A stretch of DNA of 64,000 bases from Algoriphagus iocasae (GTDB lineage: Bacteria > Bacteroidota > Bacteroidia > Cytophagales > Cyclobacteriaceae). This document shows, one piece after another, positions 1-64,000 of this stretch (its first letter is position 1; each line of letters begins with the position of its first letter). The stretch covers positions 1,054,001 through 1,118,000 of the forward strand of contig NZ_JACIJO010000001.1 in the NCBI RefSeq assembly GCF_014206875.1. Reading direction: 5' to 3'. The position numbers and the translations under genes are program-made. A model generated the notes under the pieces. It was not told the DNA's origin and did not search any database. It worked only from the letters and a program-made list of their open reading frames with translations.

Positions 1-450
1 TTTCGAGGAAGCAATGTGGTCTTAATTCATGGTTTCAAAGAATATTGTGCGATCCTCTTTCATAAAGGAGCTCTTCTAAAAGATCCAGAGGGGATTTTGA
101 TCCAACAAACCAAAAATGTCCAAGCCGCTAGGCAGATGAGGTTTACAGAATTGAAAGAAATTCAAGACCTAAAAGCTTCCATAAAAGCATATGTTTTTGA
201 AGCGATCGAAGTAGAAAAAGCAGGATTAAAAGTTGAACTGAAAGAAACCTCTGAATTTCCAATGGTTGATGAACTCAAGGCCAGATTGGAGAATGATTCT
301 GAATTGAAAAAAGCGTTTGAAAGTCTAACTCCGGGAAGACAAAGAGGATATTTACTCTATTTTTCGCAAGCTAAACAAGCTAAAACCAGAGAATCAAGAA
401 TTGAAAAATATATCCCTAAAATTTTTGAAGGAAAAGGCCTTCAAGATTAG
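1..450 (+). CDS. YdeI/DUF1801-family protein, 5' end cut off by window
   Basis: The reading frame is open from base 1 to the TAG at 448-450, giving 149 visible residues. The N-terminal part, probably about 50 residues, lies before the window, so the GTG at 16 is not the real start. The visible part matches the Bacteroidota YdeI/OmpD-associated family: VVLIHGFKEYCA, then FHKGALLKDPEG, and the family hallmark LTPGRQRGYLLYFSQAKQAKTR followed by a basic tail ending IFEGKGL. The family is cytoplasmic and belongs to the DUF1801/YdhG-like fold. YdeI homologues have been linked to bacteriocin or stress tolerance, but the biochemical role is not established. The next gene starts 39 bases downstream on the same strand. 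Confidence 0.85.
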   Translation, partial: FRGSNVVLIHGFKEYCAILFHKGALLKDPEGILIQQTKNVQAARQMRFTELKEIQDLKASIKAYVFEAIEVEKAGLKVELKETSEFPMVDELKARLENDSELKKAFESLTPGRQRGYLLYFSQAKQAKTRESRIEKYIPKIFEGKGLQD

Positions 451-489
451 AAATGATCTTAAAACCTAAATTGAACAAACCCGAAATCG

Positions 490-2271
490 ATGAAATACAG
501 CCAAATTAATCTTAGAATTTTTTCTGTTTTTATTTTTCTACTGGTTTTTGATTTCCACTCATTTGCACAGCAAGAAGGAAAAATCACTTGGTGGAATCCA
601 TCCCAAAGTGAATTCCCGGTTATTTCTGGTCAGGCTTGGGCTTCAGAGGTTCCTTCCATTTACCACCGACTTCCAGCGCGTGCTGAGGACGAGGTGAGAG
701 ATGCGGTTTGGAATCTTTCTAAGCAGTCCGCCGGGCTGTCAATTCGGTTTTGGAGTAATGCTGATTCTATTCAGGTTCGATATAAAGTGACAAGAGGAAT
801 CGCTATGCCTCATATGCCTGCAACAGGCGTAAGTGGTTTGGATCTTTACAGCAAATCTTATGATGGAGAATGGCTGCGCGCTTGGGGGAAATACTCTATC
901 AAAGAGGATTCAGAATACATTTTTATCATCAATGATGAATCACCAAAATATGCCAAGTTTGGTCGTGAATACCAGTTGTTTTTACCACTTTATAATGAGG
1001 TTTCAAATCTGGAAATAGGAGTTGGTGAGGAGTTTTTCTTTGAAGTGTTGCCAGTACGTAAAGAGAAACCAATTGTCGCATATGGAACCTCAATTTGTCA
1101 GGGAGCTTGTGCTACAAGACCGGGAATGGCCTGGACCAATATCCTGGAAAGGAAATTGGAAAGACCCGTTCTGAATCTGGGATTTTCTGGAAATGGTAAA
1201 ATGGAACCGGAGGTTCTGGAATTATTGACGGAGATAGATGCCAAGGTTTATATTTTGGATTGCCTTCCAAATTTAAGTCCTGACCGGGATGATATTTATA
1301 ACCTCACCATAAATGCCGTTCGGCAATTGAAATCCAAGCGTCCTGATGTGCCTATTATTTTGACGGAGCATGTTGGATACGCGGATGCATTTGTCAATAT
1401 TAAAAATGATGATTTGGTGAAAAGGCTCAATGAGCAGTATAAAAAGGCTTTTTTGCAATTAAAGAATGAGGGTGTGACAGGGATTTACTTGTTGGAAAAA
1501 GAGGAACTGGGACTGGGTTTTGATTCATTTGTGGATATTATTCATCCCAATGACATAGGAATGGAAGAGTATGCGGCTGCTTATGAGGCATTGATCTTAG
1601 AGGTTTTGAACCAAGAAAAAGGTGATATTTCCACTACCATTTCCACCAGCCAAAGCAGGGATATCGCCGTCTATAAATGGGAGGAAAGGCATCAGGAAAT
1701 CCTTAAAATGAATCATGACGATCCTCCGAAAATCTTACTTTTCGGAAATTCCATAGTTAACTTCTGGGGAGGTGAACCTAAAATCAAAACGGTAAATGGG
1801 CCTAACTCCTGGAATGATATGCTCAAACCTGCCGGTGTTCGGAATTTTGGCTATGGATGGGATCGGATAGAAAATGTACTTTGGAGAATCTATCATGATG
1901 AATTGGATGGCTTTGAAGCAAATCAGATCATCTTGATGATCGGGACGAATAACTTTCAAATTAATACCCAAGAAGAAATAATTCTAGGGTTAAAAAATCT
2001 GATACAGGAAATAAAGGAGCGTCAACCTTCTAGTGAAATCGTGATGGTTGGTTTGCTTCCGAGAAGAGGACTGGAAAAAGAAGTTTCTCAGATCAACCTG
2101 GAAATTTCGCAAATGGCCGATTTGGCTAATTGTGCCTATTTGGAAGTTGGGAAAGGGTTGTTGTCACCTGATGGGGTGTTAAATGAATCACTTTTCTCAG
2201 ACGGTTTGCATCCAAATGAAGCAGGCTATCAAGTAATAGCGAAAGAATTGGTACCTATACTTCATAATTAA
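490..2271 (+). CDS. Secreted protein with two tandem SGNH/GDSL hydrolase domains
   Basis: 593 residues with an N-terminal signal peptide (hydrophobic core about 9-25, then FAQQ). A beta-rich N-terminal module carries GLDLY (116-120), the hallmark of the GxDLY domain that precedes some SGNH esterases. The first SGNH domain has GTS with Ser201 and the C-terminal Asp349-x-x-His352 (DIIHPND). The second starts near 413 with GNS (Ser421), followed by a GTNN block and a terminal DGLHPNEAGY Asp/His block, so both domains appear catalytically complete. Likely acts in the periplasm or outside the cell on acetyl or acyl esters of glycans. Single-domain versions are more usual. The downstream GNAT gene begins 8 bases after the stop. 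Substrate unknown. Confidence 0.88.
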   Translation: MKYSQINLRIFSVFIFLLVFDFHSFAQQEGKITWWNPSQSEFPVISGQAWASEVPSIYHRLPARAEDEVRDAVWNLSKQSAGLSIRFWSNADSIQVRYKVTRGIAMPHMPATGVSGLDLYSKSYDGEWLRAWGKYSIKEDSEYIFIINDESPKYAKFGREYQLFLPLYNEVSNLEIGVGEEFFFEVLPVRKEKPIVAYGTSICQGACATRPGMAWTNILERKLERPVLNLGFSGNGKMEPEVLELLTEIDAKVYILDCLPNLSPDRDDIYNLTINAVRQLKSKRPDVPIILTEHVGYADAFVNIKNDDLVKRLNEQYKKAFLQLKNEGVTGIYLLEKEELGLGFDSFVDIIHPNDIGMEEYAAAYEALILEVLNQEKGDISTTISTSQSRDIAVYKWEERHQEILKMNHDDPPKILLFGNSIVNFWGGEPKIKTVNGPNSWNDMLKPAGVRNFGYGWDRIENVLWRIYHDELDGFEANQIILMIGTNNFQINTQEEIILGLKNLIQEIKERQPSSEIVMVGLLPRRGLEKEVSQINLEISQMADLANCAYLEVGKGLLSPDGVLNESLFSDGLHPNEAGYQVIAKELVPILHN

Positions 2272-2279
2272 AAAGTGGA

Positions 2280-2777
2280 ATGAGTCTTATTCGTCATGCT
2301 GACTTTAAAAATGACTTAGATGGAATCTGGGAGATTTTTTCGAAGGTGATTCAATCTGGGGATACGTATGTTTATGACCCAAAAACTCCCAAGGAAAGGC
2401 TTTCAGATCTTTGGTTTGCCAGCTCAATGGATACATTTCTTTTGGAGAATGAAACTGGGGAAATACTGGCAACTTATTTCATCAAGCCAAATCAGATTGA
2501 TTTAGGAAATCACATTGCCAATTGCGGGTACATGGTACATCCCGATCATCATGGGAAGGGATTAGGGAAAATGCTTTGCGAACATTCGATTTCCTTTGCA
2601 AAGGAAAAAGGATATACCGGAATTCAGTTTAATTGTGTGGTCAGCACGAATTTAGCGGCCGTACATCTTTGGAAGAAATTTGGTTTCTCCATAATCGGAG
2701 TTACCCCAAAAGGATTTAGACATCCTGAAAAAGGATTTGTCGATACCTATATTATGTTTAAAAGCCTTGAAGAATAA
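2280..2777 (+). CDS. GNAT-family N-acetyltransferase
   Basis: 165 residues with the standard GNAT layout. An acetyl-CoA pyrophosphate-binding loop HHGKGLGKML lies at about 90-99, directly after the beta-4 strand (CGYMVHPDH). It is followed by the N-x-A-A-V-x-L-W-K-K-x-GF segment (about 124-136) that closes the acyl-CoA site. Homologues are often annotated as phosphinothricin-type or aminoglycoside-type acetyltransferases, but nothing here fixes the substrate. The gene lies 8 bases after the tandem esterase and 27 bases before the aminotransferase-like gene on the same strand, so the three may be one transcript. Cytoplasmic. Confidence 0.85.
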   Translation: MSLIRHADFKNDLDGIWEIFSKVIQSGDTYVYDPKTPKERLSDLWFASSMDTFLLENETGEILATYFIKPNQIDLGNHIANCGYMVHPDHHGKGLGKMLCEHSISFAKEKGYTGIQFNCVVSTNLAAVHLWKKFGFSIIGVTPKGFRHPEKGFVDTYIMFKSLEE

Positions 2778-2804
2778 ATCACCATTTTGATAAAAAAATA
2801 AGCT

Positions 2805-3950
2805 ATGCTTTCATGCCAAAAAGAACTTTTTAACCTGAAACCAGAAGTTCATTATTTAAATAATGCTTATCGTGCTCCTTTGTTGAGATCCTCCGAAGAA
2901 GCAGGAATTCAGTCTCTTATCAAACAACGAAACCCCTTTGATTTAAAGCCGGATGACTTCTTTGATGGAGTTTTGGAGGTGAGAATGTCCTTCGGGAAAC
3001 TGGTGAATTGTAGACCAAGTGAAGTAGCGGTAATGCCTTCAACATCTTACGGTTTTACCTCTGTTTTGAATAACATCAAAGCCGAATTGAAAAAGAAGGC
3101 TATTGTAGTGAAGGATGAGTTCCCAAGCGGTTATTTTTCTATGGAAAGATGGGCTAAAGAAAATGGTGCAGCATTGCAGATCGTAGAATCGGATCCTTCG
3201 GCAATTCAAAAAGGAGAAAGTTGGAATCAACGAATCATTGAGGCCATAGACGAGAATACAGCAGTAGTTTTGATCAGCTCAATCCACTGGATGAGTGGGG
3301 TGAAGTTTAACCTGAAGGAGATAGGCGAAAAATGTGAAACGGTTGGAGCCTACTTTATAGTGGATGGCACCCAGTCTGTGGGAGCAATGACCATGGATGT
3401 GAAGGAGTATAAAATTGATGCTTTGGTTTGTGCCGGATACAAGTGGCTTTTAGGACCTTATTCCATTGCCTTGGCCTTTATCGGGGAAAAATTCGAAGAT
3501 GGAATTCCTCTAGAAGAGTCTTGGATGAATAGAGTGAATGCAAGGAATTTTGGTTCTCTTTCGGACTATGCATCCGAATATGAACCTGGGGCAGGAAGAT
3601 TTAATGTCGGTGAGACCAGCAATTTTATCATGATGCCAATGCTTAAAGCAAGTTTGGAACAATTGCTCGAATGGAAACCCGAACGAATTCAAGAATATGC
3701 AAAACAGCTGAATCTACCCTTGAGAGATTATATCAAAGACATTGGTGGAGTGGTAGAGGAGGATGAATTTTTAGCATTTCATTTAATTGCTCCGAAACTC
3801 CCTGGCCATTTAGATGTGGCAAGTTTAAAGCAAAAATTGGAAGATCATCAGGTGTATCTCTCTGCAAGAGGTGAGAATTTGCGTGTCTCAGTAAATGTTT
3901 TCAATTCTGAAACGGATATTATTAAACTAATCGACTTAATTAAAAATTAA
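2805..3950 (+). CDS. Class V aminotransferase-like PLP enzyme (cysteine desulfurase/kynureninase fold)
   Basis: 381 residues with the fold-type I PLP layout of class V aminotransferases. Visible landmarks are the cofactor phosphate loop region PSTSYG (78-83), the stacking His161, the Asp of VDGTQS (Asp187, Gln190) that contacts the pyridine nitrogen, and the Schiff-base Lys213 in AGYKWLLGP. The C-terminal small domain ends with the RVSVNVFN strand. The length fits stand-alone class V enzymes. There is no mobile catalytic Cys loop that would make it a clear NifS/SufS, and no partner Fe-S genes are nearby. The family includes isopenicillin N epimerase-like and aminotransferase proteins; the substrate is unknown. 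Confidence 0.85.
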   Translation: MLSCQKELFNLKPEVHYLNNAYRAPLLRSSEEAGIQSLIKQRNPFDLKPDDFFDGVLEVRMSFGKLVNCRPSEVAVMPSTSYGFTSVLNNIKAELKKKAIVVKDEFPSGYFSMERWAKENGAALQIVESDPSAIQKGESWNQRIIEAIDENTAVVLISSIHWMSGVKFNLKEIGEKCETVGAYFIVDGTQSVGAMTMDVKEYKIDALVCAGYKWLLGPYSIALAFIGEKFEDGIPLEESWMNRVNARNFGSLSDYASEYEPGAGRFNVGETSNFIMMPMLKASLEQLLEWKPERIQEYAKQLNLPLRDYIKDIGGVVEEDEFLAFHLIAPKLPGHLDVASLKQKLEDHQVYLSARGENLRVSVNVFNSETDIIKLIDLIKN

Positions 3951-4019
3951 GTTTGAAATCCTAGGCTAACTATTTATAATCAACTTATTTATTCTTAGAT
4001 TAAGGAATATTTTTTGAAA

Positions 4020-4385
4020 ATGAGCTTAGAAAAGAGAACATGTTTGAATTGTGGTGAACCTATTCGAGGTAGAGTAGATAAAAAGTTTTGTGATGATTCC
4101 TGCCGGAATAATTACAACAATCAGCAAACTGCATTAACCACTAATTTGATCCGAAATACAAACAATGCGCTTAAGAGAAATCGAAATATTTTGGAGAAAT
4201 TTATTCCGGATGGAGAAAACCTTGGTAAAACTACACGGGACAGGTTGATGAGAGCTGGTTTTAATTTTAAGTACATCACACATTTATACACCAACAAAAA
4301 GGGGAATCAATATCACTATTGTTATGATTATGGCTATCTGGAATTGGATGGAGATTGGTTTTTGATAGTCAAAGGCATAGAATAA
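4020..4385 (+). CDS. Small zinc-ribbon protein (DUF2116-like)
   Basis: 121 residues from the ATG at 4020; a TTG two codons earlier is in frame but less likely. The N-terminus carries four cysteines, C8-x2-C11 and C24-x3-C28 (CLNCGEPI, then KKFCDDSCR), the pattern of a treble-clef/zinc-ribbon of the DUF2116 type. A basic, Asn-rich linker follows, then a C-terminal segment with aromatic residues (YTNKKGNQYHYCYDYGY). Such proteins are common in Bacteroidota, are probably cytoplasmic, and have no established function; nucleic-acid binding is only a guess from the zinc motif and positive charge. A VOC protein gene follows 16 bases downstream. Confidence 0.75.
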   Translation: MSLEKRTCLNCGEPIRGRVDKKFCDDSCRNNYNNQQTALTTNLIRNTNNALKRNRNILEKFIPDGENLGKTTRDRLMRAGFNFKYITHLYTNKKGNQYHYCYDYGYLELDGDWFLIVKGIE

Positions 4386-4401
4386 ACTTAATCCAGATAA
4401 T

Positions 4402-4821
4402 ATGAAAAAGCGTGTCACTGCAATTGGAGGGATATTTTTCAAAGTAAAAGATCCAGCCAAAACAAAAGATTGGTATAAAAAACATTTAGGTCTTCAAACC
4501 GATGACTATGGAACTACATTCGAGTGGAGAAGTTCCGAAAATCCAAACCAAAAAGGCTTTACACAATGGTCTCCAATGAAAGATAATACCACTTACTTTA
4601 AGCCCTCTGAAAAAGATTTTATGGTGAATTATTGTGTGGAAAATCTAGTTGAACTGGTTGAAGAATTAAAGAAAGAAGGAGTGACCATTCTCGATGAAAT
4701 AGCAAGTTATGACTATGGAAAGTTTGTGCATATTTTAGATCCAGATGGACATAGCATCGAGCTTTGGGAACCAGTCAATGAGGTGTATGACGAGATGGTT
4801 GAAAAGAAAACCGAAAGTTAA
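4402..4821 (+). CDS. VOC/glyoxalase-fold protein
   Basis: 139 residues forming one VOC module of two beta-alpha-beta-beta-beta units. The first strand is VTAIGGIFFKVKDP, followed by the helix DWYKKHLGL. The second half ends with the signature FVHILDPDGHSIELWEP, in which Glu120 is the expected metal ligand. The family covers glyoxalase I, fosfomycin-resistance proteins and dioxygenases. A single domain this short would act as a dimer, with the active site at the interface. Nothing here identifies the substrate. It sits between the zinc-ribbon gene and a small acetyltransferase, all on the plus strand with short gaps. Confidence 0.85.
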   Translation: MKKRVTAIGGIFFKVKDPAKTKDWYKKHLGLQTDDYGTTFEWRSSENPNQKGFTQWSPMKDNTTYFKPSEKDFMVNYCVENLVELVEELKKEGVTILDEIASYDYGKFVHILDPDGHSIELWEPVNEVYDEMVEKKTES

Positions 4822-4839
4822 AATTGGAAAACATTTAAT

Positions 4840-5121
4840 ATGGAGATACAACATCAATTTGATGGTAGAAAAGGTTCTTTTTTTATTGAAGAAGGAGCGA
4901 GGCGGTTCGCTGAAATGGTCTATGTCATGGCAGGATCAAAAAAAATGATCATCGAACATACAGAAGTAGATGAATCCCTCAAAGGGCAGGGTATAGGGGC
5001 AAAGCTTTTGGAAGCATTGGTAGATTATGTCAGAAAAGAAGAGATAAAAGTCCTTCCACTTTGTCCATTCGCCAAAGCCACATTCAAAAAGCGAAAAGAT
5101 CTTCAGGATGTGCTGACTTAA
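4840..5121 (+). CDS. Small GNAT-like acetyltransferase (YidJ/COG2388 type)
   Basis: 93 residues, the length of the short GCN5-related family (PF14542 type) that lacks the N-terminal strands of full GNATs. It has a beta hairpin (DGRKGSFFIEEG), HTEVDESLKGQGIGAKLLEALV carrying the acetyl-CoA loop GQGIGAKLL, and a C-terminal VLPLCPFAKATFKKR. This family binds CoA and is widespread, but its acceptor is unknown. It starts 18 bases after the VOC gene. Its last four bases overlap the stop of the convergent small membrane-protein gene. Confidence 0.8.
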   Translation: MEIQHQFDGRKGSFFIEEGARRFAEMVYVMAGSKKMIIEHTEVDESLKGQGIGAKLLEALVDYVRKEEIKVLPLCPFAKATFKKRKDLQDVLT

Positions 5122-5384
5122 TTTATTAAATAAAGAATCAGGAAAAGGATAAGTCCACCGATCCAGATCCCTCTGAAAATCCATTTTCTAAAATTCTCTT
5201 GATTAATTTTCCTTTCAATCCTGAATTGGATAGACTCATCCAATGTTTTTAGGTTTACCAAATGAATTTTTGATTGATAGGAATATGAATCTTTAGCAAC
5301 AGGAATAGGTCGGATTTTTCCTAAATTCCGATTGTCTTTTAGGGAATGATTCCCGGATAAACTAAAACCTGCTCCGCCTCCCAT
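5118..5384 (-). CDS. Small single-pass membrane protein, Bacteroidota MGGGAGF type
   Basis: 88 residues. The N-terminus MGGGAGFSLSGNHSLKDNR resembles a conserved start of short Bacteroidota proteins. A basic amphipathic stretch (RIERKINQENFRKWIFRG) is followed by one hydrophobic segment at about 70-86 ending in Leu-Ile-Asn, which should be a C-terminal transmembrane anchor with the N-terminus in the cytoplasm. No enzymatic motif is visible. It is convergent with the small acetyltransferase, overlapping by four bases, and divergent from the next GNAT gene with only 24 bases between the start codons. Function unknown. Confidence 0.65.
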   Translation of the reverse strand: MGGGAGFSLSGNHSLKDNRNLGKIRPIPVAKDSYSYQSKIHLVNLKTLDESIQFRIERKINQENFRKWIFRGIWIGGLILFLILYLIN

Positions 5385-5408
5385 AATTTTGAATTAATTC
5401 TTTAATAT

Positions 5409-5816
5409 ATGATTTCTATTCAAACAGAACAAACGGTCACGCTTGAAGAATTCATGAAAGTCTTGGATGAATCGGGATTGGGGAAAAGGAGACCAATGGA
5501 TGACCAAAAGCTCTTAAATCAGATGATTTTGGGCACAAATCTATGGGTAACCGCGAGGGAAGAAGGAACTTTAATCGGACTGATGCGGGGTATTTCGGAT
5601 TATTGCTACCGAACTTTTGTGGCTGATCTTGCAGTGATCAAGAGTTATCAGGGAAAAGGGATAGGAACAGAAATCCTGACTTGTACCCGAGAAGTTGCAC
5701 CTACTGCCCGACTTTTTCTTTTTTCCGCTGAAGATGCCGAAGGTTTTTACAAAAAACTGGGCTTTCACTTACATGAGCGATGTTATCAGTTGAAAACCGG
5801 TGAGCCAATGTCCTGA
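5409..5816 (+). CDS. GNAT-family N-acetyltransferase
   Basis: 135 residues, a compact GNAT domain. The core reads RTFVADLAVIKSYQGKGIGTEIL, where QGKGIGTEIL is the acetyl-CoA-binding loop after strand beta-4. It is followed by LFLFSAEDAEGFYKKLGF, the usual beta-5/alpha-4 and Y-x-K-L-GF ending. This is the third GNAT gene within about 3.5 kb, with only motif-level similarity to the others, so not a recent duplication. The substrate is unknown. It is transcribed away from the small membrane-protein gene, and about 135 bases without a gene follow before the S10 peptidase. Confidence 0.83.
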   Translation: MISIQTEQTVTLEEFMKVLDESGLGKRRPMDDQKLLNQMILGTNLWVTAREEGTLIGLMRGISDYCYRTFVADLAVIKSYQGKGIGTEILTCTREVAPTARLFLFSAEDAEGFYKKLGFHLHERCYQLKTGEPMS

Positions 5817-5951
5817 TTTTTTGTTAAACTGCTTCTGAATTTAACCAACCAACCAATCACCCATAAGAAATCAGTTGATCAGGTTCAATACCCTTTTCCG
5901 AGTTTTTTTGATCTTGATTAAACCAAACCATTCAACTTAAATCTAAATACT

Positions 5952-7457
5952 ATGAAATCCAGATTTTTAATAATTCTGTTTCTTGTTTCGGGCTTTGCGA
6001 TAGCGCAGGAAAAGCCGGCTGCGGAAAAGGAACTTCCAAAAGCACAGGTATTCGAGTCGAAACAGTCTGTAACCATAGACGGTAAAACGATCAACCTCAA
6101 TGCAAAAGCGGGAACATTTGAACTGAAAGATGAGCAAAATAGACCGATAGCATTATTTGGTTTCACAGCTTATTTCAAAGAAAATCCAGAGAAAAACAGA
6201 CCTATCATTTTCTCATATAATGGTGGACCTGGTTCTTCATCTTATTGGCTACACATGGGAATCATGGGACCAAAGCGAATTGTGGTTGATGATCCGAATT
6301 ATAATCAGGCTGGTCCTTATGAGTTAGCTAACAATGAGTATTCTATTTTGGATGTGGCTGATGTCGTAATGATGGATCCTATTGGCACTGGTCTCAGTGT
6401 GCCGATTGGTGAAGCAACTGGCAAAGACTTTTGGGGAGTAGATCAGGATATCAGAAGTGTGAGTTTGTTTATCATGCAGTTTTTGAAGGAATATGATCGA
6501 CTTAATTCTCCTAAATACATTTTGGGAGAGAGCTATGGTACATTTAGAAATGCTGGTGTAATGAGCTATTTGTTGAACCAAGGTTATGCTCTAAATGGAG
6601 TGATCATGGTTTCTTCTGTATTTGATCTGAGGACATTGTTCTTTGTTCCAAATGAAGATATTTCCAATATCGCTTATTTACCAACCGTAGCTGTGACCGC
6701 GAGATATCATGATAAAATTTCCAATAAAGAAGCTGATTTGGAATCCTTTGTTCAGGAAGTAAGGGAGTTTACAGAAAACGAGTATGCTCCAGCCTTATTT
6801 AAAGGAAACCGACTCTCTGAATCTGATAAAAACGCAATAGCGCAAAAATTGGAAGGGTATACAGGCATTGATGCTGAGATTTGGAAAAGAGCCGATTTGA
6901 AAATGGATGCAGGGGAGACTTTTCAGGAATTATTGAGAGATGAAGGGATGACTGTGGGAAGGCTCGATTCTAGATATAAAGGGATTAATCTTGATCTTAT
7001 GTCCATGTCTGCCTTTACTGACCCGCAAAGTGATGCGATTTCTCCTGCCTATACAAGTTTGTTTTTAGATTATTTCCACGGAGCCTTAGGAGTAAGTAAA
7101 GATTTGCTATATGCTCCTTCAGCTTACAGCAAAGAGGGTTTTAAGTGGGATTGGTCACATAGTGGAAATCAATATTGGGGTACAACAGGCGCGATCAGCA
7201 CGCTACCCGATATGGCAGATGCGTTAAGCAAGGATCCAAATATGAAAGTATTGATCATGAATGGGTATTATGATTTGGCTACAGTATTTTATGGCGTAGA
7301 GCATTCTATTTCGCATTTAGGATTGCCGAAATCTGCATCAGATAGAATCAAAATGACTTACTATGAAGCTGGTCATATGATGTATACTCATTTGCCATCC
7401 GCGGCAAAATTCAGATCAGATTTGAAAGAATTTATTACAGATACATTAAGAAAATAA
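5952..7457 (+). CDS. Secreted S10 family serine carboxypeptidase
   Basis: 501 residues with a signal peptide (MKSRFLIILFLVSGFAIAQ). S10 hallmarks are all present: the oxyanion/substrate loop YNGGPGSSS (89-97), the nucleophile Ser194 in LGESYGT, the catalytic Asp in NGYYDLATVF and the catalytic His in YEAGHMMY near the C-terminus. In this family the triad is Ser-Asp-His, and the enzymes cleave C-terminal residues, usually at acidic pH. Likely periplasmic or exported, for peptide scavenging. A serine hydrolase gene begins three bases after its stop, so the two are probably co-transcribed and may act on related peptide material. Confidence 0.9.
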   Translation: MKSRFLIILFLVSGFAIAQEKPAAEKELPKAQVFESKQSVTIDGKTINLNAKAGTFELKDEQNRPIALFGFTAYFKENPEKNRPIIFSYNGGPGSSSYWLHMGIMGPKRIVVDDPNYNQAGPYELANNEYSILDVADVVMMDPIGTGLSVPIGEATGKDFWGVDQDIRSVSLFIMQFLKEYDRLNSPKYILGESYGTFRNAGVMSYLLNQGYALNGVIMVSSVFDLRTLFFVPNEDISNIAYLPTVAVTARYHDKISNKEADLESFVQEVREFTENEYAPALFKGNRLSESDKNAIAQKLEGYTGIDAEIWKRADLKMDAGETFQELLRDEGMTVGRLDSRYKGINLDLMSMSAFTDPQSDAISPAYTSLFLDYFHGALGVSKDLLYAPSAYSKEGFKWDWSHSGNQYWGTTGAISTLPDMADALSKDPNMKVLIMNGYYDLATVFYGVEHSISHLGLPKSASDRIKMTYYEAGHMMYTHLPSAAKFRSDLKEFITDTLRK

Positions 7458-7460
7458 GAA

Positions 7461-8585
7461 ATGAAAATCAGCACCCTTCTGTCTCAATATAGCTTCCATC
7501 TGGTCGGAAAAGTCACAGTTGGGTGCTGGTTATTTTTCAGTTCAGCATGCACTGAAGCTCAGCAACCAAAAAATTCTGGTGATCTTTATTTTCCTCCCAA
7601 GGAATCATCAGTTTGGGATGAGACTAATTACCAAAGTCTCAACTGGGATGGAACTGCTTTGGCGGAGCTTCTAAGCTGGCTTCCTACCCAAGATACCCGT
7701 GCTTTTATTATTCTTAAGGATGGGAAAATTGTGGTAGAAGAATATTGGGGGGATAAATTGACAGGACTTGGTCCAATGGATCAAAACTCATTTTGGTATT
7801 GGGCATCTGCTGGGAAAACTTTGACAGCTTCACTGGTAGGATTAGCTCAAGAAAAGAATTTGCTTTCCATCAAGGATCGAACTCAGGAATACCTTGGAAG
7901 TGGCTGGACATCTCTTGAAAATAGTCAAGAACGTGAAATCCTCATTCTACATCAATTGAGCATGACGACCGGACTGGATGATGGAGTTGCAAACCAAGAC
8001 AATACAGACCCAGCTAGTCTTGTTTTTAAATCAGAAGCTGGCACTCGTTGGGCATATCACAATGCACCGTATACATTATTGGATAAGGTGTTAGAAAAAG
8101 CTACAGGAATGAAGCTTCAGGCTTTCTTTGAAGAAAACTTAGGTTCTAAGATTGGGATGTCGGGAATGTGGCAGAAAACCGGAGAGAATCAGGTTTTTTA
8201 CAGCAATGCAAGGTCTATGGCAAGGTTTGGTTTATTGTTGCTGGCAAATGGAAAGTGGGATGGTGAGAGATTCTGGAAAAGTGGTTATTTCGAAGATTTA
8301 TATTCGAGTTCTCAGGATTTAAACAATAGCTATGGTTATTTGACTTGGCTGAATGGCAAGAGTTCGTATATGGTTCCTCAAAGCCAAATGGTTTTTCCTG
8401 GAAGTTTAATTCCTCAGGCTCCATCAGATATGTATCAGGCTATGGGCAAAAATGGTCAGTTTTTAATGGTAATTCCTTCTCAGAATATGGTCGTGGTGAG
8501 AATGGGCGGTGCACCAGGAGATTTAGCGGTGCCTTTTTTATTGATCAGAGATATTTGGGATCGATTGGGGCCCGTGATTCAATAA
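7461..8585 (+). CDS. Exported serine hydrolase of the beta-lactamase/class C PBP superfamily
   Basis: 374 residues. The N-terminus has a hydrophobic segment ending FFSSAC, so it may be a lipoprotein anchored at Cys30, although the lipobox is not canonical. The catalytic SxxK motif is SAGK (Ser116, Lys119), and the second motif YxN is Tyr199-His-Asn201. The usual HTG/KTG third motif is less obvious, near the C-terminal beta strand (MGKNGQFLMVIP). The family includes EstB-type esterases, D-aminopeptidases and penicillin-binding proteins. The gene follows the S10 peptidase by three bases, suggesting co-expression. Its stop is one base from the stop of the convergent response regulator. Confidence 0.85.
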   Translation: MKISTLLSQYSFHLVGKVTVGCWLFFSSACTEAQQPKNSGDLYFPPKESSVWDETNYQSLNWDGTALAELLSWLPTQDTRAFIILKDGKIVVEEYWGDKLTGLGPMDQNSFWYWASAGKTLTASLVGLAQEKNLLSIKDRTQEYLGSGWTSLENSQEREILILHQLSMTTGLDDGVANQDNTDPASLVFKSEAGTRWAYHNAPYTLLDKVLEKATGMKLQAFFEENLGSKIGMSGMWQKTGENQVFYSNARSMARFGLLLLANGKWDGERFWKSGYFEDLYSSSQDLNNSYGYLTWLNGKSSYMVPQSQMVFPGSLIPQAPSDMYQAMGKNGQFLMVIPSQNMVVVRMGGAPGDLAVPFLLIRDIWDRLGPVIQ

Positions 8586-8586
8586 A

Positions 8587-8970
8587 TCAATATTTGGATA
8601 ATTGTATGTTGATTTTGTCCAATGTCAATGGTTTTTCTAAAAAGCCAGAAACAATGGAATATTCATCCGCTTTTTGTCTATCCTGAAAATCGATAGAGCT
8701 TGAAAGGATAATTATAGTGTCATCTCTATCAGGAAAATTCTCCTGATATTTTTTTAAAAACTCCCATCCGTTCATTACGGGCATATTGATATCCAAAAAA
8801 ATTAAAATTCTGGAATCTAAATTATAATCACAGATTCTATTGATGGCATATTGGCCTTCTAAAAATTCTTCGATAGTTTCAGAAACTTCAACTTTGCTCA
8901 ATAATCTATTGTTGATTAGGTTATTGATTGGGTCATCATCCACGAGAAAAATGGCGTCGAAGTGAATCAT
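8587..8970 (-). CDS. Orphan single-domain response regulator (CheY-like)
   Basis: 127 residues consisting only of a receiver domain. The acidic pocket is Asp11-Asp12 (FLVDDDP), the phosphoacceptor is Asp60 in IFLDINMPVMNGWEF, the switch Ser is in IIILSSS, and Lys113 is in GFLEKPL. No DNA-binding or output domain follows, so it should act by protein-protein contact, for example in a phosphorelay or as a partner of a hybrid kinase. No histidine kinase lies beside it; the nearest is about 44 kb away in this window. It is convergent with the serine hydrolase gene, one base apart. Confidence 0.9.
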   Translation of the reverse strand: MIHFDAIFLVDDDPINNLINNRLLSKVEVSETIEEFLEGQYAINRICDYNLDSRILIFLDINMPVMNGWEFLKKYQENFPDRDDTIIILSSSIDFQDRQKADEYSIVSGFLEKPLTLDKINIQLSKY

Positions 8971-9098
8971 TTATTGGTTTGTAATAATCATTTATGGGCT
9001 AATATTAGCAAAATACAATTATTCCATATCCTAGAAAAAGTATTTTATTTCTTTTTTATTTTTAGGTAGTGTTTTGTCTAATATTCAGGCAAATAAAA

Positions 9099-9119
9099 AG
9101 GAGACCAGTTAGGTCTCCT
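9099..9119 (-). terminator. Rho-independent terminator of groEL
   Basis: On the minus strand, downstream of the groEL stop, GGAGACC (9112-9118 complement) pairs with GGTCTCC across the loop TAACT and is followed by a T-rich run (TTTTTA). The inverted arms are 9100-9106 and 9112-9118 on the plus strand, with one extra A-T pair at 9099/9119. It lies 27 bases past the groEL stop. Confidence 0.85.
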
Positions 9120-9145
9120 CTTTAATTTTGGTGATTTGGAATGAA

Positions 9146-10792
<1,647 letters not shown>

Positions 10793-10811
10793 TTAACGTT
10801 TTGGTGATTAC

Positions 10812-11090
10812 TTAAAGGATAGCGAAAATATCAGATTCTCTCATGATGAGGTAATCCTTGCCATCTACATTCAGTTCAGTACCGGAGTATTTCCCGTACA
10901 ATACAGTGTCTCCAACTGAAACAGTCAAGGGCTCATCTTTTTTACCATTACCCACTGCTACTACTGTGCCTTTCTGAGGCTTTTCTTTTGCAGTGTCCGG
11001 GATATAAAGACCGGAAGCGGTTTTCTCTTCAGCTGCAGCTGGCTGTACCAAAACCCGATCTGCAAGAGGTTTGATGTTCACGTTTGACAT
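10812..11090 (-). CDS. groES: Co-chaperonin GroES (Cpn10)
   Basis: 92 residues, normal length. Visible landmarks are [12 protein letters not shown] at the N-terminus, the mobile loop [21 protein letters not shown] that contacts Gro[26 protein letters not shown] and the conserved ending ESDIFAIL. It is the first gene of the groES-groEL operon. The upstream region (11091-11307), shared with a divergent gene, contains inverted repeats with TGTCAG cores that may control heat-shock expression. No intact CIRCE element is present. Confidence 0.99.
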
Positions 11091-11173
11091 ATTATGAATT
11101 TGTTTAAAATGTTAGATTAAAATGCATATGGCTATTAGCACTTCCTGTGCCAGTAGACTATATTTTTGAAAGG

Positions 11174-11198
11174 CTGACAAATCGGCTGTAATTGTCAG
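11174..11198. repeat. Inverted repeat CTGACAA-N11-TTGTCAG upstream of groES
   Basis: CTGACAA at 11174-11180 is the exact reverse complement of TTGTCAG at 11192-11198. It lies 84-108 bases upstream of the groES start. The same CTGACA/TGTCAG core recurs in the larger palindrome at 11253-11279, so both may be sites for one regulator. This is an inference from sequence symmetry only. Confidence 0.45.
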
Positions 11199-11252
11199 GT
11201 AGGAAGGCTTCAATACACGACAAATTGAAGAAAAAGAACTGTCAATTTTTCC

Positions 11253-11279
11253 AAAACTGACAGTATTTATGTCAGTTTT
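11253..11279. promoter_or_regulatory. Candidate operator: 10-bp inverted repeat AAAACTGACA-N7-TGTCAGTTTT
   Basis: AAAACTGACA (11253-11262) and TGTCAGTTTT (11270-11279) are perfect reverse complements around GTATTTA. The element lies between groES and the divergent unknown gene, ending 28 bases before the chosen start codon at 11308. A further CTGTCA at 11239-11244 pairs with TGACAG at 11258-11263 in the opposite arrangement. Repetition of one core in a chaperonin control region suggests a repressor or activator site, but no regulator is identified. Confidence 0.5.
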
Positions 11280-11307
11280 TTGTATTTTTTGGTATACCTA
11301 TTTCCCT

Positions 11308-12027
11308 ATGAAGACATTACCAAAAAATTGGATCGCTGAAGGCCTTATTGATTTTGAATACAAAAAGTATCAGCTTTTGGCCTATCTCCAAGAAACTAAT
11401 CAACAATTTGATGCTTCAAAACTTTACCCTGTCTTGGGCGAACTCATAGAGCATCATCGGCTTTTGGATGATTTGAAAAAAGGAAAGTCACAAATGAATA
11501 GCCTTTTCCCAAAAGCTTTGTCAGGAATTGATTTGCAAAATGGCAAACTTCATTATCAACCCACAGAAAAAGAAGGGGAGTTGATGCAGGAGATTGCCAA
11601 TATTACCGAATTTGCAATTCCTAGATTTGAGCATCAGATTAATAAAGGGAAGGACATTTACCAGCTAGTAGAAAGCCAAGTGGAATTTGAGCCAGTAGGC
11701 ATCATGCCGATTTATTCCAAAGAAGGCTTCATGCTACTGACTAGAGAGTCCAAGCCTGAAATCCATGCATTCAGGTACCAGTCTAGTTTTCTTCAGCTTG
11801 CCGGAGAAAAATTCAGAAGTATCCGAATGTGGCTGGTAGGAGTGTTTCAGAAATCCCTGGTCAATACACTTGAGAAAATTAAACTACAATTGATCAAGGA
11901 TATCAAGGAACTCCCAAATCCTGCAACATGGAGATTACACAGTTCAAAGGATTTTCCAATGGAGGAAACTTTGCTGCCGATTAGCAAGAGATTATTGCTG
12001 CAGCACGTTTCTAATCCAAATAGCTAA
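11308..12027 (+). CDS. Conserved hypothetical protein divergent from groES
   Basis: 239 residues from the ATG at 11308. An in-frame ATG at 11269 would add 13 residues, but that stretch lies inside a strong palindrome and reads as low-quality hydrophobic sequence, so the later start is preferred. No signal peptide, transmembrane segment or known catalytic motif is visible. The protein starts LPKNWIAEGLIDFEYKKYQLLAYLQ and is rich in charged helices, with a beta-containing middle part (VEFEPVGIMPIYSKEGFMLL). I recognise it only as a Bacteroidota-type conserved protein. Divergence from groES and the shared operator-like repeats suggest a possible tie to the heat-shock response; function unknown. 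Confidence 0.75.
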   Translation: MKTLPKNWIAEGLIDFEYKKYQLLAYLQETNQQFDASKLYPVLGELIEHHRLLDDLKKGKSQMNSLFPKALSGIDLQNGKLHYQPTEKEGELMQEIANITEFAIPRFEHQINKGKDIYQLVESQVEFEPVGIMPIYSKEGFMLLTRESKPEIHAFRYQSSFLQLAGEKFRSIRMWLVGVFQKSLVNTLEKIKLQLIKDIKELPNPATWRLHSSKDFPMEETLLPISKRLLLQHVSNPNS

Positions 12028-12029
12028 GC

Positions 12030-12980
12030 TTATTTTTCCTGGACTTCCAAAGCAAGAACCTCTTTTTCGATTTTAGAAGAGTGGATTGCTGTTGCCTTTT
12101 CTTTTTCGATTTTCTCTCTGTTGGCGATCACCTCAGCTCCAGGTTTGTCAAATAAGATTCTCCAGCCTTCTTTGAAATTCTTCGCTTTTCTGAGGTCTTT
12201 GAAAATGTCTACCCATTCATGAAAAACCAGATAAACTGGATTGTATGAAGTTACTGGTTTTGTAATCCCATAAGTAGGTCTTTCGCCTTCAGGCATAAAA
12301 GTGCCAAACATTCTGTCCCAAATGATGAAAGTCGAGCCATAGTTTTTATCCAGATAATGTGCATCACTTGCATGGTGAACCCGGTGATGAGAAGGAGTCG
12401 TAAAGAAGAATTCTATTGGCTTTGGCAATTTGGTGATGTACTCTGTATGGATCCAAAACTGATATAAAACTGCGATTTGGTGACAGATAAAGAAAACAAA
12501 AGGATTAAATCCCATAAACATCACAGGAAAAAAGAAAATGACTTTGATGTGCTGGGTCCAGCCTAGTCTAAAGGAAACTGAAAGGTTGTATTTCGATGAA
12601 TTATGATGTGTAATGTGAGTTGCCCACCAAAAACGCTGCTCATGAGCAATTCTATGAGCCCAATATCTGGCAAAATCTATGGCAAAAAAGCATAAGATAA
12701 ATGACCACCAAGTAACAGGAATAGTAAAAGGGGAGATGTTATAAAAGAAGAGAGCCGATCCAAATGTTGCTATTTTGATCAGAGCGCTGATACCTACATT
12801 AACCAAACCGATGGTAGAAGCAGCGAAAAAATCTTTAGTGTTATAAGCATCTTTCTTTTGATAGGCACTGATTCCCCACTCGATGAATACGAGTAGAAAC
12901 ATGATCGGGGCAGCCCATAAAATTAGATTTGGCCAATTTTCAATATGTAAGTCCTCAAGACGAATAGGTTTGGTATTCAT
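12030..12980 (-). CDS. Sterol desaturase / fatty acid hydroxylase family membrane enzyme
   Basis: 316 residues with about four hydrophobic segments. The di-iron histidine clusters of the superfamily are present: H109-x3-H113 (HRIAH), H122-x2-H125-H126 (HITHH) and the later H199/H202-H203 (HHRVHH). GSTFIIWDRMFGTFMPE, typical of the family's C-terminal half, follows. Such enzymes hydroxylate or desaturate lipids, including sterols, carotenoids and fatty acids, at the inner membrane using oxygen and electrons from a partner. The lipid substrate cannot be told from sequence. It is convergent with the preceding unknown gene, with only two bases between the stops. Confidence 0.9.
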   Translation of the reverse strand: MNTKPIRLEDLHIENWPNLILWAAPIMFLLVFIEWGISAYQKKDAYNTKDFFAASTIGLVNVGISALIKIATFGSALFFYNISPFTIPVTWWSFILCFFAIDFARYWAHRIAHEQRFWWATHITHHNSSKYNLSVSFRLGWTQHIKVIFFFPVMFMGFNPFVFFICHQIAVLYQFWIHTEYITKLPKPIEFFFTTPSHHRVHHASDAHYLDKNYGSTFIIWDRMFGTFMPEGERPTYGITKPVTSYNPVYLVFHEWVDIFKDLRKAKNFKEGWRILFDKPGAEVIANREKIEKEKATAIHSSKIEKEVLALEVQEK

Positions 12981-13090
12981 ATAGTAGGTGAAAGGTGATT
13001 AAAGAAAGATTCTGGTAGCTCAAAAACGAATCAAAATGACCAGAATTTGGTGACTAGATAGAAAAATACATGATCCATTTTACTAAAACA

Positions 13091-13119
13091 AAAAAGTCTG
13101 CCTTTTTGAGGCAGACTTT
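13091..13119 (-). terminator. Rho-independent terminator after secG
   Basis: Arms AAAGTCTGCC (13093-13102) and GGCAGACTTT (13110-13119) are perfect complements around a 7-base loop. Read on the minus strand, the stem is followed by a run of T (TTTTTTG). It lies 24 bases after the secG stop and closes the miaB-to-secG transcription unit. Confidence 0.9.
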
Positions 13120-13142
13120 CACAAATGTTATGAGTTCCTTAC

Positions 13143-13505
13143 TTATTCTCCACCAGTAGTGTCTTCGCTGGTCGCAGGAGTAGATTCTGTAGGAAGAAGG
13201 CTTTCATCGTTTCCAAAAGCTGGAGTTACAACTTGTTGTTTGGCACTTTCAATATTTGGAGAAGAGAATTGATTTGGCTGGCTTCCTGTGTAGAAAGCTG
13301 AAGAAGCCAAGGATAAAACCAAGATAGATACAGCAAGTACCCAAGTAGCTTTTTCCAATACATTTCCAGTACGAGTTACACCCATGATTTGAGATGCACT
13401 GCCTCCGAAAGCTGCTCCAACGCCACCTTTTGAGTTTTGACCTAAGATCACTAGGATTAATAGAACTGCTAGGATCAGGATAATGGTGATTAATAACGTA
13501 AACAT
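13143..13505 (-). CDS. secG: Preprotein translocase subunit SecG
   Basis: 120 residues. Two hydrophobic segments (about 3-24 and 53-72) flank the SecG signature GQNSKGGVGAAFGGSASQIMGVTRTGNVLEKATW. An acidic, Ser/Thr-rich C-terminal tail typical of Bacteroidota SecG follows. It assists SecYE in protein export at the inner membrane. It is the last gene of a minus-strand run that includes miaB, the sigma-54 activator, the lptE-like gene and the TPR-like gene. It starts 10 bases after the preceding stop and is followed by a strong terminator. Confidence 0.95.
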   Translation of the reverse strand: MFTLLITIILILAVLLILVILGQNSKGGVGAAFGGSASQIMGVTRTGNVLEKATWVLAVSILVLSLASSAFYTGSQPNQFSSPNIESAKQQVVTPAFGNDESLLPTESTPATSEDTTGGE

Positions 13506-13515
13506 ATATTGGGGA

Positions 13516-14259
13516 TTATTCTTTCAGTTTTTCAATTAAGTCCGCAAAGTAAGACCTTTTATCCGGAAATTTCAACATCAATTTCTCATAAATTTTCTTT
13601 GCCTTAGGCTTTTTGCCTTGAGAGACCAAAAGTTTGGCAAAAGACTCGGATAGTAAATTGTCATTGATTTCAGTACTACTCGCTGCCAGATTTTCATTGT
13701 TCTGGTTAGCTTCGATCTCTTTAATAGTAGCAAGCTTGATTTCTTTTTTGCTAAAAGCTTTAATCAAATCTATTTGCTCGCGCTTCTTAGAGTCTACGAT
13801 CGTTTTCTTTTCCCTTTTCTTGATATTCTCTATCAAGTCATCATTAGGCAGTTTTCGTCTCTTTCTTACAGGTTTGGGCTTTTCCTCTTCTACCTTATTG
13901 CCTTTTAGATCTTCACCTAGTTTGATAAGGGATTTGGTTCTTTGGTTCGGATCTTTTTTACCAGGTATTTCTTCTGGTAAAAACTCTTCTTTTAAGGCGG
14001 TGGATTTTGGCTTTTCAGTTTCTGAAACTTTCTTTTCTACCAAATATTTCAGCCAAACCCTGTTTGGGCTGGTGACTGCCGCATATCCCAAAGAATCTGG
14101 AGTGGTGTTCGGGTCTTTATTGAATTCATATCTCGCAGCAATTACATGAGGGATCTGGAAATACGGGAAGTTCTCCTGAATCTTTTTCAGTGATAATAAA
14201 TCACTTCTTTCAGGTGACTCTGACTTACTGATCAACTCTATAAATTGTGCTGCGTTCAC
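13516..14259 (-). CDS. Conserved Bacteroidota protein with C-terminal TPR-like repeat
   Basis: 247 residues. The N-terminus (MNAAQFIELISKSESPERSDLLSLKKIQE) is soluble with no signal peptide. The middle is long, highly charged and Lys/Glu-rich, and is probably disordered or coiled coil. The C-terminus SESFAKLLVSQGKKPKAKKIYEKLMLKFP is a single tetratricopeptide-like helix pair. No catalytic motif is visible. It lies between the lptE-like gene (32 bases upstream) and secG (10 bases downstream), so it is probably co-expressed with envelope biogenesis genes. Function unknown. Confidence 0.8.
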   Translation of the reverse strand: MNAAQFIELISKSESPERSDLLSLKKIQENFPYFQIPHVIAARYEFNKDPNTTPDSLGYAAVTSPNRVWLKYLVEKKVSETEKPKSTALKEEFLPEEIPGKKDPNQRTKSLIKLGEDLKGNKVEEEKPKPVRKRRKLPNDDLIENIKKREKKTIVDSKKREQIDLIKAFSKKEIKLATIKEIEANQNNENLAASSTEINDNLLSESFAKLLVSQGKKPKAKKIYEKLMLKFPDKRSYFADLIEKLKE

Positions 14260-14291
14260 TGGATTTAATTTTGGGTTTTAATATAAGGAAT

Positions 14292-14831
14292 TTACCAGTT
14301 TGCTACCGTTGCGGTAAAGATATCTTGAATGATATTTTGAAATATTTCTTCCACTAACTGACTTTCCACATCCAAAAGGGTAGTAGTTCGGGGATCATAA
14401 TCCTGGAAAAAAGAGAAAGTCCTTCTCAGGTTTTCCTCCTCATTCGTCAAATTGATGTACTCAACTTCCACTGCAATAGTCAGTCTCATCTGACCCGCAC
14501 GATCCGGTAAATTCGGATTATTACTGGAAACAGCAGATTGTGGTGTGAGAGAATATCGATTGATCGCTCCCGCAAATTGCAAGTCTCCATTTGTCCTTAC
14601 TAATTCCAACTGGGTATTTCTTTGGTAATATTCCTTCAAAGATTCAGTAAAAAGCTGCTCCATGTTAGCAGGTCCACCACCAGAATCATTGAAGAAGTTT
14701 TCTACTGTAAAGGTTTTTACCAAATCGTAATTAATGTTGGTTCCGGTGAAACTGTACTTGACAGAGCAACCTTGAAACAACAGGAATATGCCGAAAGCCA
14801 GAAGAATTCTAAGTTTACTGATCAATTTCAT
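14292..14831 (-). CDS. lptE: LptE-like outer-membrane lipoprotein (Bacteroidota type)
   Basis: 179 residues from the ATG at 14831. An upstream in-frame ATG at 14888 would add 19 polar residues and hide the signal, so it is rejected. The signal peptide ends in the lipobox LFQGC with Cys22. The mature part starts VKYSFTGTNINYDLVKTFTVENFFN and matches the LptE-type fold of Bacteroidota proteins expected to partner LptD in placing lipopolysaccharide in the outer leaflet. The start overlaps the last 17 bases of the sigma-54 activator gene, implying translational coupling. The assignment rests on family resemblance and gene context. Confidence 0.75.
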   Translation of the reverse strand: MKLISKLRILLAFGIFLLFQGCSVKYSFTGTNINYDLVKTFTVENFFNDSGGGPANMEQLFTESLKEYYQRNTQLELVRTNGDLQFAGAINRYSLTPQSAVSSNNPNLPDRAGQMRLTIAVEVEYINLTNEEENLRRTFSFFQDYDPRTTTLLDVESQLVEEIFQNIIQDIFTATVANW

Positions 14832-16107
14832 ATTGTTTGATCTTCCTGTATAAGGTACGTTCGGAGATTCCCAGATCACTCGCCGCATATTTTCTTTTAT
14901 TGTTATGCTTGCGCAAAGCTTTTAGGATCATCTCCTTTTCTTTTCTTTCCAAAGAAAGCGAATTATCATCTTCCTCATGGTAAATATCCTCAATTGCCTC
15001 GTCTTCGTAATCTTCCTCTTGATCATGAGGATTCTTTTGAGGAGCAATCACCAAAGGAACAGAATAATTGGAGGAGCTTTCCGCTGATTCATTCGTTGGT
15101 ATGCTACTCTCCATGTCCTCAAATAAGCCTTGATGCTTTTGGATTATACTCTGGTTTAACCCTCCAGATTGATATGATTCCAGAACTAGTTTTTTGAGTT
15201 CATTCATGTCCTTTTTCATGTCAAAAAGGACTTTGTAAAGTAAATCTCTTTCAGAGAAATCTGAAGATTCCGATTTGCTTCCCTGATGACCTAACGCCAT
15301 TGGCAGACGGGAATTGTCTGTAGGAAGATATTTAGATAAAGTCTGGGCATCTACATCCCTTGACTCTTCCAAAAGCGAAATTTGCTCAGCAAGGTTTTTC
15401 AGCTGTCTGATATTTCCTGGGAATGGGTACCTCTTTAATAATGATTGGGCATCTGCATCCAAGGAAATAGGTTTAACATGATATTTTTCAGAAAAATCTG
15501 AAGTGAATTTCCTGAATAATAAAACCATGTCATCTCCCCGCTCTCTCAATGGCGGAACGTAAATAGGAACTGTATTCAATCTGTAATAAAGGTCTTCTCT
15601 AAACTTCCCTTTTTCTACTGCCTTCAACAATTTCACATTGGTAGCAGTGATCACACGAACGTTGGTTTTTTGGACTTTGGAGGAACCTACTTTGATAAAT
15701 TCACCATTTTCCAACACTCTAAGTAGTCGGGCCTGCGTTCCAAGAGGCATTTCTCCGATTTCATCTAAGAAAATAGAACCTCCGTCAGTTACTTCGAAAT
15801 AGCCTTTTCTTGCCTCATGAGCACCAGTAAATGATCCTTTTTCATGCCCGAAAAGCTCAGAATCTATCGTTCCTTCTGGAATCGCGCCACAGTTGATCGC
15901 AATAAATTTCCCGTGTTTTCTAAGACTTAAAGAATGAATGATTTTCGAGAAACTTTCCTTACCACTACCGCTTTCGCCAGTAATCAAAACAGTCATATCC
16001 GTCGGAGATGCCTGAATCGCCACTTGGATCGCATGGTTCAGCAAAGGGCTGTTTCCAATGATTCCAAATCGTTGTTTGACGCTTTGTATTTCCGAATCTG
16101 TAATCAT
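14815..16107 (-). CDS. Sigma-54-dependent transcriptional activator without receiver domain
   Basis: 430 residues. The AAA+ domain starts almost at the N-terminus. Walker A is GESGSGKE (44-51), the sigma-54-contacting loop is GSFTGA (91-96) in place of the usual GAFTGA, and Walker B is GGSIFLDEIGEMP. The arginine-finger region FREDLYYRLNTVP is intact. An acidic linker (about 340-395) leads to a Fis-type helix-turn-helix (KYAASDLGISERTLYRKIKQYE). No receiver, GAF or PAS sensor domain precedes the AAA+ domain, so activity may be set by another protein or by abundance. It overlaps miaB by one base (TAATG) and lptE by 17, so it is embedded in an envelope-biogenesis operon. Confidence 0.93.
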   Translation of the reverse strand: MITDSEIQSVKQRFGIIGNSPLLNHAIQVAIQASPTDMTVLITGESGSGKESFSKIIHSLSLRKHGKFIAINCGAIPEGTIDSELFGHEKGSFTGAHEARKGYFEVTDGGSIFLDEIGEMPLGTQARLLRVLENGEFIKVGSSKVQKTNVRVITATNVKLLKAVEKGKFREDLYYRLNTVPIYVPPLRERGDDMVLLFRKFTSDFSEKYHVKPISLDADAQSLLKRYPFPGNIRQLKNLAEQISLLEESRDVDAQTLSKYLPTDNSRLPMALGHQGSKSESSDFSERDLLYKVLFDMKKDMNELKKLVLESYQSGGLNQSIIQKHQGLFEDMESSIPTNESAESSSNYSVPLVIAPQKNPHDQEEDYEDEAIEDIYHEEDDNSLSLERKEKEMILKALRKHNNKRKYAASDLGISERTLYRKIKQYEIDQ

Positions 16108-17582
16108 TAAAATGCTGGATTAACGGTGATGATCTCTCCGAAAAGAGTGGCAGGAGTACAATCGGTGATTTTCACCAATACATAATCTCCGATTTTATAA
16201 TCTCCGGCAGGAATGATGACCACCTTATTGGCAGAATTTCTTCCCTTATATTCTGAATCTGATTTTTTAGAAATCCCATCAACCAAAATCAACTGTTCTT
16301 TTCCTAAGTCCAGTTTGTTTCTTTCGTGAGAAAGCTCGCTTTGCTTGGTAATTACTTCAGCCAATCTTCGTTTTTTGACTTCTAGAGGAATGTCATCTTC
16401 GTATTTTTTCGCAGCTAAAGTCCCTGGTCTTTCAGAATAGAAAAACATATAGCTGAAATCGTATTTTACGATGTCCATCAAGGTTAAAGTATCCTGATGC
16501 TCTTCCTCAGTTTCGGTACAAAAACCTGTGATCATATCTGAGGAAATACCGCATTCATCACCTAAAATATCCCTGATCGCCTGAACTCTATTCAGATACC
16601 ATTCTCTGTCATAAGTTCTGTTCATCAGCTCCAAAACGCGGCTGTTTCCACTTTGCACTGGCAAATGGATGTATTTACAGATGTTGTCGTACTTCTTCAT
16701 TGTATAAAGTACCTCGTCTGTAATATCCTTTGGATGGGATGTGGAGAATCTCACTCGAAGAGTAGGGGATACTTGTGCGACCATTTCCAATAAATTGGCA
16801 AAATTGATCACCTCGGTAACTTCTTCTTCCTTTTTGTTCAATCTCGCTTTGTTGTTTTCCTCAGGCGACCATTTGTAGCTGTCTACATTTTGGCCTAGCA
16901 AAGTCACTTCCTTATAACCTTTGGAAAATAAATCCTGTGCTTCTGCCACAATAGAATGAGGATCACGGCTTCTTTCTCTACCTCTGGTGAATGGCACCAC
17001 ACAGAAAGAACACATGTTGTCGCATCCACGCATAATCGAGATAAATGCAGAAACTCCATTAGAGTTTAATCTTACCGGAGCTATGTCCGCATAAGTTTCT
17101 TCTCTGGAAAGGAAAGTGTTGACACCTTTATTTCCATCCTCGGCTGCAGAAACTAAGTTGGGAAGGTCTCTATACGCATCTGGTCCTACGACCACATCAA
17201 CAATCTTTTCTTCCTCCAACAACTTCTCTTTCAGACGCTCAGCCATACATCCTAAAACTCCAATGGTCATTTCAGGTTTGTTCCTTTTGGCTCTGTTAAA
17301 ATCCGTCAATCTCTTCCTGACCGTCAATTCTGCTTTTTCACGAATGGAGCAGGTATTCAAAAAGATGACATCGGCCTGATTGAAATCAGAGGTAGTATCA
17401 AAACCATTTTCCTTCATGATGGAAGCCACAATCTCCGAATCGGAGAAATTCATCTGGCAACCATAGCTCTCAATGTAAAGTTTGCGGGATTTACCGGTGT
17501 TATCATCTGCAGTGGTTTTGAAGTCGCATGCTTGAGCTTCTTCTCCTGAGATGATATCTATGTCTTTAATCAAATTATCCAT
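16107..17582 (-). CDS. miaB: tRNA-2-methylthio-N6-isopentenyladenosine synthase MiaB
   Basis: 491 residues. The N-terminal MTTase domain carries three Fe-S cysteines: Cys42 (SYGCQMN), Cys78 (NTCSIR) and Cys112 (GCMAER). The radical-SAM cluster is Cys187-x3-Cys191-x2-Cys194 in [21 protein letters not shown]-terminal TRAM domain follows ([16 protein letters not shown], then the C-terminal LVKITD). It methylthiolates A37 of tRNAs reading UNN codons. The N-terminal extension of about 35 residues is longer than in E. coli. It is the first gene of the run miaB, sigma-54 activator, lptE, TPR-like, secG; its stop overlaps the next start as TAATG. Confidence 0.97.
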
Positions 17583-17668
17583 GTACTGAAATACTTTCGG
17601 GATGCGAAATTAATAAAATGCGGACAAAATGGCAGTCTGTAGGGGTATTTCTTTTTTTGAGAAAAAGA

Positions 17669-18778
17669 TTAGCTCTCACGAGGCTGAGAAGGAAATTGAA
17701 TTAGCAACTGCTCCCCAAAATGCTGATGTTCTTCAATGATATTCAGGTTGGAAATTCCCAAGCCTAATAAACGTACAGCTTTGGGAAGTTCTTCTTGAGT
17801 TAATAATTCCACTGCGATCTCCCAGATCATTTCTTCTTCCGGATATTGGTCAACGGTTTTACTTCTTGTTTGTTGACTGAAGTCTTCATATTTAATTTTC
17901 AAAGTGACTGTTCTTCCTTTGATTCCGGATTTCCGAATACGTTTGATGAGCTCTTCATAAATCGATTTTAGAGAATTTGTCAAATCCTCTATGGAAGAAA
18001 GGTCTTTTTCAAATGTGTTTTCTGCACTGAGAGATTTCCTTACCCGATGGGGTTGAACTTCAGAAAGATGAATTCCTCTGACAATATTGTAATAGTGGAT
18101 TCCTGATTTCCCGAATTTTTTGGTGAGAAACTGAAGCGAAAATTGTTTTAAATCGGCCCCATTATGAATACCGATTTTTTGCATTTTTTCAGCGGTTACT
18201 TTACCGATCCCAAAGAATTTTCCTATTGGCAATTTCTCTAAAAACTCCTCTGCATCTTCGGGTAATATGTAAGCTTGACCATTTGGTTTATTTAAATCAG
18301 AGGCAATTTTCGCAAGAAACTTATTGTAGGAAACTCCCGCCGAGGCGTTCAACCCGGTTTTTTCTTTGATTTTTGACCGAATCTGTTTCGCTATCAAAAT
18401 CGCAGAATTCAAACCCATTTTGTTTTCTGTCACATCTAAAAATGCCTCATCCAAGGAAAGTGGTTCCACAAGGTCTGTGTATTCATAGAAGACTTCACGA
18501 ATCTGCAAAGAGAGCTCTTTATATCGATCAAACCTAGGCTTTGCAAAAATCAAATGAGGGCATTTTCTGGCTGCAATAGCAGAGGCCATCGCAGAAAAGA
18601 TCCCATATTTCCGGGCTTCGTAGCTTGCAGCAGCCACCACACCACGAGATTCATTTCCTCCGACTACCAAGGGTTTTCCCCTCCATTCGGGATGATCCAT
18701 TTGCTCCACAGAAGCATAAAATGCATCCATGTCAACGTGAATTATCTTTCGGACTGGATTAGGAATCGCTTCTTCCAT
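17669..18778 (-). CDS. dinB: DNA polymerase IV (Y-family translesion polymerase)
   Basis: 369 residues. The palm carries IHVDMDAFYASVEQ (first catalytic Asp) and SLDEAFLDVT (the second acidic pair). The thumb helix-hairpin-helix (IGKFFGIGKVTAEKMQKIG) and little-finger domain (SAENTFEKDL to VTLKIKYEDF) follow. It performs error-prone bypass synthesis in the cytoplasm. No beta-clamp-binding motif could be named with certainty at the C-terminus. The start overlaps the last 20 bases of pabB, so it is translationally coupled to it. No SOS-box-like palindrome was recognised nearby. Confidence 0.96.
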   Translation of the reverse strand: MEEAIPNPVRKIIHVDMDAFYASVEQMDHPEWRGKPLVVGGNESRGVVAAASYEARKYGIFSAMASAIAARKCPHLIFAKPRFDRYKELSLQIREVFYEYTDLVEPLSLDEAFLDVTENKMGLNSAILIAKQIRSKIKEKTGLNASAGVSYNKFLAKIASDLNKPNGQAYILPEDAEEFLEKLPIGKFFGIGKVTAEKMQKIGIHNGADLKQFSLQFLTKKFGKSGIHYYNIVRGIHLSEVQPHRVRKSLSAENTFEKDLSSIEDLTNSLKSIYEELIKRIRKSGIKGRTVTLKIKYEDFSQQTRSKTVDQYPEEEMIWEIAVELLTQEELPKAVRLLGLGISNLNIIEEHQHFGEQLLIQFPSQPRES

Positions 18779-20015
18779 GCAGTATTTCTCGGATAGCCTG
18801 GGATTTTAGTTCGCACTCTTCGTATTCTTTGGAAGCATCAGAATCAATAGTAATTGCACTTCCTACAGCAAAATAGAGCTTTTTTGCTTTTTGGTCAGCG
18901 ATAATGCTCCTGATAATCACAGAAAAATCAAAGTCTCCAGCCTCATCTATCCAACCAAAAGCTCCAGAAAACCAACCTCTTTTAAAAGACTCAAGTTCTT
19001 CTATCAATTTCATGGTTCTGATTTTCGGAGCTCCAGTCATCGAACCCATTGGGAATGTAGCTTGGATGATTTCTTTGAATGAGACATTTTCTTTCAATTC
19101 TGAGCTAACTGTTGTGATCATTTGAAAAACTCTAGGAAGGGAATAGATGCCAAACAACTCATCCACTTTGACCGAAGCCACTTTTGAAACTTTTGAAAGG
19201 TCATTTCTGGTCAGGTCTGTGATCATTAAATTCTCAGCTCGCTCTTTTTCACTCTCAATCAAAATAGAACGATTGACAATGTCTTCTTCTGGAGTGCTTC
19301 CTCTTCGTATAGTTCCTTTAATAGGCTGACCAATAAGTTTTGATCCTTTTTTCTTTAGGAATCTTTCAGGAGATGCGGAAACAAGCCATTTTTCCCGAGC
19401 TTTAAATAAAGCCGAAAAGGGCATCGGAGAAGCCTTTTGAAGCTTGAAAAATGCGCCGATTGGATCCCAGTTCTCAAATTGTCCTTCAAAGGCCTGACAA
19501 AAATTCATTTCATAAGTTTCTCCTTCTATGATAAGATCCTGGATTTTCTTGACTTTTTCTAGGTATTCCTGACTAGTAATTAGAGCACGAAAGTTACATT
19601 CAGTACTATACTCAGTAAACTCGATTGATTCAATTTGCTTCCAAAAATCATCTGGTAGCTCAGTTCTACTTTTTACCAAATCTCCTTCAAATTTCAGGGA
19701 GATTTCAGGAGTAAAGAAACAAAGATCCGGAAGAGGAAGCCAAGCAGGATTTGAGCTTTCTAATTGTTCAATTTGATTCTTAAAATCATATCCAATAATT
19801 CCAACTTTGACTTTTTGAACAGATTTATCCCAAATTTCATTTTCGGTTAATTCCTGATTTCCTGCAAAGAAAAAGTCAGCAAAAGGTTCTTCCGGATATT
19901 GATAATCATTTCCCTGAAAAAGTGCCAAAAACCGAAAATGAGCATGAGCCCATGTTGTAAGTTTTTGATTGAAAATAGGAGAGGGAAGGGAGTAAGAAAA
20001 AGGGAAATCCATCAT
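18759..20015 (-). CDS. pabB: Aminodeoxychorismate synthase component I (chorismate-binding enzyme)
   Basis: About 418 residues. The catalytic half contains PIKGTIRRG; Lys in PIKGT is the marker that separates aminodeoxychorismate synthase from anthranilate synthase (PIAGT). It also has LMITDLTRNDLSKV, GSMTGAPKIRTM and the final VGSAITIDSDASKEYEECELK. It converts chorismate and ammonia to 4-amino-4-deoxychorismate for folate synthesis. An ATG at 20060 is in frame, but the first 15 codons would be read from the terminator hairpin of the upstream YceI gene, so the ATG pair at 20015/20012 is preferred. No PabA or PabC gene is adjacent; dinB follows with an overlap. Confidence 0.9.
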   Translation of the reverse strand: MMDFPFSYSLPSPIFNQKLTTWAHAHFRFLALFQGNDYQYPEEPFADFFFAGNQELTENEIWDKSVQKVKVGIIGYDFKNQIEQLESSNPAWLPLPDLCFFTPEISLKFEGDLVKSRTELPDDFWKQIESIEFTEYSTECNFRALITSQEYLEKVKKIQDLIIEGETYEMNFCQAFEGQFENWDPIGAFFKLQKASPMPFSALFKAREKWLVSASPERFLKKKGSKLIGQPIKGTIRRGSTPEEDIVNRSILIESEKERAENLMITDLTRNDLSKVSKVASVKVDELFGIYSLPRVFQMITTVSSELKENVSFKEIIQATFPMGSMTGAPKIRTMKLIEELESFKRGWFSGAFGWIDEAGDFDFSVIIRSIIADQKAKKLYFAVGSAITIDSDASKEYEECELKSQAIREILHGRSDS

Positions 20016-20023
20016 TGTAGGAC

Positions 20024-20057
20024 AAAAAAAAGAGGAATTCGTTAGAATTCCTCTTTT
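20024..20057 (-). terminator. Rho-independent terminator of the YceI-family gene
   Basis: A 13-bp perfect stem, AAAAGAGGAATTC (20028-20040) with GAATTCCTCTTTT (20045-20057), closes a GTTA loop. On the minus strand it is followed by eight T. It starts 17 bases after the YceI stop and lies just before the preferred start of pabB, so pabB needs its own promoter or read-through. Confidence 0.92.
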
Positions 20058-20073
20058 CATGAATGTAATAAAT

Positions 20074-20799
20074 TTATTCTGCAGCTTTCACATCAAGTGT
20101 AAGAGAAACAGTGTTGTAGATAAATTTATCTTTTGCCTTATCTACAGCAGTTGCTTCATCTCCGTAAGCCAGACCCCAAGCAGTTCTGTCAATATTAAAA
20201 CCTGCTTTTGCAGAAACTGCACCATTTTCCAAACTTACTGCAGCTGGGAATTTGATGTTTTTAGTAGTTCCTCTCATGGTCAAATTTCCACTGATCCAGT
20301 GAGTTGGATTAGCTGGAGAAAGTTCTGATGCAGCTTTAGGAGTGTTTTCAGTAGCAAATTGCTCCTGATCAGCTATCACATCACCAGCTTCAAATGGCTC
20401 AACGCCAGTAATTTCGAAAGTTGCTTGTGGATGGTTTGCAGCATCAAAGAAATCTGGAGACTGAAGGTGACCCCAAAGCTTACCGTAGCTTTCGTCAGTT
20501 TCTTCCATATCCTCAATCTTAAGACCTGTGATATCAAAAGTGAATTTTCCACCTGTGATTTCTTCACCTTGAACAGCTAGAGTTCCTTCAACAGCCGGAA
20601 TTTTGCCAAAATGCTGTCCTGCTGGTTTGTAACCTCTCCAAGCGATAGTTGTCGCTTCTGGTACGATTTCTAAAGTTTTTCCTTCTGCTGCTGCAACTTC
20701 CTGCGCTTCTGTAGTTTCTACAGTTTCAGATGGTTTGTTACAAGAAAATGCAAGCAATGCAGCTGCAACAAATAATCCGGATAGTTTAATAGTTTTCAT
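20074..20799 (-). CDS. YceI-family lipocalin-like lipoprotein
   Basis: 241 residues. The signal peptide ends LLAFSC, so Cys20 is probably lipid-modified. The YceI fold shows in TTIAWRGYKPAGQHFGKIP, the inner strands GGKFTFDITGLKIEDM, LWGHLQSPDFFDAANHPQATFEITG, then GNLTMRGTTKNIKFPA and the final FNIDRTAWGLAYGDE. YceI proteins are beta-barrels that bind long polyisoprenoid or amide ligands in the periplasm. A Glu/Ala-rich linker of about 25 residues joins the anchor to the domain. It has a good promoter upstream and a strong terminator, so it is monocistronic. Confidence 0.93.
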   Translation of the reverse strand: MKTIKLSGLFVAAALLAFSCNKPSETVETTEAQEVAAAEGKTLEIVPEATTIAWRGYKPAGQHFGKIPAVEGTLAVQGEEITGGKFTFDITGLKIEDMEETDESYGKLWGHLQSPDFFDAANHPQATFEITGVEPFEAGDVIADQEQFATENTPKAASELSPANPTHWISGNLTMRGTTKNIKFPAAVSLENGAVSAKAGFNIDRTAWGLAYGDEATAVDKAKDKFIYNTVSLTLDVKAAE

Positions 20800-20827
20800 T
20801 GGTATCGATAAAGGGTTGAAATTTTCA

Positions 20828-20859
20828 CAAATTTATATGTATATACATTTAAACTCAAA
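20828..20859 (-). promoter_or_regulatory. Bacteroidota-type promoter of the YceI gene (TTTG-N20-TAAATTTG)
   Basis: On the minus strand, TTTG (complement of 20856-20859) and TAAATTTG (complement of 20828-20835) are separated by 20 bases. This matches the Bacteroidota vegetative consensus TTTG-N17-23-TAnnTTTG. The -7 box ends 29 bases before the ATG. Confidence 0.7.
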
Positions 20860-20942
20860 ATTATTTTTAAAGTTTCATTTAAGAAAAGATTTTTGCCCAG
20901 AAGATCTTTTTAGATTTGATCAGCAAAAATATTTCGAAGGTT

Positions 20943-21452
20943 ATGGCATTAATTATTCCAGTCAATGAAAAAGAACCGCAAATAGGCGAAAATTGTTGGT
21001 TGGCCCCTAATGCAACGCTTGTAGGGGATGTACAAATGGGGAATAATTGTACAGTTTGGTTTAATGCGGTGTTGCGAGGAGATGTACATTTTATAAAAAT
21101 CGGAGATGAAACCAATATCCAAGATGGTGCGGTGATCCATTGCACCTACCAAAAATTTCCCACTATCATTGGTAATAAAGTATCTATCGCTCATAATGCG
21201 GTAGTTCATGGTTGTACTATTCACGATCGGGTTTTGATCGGGATGGGAGCAATCGTAATGGATGGAGCAGTGGTAAATTCTGGAGCTGTTATAGCTGCCG
21301 GCGCAGTAGTGTTAGCAGGTACTATAGTGGAGGCTAATTCAATTTATGCCGGTATGCCTGCGAAAAAAGTAAAAGATACCGGAGAGGCGATGCAAGGGGT
21401 AATTGACCGTACAGCCAAAAATTATCCTATGTATGCTGGTTGGTTTAAATAA
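20943..21452 (+). CDS. Gamma-class carbonic anhydrase family protein (left-handed beta-helix)
   Basis: 169 residues from the ATG at 20943, preceded by GAAGG; an in-frame TTG at 20916 is rejected. The sequence is built of hexapeptide repeats ([LIV]-G-x-x-x-x) typical of a trimeric left-handed beta-helix: NATLVGDVQMGNNCTVWF, VLRGDV, IGDETNIQDGAVIHC, then SIAHNAVVHGCTIHD. The three zinc-ligand histidines fit His in VIHC and the two in IAHNAVVHG. The family includes Cam-type carbonic anhydrases and PaaY/CaiE-like proteins; activity varies. Cytoplasmic. It stands alone on the plus strand. Confidence 0.92.
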   Translation: MALIIPVNEKEPQIGENCWLAPNATLVGDVQMGNNCTVWFNAVLRGDVHFIKIGDETNIQDGAVIHCTYQKFPTIIGNKVSIAHNAVVHGCTIHDRVLIGMGAIVMDGAVVNSGAVIAAGAVVLAGTIVEANSIYAGMPAKKVKDTGEAMQGVIDRTAKNYPMYAGWFK

Positions 21453-21542
21453 AGTATTTGGAACTTTTTAAATAGGACAAAAAACACTTTATTTGTCATA
21501 ATCTTTTTTATTCATTGTTTCAAGTTTTTTTTAACAGTTTTT

Positions 21543-22061
21543 ATGTCTACTAAAATGATTTTTTCTTCTCTCAAAAAGAGATCAGTTCTTTTATTTCTGA
21601 CATCTCTATTCATCTTGTTTAATTTATTATTGAATTATTATCTCCCAGCAGAATATGCGCTTGATTTGAAATTTGCTTATACAGTGGATCAGGCATATGC
21701 AGCACTAGGTAGTTTATCGAAACCTGATCGGGAAATTTATAAAGTAGGTTTACTGGCCTTAGATTTTCCATACCTGGTAGTGTATGGTTTGTTGGCGACA
21801 GGGATTCTGTATTTCCTTTGGGGAAATAAAAAACTGGTAGTGATCCCTTTAATCATTATGTTTTTTGATTTCGTAGAAAATATTCTAATTATCAATCTCA
21901 TTAATAATTTCCCCTCTCAAAAGCCCTTATTAGCCTGGGTCACTTCCTTTTGTACTACTAGTAAATGGATTTTTGTAGGCTTGCTATTTTTCCTCTTGAT
22001 CATCGGTGTTTCCAGAATGATTCGACTAAGTAATAAACCCTTTATTTCTTTCTTTAAATAA
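21543..22061 (+). CDS. Four-segment integral membrane protein, unknown function
   Basis: 172 residues. Hydrophobic segments lie at about 14-33, 75-95, 97-116 and 139-155; the loop between the first two is polar (LKFAYTVDQAYAALGSLSKPDREIYK). The motif FFDFVENILI in segment 3 places acidic residues inside the membrane, which may be functional. No transporter or enzyme signature is recognised. It stands alone, with a terminator-like hairpin after it and the amidoligase operon 116 bases downstream, so a link to that operon is possible but not shown. Confidence 0.7.
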   Translation: MSTKMIFSSLKKRSVLLFLTSLFILFNLLLNYYLPAEYALDLKFAYTVDQAYAALGSLSKPDREIYKVGLLALDFPYLVVYGLLATGILYFLWGNKKLVVIPLIIMFFDFVENILIINLINNFPSQKPLLAWVTSFCTTSKWIFVGLLFFLLIIGVSRMIRLSNKPFISFFK

Positions 22062-22117
22062 AACATCATAAAAATATAATGCTCTGTAAGTTTCAGGGCT
22101 TTGGTTTTTGATGTTTT
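22060..22117 (+). terminator. Terminator-like stem-loop after the membrane-protein gene
   Basis: A hairpin GCTCTG (22081-22086) TAAGTTT CAGGGC (22094-22099), with one G-T pair, is followed by TTTGGTTTTTG. An outer pair of arms, AAAACATCA (22060-22068) and TGATGTTTT (22109-22117), can extend the structure and is followed by T residues. Confidence 0.6.
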
Positions 22118-22134
22118 TTGACTTATTTGATTGA

Positions 22135-22149
22135 AAGTGGGATCCACTT
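22135..22149. promoter_or_regulatory. Short inverted repeat AAGTGG-GAT-CCACTT before the amidoligase operon
   Basis: Six-base arms at 22135-22140 and 22144-22149 are perfect complements around GAT. The element ends 28 bases before the first ATG of the operon, where an operator could act. Short symmetric sites of this size occur by chance, so this is tentative. Confidence 0.3.
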
Positions 22150-22177
22150 AATTGATTGGTATTCAAAATCAAATTAG

Positions 22178-22891
22178 ATGAAAGAAGAATATTTCAAGTG
22201 GTTCTCAAATTTCCTTCAAAGGGATGTTCAGATGCTTGTTTTTGGACATGCAGGCTATCCGGTCGTACTTTTTCCGACCTCCAAAGGATCCTTTCATGAG
22301 AACAGGGATATGGGGCTTATTACATCCGCTCAATGGTATATTGAGCAAGGCCTGATCCAGATTTACTGTCCAGAAAGCAATGATGCCCAAAGCTTCTATA
22401 ATAAAAGTGTCCATCCGCATCAGCGAATCGAGCAGCATGTGGCCTATGATAAAATGATCTGTCATGAACTGGTAGAGAGGATACGGCTAAATACAAGGGT
22501 AGGGAAAGTAGTGACAGCTGGATGCAGTTTTGGTGGGTATCATGCAGCCAATTTTGCTTTTAGGCACCCTGGTTATGTGAGCCATATGTTCAGTATGTCA
22601 GGAGCGTTTAGTATTCGGAGTTTTATGGATGGATACGTTCATGACGATATTTATTATAATAGCCCCCTTGAGTTTTTGGGAGCATTACATGATAATGAAT
22701 TGTGGAATATGGATATCGTTTTAGGTACTTCCAATTGGGATATCTGTTATGATTCCAATTTACAACTTCATGAAGTTTTGAAGTCGAGAGGATTGCCCCA
22801 TTGGCTGGATGTAAGGCAAAACAGACAGCATGATTGGGATGTTTGGAAAGAAATGTTTCCTCATTATTTGTCTAGAATAAAGTTTGATTAA
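22178..22891 (+). CDS. COG4947-type alpha/beta-hydrolase (esterase), first gene of amidoligase operon
   Basis: 237 residues, no signal peptide, so cytoplasmic. The nucleophile elbow is GCSFGGYHAANFAFRHP with Ser117. His218 in NRQHDWDVW is the likely catalytic base and Asp188 (TSNWD) or Asp192 the acid. The N-terminus MLVFGHAGYPVVLFPTSKGSFHENRD is typical of the COG4947 esterase family. It is the first of five plus-strand genes separated by 33, 17, 34 and 5 bases, three of which encode predicted amide-bond ligases. That context suggests it hydrolyses or releases an ester or amide intermediate of their product. This role is inferred. Confidence 0.85.
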   Translation: MKEEYFKWFSNFLQRDVQMLVFGHAGYPVVLFPTSKGSFHENRDMGLITSAQWYIEQGLIQIYCPESNDAQSFYNKSVHPHQRIEQHVAYDKMICHELVERIRLNTRVGKVVTAGCSFGGYHAANFAFRHPGYVSHMFSMSGAFSIRSFMDGYVHDDIYYNSPLEFLGALHDNELWNMDIVLGTSNWDICYDSNLQLHEVLKSRGLPHWLDVRQNRQHDWDVWKEMFPHYLSRIKFD

Positions 22892-22924
22892 TCAATAGAT
22901 TTAAAATCACCTAAAAAGTTTTGA

Positions 22925-23881
22925 ATGAAAAAGATTGGAATACTTTTCGGAATGGAGGATATTTTTCCTCAGGCATTTATTGACCGTGTCAATCAAATTG
23001 CCCCAACTGGAATCGTGGCAGAAGCTGTGAAAATTGACAAAGTGATTCAAAATCATCTTTCGGAATATGCAGTAATTATTGATAGAATTTCTCAGGATGT
23101 CCCTTTTTACAGGGCTTTTTTGAAAAATGCTGCATTGACCGGTACTGCAGTGATCAATAATCCATTTTGGTGGAGTGCGGATGATAAATTCTTCAACAAT
23201 GCATTAGCGGATCAATTGGGAGTTCCACTTCCAAAAACAGTTCTTCTGCCTTCTTCAAAGCATCCGGATGATACAACTAGTAAATCTTTTAGAAATCTGG
23301 CTGCTCCTTTAGATTGGAATGGGATGTTTGAATACATAGGTTTTCCGGCATATATGAAACCTTACGCAGGTGGGGGGTGGAAGAATGTGTATAGATTGGA
23401 GAATCAAGAAGAGTTTTTTCAAAAGCATCCTGAAACAGGACAATTGGTAATGCTTCTTCAGGAGGAGATTGTATTTGATGAATATTTTAGAGTGTATTGT
23501 TTGGGTGGTAAAGCTGTGAGAATCATGGATTATGAACCTCGAAACCCTCATCATTTACGATATGTAGTGGATAAAACCCCTTCTTCTAAAAAATTATTGG
23601 CGACGGTTAAAGATTATACGATTCGTCTTTGCAAAGGCCTAGGCTATGATTTTAATACAGTTGAGTTTGCGGTGCGAGATGGAATTCCATATGCCATTGA
23701 TTTTGGTAACCCTGCTCCAGATGCAGATGTCAATTCCGTGGGACAGGAAAATTTTGAATGGGTTGTAGAAGAAGCAGCAAAAATGGCAATTGCCTATGCG
23801 AAAGCTCAGAAGCCAGGAAAAATGAATTTGACTTGGGGTACATTTATTAGAGACGCAGCCGCAACCGCAAAAAGATTTTAA
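22925..23881 (+). CDS. ATP-grasp ligase (RimK/D-Ala-D-Ala-like)
   Basis: 318 residues. An N-terminal Rossmann-like domain (KKIGILFGMEDIFPQAF) leads to an ATP-grasp fold. Nucleotide contacts are Lys145 (AYMKPYAGGGWKNVY) with the Gly-rich loop 149-151, and the LLQEEIVFDEYFRVYC hinge. Metal ligands are Glu247 (TVEFAV) and the pair Asp259/Asn262 of AIDFGNPAPD. Such enzymes activate a carboxylate as acyl phosphate and couple it to an amine or thiol. The length and Rossmann start resemble the RimK/glutathione-synthetase branch. It is the second gene of the operon, 17 bases before the GCS2-type ligase. Substrates unknown. Confidence 0.88.
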   Translation: MKKIGILFGMEDIFPQAFIDRVNQIAPTGIVAEAVKIDKVIQNHLSEYAVIIDRISQDVPFYRAFLKNAALTGTAVINNPFWWSADDKFFNNALADQLGVPLPKTVLLPSSKHPDDTTSKSFRNLAAPLDWNGMFEYIGFPAYMKPYAGGGWKNVYRLENQEEFFQKHPETGQLVMLLQEEIVFDEYFRVYCLGGKAVRIMDYEPRNPHHLRYVVDKTPSSKKLLATVKDYTIRLCKGLGYDFNTVEFAVRDGIPYAIDFGNPAPDADVNSVGQENFEWVVEEAAKMAIAYAKAQKPGKMNLTWGTFIRDAAATAKRF

Positions 23882-23898
23882 TCCGAAAAGAACTTTTC

Positions 23899-25026
23899 AT
23901 GAAAGAAGGTGGGAAAAAGTTACCCAAATTCACTTTGGGTGTAGAGGAAGAATATCAGATTATCGATCCCCAAACCAGGGACTTGAGATCTCATATGTCA
24001 AAGATTGTGGAAGGTGGGAAAATCCAACTCAGAGAGCAGGTAAAGGCCGAAATGCATCAATCTGTGGTGGAAGTGGGGACCAATATTTGTGAAAATGTTG
24101 CCGAAGCAAGGAAGGAAGTTTCTTTTTTGAGAAATAAGATTTTTGAACTTGCAGATAAGCAGGGATTGGTAGTTGGTGCTGCAGGAACTCATCCTTTTTC
24201 AAAATGGCAGGATCAGGAAATCACAGATGACCTTCGATATCATGAGATAGTCAATGAATTGAAAGACATTGCCAGATCAAACCTGATTTTTGGTTTGCAT
24301 GTGCATGTGGGTATTGACAATAGAGATATAGCGTTGCAATTGATGAATCAAGCATGCTATTTCCTTCCTCATATTTACGCTCTTTCGACGAATTCGCCTT
24401 TTTGGGAAGGAAGAAATACTGGTTTTAAAGCGTTCAGAGCAAAGGTTTTTGCGAAATTTCCGAGAACTGGACTTCCTGAATACTTTGACTCGGTACAGTC
24501 TTATGACAATTTTTTAGAGATTTTGGTCAAAACCAATTGTATTGATAACCCTAAAAAAATCTGGTGGGATCTCAGGATGCATCCTTTTTTCAGTACAATC
24601 GAATTTCGCATTTGCGATATGTGCTTGACTGTAGATGAGACCATTTGTATTGTAGCATTGATCCAGGCGATTGTAGCTAAATTATATAAGTTGTTGATGA
24701 GCAATACGAGCTTTAATATCTACAGGATAGCCTTGATCAGAGAAAATAAGTTTCGTGCTGCGAGGAATGGAATTGAAGGCAAATTGATAGACTTTGGAAA
24801 GAAAACAGAGGTTCCCACACAAGATTTGGTTTTGGAGTTATTGGATTTTATTGATGATGTAGTAGATGAGTTAGGAAGTAGGGAAGAAATCAATTATGTC
24901 CACGAAATCCTGAAGAATGGCACTGGGGCAGATCAGCAGTTGGCGGTATTTGAGGAAACTCAGGATTTATCAAAAGTGGTAGATATGATAACCTCAAAAT
25001 TTCGACAAGGGATTCAGTCACATTAA
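23899..25026 (+). CDS. GCS2-type carboxylate-amine ligase (YbdK/COG2170 family)
   Basis: 375 residues, the usual length of the YbdK family. The ATP/metal motif GVEEEYQ lies at 14-20, followed by MHQSVVEVGTNIC and the second motif GLHVHVGIDN (132-141). WWDLRMHPFFSTIEFRICDM holds the active-site arginines. The E. coli family member shows weak glutamate-cysteine ligase activity, but the natural product of most members is unknown. In this operon it sits between two ATP-grasp-like proteins and an amidotransferase-like protein, a context more in keeping with a small peptide or amide product than with glutathione synthesis. Confidence 0.92.
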   Translation: MKEGGKKLPKFTLGVEEEYQIIDPQTRDLRSHMSKIVEGGKIQLREQVKAEMHQSVVEVGTNICENVAEARKEVSFLRNKIFELADKQGLVVGAAGTHPFSKWQDQEITDDLRYHEIVNELKDIARSNLIFGLHVHVGIDNRDIALQLMNQACYFLPHIYALSTNSPFWEGRNTGFKAFRAKVFAKFPRTGLPEYFDSVQSYDNFLEILVKTNCIDNPKKIWWDLRMHPFFSTIEFRICDMCLTVDETICIVALIQAIVAKLYKLLMSNTSFNIYRIALIRENKFRAARNGIEGKLIDFGKKTEVPTQDLVLELLDFIDDVVDELGSREEINYVHEILKNGTGADQQLAVFEETQDLSKVVDMITSKFRQGIQSH

Positions 25027-25060
25027 TTACATTTGCGATTGATTATAAAGTAGAAGAATC

Positions 25061-25894
25061 GTGAGAAAGAAAAAGATAAATCTGGCAATCCTGGATATGT
25101 ATGATGGTGAGGCGAATCAAGGCATGCGCTGCATCAAGGAAATTGTTGACAGATTTTCAGATCAAATATCCTATCGGGTTTATGATGTTAGAGGAAAAGC
25201 AGAATTGCCGGATATTTTAGAATATGATATCTACATTTCTACCGGAGGACCTGGAGATCCACTCGAAGGTGATGGGAATTGGGATTTGAAATATTTTGAT
25301 CTTCTCGATCAGATTTGGATCTGGAACCAGAACCATTCCCAGAAAAAACATATTCTTTTGATCTGTCATTCTTACCAAATGGCTTGCAGACATTTTGGTC
25401 TGGGTAAATTAAGCAAAAGGAAATCAACATCTTTTGGGGTGATGTCAATTCATAAAACGATAGATGGAATGACGGATCCTTTGTTCCAAAACTTGGATAA
25501 TCCATTTTGGGCGGTTGATTCAAGAGACTACCAAGTACTTCAACCTAATCATAAGAAATTTAATCTTCTGGGAGCGAAAATTATTGCTTTGGAGAAGATT
25601 CGCAGTCATGTTGAGTACGAAAGAGCGATTATGGCAATTCGTTTTTCTGATGAAATCGTCGGCACCCAGTTTCACCCTGAAGCTGATCCAGTAAGCTTTA
25701 TGGCTCATTTGAAAAAGGCGGAAGTCAGAGAGAAAATTATTGCCTCCAAAGGAAAAGCAAAGTTTAGAACGATGTTGGAACATTTAGTAGACGAAAATAA
25801 AATCTACAAAACGAACGAAACACTCATTCCGAACTTTTTAGAACAATCCATAAGAAAAATAAAGACTGCAAAAACACCCTCACTTATTATCTAA
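25061..25894 (+). CDS. Class I glutamine-amidotransferase-like protein
   Basis: 277 residues from a GTG start. The oxyanion strand STGGPGDP (60-67) and the elbow LLICHSYQMA with nucleophile Cys102 are present, and the catalytic His205-x-Glu207 is in GTQFHPEADP, so the Cys-His-Glu triad is complete. The elbow reads ICHSYQ rather than the common GxCxG, which hints at a divergent substrate. Beyond about 225 there is an extra helical C-terminal tail rich in Lys. No synthase domain is fused. It may deliver ammonia to a partner ligase or cleave a gamma-glutamyl bond in the product. It is the fourth gene of the operon. Confidence 0.85.
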   Translation: MRKKKINLAILDMYDGEANQGMRCIKEIVDRFSDQISYRVYDVRGKAELPDILEYDIYISTGGPGDPLEGDGNWDLKYFDLLDQIWIWNQNHSQKKHILLICHSYQMACRHFGLGKLSKRKSTSFGVMSIHKTIDGMTDPLFQNLDNPFWAVDSRDYQVLQPNHKKFNLLGAKIIALEKIRSHVEYERAIMAIRFSDEIVGTQFHPEADPVSFMAHLKKAEVREKIIASKGKAKFRTMLEHLVDENKIYKTNETLIPNFLEQSIRKIKTAKTPSLII

Positions 25895-25899
25895 ATTCT

Positions 25900-27090
25900 A
25901 TGATTCAGTCCTTTAGAGAACAGTTTAATGCATCATTTACCCCCGAGAAATATGATGCTTTTTTAAAGGACATAGCGGGTGATTTTAATTTTGCGCCGAC
26001 ATTTAGAATTGCAGAAACTCCTTTTTTTATTCCTGTAGAGTTAAAAAAACAGATTCAGCAAGGATGTGAAGAGGTCATCTCTTTTATCAAAAAATCAGAT
26101 TTTAAAAGCCTCACTCAGCGATCGATTGATTTAAATACCTCAGTTCCGAATGAGGATTCCCATTCTCAATTTCTTGCGATAGATTTTGGAGTCTGTGAAG
26201 AGAATGGAAAGATTGTACCCAAGTTGATCGAAATCCAGGGCTTTCCATCTGTTTTCAATTTCCAGTATCATCTCTTTCAAAAGTTTTTAAAATTCTATCC
26301 ATTTTTGAAGGATACTACTCCTTATCTCAATGGATTTAATGAGTCTACATTTCTGGATCTTTTGAGAAAAGTAGTTCTAAAAGACTTCAAACCCGAGGAA
26401 GTCGTTTTGCTGGAAATTGAGCCGGAAAAGCAAAACACAAAGATAGATTTCTATTACTGTAAACATGATTTAGGGATTCCTGTAGTTTGTGTTACCGAGG
26501 TCATCAAAGAAGGTAAAATGCTATTTTATTTGAATTCTGTCGGAGAAAAAATTCAGATCAAAAGGATTTACAATAGAGTGATTTTTGATGAATTGGATTT
26601 GAGAAAAGACTTAAAACTTGCCTTCAGTTTTGAAGAAGAATTAGATATAGAATGGGCAGGTCATCCAAATTGGTATACGAGGATTTCGAAGTTTATTCTT
26701 CCTTATTTAAAAGGGCCATATTTTATTGAAAGTAGACTCTTAAGTGAAATAAAGGAGATTCCAACTGATCTTGAGAATTATGTCTTGAAGCCTTTATTCT
26801 CCTTTTCGGGAAGTGGAGTGAAATTTCATGTCACCCAGCAAGATATTGACGAAGTGAAAGAAAAAGACATGTTTTTACTTCAAAAGAAAGTGCATTATGC
26901 TCCTGTGATCCAAGCACCTGATGGAAAAGTAAAGGTAGAAGTCAGGATTTTAGCCCTTTGGCCAGAGAAAGATGAAAGTCCTACGTTGGTGGCAAATCTG
27001 GCTCGACTGAGCAGAGGTGAAATGGTAGGTGTAAAATTCAATAAAGATAAAGACTGGGTAGGCGGATCTATCGGGTTATTCCAAAAGTAA
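25900..27090 (+). CDS. ATP-grasp-like protein of unknown specificity, last gene of amidoligase operon
   Basis: 396 residues, starting five bases after the amidotransferase-like stop. The N-terminal half contains LAIDFGVCEENGKI and PKLIEIQGFPSVFNFQ (about 92-122). The C-terminal half has YVLKPLFSFSGSGVKF, with Lys297 and a Ser/Gly-rich loop (301-306) resembling the ATP-grasp nucleotide loop, then VEVRILALWP (346-355) and NLARLSRGEMVG (366-377). The order of elements resembles circularly permuted ATP-grasp proteins, although this cannot be proven without a structure prediction. Together with the other ligases it may add a second residue to the product. A bidirectional terminator follows at once. 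Confidence 0.75.
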   Translation: MIQSFREQFNASFTPEKYDAFLKDIAGDFNFAPTFRIAETPFFIPVELKKQIQQGCEEVISFIKKSDFKSLTQRSIDLNTSVPNEDSHSQFLAIDFGVCEENGKIVPKLIEIQGFPSVFNFQYHLFQKFLKFYPFLKDTTPYLNGFNESTFLDLLRKVVLKDFKPEEVVLLEIEPEKQNTKIDFYYCKHDLGIPVVCVTEVIKEGKMLFYLNSVGEKIQIKRIYNRVIFDELDLRKDLKLAFSFEEELDIEWAGHPNWYTRISKFILPYLKGPYFIESRLLSEIKEIPTDLENYVLKPLFSFSGSGVKFHVTQQDIDEVKEKDMFLLQKKVHYAPVIQAPDGKVKVEVRILALWPEKDESPTLVANLARLSRGEMVGVKFNKDKDWVGGSIGLFQK

Positions 27091-27119
27091 AAGGCCGGAT
27101 TGATCGGCCTTTATTTTTT
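27090..27119. terminator. Bidirectional terminator between the amidoligase operon and pyrE
   Basis: Arms AAAGGCCG (27090-27097) and CGGCCTTT (27105-27112) pair around a 7-base loop, followed by TTATTTTTT on the plus strand. Read on the minus strand the stem ends in TTTTAC, so it can also serve the convergent pyrE gene that stops 42 bases away. Confidence 0.88.
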
Positions 27120-27153
27120 CATTTATAACTCAATTATCAAAATTGATATTTTT

Positions 27154-27798
27154 TCAGGGTGTCCAGGTAGAAGGGTCTTTTCTCCAAGCGGAAAGAGATT
27201 TTAAAGTTTCATCTGTCACATATTTTTTCTGGATTGCTCTTGGCAAAAGTGCTTCATAATGACTTAGACAAATCAATTTGACTCCTGCATTTTTGAAGTT
27301 TTCTGCCGCCAAATCAAATCCATAGCTAAAGATCGCCACCATTCCGAGTACTTCAAAACCTGCTTTTCTTAAATCTTCTGCAGCTTTTAGAGAACTTCCT
27401 CCTGTAGAAACCAAATCTTCCACGACGACTACTTTTTGACCTGGGGTTACTTTTCCTTCAATCATATTTTCCATCCCATGCCCTTTGGCTTTGGATCGAA
27501 CATAGATAAACGGAAGCTCTAAATCATTGGCTATCAAAGCTCCTTGAGGAATTCCGGCAGTAGCAACACCGGCAATGGCTTCTGCTTCCGGAAAATAGTG
27601 CATGACACTTTTTACCAGTTGGCTTTTGATAAGATTTCTGACAGCAGGAAATGACAAGGATAATCTATTGTCGCAATAAATTGGGGATTTCCATCCTGAA
27701 GCCCAAGTGAAAGGGTTTTCAGGTTGAAGTCGGATCGCTTGTATTTCCAGTAATTTATCGGCTACTTCAGCAGCTACACTCGGGTCTAAAATTTCCAT
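27154..27798 (-). CDS. pyrE: Orotate phosphoribosyltransferase
   Basis: 214 residues, normal length. The PRPP-binding signature VVVVEDLVSTGGSSLKAAE is complete, and the N-terminal WASGWKSPIYCDNR and the IAGVATAGIPQGALIA loop are typical of PyrE. It joins orotate and PRPP to give orotidine monophosphate in pyrimidine synthesis; cytoplasmic. It stands alone on the minus strand, divergent from a NUDIX gene with 96 bases between the starts, and shares the terminator at 27090-27119. Confidence 0.97.
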   Translation of the reverse strand: MEILDPSVAAEVADKLLEIQAIRLQPENPFTWASGWKSPIYCDNRLSLSFPAVRNLIKSQLVKSVMHYFPEAEAIAGVATAGIPQGALIANDLELPFIYVRSKAKGHGMENMIEGKVTPGQKVVVVEDLVSTGGSSLKAAEDLRKAGFEVLGMVAIFSYGFDLAAENFKNAGVKLICLSHYEALLPRAIQKKYVTDETLKSLSAWRKDPSTWTP

Positions 27799-27894
27799 AA
27801 CCCAAAAATAAGTGATAAACTTTCCTGAAGGTTGTTGCTGCTGATTTTTTTATGCATTTTTGGTTCTTTCAGAAAAATAAAGCGCGGAATTTCC

Positions 27895-28584
27895 ATGAGA
27901 ATTTTTGTAAACGACAAGCCATTAGATCTGATTTCGTATGAAGAGTTGGATGGTCGAAAAACTTTTGAGTCGATTTACCATCAACCTGATGAATTGTTGA
28001 ATTCTGTAGAATGGCAAGATGATGTGCTTTTTCATGAACCTTCCCACGATCTAGTCATCAAACTTCTCTATGTTCTTCGGACCAGAAAATTGAAAAATCT
28101 GGATTCCATTACTTTAGTGACAAAAGATAAGGCCTCGTTAAAGAAATTTGTCAAAAGCCGTTTTATGATTATCAAGGCTGCCGGAGGAGTAGTGACGAAT
28201 AAGAAGAAAAAGGTTTTATTGATTTTTAGACTTGGAAAGTGGGATTTCCCAAAAGGGAAATTTGACAAAGGCGAAACTCCTGAGCAGTGTGCTCTTCGTG
28301 AAGTGGAGGAGGAATGCGCAGTAAAAGTAAAAGTGACAAGGCATTTGTATAACACTTGGCATACCTACACCCAAAACCGTAAAAGTATTCTCAAGAAGAC
28401 TTATTGGTATGAAATGGAGTGCTTGGATGATAAAAACATGACTCCTCAAAAAGAAGAAGGAATCGATGATATCAGATGGTTTTATGAACCTGATGCCAAA
28501 ATAGCCTTGGTGAATTCTTATCCATCGATGAGGTATTTATTTAAGCAGTTTATCAAAAACCACCCAAAACCTCAGATTTTATAA
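27895..28584 (+). CDS. NUDIX hydrolase with N-terminal extension
   Basis: 229 residues from the ATG at 27895; an in-frame TTG at 27832 gives only hydrophobic filler. The first 95 residues are a separate module with no recognised motif. The NUDIX box starts at Gly121 (GKFDKGETPEQC) and contains Arg135-Glu136 and the Glu-Glu metal ligands; the last conserved Gly is Ala142. The C-terminus (KTYWYEMECLDDK) is like the diadenosine-polyphosphate/ADP-ribose class. It hydrolyses a nucleoside-diphosphate-linked compound, not identified. Its end overlaps the convergent coaD stop by 13 bases. Confidence 0.9.
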   Translation: MRIFVNDKPLDLISYEELDGRKTFESIYHQPDELLNSVEWQDDVLFHEPSHDLVIKLLYVLRTRKLKNLDSITLVTKDKASLKKFVKSRFMIIKAAGGVVTNKKKKVLLIFRLGKWDFPKGKFDKGETPEQCALREVEEECAVKVKVTRHLYNTWHTYTQNRKSILKKTYWYEMECLDDKNMTPQKEEGIDDIRWFYEPDAKIALVNSYPSMRYLFKQFIKNHPKPQIL

Positions 28585-29027
28585 GGTAGAAATTCTGCCA
28601 CATCTCCGCCATAGCGATGGACTTCGCGAATAACGGTGGAGCTTATCGCTGCAAAAGGAGGGGAGGTAATCAAAAACACGGTTTCTAGATCTTCATTTAG
28701 GTACCGGTTCATTTGGCTGATTGTGTTTTCGTATTCGAAATCAGTCGTATTTCTCAAACCTCTTACCAAGTAACCCGCATCATGTTTTTTTGCTAAAGTG
28801 GAGGTTAGTTCATTATAGACAATGACTTTAACCTGATCCATTCCAGTATACACACTTTTGATTTTATCGACCATTAAGTCTATGTCGAAATAGCGGTTTT
28901 GCTTGGTCGAGTTGTAGCCAATTCCAATAATCACCTCATCAAAAAGTTTTAAACTTCTGATTACGATGTCGTGATGACCCATAGTAAATGGGTCAAATGA
29001 ACCAGGGAATATGGCTACTTTTTTCAT
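28572..29027 (-). CDS. coaD: Phosphopantetheine adenylyltransferase
   Basis: 151 residues from the ATG at 29027, two bases after the preceding stop (TGATCATG). CoaD landmarks are VAIFPGSFDPFTMGHHDIV, with the nucleotidyltransferase T-x-G-H motif, and LVRGLRNTTDFEYE. PPFAAISSTVIREV closes the active site. It transfers AMP from ATP to 4'-phosphopantetheine, the fourth step of coenzyme A synthesis, as a cytoplasmic hexamer. It is the last of the three-gene minus-strand run that starts with a pilin-like gene and DUF3822. Confidence 0.97.
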   Translation of the reverse strand: MKKVAIFPGSFDPFTMGHHDIVIRSLKLFDEVIIGIGYNSTKQNRYFDIDLMVDKIKSVYTGMDQVKVIVYNELTSTLAKKHDAGYLVRGLRNTTDFEYENTISQMNRYLNEDLETVFLITSPPFAAISSTVIREVHRYGGDVAEFLPYKI

Positions 29028-29029
29028 GA

Positions 29030-29848
29030 TCAATCAAATTGCCAAGAAGACTCAAAAAGGCCTCCGGATTTTAAATGTTTAAAGCCGTGGGAATAATTCT
29101 GGTTGGAATGTGGCTTCATTATTCTGAAATGATGGAAATATTCCTTTCCCCACTCATTAGTTACTTCAAAATGTTCTGTTGCACCAAAAAGGCTGATTCT
29201 CACATGGTTTTTGTCATAGTTCATCTGAGCAATGACAATGCTGACATACTTGAGAATGTCCTCTTTATCTTTGATTTCAAAAATATTGAAGACACTTAAC
29301 TCTTGATCTGTAAAGGCGACCAAATAGATATAATTATCGAGAATGCAGACAAGAATCTCTTGTCCAATCAAATTAAAGCGCTCTTTGAATAAATAGGATA
29401 AAAAGGAAGTGCCTCCATGATAAAAGGAGATTTCCGAAAATCTAGCCTCCAGAGCTTTCTTGGTTTTACTGGAGAGATAAGAAACCAATTGGATATTGTT
29501 GCTATCCAAAGGTGTTGCAAAATAAAAGTTGTCTTTTTTCTGCTCTCCAACAAAAGAGAGATAGGTTTCCTCTTTGCCAGGTGCATAGAGAACGCCTGGT
29601 ATCAAGCTAAATTCAAGTTGGTGCAAATAGATTTTTGCAGGTAAATCCATCCGAAGAAGAGGATCAGAAACCAGCAAAGATTCTATTTCATTCCACTCAA
29701 ATTTGGTGTAATAATGAATCCCGATGTTCGCTTGATTTTTGTCTTTGGCAAAAATTGCAAGTGAATGGGGATATAAAAAAAGTGATAAGCTCGTTGTGTC
29801 TTCCACATCAAACTTATCACTCTTGTATACTTTGAGATTGTTTTCCAA
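29030..29848 (-). CDS. DUF3822 family protein (ASKHA-like fold)
   Basis: 272 residues, no signal peptide. The sequence matches the Bacteroidota-specific DUF3822 family: LSLFLYPHSLAIFAKD near the N-terminus, FYFATPLDSNNIQLVSYLS, and FYHGGTSFLSYLFKERFN, then ILVCILDNYIYLVAF. Known members have been likened to the actin/hexokinase superfamily, but no phosphate-binding signature is obvious here. Its position directly before coaD (two-base gap) is a repeated Bacteroidota arrangement and may link it to CoA synthesis or to RNA modification. Function unknown. Confidence 0.8.
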   Translation of the reverse strand: MENNLKVYKSDKFDVEDTTSLSLFLYPHSLAIFAKDKNQANIGIHYYTKFEWNEIESLLVSDPLLRMDLPAKIYLHQLEFSLIPGVLYAPGKEETYLSFVGEQKKDNFYFATPLDSNNIQLVSYLSSKTKKALEARFSEISFYHGGTSFLSYLFKERFNLIGQEILVCILDNYIYLVAFTDQELSVFNIFEIKDKEDILKYVSIVIAQMNYDKNHVRISLFGATEHFEVTNEWGKEYFHHFRIMKPHSNQNYSHGFKHLKSGGLFESSWQFD

Positions 29849-29860
29849 AATCCTTTGGGA

Positions 29861-30442
29861 TTATTTCCAGTTACCTTCAGTTGAAGCGTCAGTTCTGGAA
29901 CCCACTTTAAGGGCTTTCTCGTTGTTGTTTAATCTTCTTTCTGGATTGATAGGAGCAGGGTCTCTGATCTCGAATACAGCGATTTCGTAGCTGTTTCTTT
30001 CGATTTTGTCAGCGAAGAATTCAAAACGCTTTCCTCCAGAACCTGGAACTACTGCCAATGCTTCTAAATTGAAGTTTGGATATTTTCTATCGTTAAACAA
30101 AGAGTCAAGAACGTTTACAGAACCTAGGGTGTCAAAAGTTACTGTAGTTTCTTCTTTACCATATTCCAATAATTTGGTTGTTTCAGTTCTCTGAACTAAC
30201 CAGATTTTACCTTCTTGGATGAATTGCTTCAAGGTGTCCCAATTGTCTGCATATTTTCCGTTAGCAGCTTGATATGCCAATTCAGCATCACGAAGCATTT
30301 GGAGTTTCTCGATAATCGCAGCTTCTGTCAAAGCAATTCTTTTCTCAGTTTCCACTACATCATCTACACCTTTCCAAAGCAGGTAACCAAGACCTAGAGC
30401 AGCTAAAAGGAAGACAAAGGATAATACTTTAGTTAGATTCAT
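29861..30442 (-). CDS. Membrane-anchored pilin-like protein, unknown function
   Basis: 193 residues. It has a short cytoplasmic start (MNLTK), one transmembrane helix (about 6-24) and a long amphipathic helix. Then comes AELAYQAANGKYADNWDTLKQFI, a stretch seen in type II secretion pseudopilins and type IV pilins. The usual prepilin peptidase site (G-F-x4-E) is absent, so it is not a standard pilin. The C-terminal domain is beta-rich and predicted to be periplasmic. It starts the run that continues with DUF3822 and coaD, 12 bases apart. Function not known. Confidence 0.7.
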   Translation of the reverse strand: MNLTKVLSFVFLLAALGLGYLLWKGVDDVVETEKRIALTEAAIIEKLQMLRDAELAYQAANGKYADNWDTLKQFIQEGKIWLVQRTETTKLLEYGKEETTVTFDTLGSVNVLDSLFNDRKYPNFNLEALAVVPGSGGKRFEFFADKIERNSYEIAVFEIRDPAPINPERRLNNNEKALKVGSRTDASTEGNWK

Positions 30443-30490
30443 TTTGATTAAATTTTAAATCAAGGTAAGGTTGAAGGTTTTTTAAACGTG

Positions 30491-31000
30491 CTATTTTATG
30501 GAAATATTTCCAAAATTAAAATATCCTTTCCACAAACCTAGGTCCTCAAGTGAATTTATTCGCCAAAAGATTTGATGAAGGGAGTCCTGAGGCAGTGAAC
30601 GGATATCTTCCAGACTCATCCATGCCATTTCACTTAAAATCTGGAATTCCTTACTAAGTTCGGGATCTTCTCCGAGTTTTAAACTACCTCCGGTGGATTT
30701 TAAACTAAAAAAATGCTCCATTGCGTGTAATGGAGGGTCTAAATACTCGTGAACAAACAAATATTTGCGAATTTTAACATTTAGACCTGTTTCTTCTTTA
30801 AATTCTCTGATCAGATTTTCCTCGGCATTCGTCCCATAATGCATTCCTCCTCCAGGCACAGACCAAAGAATTTTTCCATCCCCCATCAGGTGCTTGACCA
30901 TGAGTAGTTTATTATCCTCTATCAGGATCCCATTTACCCTCACACGCAAATGATTTCCAAATTTTGATTCTATTTCCTTGCTGATATCGTCTTTTGCCAT
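30491..31000 (-). CDS. NUDIX hydrolase with an altered NUDIX box
   Basis: 169 residues. The core reads VRVNGILIEDNKLLMVKH, then WSVPGGGMHYGTNAEENLIREFKEETG. The catalytic REFKEE is intact (Arg65, Glu66, Glu69, Glu70), but the position of the first conserved Glu is Thr57. Such boxes can still bind metal through the REUXEE part. The substrate is unidentified. The start codon lies 14 bases from the start of the divergent helicase gene, so any promoter for either must lie inside the other gene. Confidence 0.85.
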   Translation of the reverse strand: MAKDDISKEIESKFGNHLRVRVNGILIEDNKLLMVKHLMGDGKILWSVPGGGMHYGTNAEENLIREFKEETGLNVKIRKYLFVHEYLDPPLHAMEHFFSLKSTGGSLKLGEDPELSKEFQILSEMAWMSLEDIRSLPQDSLHQIFWRINSLEDLGLWKGYFNFGNISIK

Positions 31001-31014
31001 TTACATTCGCTTCT

Positions 31015-32460
31015 ATGGCTAAAGATAATCAGCACTTGCCGAAGCCTTCGGATTTATTGATCAAAAATTTTCCTTTTCCGCCAACCTCTGGCCAATCTGT
31101 TTTTTTTAAGAAAATGGATGACTTTTTGTCTATGGACGCAGATTCCAAGCCAACTTTTGTATTAAGAGGGTATGCAGGCACAGGGAAGACTTCTGTGATT
31201 TCTGCCTTGGTCAAAAGTTTGCCAAGGTTGAATATGAAATCCTTGCTTCTAGCACCCACTGGCCGAGCAGCCAAAGTCATGGGTAATTATAGCAAAAGAG
31301 CAGCTTTTACCATTCATAAAATTATTTACAAACCAAAAGGGGATGACGGGAGTCTGGGAATGGGCTTTATTCTTCAAAAGAATTATTACAAAGACACTGT
31401 ATTTATTGTAGATGAATCCTCGATGCTGGCCGATGATGGAGGGATGTCTGGGAATCTTCTTGGAGATTTGATCCGATTTACCTTTCAGGGAACAGGGAAT
31501 CGATTGATTTTGGTGGGTGATACGGCTCAATTACCACCTGTGGGAAGTGAATATAGTCCGGCATTGGAGTCAAGCTATCTTCAACGATACTTTCGCTTAG
31601 ATGCTGCTCAAATCGAATTGACAGAGGTGATGCGGCAGAAATTGGAATCTGGGATTCTTTATAATGCCACTAATTTAAGGGATCAATTAAAAGCCGAACT
31701 GCCAAAAATACAGATTACCACCAATTTATTTAAGGATACTTTTAAAATGACTGGAGAGAAGTTGGAAGATGGTCTCAGGTATGCCTATGATAAATTTGGG
31801 ACAGAAAACACGACAATTGTTACCAGATCAAACAAAGCAGCGGTTCAATACAATCTTTATATCCGTAAAGTCATTCATTTTTTTGAAGATGAAATCAGCT
31901 CGGGTGATTTACTGATGATTGTAAAAAACAACTACACCTATATGACTGAGTCAGACAGGGTCAATTTCTTAGCAAATGGAGATATGGCTGAAGTGATGAA
32001 AATCAGGTCTTTTGAAGAGATGTATGATTTTCGGTTTGCCACTTTGGAGTTGAGACTATTGGATTATCCAGATGAGCCCCATTTTGAGGCAAAAGTACTC
32101 TTGGATACGCTCTATTCGCCAAGTCCATCTTTGACAAGAGACCAGTACAGAAGTTTGTATCAAAAGGTTTCAGAGGACTATGCTGATGTTGCTAGTAAAA
32201 AGGAGCGAATGGAATTGATCAGAAAAGATCCTTATTTGAACGCTTTGCAAGTGAAGTTTGCCTATGCCTTGACCTGTCATAAGGCTCAAGGTGGACAATG
32301 GATGGCAGTATTTGTTGATCAGGGATATTTGAAAGAAGATCAGGTGGATAAAGACTTTACCAGGTGGTTATATACCGCAGTAACACGGGCTACTCAGGAA
32401 TTATATCTTGTGAATTTTAATCCCATGTTTTTTGTTAAAACAGCTGACGACATGTCATAA
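31015..32460 (+). CDS. RecD-like ATP-dependent DNA helicase (superfamily 1)
   Basis: 481 residues from the ATG at 31015; an upstream TTG is rejected. Motif I is RGYAGTGKTS (about 51-60), motif Ia is LLLAPTGRAAKVM, motif II is VDESSMLADD, motif III is LILVGDTAQLPPVG, and the C-terminal motifs include LTCHKAQGGQW and LYTAVTRATQELYLV. This is the UvrD/RecD-like single-chain helicase common in Bacteroidota, without RecB or RecC partners nearby. It should unwind DNA 5' to 3' in repair, by analogy with RecD. It ends before a non-coding stretch of about 210 bases. Confidence 0.92.
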   Translation: MAKDNQHLPKPSDLLIKNFPFPPTSGQSVFFKKMDDFLSMDADSKPTFVLRGYAGTGKTSVISALVKSLPRLNMKSLLLAPTGRAAKVMGNYSKRAAFTIHKIIYKPKGDDGSLGMGFILQKNYYKDTVFIVDESSMLADDGGMSGNLLGDLIRFTFQGTGNRLILVGDTAQLPPVGSEYSPALESSYLQRYFRLDAAQIELTEVMRQKLESGILYNATNLRDQLKAELPKIQITTNLFKDTFKMTGEKLEDGLRYAYDKFGTENTTIVTRSNKAAVQYNLYIRKVIHFFEDEISSGDLLMIVKNNYTYMTESDRVNFLANGDMAEVMKIRSFEEMYDFRFATLELRLLDYPDEPHFEAKVLLDTLYSPSPSLTRDQYRSLYQKVSEDYADVASKKERMELIRKDPYLNALQVKFAYALTCHKAQGGQWMAVFVDQGYLKEDQVDKDFTRWLYTAVTRATQELYLVNFNPMFFVKTADDMS

Positions 32461-32580
32461 AACTGCTAGAAAACAATTTTGGCAAGGTATTTTCAGTATG
32501 GCAACCAAGCAGAAAAGAAATTCGTTATTTGATGCTATCTGAAAAAATTGAATATTTGAAAACCAATAATAATTAAGATC

Positions 32581-32661
32581 ATGAAATCGAGCATGACTAA
32601 CTTATCATTCTTTAGGATGATTACTGATCAAGCGAGTTTCCATGTGACCATTGAAAATTAA
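32581..32661 (+). other. Short open frame of 26 codons, probably not a gene
   Basis: An ATG at 32581 opens a frame of 26 residues (MKSSMTNLSFFRMITDQASF then five to six more) ending with TAA at 32659-32661. It lies in the 212-base interval between the helicase and DUF1573 genes. It has no strong ribosome-binding sequence and no recognised motif. The rest of the interval holds no other feature I can name. Listed so that the interval is described; likely chance. Confidence 0.15.
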
Positions 32662-32672
32662 ATAATAATCAT

Positions 32673-33068
32673 ATGAAAAAAATAGCCATTCTATTTAGTC
32701 TCTTTGCATTTGCATTGGTTTTTCATGCAAACGCGCAGGAAGCTTCTGGAGCAGCCATTACATTCAAAGAAAAATCTATTGACTTTGGAGATATTACTCA
32801 AGGAGATAAAGTGTCTCACACATTTGAATTGACAAATTCAGGGAAAGCTCCATTGATTATTTCCAATGTGGCAGCAACTTGTGGCTGTACAGTACCAAGC
32901 TGGCCAAAGGAGCCAATTGCACCAGGTGAATCTGCCGAAATCAAGGTTTCCTTTAATTCAGCAGGTAAAATGGGGAAACAAAATTCAGTGGTAAGAATTT
33001 ATTCCAATGCTTCTGAGCCAATTGAAAAAATCTCATTGATTTCAAACGTACTTCCTAAAACGAAGTAA
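32673..33068 (+). CDS. Exported DUF1573 (ASPM/SPD-2/Hydin-like) domain protein
   Basis: 131 residues with a signal peptide (MKKIAILFSLFAFALVFHANAQ). The mature part is one immunoglobulin-like DUF1573 domain: ITFKEKSIDFGDITQGDKVSHTFELTNSGKAPLII, then ATCGCTVPSWPKEPIAPG, then FNSAGKMGKQNSVVRIYSN. The DFG-x-I-x-x-G-D start and the CGC cysteines are family hallmarks. These proteins are periplasmic or surface-exposed in Bacteroidota and are usually annotated only as hypothetical. Monocistronic, with a terminator 22 bases downstream. Confidence 0.9.
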   Translation: MKKIAILFSLFAFALVFHANAQEASGAAITFKEKSIDFGDITQGDKVSHTFELTNSGKAPLIISNVAATCGCTVPSWPKEPIAPGESAEIKVSFNSAGKMGKQNSVVRIYSNASEPIEKISLISNVLPKTK

Positions 33069-33089
33069 GTTCATAAATGACACAATTAG

Positions 33090-33118
33090 AAAGCCTTCCA
33101 GTTTGGGAGGCTTTTTTT
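33090..33118 (+). terminator. Rho-independent terminator after the DUF1573 gene
   Basis: Arms AAAGCCTTCC (33090-33099) and GGGAGGCTTT (33105-33114) pair with one T-G wobble around AGTTT and are followed by TTTT. It lies 22 bases after the stop. Confidence 0.88.
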
Positions 33119-33267
33119 ATGCTTGGATTCATTAGGAGCAAAACGATTGGTTCTTTTTCAAAAACCCTAATGGGAAAGTTATATGTGTTTTATTTATAGA
33201 AGTTACTATTGTATCATTTTGTTACAATAAATTTTTTAGCTTATTTCAGAGCAAAATCAGGATACTC

Positions 33268-34119
33268 ATGAAATTTACAGCCCTACTTCTATTTTTCATT
33301 TCAGCACTTGCAAGTTCAAGTTTTGCAAGCTCAGATACTGTGCAAATTACAAACTCTAAAACCATGATTACTCACAAAGCAGTAGTGGTGACTCCAAGCA
33401 CTTATGAGCAAGGAAATAAAAATTACCCCACGCTTTACTTATTACATGGTGGAATTGGAAAGTTTTCTGACTGGACAAAGCAGATTTCTGATAAAGCTCT
33501 GATCCAAAAACTGGCTGATCAATATGGGTTTATTATTGTTATGCCAGAAGGTGATGTATTTAGTTATTACATAGATAGCCCAGTTGACGAGAAAAGTCAG
33601 TACGACACATATATTTCAAAAGATGTCGTCAATTTCATGGACAAAAATTATAGAACTATTGCCAAAAAAGAGGGTAGAGCGATAACAGGATTATCTATGG
33701 GTGGTTTTGGGGCATTGTATTTATCTGCTAAGCATCCTGAGCTGTTTTTAGCGGCTGGAAGTATGAGTGGCGCAATAAATCCAGATCTTAAGGGTTGGGG
33801 CCTTCCACAACAATCAATGATCGATGTGGGAAAAGGATTTGCGGGGATCTTAGGAAGTAAAGAAGAGTTTCCAGAGCGATACGATGAGGTAAGCATTATC
33901 AACAATATCGATGTGTATAAGAAACACGGAATTCACTTGATGATAGACTGTGGAGTAAATGATTTTTTAATTCAACCCAACAGAGAATTGCATAGAAGAT
34001 TGGTTTTCGAGGGGATTTCTCATGATTACACTGAGCGAGATGGAGGGCATTCATGGAAGTATTGGGAAAATGCACTTCCATACCACATGGTGTTTTTTGC
34101 TAGTTTACTGGAGAAATAA
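33268..34119 (+). CDS. Secreted esterase of the COG0627/feruloyl esterase-like family
   Basis: 283 residues with a signal peptide ending about residue 20 (SSFAS). The family start YPTLYLLHGGIGKFSDW is followed by the nucleophile elbow GLSMGGFGA with Ser143 and AAGSMSGAINPD. The C-terminal DCGVNDFLI supplies the Asp and RDGGHSWKYWENALPYH the His. It resembles S-formylglutathione hydrolase and polysaccharide esterases; secretion favours an acyl-glycan substrate. It is a paralogue of the esterase at 55845-56696, with shared blocks such as AITGLSMGG and AKHPELF. It is monocistronic. Confidence 0.9.
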   Translation: MKFTALLLFFISALASSSFASSDTVQITNSKTMITHKAVVVTPSTYEQGNKNYPTLYLLHGGIGKFSDWTKQISDKALIQKLADQYGFIIVMPEGDVFSYYIDSPVDEKSQYDTYISKDVVNFMDKNYRTIAKKEGRAITGLSMGGFGALYLSAKHPELFLAAGSMSGAINPDLKGWGLPQQSMIDVGKGFAGILGSKEEFPERYDEVSIINNIDVYKKHGIHLMIDCGVNDFLIQPNRELHRRLVFEGISHDYTERDGGHSWKYWENALPYHMVFFASLLEK

Positions 34120-34330
34120 GCTGGTTCTTAGCATATAGGTGAAATGATGAAATCTTGATTTTATAATGTTTTGATACTTCTATCGCAGATGTATTAATCA
34201 GGTTTTTGGAATTAATATTTTCTCGGAGCTTATTGAAGTAGATGTTTGATCTTCTCCAATCTCAAAACACTTATTTTAAATCCTTGATTAGGTAGGGTTT
34301 ACCTATTCTTGATTATAAATAATACCTCTT

Positions 34331-36037
34331 TTATTCCCAATCCAATTTAAAAAGGGAAATGCCCTGAGCTGGTAATGTCAGCTCAATTTCCACCATACCA
34401 TCCTTTGATTCAACCCAAAAAGGAGATGTGTAATGTTCAAGTTGACCAGCTTTTTCAAGTGCTTCAATTTGTTCATTAGAAGGGTCTTGTGGAGATCCCA
34501 TTTTCTTCCAAAGTGTGTAGGAGTTACTGTGTTCCTGGTCTATCCGAAAATGCTGTACTAATATTTTTTTTCCAGGCATACCTTCAATTTGAAGGCTTAT
34601 CGAGGCGTCTGGAATAGTTAAATCATTGTTATCATGGTAATTCCAAATCATCACCGCTGCACCTTGATCGCTTTTTGATGCGATGGCATTGATATCCTGC
34701 TTTTCTCGGACACTATGATCTCTAACATCCAGAAAACCATAAGCAAGTTCTTCTTGATTTATCGCTACACGATCTCCCTCCATCATACCAAACATCCTAA
34801 ACACATTCAGTACTGGCTTATCTACCCCGTTGGTTGCCATATCTCTAAATCCAGCATACCAAGGTTGATCTTCAAATTCAAATCCCCAAGTCACTGCTCC
34901 AAGTAAATTCACACCAAAATGATCTGCCAGTTCATATTTTCTTGAAAATGCAGCAGCTGTATAACTAGCATACATGGTTCCATTCCTATAATCATTTTGT
35001 GGGTAATCATTCACTGAGCAAGCGGCACAACCTTCTGGATCAGACTCTCCGATGATTATCGGTAAATCTTTAAATTCTGGATAGGAAGCTACAATTCTAA
35101 AACCTTCACTTATATCCCGCAACTGCGTTCCAATATTCATTTGAACCATATCATCTACCAACTTGGGACTGCCTTTGGCATGAAAGGAAATAAAATCTAA
35201 TGGAATATCTTTTTTACCAGTTGCATAGCTGTTATCGTCACGAACATGATCTAAAAAAGCGGTTAGGAATTCTGCTGCTTTATCCCAACCAGGTCCTGTA
35301 GTTTCTGGACCTCCTATTTTGGCTGAGGGTAGCGCTCTTTTTACCGCATCAGCCGCATAATCGTAAAGCATAAAATACTCTTCCATGGTACCTTGCCAGT
35401 AACCAATGTTAGGCTCGTTCCATACTTCCCAGTACCAGCTGTCAACTTCTTCTTTCCCATATCGGTCTACACAATGCAATACCCATTGGTAAACAAGTTC
35501 TCCATATTTCTCATAGTCATTTGGAGGATATGCCCAACCTGTATAAATTTCTTCGTAAGGTGCCCCCGGATACCAATGGTGCCTGTAAGGTTCGGGTTTG
35601 GATGAAAGTGCTTCAGGCATAAATCCGATCTGGGCAAAAGGTTTCATACCTCTTTCGATATAAGTATCAAAAATCCTATCTACAATCGTCCAATCATACA
35701 CTGGATTACCATCAGAATCCTCTGTGTAGGCATTGGTTGATCCCCATTTTAATGCATGGGTTCCCTCACCAGTCACCAATAAGCTGTGTGCTCTGACATA
35801 GACAGGGACAGGGCTTAGAGAAGCTATTTCAGAAAGCAACTTTTTGCCATCTTTCATGTAGGTATAGTTAGGCTCATCATAACCCCACCATGCCCAAATG
35901 GGGTCCATTTCACCAATTTTTTTATCTAGATTCACCTGAATGTTTACTTTTTCAACTTGCTCTTGAGCTTTCAGATGGATAATCGTAAAGGAAAATACGA
36001 GAAATGTTAGAAGGGTTTTAATTAAAAGTGGTTTCAT
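34331..36037 (-). CDS. Secreted GH39-like glycoside hydrolase (beta-xylosidase/iduronidase type)
   Basis: 568 residues with a signal peptide (cleavage near HLKAQ). The TIM barrel shows WAWWGYDEPNYTYM, YVRAHSLL, and the acid/base Glu208 in WEVWNEPNIGYWQG. The nucleophile is probably Glu331 in IIIGESDPEG, about 120 residues later, which fits a GH-A clan retaining enzyme of GH39. A beta-sandwich C-terminal domain follows from about 420. The glycan is unknown; beta-xylosidase and alpha-L-iduronidase are the known GH39 activities. No SusCD pair is nearby. An inverted repeat upstream may regulate it. Confidence 0.85.
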   Translation of the reverse strand: MKPLLIKTLLTFLVFSFTIIHLKAQEQVEKVNIQVNLDKKIGEMDPIWAWWGYDEPNYTYMKDGKKLLSEIASLSPVPVYVRAHSLLVTGEGTHALKWGSTNAYTEDSDGNPVYDWTIVDRIFDTYIERGMKPFAQIGFMPEALSSKPEPYRHHWYPGAPYEEIYTGWAYPPNDYEKYGELVYQWVLHCVDRYGKEEVDSWYWEVWNEPNIGYWQGTMEEYFMLYDYAADAVKRALPSAKIGGPETTGPGWDKAAEFLTAFLDHVRDDNSYATGKKDIPLDFISFHAKGSPKLVDDMVQMNIGTQLRDISEGFRIVASYPEFKDLPIIIGESDPEGCAACSVNDYPQNDYRNGTMYASYTAAAFSRKYELADHFGVNLLGAVTWGFEFEDQPWYAGFRDMATNGVDKPVLNVFRMFGMMEGDRVAINQEELAYGFLDVRDHSVREKQDINAIASKSDQGAAVMIWNYHDNNDLTIPDASISLQIEGMPGKKILVQHFRIDQEHSNSYTLWKKMGSPQDPSNEQIEALEKAGQLEHYTSPFWVESKDGMVEIELTLPAQGISLFKLDWE

Positions 36038-36392
36038 AGGTTTGGGTTAATTGTCATTTTAATATAGGAAGTATGTTTCCATAATTGGTAAAAACGATTG
36101 CTTTTTAAAATCTCGAAGAATTAGAAGTTTTAAAATCTTCTAAAAAATTTAAAACCAAACCCCTTGAAATTTTAAAGCTAAAACTCCTGGCTTTTTTAAA
36201 TCAATGCTTCTACAATTGTTAAACTTTGATTTCCAAAAAGGAATAAATTAATTCTCTGGCAAATGACTTTCTCTTAATTAAAGGATATTGAATTATTTCC
36301 ATATAGTGAGAATTGAAATTGGATTATTATTTTTTTCTGTTTTTGAACTGTAAAAGAAAATTCGGGGTTTCTTTCGCTAAACAAACTATTTC
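36038..36392. other. 355-base intergenic region between the GH39 gene and the ABC exporter
   Basis: Divergent control region, strongly AT-rich. It holds a 23-base near-palindrome at 36121-36143 (listed separately) and two copies of TTTTAAAATCT. No open frame over about 40 codons, tRNA or clear TAnnTTTG promoter was found in either direction. It should carry promoters for both flanking genes. Confidence 0.6.
36121..36143. promoter_or_regulatory. Candidate operator: 7-bp inverted repeat TTAGAAG-N9-CTTCTAA
   Basis: TTAGAAG (36121-36127) and CTTCTAA (36137-36143) are perfect complements and enclose TTTTAAAAT, itself nearly symmetric, so the whole 23 bases form one near-palindrome. It lies 84 bases upstream of the GH39 start codon and 250 bases upstream of the ABC exporter. 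The position suits a binding site of a sugar regulator, but none is encoded beside it. Confidence 0.45.
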
Positions 36393-38138
36393 ATGGCTAA
36401 AAAAGCAGAACGAAAAGTGACTATGGGTCAGGTTTTTAAAACCATTATTTGGCCCAGAAGAAAGCATTTATTTTTAGGACTGTTTCTAATTATTATCAGT
36501 AGACTCGCCAGCTTGGTTTTGCCAGGAGCCAGTAAATACCTGATCGATGATGTGATCCCGAGCAATGATTTGAATATGCTCAAATGGTTAATCATCGCAG
36601 TAGTCACAGCTATCGTTATACAATCAGTTACTTCTTATGCTCTGACGCAAATTCTCAGTGTGGAGGCTCAGAATCTGATCGCAAAACTTCGATCTCAAGT
36701 TCAGTCGCATATCATCAAACTTCCCATTCGCTTCTTTGACAATACAAAAACCGGAGAATTAGTATCCCGAATTATGTCAGATGTAGAAGGGGTAAGAAAC
36801 CTGGTCGGAACCGGATTTGCTCAAATGGTTGGGGGGATTTTGACAGCTATTATTTCTTTGGTTTTACTGTTCAGCATTTCTCCTAAAATGACTCTGTTTG
36901 TGCTCCTTCCAGTGGTGGTTTTTGGATTGGTTTCTTTAAAAGCCTTCGGGAAGATCCGTCCTATTTTCCGGGAAAGAGGAAAAATTAATGCGCAGGTAAC
37001 TGGAAGACTAACCGAAACTCTCGGTGGAATTCGTGTAATAAAAGGTTTCAATGCCGAAGAGCAGGAAATCAAGACTTTTGCCAAAGGAGTGGATGAATTG
37101 TTTCAAAATGTCAAGGCAAGTTTGACAGCAACAAGCTTTGTGACTTCTGCTGGAGCACTTCTTCTTGGACTGGCATCTGCGGGAATTATGGGCTTGGGAG
37201 GTTATATGATCATGCAGGACCAGTTGACTTTCGGTGATTTCTTAGCTTTCACCCTTTACTTAGGTTTTATGATAGCTCCGATTGTCCAAATGTCAAATAT
37301 TGGAAGTCAGTTGACAGAGGCTTTTGCAGGTTTGGACAGAACAGAAGAGATTATGAATACGCCATTGGAAGCCGATGACAATCTGAGAACTGTTGCATTG
37401 GATAAAATCAAAGGCAATATGGTTTTTAACAAGGTGTCTTTTGCATATGAGGAAGGAAAGGAGGTTGTAAAAGAAATCAGTTTCGATGCGCCATCAGGTT
37501 CCGTAACGGCATTGGTAGGTACATCTGGATCGGGAAAAACAACGATTGCTGGATTGGCAGCTACTTTTCTAACTCCTGATTCAGGAACCATTACTCTGGA
37601 TGGAAATGATCTAGCGGCCGTTACGTTGGATTCTTTTCGGTCAAAGCTAGGGGTAGTTTTACAAGATGATTTTCTTTTCGAAGGAACAATCAGGGAGAAT
37701 ATTTTATTTCCTAGACCGGATGCTTCAGAAGAACAGCTTCAACAAGCCGTTCATGCAGCGCACGTGCAGGAATTTACAGACCGTTTTGAAGATGGTTTGG
37801 ATACGTTGATAGGAGAGAGAGGGGTAAAACTTTCTGGTGGTCAAAGGCAACGAATTGCCATTGCGCGAGCAGTTTTGGCTGATCCAAGAATTTTGATTTT
37901 AGATGAAGCTACTTCCAATTTGGATACTGAATCTGAGACTTTGATACAGGCTAGTTTAAAAGAGTTGATGAAAGGTAGAACCACTTTTGTCATAGCGCAT
38001 AGGTTGAGTACCATACGTCAGGCAGATCAGATTTTGGTGATTGAGCAAGGTAATATTGTGGAGCGAGGGAAGCATGATGAACTTATTGCTTTGGAAGGAA
38101 GATATTATCAGCTATACACCTATCAGTCGAGAATTTGA
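36393..38138 (+). CDS. MsbA-like ABC exporter half-transporter (fused membrane and ATPase domains)
   Basis: 581 residues. Six membrane helices (about 25-45, 60-80, 130-155, 160-180, 250-275, 280-300) precede the ATPase. Walker A is GTSGSGKTT, the Q-loop is VVLQDDFLFEG, the signature is LSGGQRQR and Walker B is ILILDEATS, followed by the His switch VIAHRLS. It has the size of MsbA and other homodimeric lipid or drug exporters. It acts in the inner membrane; the substrate is unknown. No partner gene is adjacent. A bidirectional terminator follows. Confidence 0.93.
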   Translation: MAKKAERKVTMGQVFKTIIWPRRKHLFLGLFLIIISRLASLVLPGASKYLIDDVIPSNDLNMLKWLIIAVVTAIVIQSVTSYALTQILSVEAQNLIAKLRSQVQSHIIKLPIRFFDNTKTGELVSRIMSDVEGVRNLVGTGFAQMVGGILTAIISLVLLFSISPKMTLFVLLPVVVFGLVSLKAFGKIRPIFRERGKINAQVTGRLTETLGGIRVIKGFNAEEQEIKTFAKGVDELFQNVKASLTATSFVTSAGALLLGLASAGIMGLGGYMIMQDQLTFGDFLAFTLYLGFMIAPIVQMSNIGSQLTEAFAGLDRTEEIMNTPLEADDNLRTVALDKIKGNMVFNKVSFAYEEGKEVVKEISFDAPSGSVTALVGTSGSGKTTIAGLAATFLTPDSGTITLDGNDLAAVTLDSFRSKLGVVLQDDFLFEGTIRENILFPRPDASEEQLQQAVHAAHVQEFTDRFEDGLDTLIGERGVKLSGGQRQRIAIARAVLADPRILILDEATSNLDTESETLIQASLKELMKGRTTFVIAHRLSTIRQADQILVIEQGNIVERGKHDELIALEGRYYQLYTYQSRI

Positions 38139-38181
38139 CAGGGAATCATCTGGCTTTTTTAGCTTAGATTGTTAATTCAGT

Positions 38182-38225
38182 AAAAAGGGATTGCAAATAG
38201 ATTAACTATTTACAATCCCTTTTTT
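38182..38225. terminator. Bidirectional terminator between the ABC exporter and the HAD gene
   Basis: AAAAAGGGATTG-C-AAATAG (38182-38200) pairs with CTATTT-A-CAATCCCTTTTT (38206-38224), with one C-A mismatch and a 5-base loop. Both strands end in a T run, so it serves the plus-strand exporter and the minus-strand HAD gene that stops at 38247. Confidence 0.88.
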
Positions 38226-38246
38226 ATTTTTTAATGAAGTACCTAG

Positions 38247-38936
38247 CTAAATATTCCTGATAATCTGAATGACCTGAGAAATATGCTCTGCCTGATAAAA
38301 TTGCTCATGCTCGATCTCATGTTCAATTAATTCATGCTTCCATGTGATATGAAATGGAATATGGATGGCGTGCCCGCCAAGAGCTAAAACTGGTAGAATG
38401 TCTGATTTGAGACTATTGCCCAACATCATGAATTCCTCAGGAGCTACATCCAAGTGTCGGATTAGTTTTTCAAAATCAGCTTCTTTCTTCTCGCTCATAA
38501 TTTCGATATGATGGAAATAATGATCTAGACCAGATTTTTTAAGTTTCCTTTCCTGATCCACCAAATCTCCTTTCGTTGCCATTACAAGTCGAAAATCTTT
38601 TTTTAATTCGGCTAAAACTTCCTCTACTCCAGGTAAAAGTTCCACTGGCTTTTGCATCATATCAACCCCAATTTCTAGAATCTTATCAATGAGTTTTACA
38701 GGGATTTTTTGGTCCGAAATTCTCAAAGCGGTTTGGATCATGGAAAGCATAAAACCTTTTATTCCATACCCATACAAGCCTAGGTTTTCGATTTCCGTCT
38801 TATAAAGTTCTTTTAAAACGCTATGCTGAGGCATAAAGTCCTCCAGCATTTCGGTAAATCGTTCTTCTGCCTCTCTAAAAAAAGGTTCATTTACCCAAAG
38901 TGTATCATCTGCATCGAAGGCTATTACTTTGATCAT
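38247..38936 (-). CDS. HAD-superfamily hydrolase
   Basis: 229 residues. HAD motif I is AFDADDTLWVNE near the N-terminus (nucleophile Asp plus acid/base Asp), motif II is VMATKGD, motif III is Lys in LKKSGLDHYF, and motif IV is MLGNSLKSDILPVLALGGHA. The helical cap of about 70 residues between motifs I and II marks a C1-type phosphatase such as phosphoglycolate or pyrimidine-nucleotide phosphatases. Cytoplasmic; substrate unknown. It stands alone on the minus strand after the shared terminator. Confidence 0.9.
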   Translation of the reverse strand: MIKVIAFDADDTLWVNEPFFREAEERFTEMLEDFMPQHSVLKELYKTEIENLGLYGYGIKGFMLSMIQTALRISDQKIPVKLIDKILEIGVDMMQKPVELLPGVEEVLAELKKDFRLVMATKGDLVDQERKLKKSGLDHYFHHIEIMSEKKEADFEKLIRHLDVAPEEFMMLGNSLKSDILPVLALGGHAIHIPFHITWKHELIEHEIEHEQFYQAEHISQVIQIIRNI

Positions 38937-39026
38937 CAGATTGGAAAATTAAAATATTGTATGATCCTAAATTTATTGGAGTTGTAAAGTTGCAAAGTGA
39001 TAAGGTTTTAAAGTTGTATCACTGGA

Positions 39027-39048
39027 GTCAGGCTGAGCGGAGTCGAAG
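39027..39048 (+). repeat. Dispersed intergenic repeat, copy 1 (CTGAGCGGAGTCGAAG core)
   Basis: A 22-base unit starting GTCAGG and containing CTGAGCGGAGTCGAAG. A similar copy lies at 39126-39147, with mismatches only at a few positions. I recognise this wording as a common small intergenic repeat of Bacteroidota genomes. Its GGCT and AGCC ends can pair weakly. Confidence 0.6.
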
Positions 39049-39125
39049 CCTTATTTACAAAGGTTTTATTAATGCACTTCAATTTCGCTACAAATGACAA
39101 ATTGATTTAATGGTTAGATATGCGG

Positions 39126-39147
39126 GTCAGTCCGAGCGGAGTCGAGG
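39126..39147 (+). repeat. Dispersed intergenic repeat, copy 2
   Basis: A 22-base unit GTCAGTCCGAGCGGAGTCGAGG (shortened here by description: it shares GTCAG, GAGCGGAGTCGA and G at the end with copy 1). Copy 1 lies 99 bases upstream. It belongs to the same dispersed family and is not part of a gene. Confidence 0.55.
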
Positions 39148-39300
39148 ACCCTTCGATTTCTAGACTCTCGTCTCTCAAGTGCTCAGAGTAACTGTAATCC
39201 AGTTTTTAAGATCAATTCCTGTCATTTCCTTAGTATGTTCGAAGAATAATTGGGACTCAGAGAGACAAATCTAACTTTCTCAACTCCAGTTTACAGTATT

Positions 39301-40215
39301 CTACTTCAAATCAACCATCCAGTCCAATAACACCTCTCTCCATCCAGAAACAGGCCCTTTTCCAAAACCAAAGCCAAAGCCGTGTCCCCCAGATGGATAA
39401 ATATGGAGTGAAGCAGGAACGCCCTTGGCATGAAGAGCTTTATAATACAAGAAGCTGTTTTCGATTGGAACGCCCTTGTCATCCTGTGCATGAACCAAGA
39501 ATGTTGGTGGTGTTTCTTCTGTCACGTTCAATTCCCCAGAAAAACGATCAATTAACTCTTGAGATGCATTTTCTCCGATTAGATTCCTTCTTGAACCAGA
39601 ATGTGCACTGGCATCTCTAAACGAAATAACAGGATATGCCAAAATTGAAAAATCCGGTCTAGCTGATAAGGCATCAATCGCATCTTTTGGTCTGTCCACT
39701 TCATGTGCATATTGTGTACTCACTGTAGAAGCTAAATGCCCGCCGGCTGAAAAACCCAAAACCCCGATTTTTTCAGGGTCAATTTTCCATTCTTCTGCAT
39801 GATGCCTTGCAAGACGAATAGCTCTTTGAGCATCAAGAAGCGGCACCTCTTTAGCATCAGTGAGAGATTTGGAATCCGGAAGTCTGTATTTGACTACAAT
39901 TCCCACGATTCCTTGAGTATTTAGCCATTTGGCAAAGTCCCTTCCTTCCCAATCATAGGCCAAAATATGATAACCTCCTCCGGGAAAAATAACCACAGCC
40001 TGACCAGTTCGTGATTGCTTGCTTGGCAGGAATACTTCGATTTGAGGGGTTTGGACATTTTCGATCCGGATAATTCCTTCCTCAACAGCTTTTTCTTCCA
40101 AACCCATGTCATTTTGAAGAGGAGGAGTTCCTTCCCAAAGTGATAGGATAATTTCTTGGGAGTATGCGGTAGATAGCATTAAGCAAAGAAGAATGCAGGA
40201 AAATAGCGTTTTCAT
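39301..40215 (-). CDS. Secreted alpha/beta hydrolase (acetylxylan esterase/BD-FAE-like)
   Basis: 304 residues with a signal peptide ending AYSQ (about residue 20). The oxyanion loop is IFPGGGYHIL (77-86), and the nucleophile elbow is LGFSAGGHLAST with Ser156. The catalytic Asp is likely in HAQDDKGVP and the His in PSGGHGFGFG. The order (HGGG-like motif then GxSxGG) is that of the bifunctional carbohydrate esterase/feruloyl esterase class. It would remove acetyl groups from plant or algal glycans in the periplasm. It lies between regions without genes and has no clear operon partner. Confidence 0.9.
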   Translation of the reverse strand: MKTLFSCILLCLMLSTAYSQEIILSLWEGTPPLQNDMGLEEKAVEEGIIRIENVQTPQIEVFLPSKQSRTGQAVVIFPGGGYHILAYDWEGRDFAKWLNTQGIVGIVVKYRLPDSKSLTDAKEVPLLDAQRAIRLARHHAEEWKIDPEKIGVLGFSAGGHLASTVSTQYAHEVDRPKDAIDALSARPDFSILAYPVISFRDASAHSGSRRNLIGENASQELIDRFSGELNVTEETPPTFLVHAQDDKGVPIENSFLYYKALHAKGVPASLHIYPSGGHGFGFGFGKGPVSGWREVLLDWMVDLK

Positions 40216-40289
40216 AGGTTAATTAATTGGGCTAAAATTGAATGGTTAACTCTAAAAACCAATTGGTTTCGAGAGTTTAAAATACTCAA

Positions 40290-40577
40290 TTATTCCAGTT
40301 CTTTGGCAGTTTTTGAGTCTGCTATTTTGAAAGAATTAGTTTTTGTATGCATTTCTAATCCCCATCTCTCCAAATTAGGGAGTTCCAGACTTTTTTCCCT
40401 GTATTCATCTGGGGTCATAATGGGTATACCATAAATGATCGGAAAATATCTCTGGCAAGTCGAGCACGTAAGTAGCCCTTCTATGATTTCTTGAGAATCC
40501 GTTTCTTGAATGACTTGAATTTCTAAGTCACTTTTATCAAAAGGGCAACATAGTATATCTAATAGTTTTCGATTCAT
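40290..40577 (-). CDS. Trm112-like zinc protein, last gene of the TPP-riboswitch operon
   Basis: 95 residues. The Trm112 fold shows LLDILCCPFDKSDLEIQ, with Cys10 and Cys11, and LLTCSTCQRYFPIIYGIPIM, with Cys38 and Cys41. Trm112 proteins are small zinc-binding partners that stabilise methyltransferases. It starts one base after the ThiE-like gene ends, and the methyltransferase three genes upstream in the same riboswitch-controlled operon is the obvious partner. In Bacteroidota the family is usually annotated only as Trm112 family. The partnership is inferred. Confidence 0.85.
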   Translation of the reverse strand: MNRKLLDILCCPFDKSDLEIQVIQETDSQEIIEGLLTCSTCQRYFPIIYGIPIMTPDEYREKSLELPNLERWGLEMHTKTNSFKIADSKTAKELE

Positions 40578-40578
40578 T

Positions 40579-41208
40579 TTAATACATTTTGAGGTGATCT
40601 ATATAGGTCTTGGTAGCTAGTTCTGGATCTTTGGAGTTTAAAATTCCAGAAATCACTGCTAGCCCTTCGAAGGATAGTTTGTCTAGTTGATGTAGATTTT
40701 CTGGCCTGATTCCTCCTGAAAGGAAAATCGGTAAAGAAGTCAATGATCTTGCATTTTGGATGTTTTCCGGCCTGACTATTTCACAGGAATCTACAGAAGA
40801 GGAAGGGAATACAGAGCAAAAGCTGATATATGATAAATGTTGCTCTTCTGCCCATACAATCAACTCATCTTGATTTCCAACAGTCAATCCTACCAATTGG
40901 CCTTTCAACGCTGACTTTATTTCTTCCCAATTGTCAGGTTTCCTGTCCAAGTGTAATCCATCCAAACCGGATTTTTCAACAAACTTCCAATCCTCATTAA
41001 TCAAAACAGCAACATCATATGGAAGTGCAAGCTTCTTGATTTCTTGGCAGAATCGGATTTTTTCTGATTCAGAAATACCATCTTTCCAGTGATTCCATAT
41101 TTGAAGAATCTGAACACCTCCCTTTAATGCTTGTTGGGTTTTATCAAAAAGAGCTTCCCAAGGCTGATTTGGATCAATTACCAGATAAATTCCTTTAAGT
41201 TTTTTCAT
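40579..41208 (-). CDS. ThiE/TenI-like protein with altered active-site motifs
   Basis: 209 residues, the length of thiamine phosphate synthase. The TIM barrel is visible in QALKGGVQILQIWNHW, VLINEDWKFVEKSGLDGLHLD, GLTVGNQDEL, the region ISFCSVFPSSSVDS and the phosphate end SGGIRPENL. In true ThiE the first loop is Q-x-R-E/x-K, and here it reads QIWNHW (36-41) without the Arg and Lys. The pyrophosphate loop T-x-T-K is replaced by SSSVDS (136-141). It may therefore use a different substrate or be a TenI-type protein. It starts four bases before the end of the AIR-synthase-like gene (overlap) and is under TPP riboswitch control. Confidence 0.8.
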   Translation of the reverse strand: MKKLKGIYLVIDPNQPWEALFDKTQQALKGGVQILQIWNHWKDGISESEKIRFCQEIKKLALPYDVAVLINEDWKFVEKSGLDGLHLDRKPDNWEEIKSALKGQLVGLTVGNQDELIVWAEEQHLSYISFCSVFPSSSVDSCEIVRPENIQNARSLTSLPIFLSGGIRPENLHQLDKLSFEGLAVISGILNSKDPELATKTYIDHLKMY

Positions 41209-42269
41209 TTCTTCCCTTGTTTGAAGGCTTGGAAAAAGGCTTCCCAGTAGGGATCGATTCCATTAAATTCAAAATTTGATTTTGTGCCGTCTTGAGCTAT
41301 GAGGAACTGCTCTGAACTTTCAGTGAATGTCCCAATAGAAGTGGCTTGGATACCCTCCTTGGCAAATTCATTAAGAAGGATATTTATTGATTCTGGTTTT
41401 ACAGCCATGATCATTGCGCCAGCGCCAATGGAAAAGAATGGGTCAATCCCGAATAACTCAGCAACTTTTTCAACCACTTCGGGTACAGGAATTTTCTGGA
41501 TATCTACCTGAAAACCCAATCCGGAAGCCTGGGCCATTTCTTGGATTGCTCCTAAAACTCCACCTTCAGTGACATCATGCATGGCGTGAAGTCCCCCAGA
41601 AATTGAGAGAGTTTGCCGGGCAATTACAGCTTCTTTCAATACAGATAGGTTCCAGAAATTATCGGCAGCTGTTTGTTGGATTTTTTCACCCAAAGCATTT
41701 TTAACTGTTTCGGGAAAAGCCATAGCCAAAAGAGAGGTAGATGAAATACCCGCATGCTTGGTCAGTAGAATGCAATCTCCACTCTTTGCTTGATTACTAG
41801 TAAGGATCTGTTCTTTGGGTGCCTTTAGGAAAAAAGTCCCACCTCCGGCTATCGTAGATTCAATTCCTGGGATTTGCCCTGTGTGCCCTCCAGTAATGCT
41901 GATTCCCATTTCCTGACAAAGCTCATGAATGTGACCCCAATATTTCTGAAAGTCACTTCTACTTAGATTGGTTGGTAAGTTTAAAACAAACTGGGCATAC
42001 TCTGGAGTAAAGCCAGTTGTGCTCATGTCATTGGCTAATAAGTAGACCGAAAGCCAAGCTGAAACTTTCATCCCCAGTCTGGGAATTAGAGATAGAGGAT
42101 CACTGGAAATAGCCAAAACTTCTCCATTTCCCAAATCTACAATGGAAGTATCCACACCAAATTTGGGTCCGCAAATGACTTCCTTCCTTTTAGCTCCACA
42201 GGAATAAAAAACATCTTCTTTGAAGATTTCTGAGCCAATCTTTCCGGAAAAATTTTCGAAAGCTCCCAT
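41205..42269 (-). CDS. AIR-synthase-superfamily protein (ThiL/HypE-like)
   Basis: 354 residues from the ATG at 42269, which overlaps the methyltransferase stop as TAATG; an in-frame ATG at 42368 lies inside that gene and is rejected. The N-terminal half has FGVDTSIVDLGNGEVLAISSDPLS, in the place of the metal/ATP Asp cluster of the superfamily. The middle has the ligand loop SGGLHAMHDVTEGGVLGAIQEM, close to the HypE and ThiL form. The HypE C-terminal PRIC cysteine is missing, so it is not a hydrogenase maturation factor. Its TPP riboswitch and ThiE-like neighbour make a ThiL-related role plausible. Confidence 0.8.
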   Translation of the reverse strand: MGAFENFSGKIGSEIFKEDVFYSCGAKRKEVICGPKFGVDTSIVDLGNGEVLAISSDPLSLIPRLGMKVSAWLSVYLLANDMSTTGFTPEYAQFVLNLPTNLSRSDFQKYWGHIHELCQEMGISITGGHTGQIPGIESTIAGGGTFFLKAPKEQILTSNQAKSGDCILLTKHAGISSTSLLAMAFPETVKNALGEKIQQTAADNFWNLSVLKEAVIARQTLSISGGLHAMHDVTEGGVLGAIQEMAQASGLGFQVDIQKIPVPEVVEKVAELFGIDPFFSIGAGAMIMAVKPESINILLNEFAKEGIQATSIGTFTESSEQFLIAQDGTKSNFEFNGIDPYWEAFFQAFKQGKK

Positions 42270-42994
42270 TAGACATCTAGCAATTGAACGTGAAAACCAA
42301 AGAAATCTCCGTAAGGGATCTTCCATTGCTTTTTTGGAAACCATTTCGGTAGTCCTGTGGCATTCCATTCGATTTTGTACTTCCTGTCGGGCAAAGCTTC
42401 CGCCACCAAGTCTTTCAGAGAACTTGGCGTGTAAAAATGAGCTGTGATATAATAATTGTTTCTACCAAAAGCCTGCTGGACTTTTCTACGGATCAATTTG
42501 GGAGTATTTCGGTTCATCATTCCGAATATGATTCCATATTTCCCTACTCTTACCGCCTCTTGGATAACCTTCACAGGGTTTTTGTAGTATTCAAAAGTGG
42601 TTACAAAAGCGAGTGCATCAAAGGAGTGATCCTTGAAAGGCATGTGATGAGAGTCTGCAAGGACTAGATCACCATCAAATAATTGGACTCCTTGAGCCAG
42701 CATAAAAGGGGAGATGTCACCCCCGCTAGCTTCCAGTCCTATTTCATGCCACCATCGGGTAAATCGAGTGGTGCCACAACCAAATTCCAACAGCGTTTTG
42801 ACCCGATGATCTTGTTTGATTAATTCCTCCAGTGTCTTTTTTTGCCAGACCTCCTGAAATTTATAAGGGCCTTCGTAGTAATCCTCGTAATGGTCCGTAT
42901 CATCTCGGTTGAAAAACCATTCTTTACGACCTTGCCAATTGCGTAGCCCATCTGGGGCAACTTCAAATGTTTCTTGTTTGATCAGTTTACTCAT
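42269..42994 (-). CDS. Class I SAM-dependent methyltransferase, first gene of the TPP operon
   Basis: 241 residues. Motif I is LLEFGCGTTRFTRWW (68-82), then GGDISPFMLAQG with an acidic residue for the ribose, motif IV is ALAFVTTFEYYKN and the C-terminal half (YYITAHFYTPSSLKDLVAE) is typical of the UbiE/COQ5-like group. Small-molecule methyltransferases of this type have few specificity signs. It is the first gene after the TPP riboswitch (67 bases). Its stop TAA overlaps the next ATG, and a Trm112-like protein is encoded at the end of the operon. The methyl acceptor is unknown. Confidence 0.85.
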   Translation of the reverse strand: MSKLIKQETFEVAPDGLRNWQGRKEWFFNRDDTDHYEDYYEGPYKFQEVWQKKTLEELIKQDHRVKTLLEFGCGTTRFTRWWHEIGLEASGGDISPFMLAQGVQLFDGDLVLADSHHMPFKDHSFDALAFVTTFEYYKNPVKVIQEAVRVGKYGIIFGMMNRNTPKLIRRKVQQAFGRNNYYITAHFYTPSSLKDLVAEALPDRKYKIEWNATGLPKWFPKKQWKIPYGDFFGFHVQLLDV

Positions 42995-43061
42995 TCGTCT
43001 ATGTTCATAGACCTGAATGAATCCCAGAAAAGGTGAGAAAGTGAAAAATAGGATGGTTCAC

Positions 43062-43132
43062 AATTTCCTACGCTGGCATTATCCAGATCAGGTTTTCGGG
43101 TATAATCTCAGCCTTTTGGGCACCCCGTTGTA
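43062..43132 (-). promoter_or_regulatory. TPP riboswitch (THI element)
   Basis: Read on the minus strand, the region shows the THI-box order: GGGGTGCC, then GGCTGAGA, then ACCC, then ACCTGATCTGGATAATGCC followed by AGCGTAGGAA. These are the conserved helices that bind the pyrimidine and the pyrophosphate of thiamine diphosphate. It ends 67 bases before the methyltransferase start and should repress the operon when TPP is plentiful. The expression platform is not clear, and no strong intrinsic terminator follows it. Confidence 0.95.
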
Positions 43133-43147
43133 ATAATTTATTCTATA

Positions 43148-43155
43148 CAAAGATA
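43148..43155 (-). promoter_or_regulatory. Probable -7 box (TATCTTTG) of the TPP operon
   Basis: The complement of 43148-43155 reads TATCTTTG, a full match to the Bacteroidota -7 consensus TAnnTTTG. It is 15 bases upstream of the riboswitch. No clear TTTG -33 box was found at the usual distance; only a weak TTTACC is present. Confidence 0.55.
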
Positions 43156-43220
43156 GAAACTAGGCTTTAAGGTAAAAGTCTTTCCGAAAGAGTTATTGGA
43201 AAGAAATGACTTTTTGGGTT

Positions 43221-43562
43221 TTAAACCTGAAAATCAAATATTTTTTCTGTCAGTGCCCAGCGCCAGTTTGGAGGAGTACCAGGTAAATTCGTCTGATATT
43301 GCCCCAGAAATGTTTCCCACTCCTGAACTTTCGGGTTACTTTCATCCAATTTAGCTTTCTTTTCGAAAGAGAACTCTTCGTCTCCCACCAAAATCATTGT
43401 AAGTCTATTCTGCCAACGATAAATACTCATCTGTAAAACACCAGCCACACGAATACTTTCTATAATTTCAGGAACTACGGCTTTGTGGCATTCCACATAA
43501 GCCTGAATAGTTTCTTCTTCATTCTTCAGGTCACAAATAAGGACGAAAGTTTGAGTTTTCAT
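43221..43562 (-). CDS. L-rhamnose/L-fucose mutarotase family protein (RhaM-like)
   Basis: 113 residues. The ferredoxin-like fold of the RhaM family is seen in TFVLICDLKNEEETIQAYVECHKAV, VLQMSIYRWQNRLTMILVGDE and the end TNLPGTPPNWRWALTEKIF. These enzymes interconvert the alpha and beta anomers of L-rhamnose or related 6-deoxysugars. Its place after the FucP-type permease and dehydrogenase genes suggests the sugar here is L-fucose or a similar deoxysugar. It is the last gene of the cluster, 86 bases past the permease stop. Cytoplasmic. Confidence 0.9.
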   Translation of the reverse strand: MKTQTFVLICDLKNEEETIQAYVECHKAVVPEIIESIRVAGVLQMSIYRWQNRLTMILVGDEEFSFEKKAKLDESNPKVQEWETFLGQYQTNLPGTPPNWRWALTEKIFDFQV

Positions 43563-43648
43563 TGCTTACTTATCTTGTTAATTAAATGAGTGATTTCCGA
43601 ATCTAAATTGGAAATCAAGCCGGTTAAGAATTGGTGGATATTTAATAG

Positions 43649-44956
43649 TTATTTGACGACTTCTTTTACTCTTACGCTAAATAATAGGACCATAACAAAG
43701 CAGACGAGTGGAAGAATGAATGAGAAATTGACTTCAGGAACTCCCAAAATCAACGTATCATCATAAGCTGCACCGCCAATATCCATGATCATTCCCTGAA
43801 GGGTTGGCATAATAGCACCACCGACAATTGCCATCACCAAATAAGCAGCGGCAAATTTTGAATCTTCTCCAAGTCCCTCTAAAGCAATGCCGTAGATCGT
43901 TGGAAACATCAGAGACATAGCAAAAGAAATGGCGACTAAACTGTACAATCCAAGCATTCCAGGAAGGAAAATTGCCCCGGCGGTGAATAAAATAGCCAAA
44001 ACTGAAAATATGGTAAGAAGCTTTGCCGCAGCAAAAAACTTGAATAGGTAGGTACAAACCCATCTTCCTACTAAAAAAACAACCAATGCGGCATAACCAT
44101 AATTGACGGCATCTGCATTTGAAATCCCCAGTACTTCAGCGTATTGATAAATGTAAGTCCAAACCATGATCTGAGCTCCCACATAAAACATTTGAGCTAG
44201 CGTGCCTTCTACAAAGTTTCGCTTGGATAGCAAACGCTTCATTGTTGCTTTGAAATCAATTTTATTATTGTCTTTGCTTTCAGGCATTTTGGCCACAGCA
44301 ATGATGACTAAAATAGCCAAAACCACTAAACCCAACATGACATAAGGATTTCTTATGACCATCAAATCAGCAGTTCTGATTACAGCTTTTGCAGACTCAT
44401 CGAGATTTGAGAAGATGATATTTCCATTTGCATCTGTTGCATTGGATTGGAGAGCATTAAGAATGAATTGCTTTGCGACAAAAAGGCCCGCCAAAGCTCC
44501 CATTGGGTTAAATGCCTGGGCGAGATTTAATCGTTGCGTGGCAGTAGCTTCCGGCCCCATGGAAAGAATGTATGGATTTGCGGTAGTTTCCAAAAATGCC
44601 AAACCAAAAGTCAGGATATACAAGGAGGCTAAGAAGAAGCCATAGCTTTCCCATGCAGCAGCAGGGTAGAATAGGAGAGCTCCAAAGCCGTATAAACCTA
44701 ACCCAAGCAAAATGCCGGTTTTGTATGAGTATTTTTTAATGAAAAAGGCGGCAGGAAGAGCCATTGTAAAATAGCCTCCATAAAATGCCATTTGTACCCA
44801 GGAAGCCTGAGTATTGTTCAGTTCCAAAACTCGCTTAAATGCCGCCACCATGGGATTGGTGATGTCATTTGCAAAACCCCATAAAGCAAAAAGGGATGTA
44901 ATCAGGATAAATGGTAAAACAAGATGTTTGGGTACAAGTGCAGGTTTTTGGGTCAT
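43649..44956 (-). CDS. fucP: L-fucose:proton symporter-type permease (MFS, FucP family)
   Basis: 435 residues with about 12 hydrophobic segments. The FucP family start is LVLPFILITSLFALWGFANDITNPMVAAF, followed by LELNNTQASWVQMAFYGGYF and the family motif LETTANPYILSMGPEATATQRLNLAQAFNP. It imports L-fucose or a related sugar with protons across the inner membrane. It lies 8 bases after the SDR gene, so the two are co-transcribed. It resembles other Bacteroidota FucP proteins, which can also take other sugars. Confidence 0.93.
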   Translation of the reverse strand: MTQKPALVPKHLVLPFILITSLFALWGFANDITNPMVAAFKRVLELNNTQASWVQMAFYGGYFTMALPAAFFIKKYSYKTGILLGLGLYGFGALLFYPAAAWESYGFFLASLYILTFGLAFLETTANPYILSMGPEATATQRLNLAQAFNPMGALAGLFVAKQFILNALQSNATDANGNIIFSNLDESAKAVIRTADLMVIRNPYVMLGLVVLAILVIIAVAKMPESKDNNKIDFKATMKRLLSKRNFVEGTLAQMFYVGAQIMVWTYIYQYAEVLGISNADAVNYGYAALVVFLVGRWVCTYLFKFFAAAKLLTIFSVLAILFTAGAIFLPGMLGLYSLVAISFAMSLMFPTIYGIALEGLGEDSKFAAAYLVMAIVGGAIMPTLQGMIMDIGGAAYDDTLILGVPEVNFSFILPLVCFVMVLLFSVRVKEVVK

Positions 44957-44964
44957 GATTGAGG

Positions 44965-45732
<768 letters not shown>

Positions 45733-45836
45733 TTATTGTTTTGTCAAAAGTCCACTAAAAACTGTTGACAGAGTTTTTTTACATTTTAATTTATTTCCAG
45801 AATACTGAGGTCCTTGGACTGTTGTCTTTCAATAAT

Positions 45837-46661
45837 TCAAATTCCATAAAACTCAATAGCAGTATTTCCCATGATGGCTTCTTTTTCAGATTTGGAAAGC
45901 CGATCGGTAAATTTTTCTACCAGCTCTAGTACTTGCTCGTATTCTGCTGCCACTTTACAGACTGGCCAGTCACTTCCAAACATCAATCGATTGGGGCCAA
46001 ATAATTCCAATGCTACTTCCAAATAGACCTGAAAATCCTTTGCCGTCCATTTTTTCCAGTCAGCTTCTGTGACCATTCCAGAAAGTTTGCAATAAATATA
46101 TTCCCGCTCAGCTAGAGGTGCCATTTCTTTTTTCCAATCTCGCCAGATTCCCAATTTGATATTTGGTTTGGCTATATGGTCAATCACAAATGGTTGTTCG
46201 GGAGCTTTTTTGACAAACTGCAAAGCCGCTTCCAATTGAGTATGAAAAATCAAGATATCATAGGTATAGCCTCTCTTTCCGATTTTCTCAATTCCCTGGA
46301 TAAAATCCTTGCGTAGCATGTATTCCACGGGTTTTGATTGGAGGACTTCACGATAGCCTTTAAGCTTGGGATGTTTCGCAAATTGGTCTAGGTCTTTGTC
46401 TAGTGCATCATTTGCCAAATCTGCCCAACCAACGACTGCCTTGATTTCCGGATATTCATCTGCCAGATCAATCAAAAAAGCCGTTTCATAAAAGCTTTCA
46501 TCTGCTTGAACGGCGACGCATCCATCAATTTCGAACTCTTTAAGAATTGGAATCAGGTCATCCGGAAGAAAGTTTTTCCGGATGACTTTCATGTCCTCAT
46601 TGATCCAGTCGTGCTTTGTAGGATTGTATTTCCAAAAATGCTGGTGCGCATCTATTTTCAT
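45837..46661 (-). CDS. Amidohydrolase-family lactonase, probable L-fuconolactonase
   Basis: 274 residues. The metal site is HQHFW (DAHQHFWKYNPTKHDW) at the N-terminus, followed by GCVAVQADESFYETAFL, VIDHIAKPNIKL and LMFGSDWPVC, with the conserved Asp near the C-terminus. This is the COG3618 family, which includes L-fuconolactonase and L-rhamnono-lactonase. It hydrolyses the lactone to the sugar acid in the cytoplasm. The start overlaps the last four bases of the FAH-family gene (ATGA), so the two are translationally coupled. Confidence 0.9.
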   Translation of the reverse strand: MKIDAHQHFWKYNPTKHDWINEDMKVIRKNFLPDDLIPILKEFEIDGCVAVQADESFYETAFLIDLADEYPEIKAVVGWADLANDALDKDLDQFAKHPKLKGYREVLQSKPVEYMLRKDFIQGIEKIGKRGYTYDILIFHTQLEAALQFVKKAPEQPFVIDHIAKPNIKLGIWRDWKKEMAPLAEREYIYCKLSGMVTEADWKKWTAKDFQVYLEVALELFGPNRLMFGSDWPVCKVAAEYEQVLELVEKFTDRLSKSEKEAIMGNTAIEFYGI

Positions 46662-47518
46662 GCCTCAGGATCTTTCATGGCTACTTGTCGGGATACACCT
46701 AGGCCATCTATTCCTAATTCTACCACATCTCCTTCAGTTAAATATTTTGGTGGATCAAATCCTAATCCAACACCTGCCGGTGTTCCTGTCGAAATCACAT
46801 CACCTGGTAGCAATGTCATGTATTGGCTCAAATGCTCAATCAAATAAGGGATGTCAAATACCAAATCAGAAGTATTGCTGTCCTGAATAGTTTCGCCATT
46901 CAGTTTCAACCAAAGTCTCAAATTGTGCGGGTCAGGAATTTCAAATTTAGTTGCCAGAAATGGTCCAAGCGGAGCAAAATTGTCAGCACTTTTTCCTTTT
47001 ACCCATTGACCACCATGACGAAGCTGGAAGTCACGCTCGCTGACATCATTGTGCAAGCAATATCCTGCTACATAATCCATAGCATTTTCCTTGCTCACAT
47101 ATTTGGCTCTTTTACCAATCACTACTGCCAATTCCACTTCCCAGTCTGTTGCAGTGGAATTTTTAGGGATATAAATCGGGTCAAATGGTCCTGAAAGAGA
47201 GGAGGTGGCCTTCATGAAAATGATCGGAATTTCTGGAACAGCCATGCCCGATTCGATCGCATGTTTTCTATAATTCAGTCCAATACAAACGATTTTAGAA
47301 GGTCTGGCCACAGGGGAACCGATTCTTGAATTATCAGGGATTTTGCTGAGACCTTCAATATTTGCTTCTAACCAAGCATCCAACCGATCTAGTCCATTGC
47401 TTTCAAAAAATGCTTCATTCCAATCTTCCTGAAATCCAGAGCAATCCAAATAATTGCCGTCTTTATCAATGATTCCTGGTTTTTCTTTTCCGGCCTCGCC
47501 AAATCGTATCAGTTTCAT
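46658..47518 (-). CDS. Fumarylacetoacetate hydrolase-family protein, probable 2,4-diketo-3-deoxy-L-fuconate hydrolase
   Basis: 286 residues. The FAH C-terminal domain shows VCIGLNYRKHAIESG, TDWEVELAVVIGKRAKYV, the metal-binding acidic residues in DWEVELAVV and DVSERDFQLRHGGQW, and the VISTGTPAGVGLGF ending. In the L-fucose route this class cleaves 2,4-diketo-3-deoxy-L-fuconate to pyruvate and L-lactate. It is followed by the lactonase with a four-base overlap and preceded by the SDR gene 126 bases upstream. The reaction is assigned by cluster context. Confidence 0.88.
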   Translation of the reverse strand: MKLIRFGEAGKEKPGIIDKDGNYLDCSGFQEDWNEAFFESNGLDRLDAWLEANIEGLSKIPDNSRIGSPVARPSKIVCIGLNYRKHAIESGMAVPEIPIIFMKATSSLSGPFDPIYIPKNSTATDWEVELAVVIGKRAKYVSKENAMDYVAGYCLHNDVSERDFQLRHGGQWVKGKSADNFAPLGPFLATKFEIPDPHNLRLWLKLNGETIQDSNTSDLVFDIPYLIEHLSQYMTLLPGDVISTGTPAGVGLGFDPPKYLTEGDVVELGIDGLGVSRQVAMKDPEA

Positions 47519-47563
47519 ATAAGTATCTAGTAATTAATATAATGTTTCAAGTTTTAAGATTTT

Positions 47564-47580
47564 AGAATCAAGAATCAAGA
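47564..47580 (+). repeat. Short tandem repeat AGAATCA x2 in the fucose cluster gap
   Basis: AGAATCA is repeated twice in tandem (47564-47570, 47571-47577) and continues with AGA. It lies in the 126-base gap between the FAH and SDR genes. This kind of AATCAAG wording is common in Bacteroidota intergenic DNA. No coding role. Confidence 0.5.
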
Positions 47581-47644
47581 TGTAAAATTTTGTGTTTAGG
47601 CTAATACTGGCTTAAAACTCGTATTTCTTAATTCGAATTTCGTA

Positions 47645-48403
47645 TCACATTTTTAAACCAAGGAATCCTCCATCGATAGGAATATTTGTTCCTGTAATGA
47701 AGCTTCCGGTTTCAGCGCTTACAAAGTAGGCAAGCTCAGCAATCTCTGATGGAGTTGCCATTCTACCTATTGGCTGGGTTGCAGCAAGTTTTTCAAACAT
47801 TTCTTTTTCCTGACCAGGATAATTTTTGGCCAAAAATCCATCTACAAATGGGGTATGAACACGTCCTGGAGATAAACAATTACAACGTATCCGATCAGCC
47901 ACGTAATCTCTAGCCACACTCAAAGTCATGGAAAGTGCCGCTCCTTTGGTCATGCTATAAGCAAATCGATCAGGAATACCGATCGTTGCTGCCACAGAAG
48001 CCATATTTAGAATAGAACCTCCACCATTTTCTTTCAGCTTCGGTAGTGCCGCCTTGATGCAGTTAAACATGCCTTTTACATTCACTTGAAATACCCGGTC
48101 AAAATCTTCTTCAGACGTGTTTTCAGCTTTTCCTATGTGCGAAACTCCTGCATTATTAATCAATGTGTCGATTTTTCCAGGGATTGATTGAATGAGTGTT
48201 TCGGTTTCTGCAGGATCTGCGACACTTCCACAAAGGAAAGTGACATCAAATCCTTTGTCACGTTCTTCTTGGGCTACTTTTTCACCTATTTCAGGGTTAA
48301 TGTCGATAAAGTAAACTTTGGTCTCTTTGGCTGCAAAAAGCTGAACCATGGCAAGTCCGATTCCTGAAGCCCCACCTGTTATAAGTACTGTTTTATTTTT
48401 CAT
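47645..48403 (-). CDS. SDR oxidoreductase, probable 2-keto-3-deoxy-L-fuconate dehydrogenase
   Basis: 252 residues from the ATG at 48403; an in-frame ATG at 48511 would run into the end of the preceding gene and is rejected. The cofactor motif is LITGGASGIGLAMVQ, then LINNAGVSHIG, the catalytic Ser of ILNMASVAATIG and Y-x-x-x-K in RFAYSMTKGAA. RIRCNCLSPGRVHTPF is close to the KDF dehydrogenase class. It would oxidise 2-keto-3-deoxy-L-fuconate to the 2,4-diketo form with NAD. It lies between the Gfo/Idh and FAH genes; the reaction is inferred. Confidence 0.8.
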   Translation of the reverse strand: MKNKTVLITGGASGIGLAMVQLFAAKETKVYFIDINPEIGEKVAQEERDKGFDVTFLCGSVADPAETETLIQSIPGKIDTLINNAGVSHIGKAENTSEEDFDRVFQVNVKGMFNCIKAALPKLKENGGGSILNMASVAATIGIPDRFAYSMTKGAALSMTLSVARDYVADRIRCNCLSPGRVHTPFVDGFLAKNYPGQEKEMFEKLAATQPIGRMATPSEIAELAYFVSAETGSFITGTNIPIDGGFLGLKM

Positions 48404-48464
48404 GTCATTTCCAAAATGGGAAAATAGGGTCTTTGGCCTAGACTCCCAAAATATATTTGATGGA

Positions 48465-49535
48465 TTATAATTTAACTGTTTCTCCGGTTTTGACCGATTC
48501 ATCACAGGCAAAAGCGATCTTCAGACTGTTAAGTGCATCTTGCAAATGATCATCAAGATTTACATTGTCTTCAATTGCCTTTAAAAAATAGTGCTGTTCG
48601 CGGTTACAAAGCTCTTGATGGCCTGGTTCATCTTTAAGATCAATCCATTCATCTGGTCTAAGAAATTCATTTTTTTCGTCGATTTCAGCATGATGAATTT
48701 TGATCGACTCAGTTTTTGTATGGCTATCCACATGATCAGATTTTCCAGATGATCCTGCATCTTTTGCAGTGATGGAAACAGAACCTTTTGGACCGAAGAC
48801 GTCTTTTACAAAAAATGCAGTTTCGCTGACCATTGGTCCCCAGCCTGCCTCGTACCATCCAACCGAACCATCTTCAAATCGAATTTGAAGTTGCCCATAA
48901 TTATAGTTGTCTGTTGCTATTTCATCAGTCATTCTCGCACCAATAGCGGAAACTGAAACAGGTTTAGATAGAGTCATTTGACACATCACATCAATGTAAT
49001 GAACACCACAATCCACAATCGGACTTAGGCTTTTCATTAGATTTTTATGAACATCCCACATATAACCATGACTTTGCTGGTTGAGATTCATGCGCATCAC
49101 CAGAGGTTTTCCCATCTTTTGTGCTTCCTCGATAAAGCGGATCCAAGAAGGATGATGTCTTAAAATATAGCCAACGACAACTTTTTTATTTTTCGCTTTT
49201 GCTTTGGCAATGATTTTCTCGCATCCGGTAATGGAATCTGCTAAAGGTTTTTCAATGAAAACATGGCAATCGGCATCTAAAGCTTTTAAAGCAAATTCTT
49301 CATGAGTATCTGGATAAGTGCTGATGCACACCGCATCTGCATTTGATTCCTGAAGTGCTTGATCAAAGTCCTCAAAAAGTGGGTAATTAGAATTCAAGGA
49401 TTGGTTTAGCTTGTTTTTGCTCTCTCCACGAGATACTAAACCACATATTTCGAATTCCGGCATTTGATGATACGCAGTCGCATGGGAAGCTCCCATATTT
49501 CCACATCCTACAACTAATATTCTGATTGGGTTCAT
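48465..49535 (-). CDS. Gfo/Idh/MocA-family oxidoreductase
   Basis: 356 residues. The Rossmann start is RILVVGCGNMGASHATAYHQMPEF, followed by the EKP motif VFIEKPLADSI and the middle PSWIRFIEEAQKMG and VDCGVHYIDVMCQM of the family. It uses NAD(P) to oxidise or reduce sugars or sugar derivatives. It is the first gene of the sugar cluster and begins 27 bases after the AsmA-like gene stops on the same strand. Its role next to the lactonase and SDR genes is not clear; it may act on a second substrate of the pathway. Confidence 0.88.
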   Translation of the reverse strand: MNPIRILVVGCGNMGASHATAYHQMPEFEICGLVSRGESKNKLNQSLNSNYPLFEDFDQALQESNADAVCISTYPDTHEEFALKALDADCHVFIEKPLADSITGCEKIIAKAKAKNKKVVVGYILRHHPSWIRFIEEAQKMGKPLVMRMNLNQQSHGYMWDVHKNLMKSLSPIVDCGVHYIDVMCQMTLSKPVSVSAIGARMTDEIATDNYNYGQLQIRFEDGSVGWYEAGWGPMVSETAFFVKDVFGPKGSVSITAKDAGSSGKSDHVDSHTKTESIKIHHAEIDEKNEFLRPDEWIDLKDEPGHQELCNREQHYFLKAIEDNVNLDDHLQDALNSLKIAFACDESVKTGETVKL

Positions 49536-49562
49536 TGTACTCTAATTTCTCAAAAATTGATT

Positions 49563-52500
49563 TTAATTATTGTCTTTCACTTCCTCTAATGTATCTCCCT
49601 CCGTGATTTTTCCTACTTCGATGTTTGGTTCATCCTGATTTCCTGTAATTTTTATCGGGATTCCGAAAATCCCCAAAGGAGGTAATCCCAACCGAAAAGC
49701 AATACTCATATCTCCATCCAAACTTACCTGACCTTCAAATCTAGGTCTAAATCCAGCGATCCGCATTTTAGTTCTGGGAATAGTAAGAAGGTTGTTTTCA
49801 ATGGAAGTTTCTATTTCTACATCATTAAGGTTAGGGTCTTCCAATTCCGCGTTTTCGGTTTCCTTGGCAATAGTGTTCATCAATTTAAAGCCTTTTAATT
49901 TGACTTCCTTCAAGCCTAAAACACCTTTACCTTTTATGGATGGTAGAACGGGCTCCATTTGAGCATTGATTTTTCCCTCTAGATGATAGCTCAGCGAGGC
50001 AATTCCACTGGCATATTCAGCAAAGGATGCCATTTCCTGAAACATTTTTATTTCTTGGTAGGCTCTGTTTATATCAAATTCTTTTGCATCTATTTGATAT
50101 TCAAACGTCGCTGAATATGGATTTTTTGCTTGATAATTTCCAGACATGGAGATTTTTGCACCAGCAAGTTCAAATTCTGCTTTTTCTAAGTTGATAATTT
50201 CAGGCTTCGTGGAAAGTTTACCTTGAAAATTCTTTATTACCAATTCCTCAAAATGAATCGAATCAATGTTGGCATTTAATGCAATATCTAGATTTTTTGG
50301 AGGGACAATGACACCGGAAACAGAACCCATACTATCAACTTTCCCAGGAGTCTCTTCTCCGAAGAACATGAAATCATCAAAATTTATAAAGGTGGAATTA
50401 ACTGTTATTTCCCCTTTCAATAATTCTTCCGGATCAACAGCATACCCTAAATAATTATAGAAAAAGCCAGAGCTTGTAATCTCATTTGATTGATAGGAAG
50501 TCAAAAAATCAGAAAAAGATATTTTGTCCTGATTAAATTCTAAAAGTCCTTTTTTCAGTTCAACGGGTTGGGGAAGAAGGTCTGTTCGCAAAGTGATATC
50601 CTGAACTTGTATCGATCCACTATTGTCTAGCTTATTGTAATCCCCATTAATTGCATCATTTTGATTTCCCTTGAGGGAAAAATCAGTGATTAAAAAACCA
50701 TCTAGATCATACCCATCGACACCAAAAAAACTGTAAAGTTTCCCTAAATCTAGCCTCCCTTTTGAGTTTATGTCATAGGAAAGATTTTCAGGGTTTTGCA
50801 GGTTTGCTGCCAGGAAAAATGGCTGACCTGCAAATGTAAATTCAATCGGTTGGATAGTAAATTTTAAATCTGAAATGGAATTAGAGTTACTTTTTACTGA
50901 AAGTAAGATGGATAGATCCTGAATGGATTCTGAATGATACGGGGTTTGAATAAATCCATTAGATAGTTTAAAATCTGCGTTGACGATAGGAGATTCTTTT
51001 GTTTCAGGATTGTATTTTCCAGAAGCAATAAGATCCAAATCGATTTTACCATTAAGAAGAAAACCTGAATCCAAAGGGTAGAATTTTGGGATATCACCTA
51101 AGTCAAAACTACTTTTCAGGTTAGCATTGACTTCTCTTTCGAGTGCGAGGTTATAGCTCAAATTCCCAGAGGTGATTTGGTCAATAACTTTAAAATTGAT
51201 TTTGTCAAATGAGAAATTGAGATTTTTTGGAAGACTGTCGGGACTAGTAATACTCAGATTGATGTCGATATTCTGAATAGCCTCAGGTAATTGATTCCAT
51301 TTTAAATATCCGTCTGAGAGACTCGTTTTCAGATTGAATTTTGGGATTCTTGTGATAATAACTTCAGGATTTCTTAATTCATTAGGGTCTGGTTCACTTT
51401 TTAAATTCCCACTTGAAGAGAAATCTAAATTAAATTTTCCTCTATAATCCAGGGATTTTGTACCCAAGGCTTTGTTCAATAAACCTAAATCCAAATCCGC
51501 TTTTAATTCAGAGTTGATTTGAGATGGGTTCAGGTTTTTCAGATGAAAGAATCCATTTAGATTTCCATCATCTAAATTCAAATTCAAGCTATCTAAATCA
51601 AATTCAAATTGGCTAGGATCTAAAGCTGGTAAACGGAGATTTAATCGGAATCCCAAATCTTTGATGGGTTGAGATGCTTCATTATGTAAGATCTCCCCAT
51701 TAGAAACTCCCATATTGATGACCAAAGCAGGCATTTCATTTTCTTCAGGAAGATAGAGTCCTTGTAAGGAAGCGACGATATCGCCTTTACCGGTAATTTT
51801 TGTTTTCCCAAGATCTGGCATCAGGTCTTGAGGAATTAAAGAAAAAATATCCTCGAGTCCTGAATCGAAAGATTCGAGAACAAAATTCATGTCGTAGCCA
51901 CCCGGAATAAATTCAAGTTTTCCGACAAAATTCATTGGTAATTGATTGATTTTAAGTTCGTTTCTTAAAAAAGTTAATGAAGTGGATTCTGTGTTGATCT
52001 GAGTAAGTAAACTGGCGACGACCTTGTTTTTATTTAGAATTGGGAAGTCTTCGTACAGCAACTGAAGTTCTTCAATAGTAATATCGCTTGTCAGGTTAAA
52101 GTTTTCATTTTCCAATATCCCACTTCCCTTATAGTCAATTCCTTTTGCATCGCAAATCATGTCAAGCGAAGTATCCTGATAAAGAAATCTGCTGTTTGTA
52201 AAATGAAAAGTCTCAATTTCTAAGTTCAGAGGACTTTGTTCTTTTTCCACACTGTCTTTAGGCGTGGGTTTGACCACATCAAAATTTGAATTGCCATCCT
52301 TGTCACGCATAAGTTTCAAAACAGCATCCTTCAGGTAAATTTCATCCACAATGTATTTTTCTGAAAAAAGGGATGGAATGCTGATTCCTAATGCCAGTTC
52401 TTTGGAATATAAAAGCGTGTCAGTTTGAAATGGGGAAGATCCTTCTAAAAGCAATTCATCCATTGAGACCGTTAGCGAGGGGAAATGACGAATCAAGCTT

Positions 52501-52676
52501 ACGTTGACTTCTGAAAAATTCACTTCAACCTCTAATTGTTCATCCAAAACCTTTTGAAGAGTGGACTGAAGCCGGTCTTTGAAAATGACAGGGAAAAATA
52601 GAAGAAAAAGGAAAAAGAGGAGTAAAAAGCCAAGGCCGAACTTCCATATTTTCGAATTCCAAAAATTCACTTTCAT
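49563..52676 (-). CDS. AsmA-like family envelope protein
   Basis: 1037 residues. A single N-terminal transmembrane anchor (about 13-35) is followed by a very long beta-strand-rich region. The N-terminal block LEVEVNFSEVNVSLIRHFPSLTVSMDELLLEG and the C-terminal block IAFRLGLPPLGIFGIPIKITGNQDEPNI are typical of AsmA-like proteins, which span the periplasm and help move lipids toward the outer membrane. The protein is predicted to be periplasmic. It starts 35 bases after the cyclophilin gene and ends 27 bases before the Gfo/Idh gene, so read-through into the sugar cluster is possible. Confidence 0.92.
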   Translation of the reverse strand: MKVNFWNSKIWKFGLGFLLLFFLFLLFFPVIFKDRLQSTLQKVLDEQLEVEVNFSEVNVSLIRHFPSLTVSMDELLLEGSSPFQTDTLLYSKELALGISIPSLFSEKYIVDEIYLKDAVLKLMRDKDGNSNFDVVKPTPKDSVEKEQSPLNLEIETFHFTNSRFLYQDTSLDMICDAKGIDYKGSGILENENFNLTSDITIEELQLLYEDFPILNKNKVVASLLTQINTESTSLTFLRNELKINQLPMNFVGKLEFIPGGYDMNFVLESFDSGLEDIFSLIPQDLMPDLGKTKITGKGDIVASLQGLYLPEENEMPALVINMGVSNGEILHNEASQPIKDLGFRLNLRLPALDPSQFEFDLDSLNLNLDDGNLNGFFHLKNLNPSQINSELKADLDLGLLNKALGTKSLDYRGKFNLDFSSSGNLKSEPDPNELRNPEVIITRIPKFNLKTSLSDGYLKWNQLPEAIQNIDINLSITSPDSLPKNLNFSFDKINFKVIDQITSGNLSYNLALEREVNANLKSSFDLGDIPKFYPLDSGFLLNGKIDLDLIASGKYNPETKESPIVNADFKLSNGFIQTPYHSESIQDLSILLSVKSNSNSISDLKFTIQPIEFTFAGQPFFLAANLQNPENLSYDINSKGRLDLGKLYSFFGVDGYDLDGFLITDFSLKGNQNDAINGDYNKLDNSGSIQVQDITLRTDLLPQPVELKKGLLEFNQDKISFSDFLTSYQSNEITSSGFFYNYLGYAVDPEELLKGEITVNSTFINFDDFMFFGEETPGKVDSMGSVSGVIVPPKNLDIALNANIDSIHFEELVIKNFQGKLSTKPEIINLEKAEFELAGAKISMSGNYQAKNPYSATFEYQIDAKEFDINRAYQEIKMFQEMASFAEYASGIASLSYHLEGKINAQMEPVLPSIKGKGVLGLKEVKLKGFKLMNTIAKETENAELEDPNLNDVEIETSIENNLLTIPRTKMRIAGFRPRFEGQVSLDGDMSIAFRLGLPPLGIFGIPIKITGNQDEPNIEVGKITEGDTLEEVKDNN

Positions 52677-52711
52677 AGATTTTAAAAATTAAAGGCCTGA
52701 TGCAGATAAGA

Positions 52712-53296
52712 TTACAAGTTACCCATTTTATCAATTTTTGAAGCTGGGAGGTATTTGATTTTAATTTTCATGGAAACAGGCTCCATTGGCTCATCTTGAT
52801 CATTTGTTTCTATTTGAGCGATTTTTTCCACCACCTCCATTCCTTTTATTACCTGTCCAAAAACGGTATAGTCTCCGTCCAATCGATGAACTCCCTCCGG
52901 ATTTTGAATAATATAAAATTGGCATCTAGCACTGATTTTTTCAGGATTGCCATCTCTTCCAGCTCCGACCGCTCCATATTGATGAGTCAATTCTGGAATG
53001 ATTTCTGGTGCCAAAAGATATTCAGGATCATTAAAACCATCTTCTGTATCAGGACAGCCTCCTTGGTTGACAAAATTGGGGATCACCCTGTTGAAAGTCA
53101 AAGTATCCCAATAACCGGCTTCGGCTAGTTCAATAAAGCTATCACGATGATTAGGAGTTCTATCATCAAGTGAAATAAGGATTTTTCCTTGGGGAGTCTT
53201 TATCTCCGCGACAGGAACTTTCTTTTGAGCAACAGATTTAATGATGGAAAAAGAAACCAAAAATAATGTGATCGTGAATAGTCTAATCATGTTCAT
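52712..53296 (-). CDS. Secreted cyclophilin-type peptidyl-prolyl isomerase
   Basis: 194 residues with an N-terminal signal peptide (hydrophobic 3-20, then VAQKK). Cyclophilin hallmarks are EIKTPQGKILISLDDRTPNHRDSFIELA, GYWDTLTFNRVIPNFVNQGG, ARCQFYIIQN and DYTVFGQVIKGMEVVEKIA. It catalyses cis-trans isomerisation of proline bonds in periplasmic proteins. It is the first gene of the run that continues with the AsmA-like protein (35 bases). It is divergent from the histidine kinase gene, with an inverted repeat between them. Confidence 0.93.
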   Translation of the reverse strand: MNMIRLFTITLFLVSFSIIKSVAQKKVPVAEIKTPQGKILISLDDRTPNHRDSFIELAEAGYWDTLTFNRVIPNFVNQGGCPDTEDGFNDPEYLLAPEIIPELTHQYGAVGAGRDGNPEKISARCQFYIIQNPEGVHRLDGDYTVFGQVIKGMEVVEKIAQIETNDQDEPMEPVSMKIKIKYLPASKIDKMGNL

Positions 53297-53325
53297 AGCT
53301 CGTACGTAGTTGTTGATCTAAATAT

Positions 53326-53347
53326 AAAATCAATTCAAATTGATTTT
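53326..53347. promoter_or_regulatory. Inverted repeat AAAATCAAT-TCAA-ATTGATTTT between cyclophilin and kinase genes
   Basis: Nine-base arms at 53326-53334 and 53339-53347 are perfect complements around TCAA. A further AAATTGATTTT copy lies at 53353-53363 in direct repeat with the right arm. The element lies in the divergent control region, 54 bases upstream of the kinase start. It is AT-rich, so its significance is uncertain. Confidence 0.4.
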
Positions 53348-53400
53348 GGTAGAAATTGATTTTATTTAGATTGTTTTTCAGAGATAATTAATTTTAAATA

Positions 53401-54618
53401 ATGGATAATAAATATACTCTTGAGAGTGAATTAGAGAGATTATTGGCTTTAAGTAATTTAGATTTAGATTATTACGATGGAAAACATGGAGTAAAGTGGC
53501 TCGCTGAGATGGCAGCAAACGTGGCAGGTACTAAAGTTTCCTTGATCAATTTGATCGATTCCTACACGCAGTGGACCATTGCTAATGTAGGAATGGAAAT
53601 TTCCAATATGGCCAGAGAAGACTCTGTTTGCCAATACACCATGGAAAATGAAGAAGGAGAGATTTTTGAAGTAAATGACTTGCGGGAAGACGATCGCTTT
53701 AAAGAGAAATTTTACGTAAAAGAAGATCCCAACCTGACATATTATCTTGGAGTGCCACTGACCACTGCGGAAGGGTATAATTTAGGGGCATTGTGTGTAA
53801 TGGATGTGGAAGAGAAGAACATCGTTACTGAGAAGAGGGAGCTTTTAAAATTGATCGCAAGGCAGATTGTCGATCGACTAAAGATTAACAGCAAGTTGGC
53901 AGAGCTGAAGGACCAGATGGGGGATATCTTGCAAAGTCAGAAAAAACTTGCTCACGACGTCAGAGGTCCAATCGGTGGAATCGTTGGCTTGGCTGAAATA
54001 ATCAAGATGCAGGGAATGGATAACCAAATTGAGGAAGTATTGGAATACATGGATCTTATCCAAAACAGCGGGGATTCAATTCTTGATTTGGCTGATGAAA
54101 TCCTCAATCAAAATTTCGATCCAAAACTTCAAATGATCCGCGATCCAAAGGATCATGAATTCACTTTGCTGCTTTTCAAAAATAAAATTCAAGCCATGTT
54201 TGAGCCGCAGGCGATGGTGAAGAAGGTGAATTTCATCGTAGAAGTTGGGAGCTCAAATCATTTTACACCTTTTCCAAAATCAAAACTGATGCAGATCGTT
54301 GGTAATTTGATTTCCAATTCCATCAAATTCACTCCTGCTTATGGCACCATTTCGATTTTCCTGCATTTAGAGGTTAATGAGGGAAAAGAGTTTTTAAACA
54401 TTACAGTGAAAGATACCGGCACAGGCATGCCTCAGCAAAAAATAGATCAAATTTTAGCCGAAGAGGCTAGCAGTGAAAAAGGAACTTCCGGTGAAAAGGG
54501 ATTTGGTTTTGGACTACATGTAGTCACCAAACTCGTGAATGAACTGGGAGGGAAAATGGAAATTGAGTCTGAGCCAAGTCAGGGAACAACCTTTAAAATT
54601 GGAATCCAATTCAACTGA
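53401..54618 (+). CDS. Cytoplasmic GAF-domain sensor histidine kinase
   Basis: 405 residues without membrane segments. A GAF-type sensor (about 20-160) shows ANVAGTKVSLINLIDSYTQW and YYLGVPLTTAEGYNLGALCVMD. The dimerisation helix carries the H-box LAHDVRGPIGGIVG with His185. The ATPase has the N box LISNSIKFTPA, G1 DTGTGMP, and G2 GFGFGLHVV. It should autophosphorylate His185 and pass the phosphate to a response regulator. No regulator is adjacent; the only other two-component gene seen is the orphan receiver at 8587. The end overlaps the convergent acyltransferase by eight bases. Confidence 0.93.
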   Translation: MDNKYTLESELERLLALSNLDLDYYDGKHGVKWLAEMAANVAGTKVSLINLIDSYTQWTIANVGMEISNMAREDSVCQYTMENEEGEIFEVNDLREDDRFKEKFYVKEDPNLTYYLGVPLTTAEGYNLGALCVMDVEEKNIVTEKRELLKLIARQIVDRLKINSKLAELKDQMGDILQSQKKLAHDVRGPIGGIVGLAEIIKMQGMDNQIEEVLEYMDLIQNSGDSILDLADEILNQNFDPKLQMIRDPKDHEFTLLLFKNKIQAMFEPQAMVKKVNFIVEVGSSNHFTPFPKSKLMQIVGNLISNSIKFTPAYGTISIFLHLEVNEGKEFLNITVKDTGTGMPQQKIDQILAEEASSEKGTSGEKGFGFGLHVVTKLVNELGGKMEIESEPSQGTTFKIGIQFN

Positions 54619-55756
54619 TAGAATTGGATTCCAAGCTCTTTTTCTGATTGTTGACAGGATTTGCATACATCGCCAAAAAGTTTTTGACCATCAGTGTGTT
54701 TTTGGTGTCAACTTTTTCGATTAAACGCTTTTCGAATGCATTTTTTTCTTCTACGGAGTAATGTGCTTTGTATTCATCATCCCCATAAAGTAAGTCATGT
54801 GCTATGTAATTACTTGGCCAAAGCTTATATCCAGACCAAATTTTCTGGTCGATTACATTGGCTAAGTGACTAAGTTTCTCACTTTGATTCAGCTCCATTT
54901 TGGAGATTTCTGAGATTTCCTCATTCAAAACTCCATTCACTTGAATATGAATTCGTTTCTTCGTTCCCATGATGCCACGCAAAAGATTTAGGAAATCTTC
55001 ATTTTCACTTTTGACGTACTTTTCATCTCTGGATTTAGCCAGCAACTCAGGCATTTTTAAAATGTCCGTAGGATCGTATTCGTAAGAAATGGAAATCGGA
55101 ACCACTCTGATTTTCTCGAAATACCCAAATGGATTATTTCCCTCTTCTGCAAGAGTCAGCATTTTCAGAACACCACGCTGAGTTGCATCATTTCCATCTT
55201 TGGTTCTGCCTTCCCGCTGTGCAGTCCAGACAGATCTGTTCTCATGAACCAAGGACTTTTTGATATACTCTGAAGCCATCATAGAGCTCTCCAATAAGGC
55301 TCTTCCTTGCAAACCTCGTTTGATAGCAAAGTTTCTGTTTAATCTGGAAAGGGTATGCAAAAACTTCTTTTTGATAAGATTATCACCAATGGCAGAAGTA
55401 GTCAAAACCAATCCATTTTCATAGAGAGAGGCATTCAATAGAGAAGTGTCCAGAATGATGTCTCTATGATTGGAAATAAACAAATAGGAAGTATTCGGTT
55501 CTAGTTTTTCAAAACCATCGATACTGAGTCCGTCAGAGCTTTTTTCCAAGACTTTTTTGACTCCTGGGTAAATAAAGTTGATCTGAAAATCACGGAGAGA
55601 ATGCGTGTGAAGCATGAGGTCTTTCCAGTGATCTTTGGAATCATGAGGAAATGTGAAATTCATCATGGCCTCAAGCATCGGGTCATCCACTATTTCTCGA
55701 ATAGCATCATTCGCTTCTGCATCATAAAAAGGCCTGATCGAATCAAATTTTGACAT
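54611..55756 (-). CDS. Phospholipid acyltransferase-like protein (PlsC/PlsB domain)
   Basis: 381 residues. The acyltransferase motif H-x4-D is in FISNHRDIILDTSLL, and the second block is KRGLQGRALLESS. Then the EGRTKDG and VPISISYEYDPTDI regions follow in the usual order of 1-acyl-glycerol-3-phosphate acyltransferases. The N-terminal 85 residues and C-terminal 120 residues are longer than in short PlsC proteins and are close to the Bacteroidota type. It probably acts at the inner membrane on lysophospholipid or aminolipid. It is convergent with the histidine kinase gene. Confidence 0.85.
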   Translation of the reverse strand: MSKFDSIRPFYDAEANDAIREIVDDPMLEAMMNFTFPHDSKDHWKDLMLHTHSLRDFQINFIYPGVKKVLEKSSDGLSIDGFEKLEPNTSYLFISNHRDIILDTSLLNASLYENGLVLTTSAIGDNLIKKKFLHTLSRLNRNFAIKRGLQGRALLESSMMASEYIKKSLVHENRSVWTAQREGRTKDGNDATQRGVLKMLTLAEEGNNPFGYFEKIRVVPISISYEYDPTDILKMPELLAKSRDEKYVKSENEDFLNLLRGIMGTKKRIHIQVNGVLNEEISEISKMELNQSEKLSHLANVIDQKIWSGYKLWPSNYIAHDLLYGDDEYKAHYSVEEKNAFEKRLIEKVDTKNTLMVKNFLAMYANPVNNQKKSLESNSIS

Positions 55757-55844
55757 AGATGGGTGCTGAGTTATCCTGCAAAAAGCAAAATTTAGGTCAA
55801 TTTTTGAAGTTTCTCCTGTAAATCATTTTTGCTTTCTTCTGTAA

Positions 55845-56696
55845 TTATTCCCATTTCAGGTGTTTAGAAAAGAATAAAAGATGATAAGGAAGTGACTCTG
55901 TCCAGTAATTCCAAGTGTGAGCTCCAGGTCTTTCTGTATAATCATGGTCAATTTTATTCTCTAAAAGCAATTGGTGCATCTGACGATTTGTTTTTATCAG
56001 GAAATCATCCACCCCAATATCCAGAGTGAGTGCGACACCATTTTCTTTGATTTTGTCTACCAAGCCCACAGCGGTATACTGCGAGAAAGGAGCATCATAA
56101 ATCAGGTCTTCTCCAAGCATTGCCTTTTGCTGAGTAGTACGAAGTTTCTGAAAATCTTCCGGCACTATCCACATACGGGTATCAATATTCATTACTCCAC
56201 TCATGCTGCCCGCTGCAATAAATAATTCCGGGTGTTTTGCGCTAAGAATGATTGCTCCATGTCCACCCATAGATAGTCCCGTGATTGCTCTGGATTCTCT
56301 TTTGTCCAAGGTTCTGTACTTCTTATCAATTTCTGGGATCAGTTCTTTGATAATGTAGGTTTCATACTGGACAGAATCCATCATCGGGCTGTCGTAATAA
56401 TAGCTAGCTGGACCCACACTAGGTGTAACAATAATCAAGTTGTATTGATCTGCGAGTTGATTAACCAAACCAGGCTCAGTTACCTTTTTGTGCCAATCAT
56501 TAAAAGCCCCGCTTCCACCATGAAGAAGGTATAGTACTGGGTAACTCTTAGATGAAGATGAATAGGAAGAGGGTGTGGTGACTGCTGCTTTTAAGTTTTT
56601 CTTCATCACCGGACTGTAAACTTCCAGTGTATCAACTTTTGCCTGTGCAAAAGCAAAGGAGGGAAGAAAGAAAAGCAAAAGTAAGATTCTGTTCAT
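55845..56696 (-). CDS. Secreted esterase, paralogue of the one at 33268
   Basis: 283 residues with a signal peptide ending AFAQA. The family order is YPVLYLLHGGSGAFNDW, the elbow GLSMGGHGA with Ser142, AAGSMSGVM, Asp in DIGVDDFLI and His in GAHTWNYWTESLPYH. Blocks such as AITGLSMGG, AKHPELF and LADQY are shared with the esterase at 33268-34119, and the length is identical, so they are paralogues. Both are exported and probably cut ester groups from glycans or feruloyl-like conjugates. Monocistronic. The next gene is divergent. Confidence 0.9.
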   Translation of the reverse strand: MNRILLLLFFLPSFAFAQAKVDTLEVYSPVMKKNLKAAVTTPSSYSSSSKSYPVLYLLHGGSGAFNDWHKKVTEPGLVNQLADQYNLIIVTPSVGPASYYYDSPMMDSVQYETYIIKELIPEIDKKYRTLDKRESRAITGLSMGGHGAIILSAKHPELFIAAGSMSGVMNIDTRMWIVPEDFQKLRTTQQKAMLGEDLIYDAPFSQYTAVGLVDKIKENGVALTLDIGVDDFLIKTNRQMHQLLLENKIDHDYTERPGAHTWNYWTESLPYHLLFFSKHLKWE

Positions 56697-56768
56697 AGTG
56701 TAATAGGATTTGGGATTTATCGAAAGTCCAAAATAGGGATAAATTGAAAATAAACTGAATTTACATCC

Positions 56769-56780
56769 TGACTTAAGTCA
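56769..56780. promoter_or_regulatory. 12-bp palindrome TGACTTAAGTCA between the esterase and AI-2E transporter genes
   Basis: A perfect 12-base palindrome in the 127-base divergent region, 73 bases upstream of the esterase start and 44 bases upstream of the transporter start. A site for a dimeric regulator is possible; the length also allows chance. Confidence 0.3.
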
Positions 56781-56823
56781 TATTTCCAAGATTCGAAAAT
56801 CCCTATCTTTAACATAGAAAGCT

Positions 56824-57906
56824 ATGAAAAGTACGACTCTTCAAAATATCGCTTACTTTTTTATTGTCCTGGTTTTTGGGTCAATCATCTTAATGGAAGG
56901 GGCTTTCATTTTTGTACCTCTGGTTTGGGGAGTTTTTTTTGCATTCGCTTTGAATCCCATGTCCAATTGGCTAGAAGAGAGGAGAATTCCCAGAGGCATC
57001 GCCATTATTATCAGCATCCTTATAGTTAGTGTGTTGGCCTTTGGTGTGTTTTATTTGCTTCTGAATCAAATGATCGGGTTGATCGGGGATATTCCGGAAA
57101 TTGGATCCCAATTTAGTTCCAAGATGGAATCCTATCTGGAGGAAATTCAAGCTACGACAGGGATCAATCTGCTTGACAACAATGAAAAAATCTATGATCA
57201 GATAGTTGATTTTGGGAGTATAAACCAGACGCTATTTGCTACAGGAAAGTCAATTGCCTTAGCGGGAATAATTCCTCTTTTCATCTTTCTATTGCTTTAC
57301 TACAAAGATTTTTTTGTCGAATTCCTGTATAGAAACTCCAAAGATTCTAATGAAAAAATTATTGAATGGGCAAAAGAATCGGGGAGGGTTATCCAATATT
57401 ATTTGGCTGGAATGCTGAAAGTGACGGTGATCGTTGCGATCATGGCAGGGATCTTCTTTTATATAATCGGAGTAAAGTATTTTCTCCTTTTCGCCGTCTT
57501 TATAGCTTTGATGAACTTGATTCCTTACGTTGGTGTCTTTGTAAGTTCACTTTTTGCCATTTTATACGTGTTTTTGACAACGGATTCGGCTCTTTATCCA
57601 TTTTTGACCTTCCTGGTTTTATGGGGAATTCAACTTCTGGAAAATAACCTGATCACTCCATTGGTAGTAGGGGCACAAGTTCAGGTAAATGCCTTTGCCG
57701 TAGTTCTTTCAATTTTAATCGGTGGTTGGGTTTGGGGGATTTCAGGAATGATATTATTCATTCCTTTGGTCGGTGTGCTGAAGATTACTTTGGAAAAAAG
57801 GGAGAATTATAAGGCTTATGGATTTTTGCTGGGCGATGAAATCATTGTGTCAGAGAAAAATGAAAATTTCTGGAAGCTATTTAAAAGGAAGATTCACAAA
57901 GAATAG
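56824..57906 (+). CDS. AI-2E family (PerM/TqsA-like) transporter
   Basis: 360 residues with seven to eight hydrophobic segments. The family features are FAFALNPMSNWLEERRIPRGIAII, a long amphipathic loop (about 90-150) with FGSINQTLFATGKS, IPLFIFLLLYYKDFFVEF and the conserved NLIPYVGVFVSSLFAILY. The final VVLSILIGGWVWGISGMILFIPL closes the fold. Members export autoinducer-2 or act as sodium/proton exchangers; the role here is not known. It stands before the TetR-efflux operon with about 108 bases between, so it is probably a separate unit. Confidence 0.9.
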   Translation: MKSTTLQNIAYFFIVLVFGSIILMEGAFIFVPLVWGVFFAFALNPMSNWLEERRIPRGIAIIISILIVSVLAFGVFYLLLNQMIGLIGDIPEIGSQFSSKMESYLEEIQATTGINLLDNNEKIYDQIVDFGSINQTLFATGKSIALAGIIPLFIFLLLYYKDFFVEFLYRNSKDSNEKIIEWAKESGRVIQYYLAGMLKVTVIVAIMAGIFFYIIGVKYFLLFAVFIALMNLIPYVGVFVSSLFAILYVFLTTDSALYPFLTFLVLWGIQLLENNLITPLVVGAQVQVNAFAVVLSILIGGWVWGISGMILFIPLVGVLKITLEKRENYKAYGFLLGDEIIVSEKNENFWKLFKRKIHKE

Positions 57907-57993
57907 ATGCAGCTGCCACACAAGGCCAAAATTCTCCACTCAATTTATTTTTAACTTTTTTTCACACATTCAGGAACTATTTGTATCATGCTA

Positions 57994-58011
57994 TGATTGA
58001 ACGTTCATTCA
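57994..58011. promoter_or_regulatory. Probable TetR-type operator TGATTGAACGTTCATTCA
   Basis: This 18-base sequence is a palindrome with only one mismatched pair, around the perfect core TGAACGTTCA. The end lies three bases before the ATG of the TetR gene, so binding would block the 5' end of the operon transcript. The sequence has the GAACG/CGTTC form common in TetR/AcrR sites. It may autoregulate the TetR-TolC-MFP-RND operon. Confidence 0.7.
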
Positions 58012-58014
58012 GTT

Positions 58015-58593
58015 ATGGAGAATTTGCAAAACAAAAAGGAAAGTATCCTCGAAAGCGCCCTTGTACTTATCAATGAGCAGGGGTTTCATGGATGCCCGGT
58101 AAGTAAAGTCGCAAAAAATGCGGGTGTGGCTGCAGGTTCAATTTATACTTACTTCGACAGTAAGGAAGAATTGATCATGGGAGTTTTTGAATATGTGTCA
58201 GAAAAAATCAAGGAATATGTATCCAGTAAGGACGATGAGTCTATGGAATATGAAATTCGATTTTTCAATTATTGGAAAAATTACACGGAATATTTTGAAC
58301 TCAATCCAGCACACCATGGGTTCTATGACCAATTCGTAAATTCACCTTTTCATTCTGAAAATTCCCAATTAAAACCTAATGGTTGGCATGAGTGGGCCAA
58401 TCAATTTTTCCAGTCAGGAATTGACTCGGGAGCTATCAAATACATAAACCCAACGGTACTGGCGATTTTAGTCAACTCGAATATCAATTCGGTAGTCAGA
58501 ATCAAAAATAACTTTAAGAATAGGTTTGCAGAGAAAAATGTAAACCTGGAGGAGATTTCCAGTTTGATCTGGGAAGGGATTAGAAACAAGTAA
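58015..58593 (+). CDS. TetR/AcrR-family transcriptional regulator of the efflux operon
   Basis: 192 residues from the ATG at 58015; an in-frame TTG at 57997 lies within the operator palindrome and is rejected. The N-terminal HTH is KESILESALVLINEQGFHGCPVSKVAKNAGVAAGSIYTYFDSKEEL, with GSIYTYFDSKEEL as the recognition and end segment. The C-terminal domain is helical and would bind a ligand, with aromatic residues such as FNYWKNYTEYFE. It lies 44 bases before the TolC gene in the same operon. It probably represses the efflux pump until an inducing compound binds. Confidence 0.93.
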   Translation: MENLQNKKESILESALVLINEQGFHGCPVSKVAKNAGVAAGSIYTYFDSKEELIMGVFEYVSEKIKEYVSSKDDESMEYEIRFFNYWKNYTEYFELNPAHHGFYDQFVNSPFHSENSQLKPNGWHEWANQFFQSGIDSGAIKYINPTVLAILVNSNINSVVRIKNNFKNRFAEKNVNLEEISSLIWEGIRNK

Positions 58594-58637
58594 CCCAAAC
58601 CTTTGTTCGAGTTTAATTTTATTCAATAAACAGTTCT

Positions 58638-59963
58638 ATGTTTAAAAAGCATGTTTTGCTAGTTGGAATGAGCATTTTTCTCTTTTCGACGACTGGCTTT
58701 GGCCAGGAGGATCCACCAATTCCACAGGGTGAATTGTCCCTGGAGGAAATTTTAGAGTATTCATTGCTGAACAGTCCACTTATCCGACAGTCTCAGATCG
58801 ATGAAGAAATCGGAGATCAGGAAATCAAATCCAGTTTGGCGGGATGGTTTCCACAGATTTCTGCCTCCGCTGGAGGTTCTTATAATATCAAGTTGCAAAC
58901 CCAAGTAATTGGTGACCAGCTGATCACATTTGGCCAGCCTTGGAATTCCAATGTGTTGTTTCAAGTAAACCAAACACTCTTCAACAGAGATCAATTATTC
59001 GCTTCTAAAACCTCCAAGTACTATCGTGAGCAATTGGAAAAGGTGACTGAAAATAGTCGAATCAATACCATCGTGGAGGTGAGCAAAGCCTATTACGACA
59101 TCTTGTTGGCAAGCGAACAGCTTAATGTATTAGATGAAAACATGGTGAGGCTGGAAAAGCAATACAAAGATGCCGTCAGTAGATATGAAGCGGGTTTGGT
59201 AGACAAAACAGACTATCAGCGAGCGAGCATTGCACTTGCCAACGAAAGGAGTGATCGAAACCGGGTGAAGACTTCTTTTGATGCGAAATATGCCTACCTA
59301 AAACAGTTAATGGGCTATCCGGATAATGCCGATTTCACTGTCGAGTTTAATCGTGAGAAAATGCTCGATGATATGTTTATGGAAGAATCTGAACCTTTGG
59401 TACTGGAGAATCGAGTGGAATATCAGTTGATGAAAACCCAACAGACTTTGAACGAGATTCAGACAAGCTATGAGAAGTGGAATTATCTTCCTGAGCTTTC
59501 TGCAAATTATCGGTACAACTGGCTGTTTTTCAACCAGGAATTCTCCAATCTATATAATCAATCTTACCCTACTTCTGCTGTTGGGTTAACGCTTGCGCTT
59601 CCGATTTTTCAAGGAGGAAAAAGAATGCACAGGGTAAGGATAGCAAATCTACAGGTAGAGCGGGGAGAAATAGATCTTCGAAATCTTTCCAGTCAGATCA
59701 AGACGGAATACAAAGTGGCTTTGGCAAATTACAAAAGCAGTCTGTACGAATGGGAAGCCATTCGCGAGAATATGGAAATGGCCGAAGATGTTTACAATAT
59801 CATCAAATTACAATACGATGAAGGGATCAAAGCTTATGTGGATTTGGTCGTGGCTGAATCCGATTTAAGAACAGCCCAGATCAATCACTTAAATGCTGTC
59901 TATCAGGTCTTGGAAAGTAAGCTGGATCTGAAGAAAGCCCTTGGAATCATCGAATACAATTAA
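58638..59963 (+). CDS. TolC-family outer-membrane efflux protein
   Basis: 441 residues with a signal peptide (ends TTGFGQ). The two TolC repeats show LSLEEILEYSLLNSPLIRQSQIDEE, VEVSKAYYDILLASEQLNVLDENM and, in the second half, GLTLALPIFQGGKR and YDEGIKAYVDLVVAESDLRTAQ. It forms the trimeric tunnel of the tripartite pump in the outer membrane. It follows the TetR gene by 44 bases and the adaptor by 26, so all are in one operon. Confidence 0.95.
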   Translation: MFKKHVLLVGMSIFLFSTTGFGQEDPPIPQGELSLEEILEYSLLNSPLIRQSQIDEEIGDQEIKSSLAGWFPQISASAGGSYNIKLQTQVIGDQLITFGQPWNSNVLFQVNQTLFNRDQLFASKTSKYYREQLEKVTENSRINTIVEVSKAYYDILLASEQLNVLDENMVRLEKQYKDAVSRYEAGLVDKTDYQRASIALANERSDRNRVKTSFDAKYAYLKQLMGYPDNADFTVEFNREKMLDDMFMEESEPLVLENRVEYQLMKTQQTLNEIQTSYEKWNYLPELSANYRYNWLFFNQEFSNLYNQSYPTSAVGLTLALPIFQGGKRMHRVRIANLQVERGEIDLRNLSSQIKTEYKVALANYKSSLYEWEAIRENMEMAEDVYNIIKLQYDEGIKAYVDLVVAESDLRTAQINHLNAVYQVLESKLDLKKALGIIEYN

Positions 59964-59989
59964 TTCTGCATCTCTAATTATCAATCATA

Positions 59990-61108
59990 ATGAAATCTAA
60001 CTTTCACATAATTGCTTTCTCAGCACTGATTTTTACGGCTTTTGCCTGCGGTTCAAAACAGCAGGCAGGTCCACCACCAGCCCCAGTTATTCCAGTGACT
60101 ACCTATAAAGTGGTTAAAAAATCTGTCAGAGGATTTGATCAATACCCGGCGACTTTGGTGCCAATGAATGAGGTGGAGATCAGACCTCAGATTTCTGGCT
60201 ATATCACCAATATTTATGTTCAGGATGGACAAATGGTAAAGAAAGGTCAAAAGCTTTACGAAATCGATAGAAGTAAATATGCAGCTTCACAGCAGCAGGC
60301 GCAGGCAAATGTGGCCAGTGCGGAAGCCAATCTTGCTAAACTGACAAAAGATCTGGAGCGCTATAAAAGATTGGATGAGCAAGATGCGATCGCCAAACAG
60401 CAATTGGATTATGCAGAAACTGCGGTTTTGGATGCCAAATCCCAACTTGCTTTTGCGAAAGCACAGCTTCAGTCTGCCAGTACAGATTATCAGTATTCTT
60501 TATTGACAGCTCCATTTGATGGGACAGTTGGAATTTCTCAGGTGAGAGTAGGTGCGCAGGTTTCTCCAGGCCAACCATTATTAAACACACTTTCTTCCAA
60601 TGACCCAATGTCTTTGAATTTTGTGGTGAATGAGCGAGAGATTCCTAGATACAACAAGCTTTTGAGAGAAGAAAATCAACCGGACTCTTTGTTTACGATC
60701 CAGTTTAGTGATGGGTCTTCTTATCCATTTCCTGGAAAATTCATCACGATTGATAGAGCAGTTGGAAGACAATCCGGTACGATCAATTTGAGAGTGAGAT
60801 TCCCAAATCCAAATCATGAATTAATCGCAGGTATGACTGTCAATCTTCAGGTTTTGAATGATGATATCGGTCCTCAATTGGCGATACCAGCTAAGGCAGT
60901 CGTCGAGCAAATGGGAGAATATTTTGTCTTTGTGGTACAGGAGGAAAATAAAGTTCACCAGCAAAAGGTGATACTTGGTACTCAACTAGGAGATGATATA
61001 GTAGTAAGAGATGGCCTGGCGGAAGGAACTGTCATCGTAGAGAGTGGCGTGCAGAAATTGAGAGAAGGCATTCAGATTACTACTGAATCGGCTGCTCCCC
61101 AACAATAA
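59990..61108 (+). CDS. RND efflux periplasmic adaptor (MFP) lipoprotein
   Basis: 372 residues. The N-terminus ends FTAFACG, so Cys20 may carry a lipid anchor to the inner membrane, and a Pro-rich spacer follows. The lipoyl half is PQISGYITNIYVQDGQMVKKGQKLYEID, and the coiled coil holds QQAQANVASAEANLAKLTKDLERYKRL. The second lipoyl half is LLTAPFDGTVGISQVRVGAQVSPGQPL. The C-terminal beta domain reads LRVRFPNPNHELIAGMTVNL. It joins the RND pump to the TolC tunnel. It lies 26 bases after TolC and 25 bases before the RND gene. Confidence 0.96.
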   Translation: MKSNFHIIAFSALIFTAFACGSKQQAGPPPAPVIPVTTYKVVKKSVRGFDQYPATLVPMNEVEIRPQISGYITNIYVQDGQMVKKGQKLYEIDRSKYAASQQQAQANVASAEANLAKLTKDLERYKRLDEQDAIAKQQLDYAETAVLDAKSQLAFAKAQLQSASTDYQYSLLTAPFDGTVGISQVRVGAQVSPGQPLLNTLSSNDPMSLNFVVNEREIPRYNKLLREENQPDSLFTIQFSDGSSYPFPGKFITIDRAVGRQSGTINLRVRFPNPNHELIAGMTVNLQVLNDDIGPQLAIPAKAVVEQMGEYFVFVVQEENKVHQQKVILGTQLGDDIVVRDGLAEGTVIVESGVQKLREGIQITTESAAPQQ

Positions 61109-61133
61109 TTTTTAAAGGATTGAATCAATAAAA

Positions 61134-64000
61134 ATGATATCAGACGTATTTATAAAACGACCGGTAACAGCAATGGTAATATCCATTGTGATAGTGCTGG
61201 TGGGGACATTGGCAATTCTCAATCTCCCCGTGACGCAATATCCCGACATTACTCCTCCAGTTGTAGCTATCGCAGCAAACTATACGGGTGCTGATGCGAA
61301 AACTGTGGAGGAAACGGTAGCAACGCCGATTGAAACTCAAGTAAATGGTACACCGGGGATGGCTTACATTTCATCTACCAATACCAGTACAGGTCAGATG
61401 AATGCCAACGTGACTTTTGAAGTTGGGACGGATATCGACATCGCCACACTTGATGTTCAAAACAGGGTGAGTATCGCAGAGCCACAACTTCCAGAAGCGG
61501 TTAGAAGGCTTGGCGTTGTGGTGAGAAAGAGAAATCCAAGTATCATGATGGTGGTGAGTATTACTTCGCCCAAAGGAACGCATGATCCGAAATTCCTTTC
61601 CAATTATGCCAACATTTACATCAAAGATGCACTATTGAGAGTCAATGGAGTAGGGGATATTACTCCGATTGGTCAGGATTTTAGTATGCGAATTTGGCTA
61701 AAGCCAGATAAACTCGCTCAGTATAATATTTCATCCAAAGAAGTGACTGCTGCGATTCAGGAGCAAAACCTTCAGGTAGCAGCTGGTACTGTGGGTGGAA
61801 TGCCTCAGTTTAATAGTCAGGCTTTTGAATATCCGATTACAGTCAACGGTCGATTAGAGCGGGCTGAAGAGTTCGAAGATATTGTTCTTCGTTCAAATCC
61901 TGCTGACGGTTCCTTGGTCTATTTGAGAGATGTTGCCAGAGTGGAATTAGGTCAGTTTGATTATAGCCGTTTTTCTATTTTGGATGGGAAAGATTCTGCA
62001 ATTCTTTTGGTGTATCAAGCTCCAGGAAGTAATGCATTGGAGACTGCTGAAGGTGTATATGCTGCTTTGGATGAGTTGAAAGCCAGTTTCCCAAATGACA
62101 TGGAATATACCATCTCATTCGAGTCCGTATCTGTGGTGGATGTTTCGATCAATGAGGTTCTTCACACTTTTATGGAAGCGCTGTTATTGGTGGTTATCGT
62201 GGTATTCTTGTTCCTTCAAAGTTGGAGAGCGACTTTGGTACCAGTGCTGGCAATTCCGGTTTCGATTATTGGTACGTTCATCTTTTTCCCATTACTTGGC
62301 TTTACGATCAATACGCTGACGCTATTTGGATTTGTTTTGGCAATCGGTATTGTGGTGGATGATGCGATTGTGGTAGTGGAGGCTGTTCAGCATTACATCG
62401 ATTCCAAAAAGATTTCTGCGAAAGAAGCGACCAAATTGGCAATGAAAGATATCACTGCTCCGGTTATTGCTATCGCATTGATTCTTTCTGCGGTATTTAT
62501 TCCAGTTGGATTTATTCCTGGGATCGTTGGTAGAATGTACCAGCAGTTTGCGATTACCATCGCGATTTCTGTATTGATTTCAGCTTTTGTCGCATTGAGT
62601 TTGACTCCAGCACTTTGTACGCTACTATTGAAGCCCTCTGAGGTAAATGAGCATGGCAAAGGCTTGAATAAGTTCTTCTATAAGTTCAACCTTTGGTTTG
62701 AAAGAACCACTAATTCTTACACCTCAGGGGTGAAGAAGTCGATCCGAAGAGCTCCTTTAGTGCTGATTTTATTGATCTGTATTTTCGCCGGTACTTTTGG
62801 CCTGTTCCAATCCAAACCTACAGGTTTCTTACCAACAGAGGATGAAGGTCGATTGTACATAACATTAGAGCTTCCAGAAAGTGCTTCTACCAGTCGAACT
62901 CGGGAAGTGATGATGCAGATGAATGACTTGATCCAAAATACGGATGGAGTCAATCACGTCACTGGTATCGGTGGATTGAACGTGATCAACTTCTCCTTTA
63001 AATCCAACTCAGCAACTTTCTTCGTGCAGATGGATCCATGGGAGGATAGAAAAGAGCCTTCCAAACAACTCTTTGGAATTATCGCACAATTGAACCAGAA
63101 GTTTACAGCCATAAAAGATGGAAATATTGTGGTGGTTCCGCCTCCTGCAATTCCGGGATTAGGTAGAACTGGTGGTTTCAGTTTTATGCTAGAGCAGCGT
63201 GCTGGTGGAGGAGATATTAAAGAATTTGAGCAAGTGATGGGTCAGTTTTTGGCAGCAGTCAATCAAAGACCGGAGATCGCTATGGCTTATAGTTTCTTCA
63301 ATGCCAGAACTCCTGGGTATCACATTACTGTAAACCGCGAAAAAGCGAAGAAGCTCGGAGTGCAGATGACCGATATCTTTAGCACGATGTCCAACTATAT
63401 GGGCAGTAATTATGTGAATGACTTCACCAGATACGGCCGAAATTTCCGCGTAGTTTCTCAGGCTGACACTTCTTATCGTTCCGGAATTGAAGACTTGAAA
63501 CAATATTACGTGTTGAATTCCAGCAGAGAATCTGTTCCACTTTCGGCTTTGGTGGATTATGAGGTGGTGGAAAATGCATCTGTGATTTCCCACTATAACC
63601 TTTTCAGATCTGCAGAAATCAACGGAAATGCCGCTCCAGGTTACAGTAGTGGTCAGGCTTTGGAAGCACTTCAGGAAGTGGCAGCCCAAGTATTACCTAG
63701 TGGTTATGGCTATGATTTCTCAGCCTTGAGTAGGGAAGAATTAGCTTCCGGTAATAGCACCATTTTGATTTTCGTGTTGGCTATTGTTTTGGTTTCCTTG
63801 CTTTTGGCAGCTCTTTATGAAAGTTGGTCTGTTCCATTCTCGGTTTTGCTGGCCCTTCCGTTGGGAGCTTTTGGAGCGATTGTCGCTCTTCACTTCTTAC
63901 CTAAGCTGGACAACAACGTATATGCGCAGATCGGTTTGGTGACTTTGATCGGTTTGGCAGCGAAGAATGCCATTTTGATAGTGGAATTTGCGAAAGAACG
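61134..64000 (+). CDS. HAE1-type RND efflux permease (AcrB-like), 3' end cut off by window
   Basis: At least 955 residues to the window end. It starts MISDVFIKRPVTAMV, the usual cytoplasmic start of AcrB-like pumps, then NLPVTQYPDITPPVV. The proton-relay pair is Asp409-Asp410 in GIVVDDAIVVVEA, and Lys944 in GLAAKNAILIVEFAKE matches the AcrB Lys940 position. Porter-domain motifs such as GFLPTEDEGRLY are also seen. The protein takes drugs or lipids from the periplasm or membrane and passes them to the TolC channel. About 90-100 C-terminal residues should lie past the window. It closes the TetR-TolC-MFP-RND operon. Confidence 0.96.
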   Translation, partial: MISDVFIKRPVTAMVISIVIVLVGTLAILNLPVTQYPDITPPVVAIAANYTGADAKTVEETVATPIETQVNGTPGMAYISSTNTSTGQMNANVTFEVGTDIDIATLDVQNRVSIAEPQLPEAVRRLGVVVRKRNPSIMMVVSITSPKGTHDPKFLSNYANIYIKDALLRVNGVGDITPIGQDFSMRIWLKPDKLAQYNISSKEVTAAIQEQNLQVAAGTVGGMPQFNSQAFEYPITVNGRLERAEEFEDIVLRSNPADGSLVYLRDVARVELGQFDYSRFSILDGKDSAILLVYQAPGSNALETAEGVYAALDELKASFPNDMEYTISFESVSVVDVSINEVLHTFMEALLLVVIVVFLFLQSWRATLVPVLAIPVSIIGTFIFFPLLGFTINTLTLFGFVLAIGIVVDDAIVVVEAVQHYIDSKKISAKEATKLAMKDITAPVIAIALILSAVFIPVGFIPGIVGRMYQQFAITIAISVLISAFVALSLTPALCTLLLKPSEVNEHGKGLNKFFYKFNLWFERTTNSYTSGVKKSIRRAPLVLILLICIFAGTFGLFQSKPTGFLPTEDEGRLYITLELPESASTSRTREVMMQMNDLIQNTDGVNHVTGIGGLNVINFSFKSNSATFFVQMDPWEDRKEPSKQLFGIIAQLNQKFTAIKDGNIVVVPPPAIPGLGRTGGFSFMLEQRAGGGDIKEFEQVMGQFLAAVNQRPEIAMAYSFFNARTPGYHITVNREKAKKLGVQMTDIFSTMSNYMGSNYVNDFTRYGRNFRVVSQADTSYRSGIEDLKQYYVLNSSRESVPLSALVDYEVVENASVISHYNLFRSAEINGNAAPGYSSGQALEALQEVAAQVLPSGYGYDFSALSREELASGNSTILIFVLAIVLVSLLLAALYESWSVPFSVLLALPLGAFGAIVALHFLPKLDNNVYAQIGLVTLIGLAAKNAILIVEFAKE

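Follow-up and report, generated by a model that had tools for sequence, protein, structure and literature searches.

A riboswitch-linked four-gene cassette as a candidate thiamine salvage or repair module in Bacteroidota without detectable thiamine synthesis genes

The window analysed here is a 64 kb stretch of the Algoriphagus iocasae genome. An Rfam search of the whole window gave a single match over a gathering score, the TPP riboswitch aptamer (THI element, RF00059) at 43047..43137 on the minus strand. At 68 bits (E 3.1e-11) this match clears the gathering score of 54.3, and the THI element that a previous sequence-only reading had placed at 43062-43132 falls within it. The same reading had noted a box just 5' of the element, and TATCTTTG is indeed located at about 43155-43148 on the minus strand, just upstream of the aptamer; we take it to resemble the Bacteroidota -7 promoter element, with the consensus TAnnTTTG. 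Behind the riboswitch follow, 5' to 3' and all on the minus strand, the genes for a class I SAM-dependent methyltransferase (42269..42994, 241 aa), an AIR-synthase (AIRS)-fold protein (41205..42269, 354 aa), a ThiE-fold TIM barrel (40579..41208, 209 aa) and a Trm112-like zinc-ribbon protein (40290..40577, 95 aa), all four of which have a Pfam match above cut-off (Methyltransf_11, AIRS and AIRS_C, TMP-TENI, and Trm112p, respectively). The close junctions described earlier were borne out, namely TAATG between the methyltransferase and AIRS-fold genes, a four-base overlap between the AIRS-fold and ThiE-like genes and a one-base gap before the Trm112-like gene. The start of the AIRS-fold gene was taken in the TAATG overlap, the ORF list having given a longer 387-aa frame.

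The riboswitch precedes the cassette in all ten carriers (A. iocasae included) among 58 genomes searched, and in 74/80 further Bacteroidota/Balneolota loci, some of which belong to the same genomes as the ten. It is absent at four of the 80 loci (L058, L061, L062 and L065), although upstream sequence is present there. This constant position before the cassette across differing neighbourhoods led us to reject the idea that the riboswitch serves an unrelated transcript, and supports its earlier assignment to the four-gene transcript. Of the 74 riboswitch-bearing loci, 42 have the motif TAnnTTTG within -60 to +12 relative to the aptamer start, compared to a mean of 3.3 and a maximum of 12 loci in 200 mononucleotide shuffles. 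Folding of the leader gave a z of -1.87 (8/200 shuffles fold equally well), with the start codon inside a hairpin in the minimum-energy fold. We infer that TPP would repress the operon through the predicted riboswitch.

The AIRS-fold protein was found in 10 of the 58 genomes searched (A. iocasae included), and all ten have the same four genes and the riboswitch, as do most of the 80 loci, indicating that the linkage is not due to chance. Gene order and strand are identical in 79/80 loci, the remaining one being interrupted by a contig end, and the linkage of the four genes thus extends far beyond the genome in which it was first noticed. The runner-up neighbouring gene family occurs at 13 of the 80 loci only, and on both strands. 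A fifth operon gene was rejected, because the longer intergenic gaps of some loci contain no common open frame. At two loci, L048 and L098, a TonB receptor lies between the riboswitch and the cassette, as if the substrate were imported. The four-gene set is a conserved module, carried by many Bacteroidota that are apparently incapable of making vitamin B1, and all four proteins may act in one pathway. The cassette was absent from 27 of 35 other Algoriphagus genomes searched, some of them incomplete. In the phylogenetic tree, two lineages were observed within one genus.

The methyltransferase matched Methyltransf_11 (PF08241) with 56.4 bits (Pfam gathering score 21.2) and far exceeds the other three cassette proteins in conservation, with a mean pairwise identity of 74% over 74 loci. 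Its PDB profile matches include a probable 18S rRNA (guanine-N7)-methyltransferase, a Trm112 partner. The Trm112-like protein reached 38.7 bits with PF03966, above the gathering score of 22, and 73.9 bits with the archaeal Trm112 family NF038101, slightly below the cut-off of 77; alignments show that its C-terminal extension is conserved. It is the constant gene linkage which suggests that this protein may bind the cassette methyltransferase.

The AIRS-fold protein stays under every NCBIfam cut-off listed, with 77.8 bits for ThiL (TIGR01379, cut-off 184.15), 73.6 bits for HypE (TIGR02124, cut-off 251.6) and 67.3 bits for SelD (TIGR00476, cut-off 125), and by these curated cut-offs it is predicted to be neither ThiL, HypE nor SelD. 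Its AlphaFold2 model (pLDDT 93.6) is closest in fold to HypE (Z 34.8 across 322 residues), followed by ThiL (29.2) and SelD (28.9), but identity to HypE is just 20%. The C-terminal cysteine of HypE bears the carbamoyl group, and none of ten aligned AIRS-fold proteins has such a cysteine. With ThiL, the protein shares the superfamily and three aspartates that align with those of the A. iocasae ThiL, but it is only 22% identical to the latter and lacks both the GGxDY and the C-terminal HF motif. The enzyme is presumably ATP-dependent.

Outside the cassette, AIRS relatives occur in 22 plasmid records at E up to 1e-20 (20 of them listed), but these are all distant, and the plasmid records gave no methyltransferase match at 1e-15. 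A viral-contig scan with a single-protein query gave no match, and one unannotated phage record has a distant AIRS relative. Mobile carriage of the cassette was rejected, given that the plasmids have distant AIRS relatives only and the single-protein scan of viral contigs was empty. Among the matches listed, the haloarchaeal plasmid 'AIR synthase family protein' shares about 28-31% identity over 87-96% of the length with the cassette protein, but no methyltransferase, ThiE or Trm112 gene is annotated in the stretches viewed around these relatives. In three of three Haloarcula plasmids the AIRS relative is oriented divergently to adjoining genes for thiamine binding and thiamine transport; no thiamine neighbour was found beside the AIRS relatives of Haloferax, Halobacterium and Acetoanaerobium.

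The ThiE-fold protein matched the Pfam family TMP-TENI with 107.5 bits and the ThiE family TIGR00693 with 106 bits, the latter not reaching its cut-off of 145.1. Its model (pLDDT 94.8) has ThiE as the nearest fold (Z 26.5, 2.2 A, 208 residues) and is closer to ThiE than to TenI (Z 21.5). R59, K61, D93, D112 and K159 of ThiE, which we take to be the pyrophosphate and magnesium residues, are all present in 12/12 non-cassette Bacteroidota ThiE proteins. In the 69 cassette proteins compared, R59 is replaced by W in 68, K61 by N or H in 65, D112 by P in 62 and K159 by A, V or S in all 69, while D93 is kept in six, and two invariant cysteines, C131 and C142, have been gained. In contrast to these losses, the ThiE-fold protein shares H107 and G188 with ThiE and has S at T156 and S/T at T158, so that the thiazole phosphate site seems to be kept. 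Because R59, K61, D112 and K159 are lost and two cysteines gained, the protein is unlikely to work as a thiamine phosphate synthase that depends on pyrophosphate.

These results bear on the simplest explanation of the locus, an ordinary thiE and thiL with chance neighbours, as the ThiE and ThiL names on the Pfam and NCBIfam matches would have it. The four-gene linkage is fixed and a separate canonical ThiL exists in 59/59 genomes, while the curated cut-offs are missed and the catalytic residues lost; an ordinary ThiE/ThiL identity was rejected on these grounds, and we give this explanation hardly any credence. For the same reasons, namely the lost pyrophosphate and magnesium residues and the missed ThiL and HypE cut-offs, the pair did not hold up as the usual last two steps of thiamine synthesis, with which it had first been compared. 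A further explanation is a TPP-sparing or translational response, in which the Trm112-methyltransferase pair modifies RNA or protein and is served by the other two proteins. Most of the known Trm112 partners act on tRNA, rRNA or release factors, and the high conservation of the methyltransferase as well as its profile match to an 18S rRNA methyltransferase would be consistent with such a role. However, the phosphate site that the ThiE-fold protein seems to have retained, the presence of a TonB receptor gene in two of the operons and the thiamine-related genes next to the Haloarcula homologues all suggest a small molecule, and we consider this response unlikely.

The thiamine gene content was compared in 59 genomes (21 carriers and 38 non-carriers), hand-picked and related to one another. 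ThiC was detected in 0/21 carriers and 9/38 non-carriers, ThiG in 0/21 and 10/38, full-length ThiD (E up to 1e-39) in 1/21 and 11/38, and a TMP-TENI protein outside the cassette in 1/21 and 12/38, the one carrier case being a second, canonical ThiE. Fisher p-values for these contrasts were 0.009-0.041, to be read with the relatedness and hand-picking of the genomes in mind. At E up to 1e-8, 20 of the 21 carriers have no TMP-TENI protein other than the ThiE-fold protein of the cassette. ThiL, present in all 59 genomes, shows no difference between the two groups. The sequence-only reading had asked whether the genome has a normal thiE and thiL: A. iocasae has a separate canonical ThiL (L007) and no TMP-TENI protein above cut-off besides the cassette one, and no ThiC, ThiD, TPK or ThiG was detected at the thresholds used. 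ThiC is also missing in 11 of 12 tested Algoriphagus non-carriers, so that the cassette is not essential for an auxotroph.

This gene content, together with the closer fold match to ThiE than to TenI and the seemingly kept thiazole phosphate site, could also be read as a thiamine phosphate synthase module that joins pyrimidine and thiazole phosphate via another leaving group, which either the methyltransferase or the AIRS-fold enzyme would place on the pyrimidine, and so bypasses ThiD and HMP-PP; the cassette protein would then be the only synthase candidate in 20/21 carriers, and full-length ThiD is likewise lacking in 20/21 carriers. However, four of the five ThiE residues (R59, K61, D112 and K159) are lost and the TIGR00693 score lies short of its cut-off. 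Since the carriers have no ThiG, thiazole phosphate would moreover need to be scavenged. We regard such a synthase as rather unlikely.

From the riboswitch match, the conserved gene set, the lack of de novo gene matches among the carriers examined, the residue changes and the folds, all of which were computed, it is proposed, with a probability of roughly 0.5, that the cassette serves Bacteroidota unable to make thiamine as a thiamine salvage or repair (stress) module. Acquisition of thiamine without de novo synthesis fits salvage or repair, and the route would probably be an undescribed one because the cassette enzymes match no known vitamin B1 pathway. It speaks against the proposal that, to our knowledge, no known thiamine salvage has a place for methyl transfer. 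The substrate would be a thiamine vitamer, and the steps may proceed in the following order. Low TPP would permit, through the riboswitch, production of the four proteins; a thiamine-related compound, either scavenged or damaged, would be chemically altered by the methyltransferase, paired with a Trm112-type protein of its own, and by the AIRS-fold enzyme with the use of ATP; and the ThiE-fold protein would hold the phosphorylated thiazole part in its ThiE-inherited site and perform a step without HMP-PP and without pyrophosphate, perhaps via the two invariant cysteines. The product would then rejoin the normal pool and be converted to TPP via ThiL or TPK. That many Bacteroidota rebuild usable thiamine in this undescribed way, without HMP-PP or pyrophosphate chemistry, is a more tentative proposal. 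In a bold version, the AIRS-fold enzyme might, by analogy with PurM, use ATP to activate a formamide oxygen of ring-opened or base-degraded thiamine, while the cysteine-bearing ThiE-fold protein might hold the thiol-phosphate part during re-closure of the thiazolium ring.

The sequence-only reading had suggested an unusual thiamine branch, such as an analogue, salvage or repair path; a salvage or repair setting has gained support, while the sequence does not separate the three options. Antivitamin clusters such as that of bacimethrin combine a methyltransferase with thiamine-like enzymes, and the gene mix of the cassette resembles them. A modified thiamine or antivitamin made for competition would also suit the two lineages within one genus in the tree, a pattern frequent for transferred accessory genes. 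However, the carriers lack ThiC and ThiG, no widely recurrent neighbour family fit for export or resistance was found, and TPP repression, if real, suits supply more than attack, making this role of the cassette highly improbable.

TPP-riboswitch operons listed for gut Bacteroidetes comprise thiSEGCHF-tenI, OMthi and pnuT-tnr3 (PMC5613172). The cassette has the riboswitch class and the phylum in common with them and is joined with a TonB receptor in two loci, but the operons listed there, from gut bacteria only, contain no methyltransferase, AIRS-fold enzyme or Trm112, and the word 'methyltransferase' is absent from the main text of that paper. In the mostly open-access literature searched, we found no apparent description of the four-gene set. 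Most bacterioplankton are said to lack de novo thiamine synthesis (PMC10881298), and the vitamers sustaining thiamine-auxotrophic cells are often unclear. A conserved TPP-riboswitch module in organisms without standard synthesis genes would indicate an unknown vitamer economy and would extend both the AIRS fold and the ThiE family to new chemistry. It would also caution that a thiE annotation in genomes of this kind does not necessarily imply thiamine phosphate synthesis. The carriers include the culturable genera Algoriphagus, Pedobacter and Runella.

The cassette (40290-43160) is encoded on the window's minus strand, where a TPP riboswitch aptamer (43047-43137; 68 bits, E 3.1e-11) is followed downstream by closely packed genes for a methyltransferase, an AIRS-fold protein, a ThiE-like protein and a Trm112-like protein. 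The AIRS gene, encoding a product of 354 aa, has its start codon within TAATG, and the coordinates and gene overlaps given for the cassette by the sequence-only reading agreed with the window sequence. The upstream neighbour encodes a rhamnose mutarotase family protein and the downstream neighbour an esterase-like protein; both are also present at three of nine other carrier loci (L041, L042 and L044) and the other six differ, so the flanking genes fall outside the conserved set. Upstream of the riboswitch, a minus-strand gene run (43221-46661) resembles a deoxysugar catabolic operon: Pfam assigns one product to the L-rhamnose mutarotase family, and a sugar transporter, a short-chain dehydrogenase and an amidohydrolase were recognised by eye; a run of this kind adjoins the cassette at three of the nine other carrier loci.

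The AIRS protein was found in 10 of 58 searched genomes, including that of the window, with a clean split in scores between carriers (≥338 bits) and the rest (≤49 bits). All ten carriers have the four genes in identical order and a TPP riboswitch scoring over the RF00059 gathering score. A one-genome-per-species scan gave 235 pattern matches, of which 186 encode an AIRS relative; the best 80 were analysed, a few being genomes already in the 58-genome search. The methyltransferase gene is present at all 80 loci, and the ThiE-like and Trm112-like genes at 79, the exception being L126, in which the sequence stops 145 bases past the AIRS gene. At most loci adjacent cassette genes overlap or lie a few bases apart, with real gaps reaching 528 bases (L079); larger values computed for L065 and L070 reflect frames called too short. 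After the cassette genes, the most widespread neighbouring family occurs at 13 of the 80 loci, on both strands, and other families at no more than 7. When the phylum was sampled evenly, the methyltransferase (E ≤1e-30) was detected in 13 of 395 genomes, including that of the window, and the module is therefore an accessory trait.

A riboswitch model built from twelve aptamers detected a riboswitch upstream, on the coding strand, at 74 of these 80 loci; recurrence of the four-gene set behind TPP riboswitches, the check suggested by the sequence-only reading, was seen in both searches. Two of the misses (L056 and L076) start at a contig end; the other four (L058, L061, L062 and L065) have upstream sequence in which Rfam found nothing at a threshold as loose as E 0.05. 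Between the end of the aptamer and the methyltransferase gene lie 20 to 195 bases in 71 of 72 measured loci, the exception being L098, which, like L048, has a TonB receptor gene between riboswitch and methyltransferase. Of the 74 loci with a riboswitch, 42 have TAnnTTTG close to the start of the aptamer (shuffle mean 3.3). About 2 kb upstream of the riboswitch-TonB receptor-cassette operon of L048 lies a UPF0047/YjbQ gene (L048:1090-1527); YjbQ is treated as a candidate condensing enzyme in the accessible text of PMC5613172.

In the genome of the window, a second TPP riboswitch (67.7 bits, over the gathering score) precedes a TonB receptor, and a third match (46 bits, under it) precedes a PnuC-family transporter. 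The sequence-only reading had raised the question of a normal thiL, and a canonical ThiL is indeed encoded separately from the cassette, as are, by eye, SelD and PurM. We then compared 59 genomes, comprising every carrier in both searches (21; ten from the 58-genome search and 13 from the phylum sample, two common) and 38 non-carriers hand-picked from the rows listed there; the eleven carriers known from the phylum sample alone have a ThiE-like match ≤2 kb from the methyltransferase. ThiC was found in 0/21 carriers versus 9/38 non-carriers, ThiG in 0/21 versus 10/38, full-length ThiD (E ≤1e-39) in 1/21 (G304) versus 11/38, and a TMP-TENI protein outside the cassette (E ≤1e-8) in 1/21 (G030) versus 12/38. 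ThiD exceeded the curated cut-off in one carrier and five non-carriers; partial matches of about 50-60 bits (carriers G226 and G257 and a few others), which resemble other kinases, were uncounted. TPK was present in 11/21 carriers versus 7/38 non-carriers, without a match in the window's genome at the thresholds used, and ThiL exceeded its cut-off in all 59. Fisher p-values ranged from 0.009 to 0.041, and kinship among the genomes makes them look stronger than they are. This distribution makes the carriers look like importers of thiamine or of a related compound and, judged by gene content, the module is independent of ThiC, ThiG and, in 20 of 21 carriers, ThiD. At the thresholds used, 24 of the 38 non-carriers have ThiL but gave no match for a TMP-TENI protein or for TPK; in these genomes an undescribed thiamine kinase, or uptake of TMP, may provide ThiL with thiamine monophosphate.

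Structural modelling of the ThiE-fold protein (pLDDT 94.8) placed B. subtilis ThiE nearest (Z 26.5, 2.2 Å, 208 residues, 22% identity) and TenI farther away (Z 21.5). Thirteen genomes have a TMP-TENI protein outside the cassette, and reference ThiE sequences were taken from all of them except G086. In B. subtilis numbering, R59, K61, N92, D93, D112, T156, T158 and K159 are each present in 12/12. R59, K61, N92, D93, D112 and K159 bind pyrophosphate and magnesium, and T156 and T158, together with G188, bind the thiazole phosphate; K159A is a studied mutant named in a PDB title. Among 69 cassette proteins, site 59 is W in 68, site 61 N or H in 65, site 92 N in 59, site 93 mostly E or N (D in 6), site 112 P in 62 and site 159 A, V or S in all, with S at site 156 in all and S or T at site 158 in 68. 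With these losses and the seemingly retained thiazole phosphate sites, the protein has probably kept the ability to bind a phosphorylated thiazole while losing pyrophosphate displacement in its known form. Two gained cysteines, residues 131 and 142 of the window protein, are invariant (69/69).

The AIRS-fold model (pLDDT 93.6) is nearest to HypE (Z 34.8), followed by ThiL (29.2), SelD (28.9) and PurM (23.5), and the protein reached none of the listed NCBIfam cut-offs. D40, D57, D81 and D232 are invariant (71/71), the first three aligning to aspartates in ThiL and the last to one in SelD of the same genome, so that ATP use is likely. The motifs GGxDY and HF, found near the C-terminus in ThiL alignments, are not in the AIRS-fold protein. 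The methyltransferase is the most conserved cassette protein (mean 74% identity, 74 loci), and its PDB profile matches include a probable 18S rRNA (guanine-N7)-methyltransferase, an enzyme that partners Trm112. The Trm112-like profile matched solved structures of Trm112 and UPF0434-type proteins; an extra stretch at the C-terminus of the protein is also conserved. From family knowledge and gene linkage, we infer that the two bind each other.

On the favoured reading, that of a salvage or repair module in thiamine auxotrophs, the cassette would be switched on when low TPP opens the riboswitch and the four proteins are made. A thiamine-related compound, taken from outside or arising by damage, would undergo methylation, ATP-dependent activation and processing by the ThiE-fold protein, and the product would be supplied to ThiL or TPK; we put the probability of this route at about one half. 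TPP operons of gut Bacteroidetes are named in PMC5613172, the accessible main text of which does not contain the word 'methyltransferase', and the four-gene set is not described in the literature found, including the accessible text of PMC5613172, PMC12442306, PMC12452182 and PMC6416309.

In the AIRS tree, the window protein grouped with Algoriphagus, Lewinellaceae, Owenweeksia, Reichenbachiellaceae and some unclassified rows (18 rows, 100/100). Four other genomes from that genus (G009, G016, G017 and G028) were placed elsewhere, a split that implies either transfer or an old duplication followed by loss. The four cassette proteins have correlated pairwise distances (0.61 to 0.81, 74 loci), a pattern predicted for genes that move as a unit but one that common organismal descent could produce by itself.

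AIRS relatives in plasmid records came from Halobacterium (13), Haloferax (4), Haloarcula (3), Acetoanaerobium (1) and Acaryochloris (1), and are about 28-31% identical to the window protein among the matches listed; chromosomes from outside Bacteroidota may carry closer kin. The haloarchaeal relatives tested scored 138-181 bits against the window AIRS protein, compared with 45 for ThiL and 53 for SelD of the window's genome. No thiamine gene was seen near the relative at one Haloferax, two Halobacterium and one Acetoanaerobium locus (the last by eye). On all three Haloarcula plasmids (L182, L184 and L186), which resemble one another and might represent a single case, a divergent AIR synthase family gene adjoins thiamine-binding protein and thiamine transporter genes. 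The first of these neighbours is annotated as MTH1187 family in L184; the second encodes a thiamine ABC transporter substrate-binding protein. The phage-labelled scaffold MT835528.1 (L187), which comes from human faeces and has no annotation, also encodes a distant AIRS-fold relative (29.8% identity).
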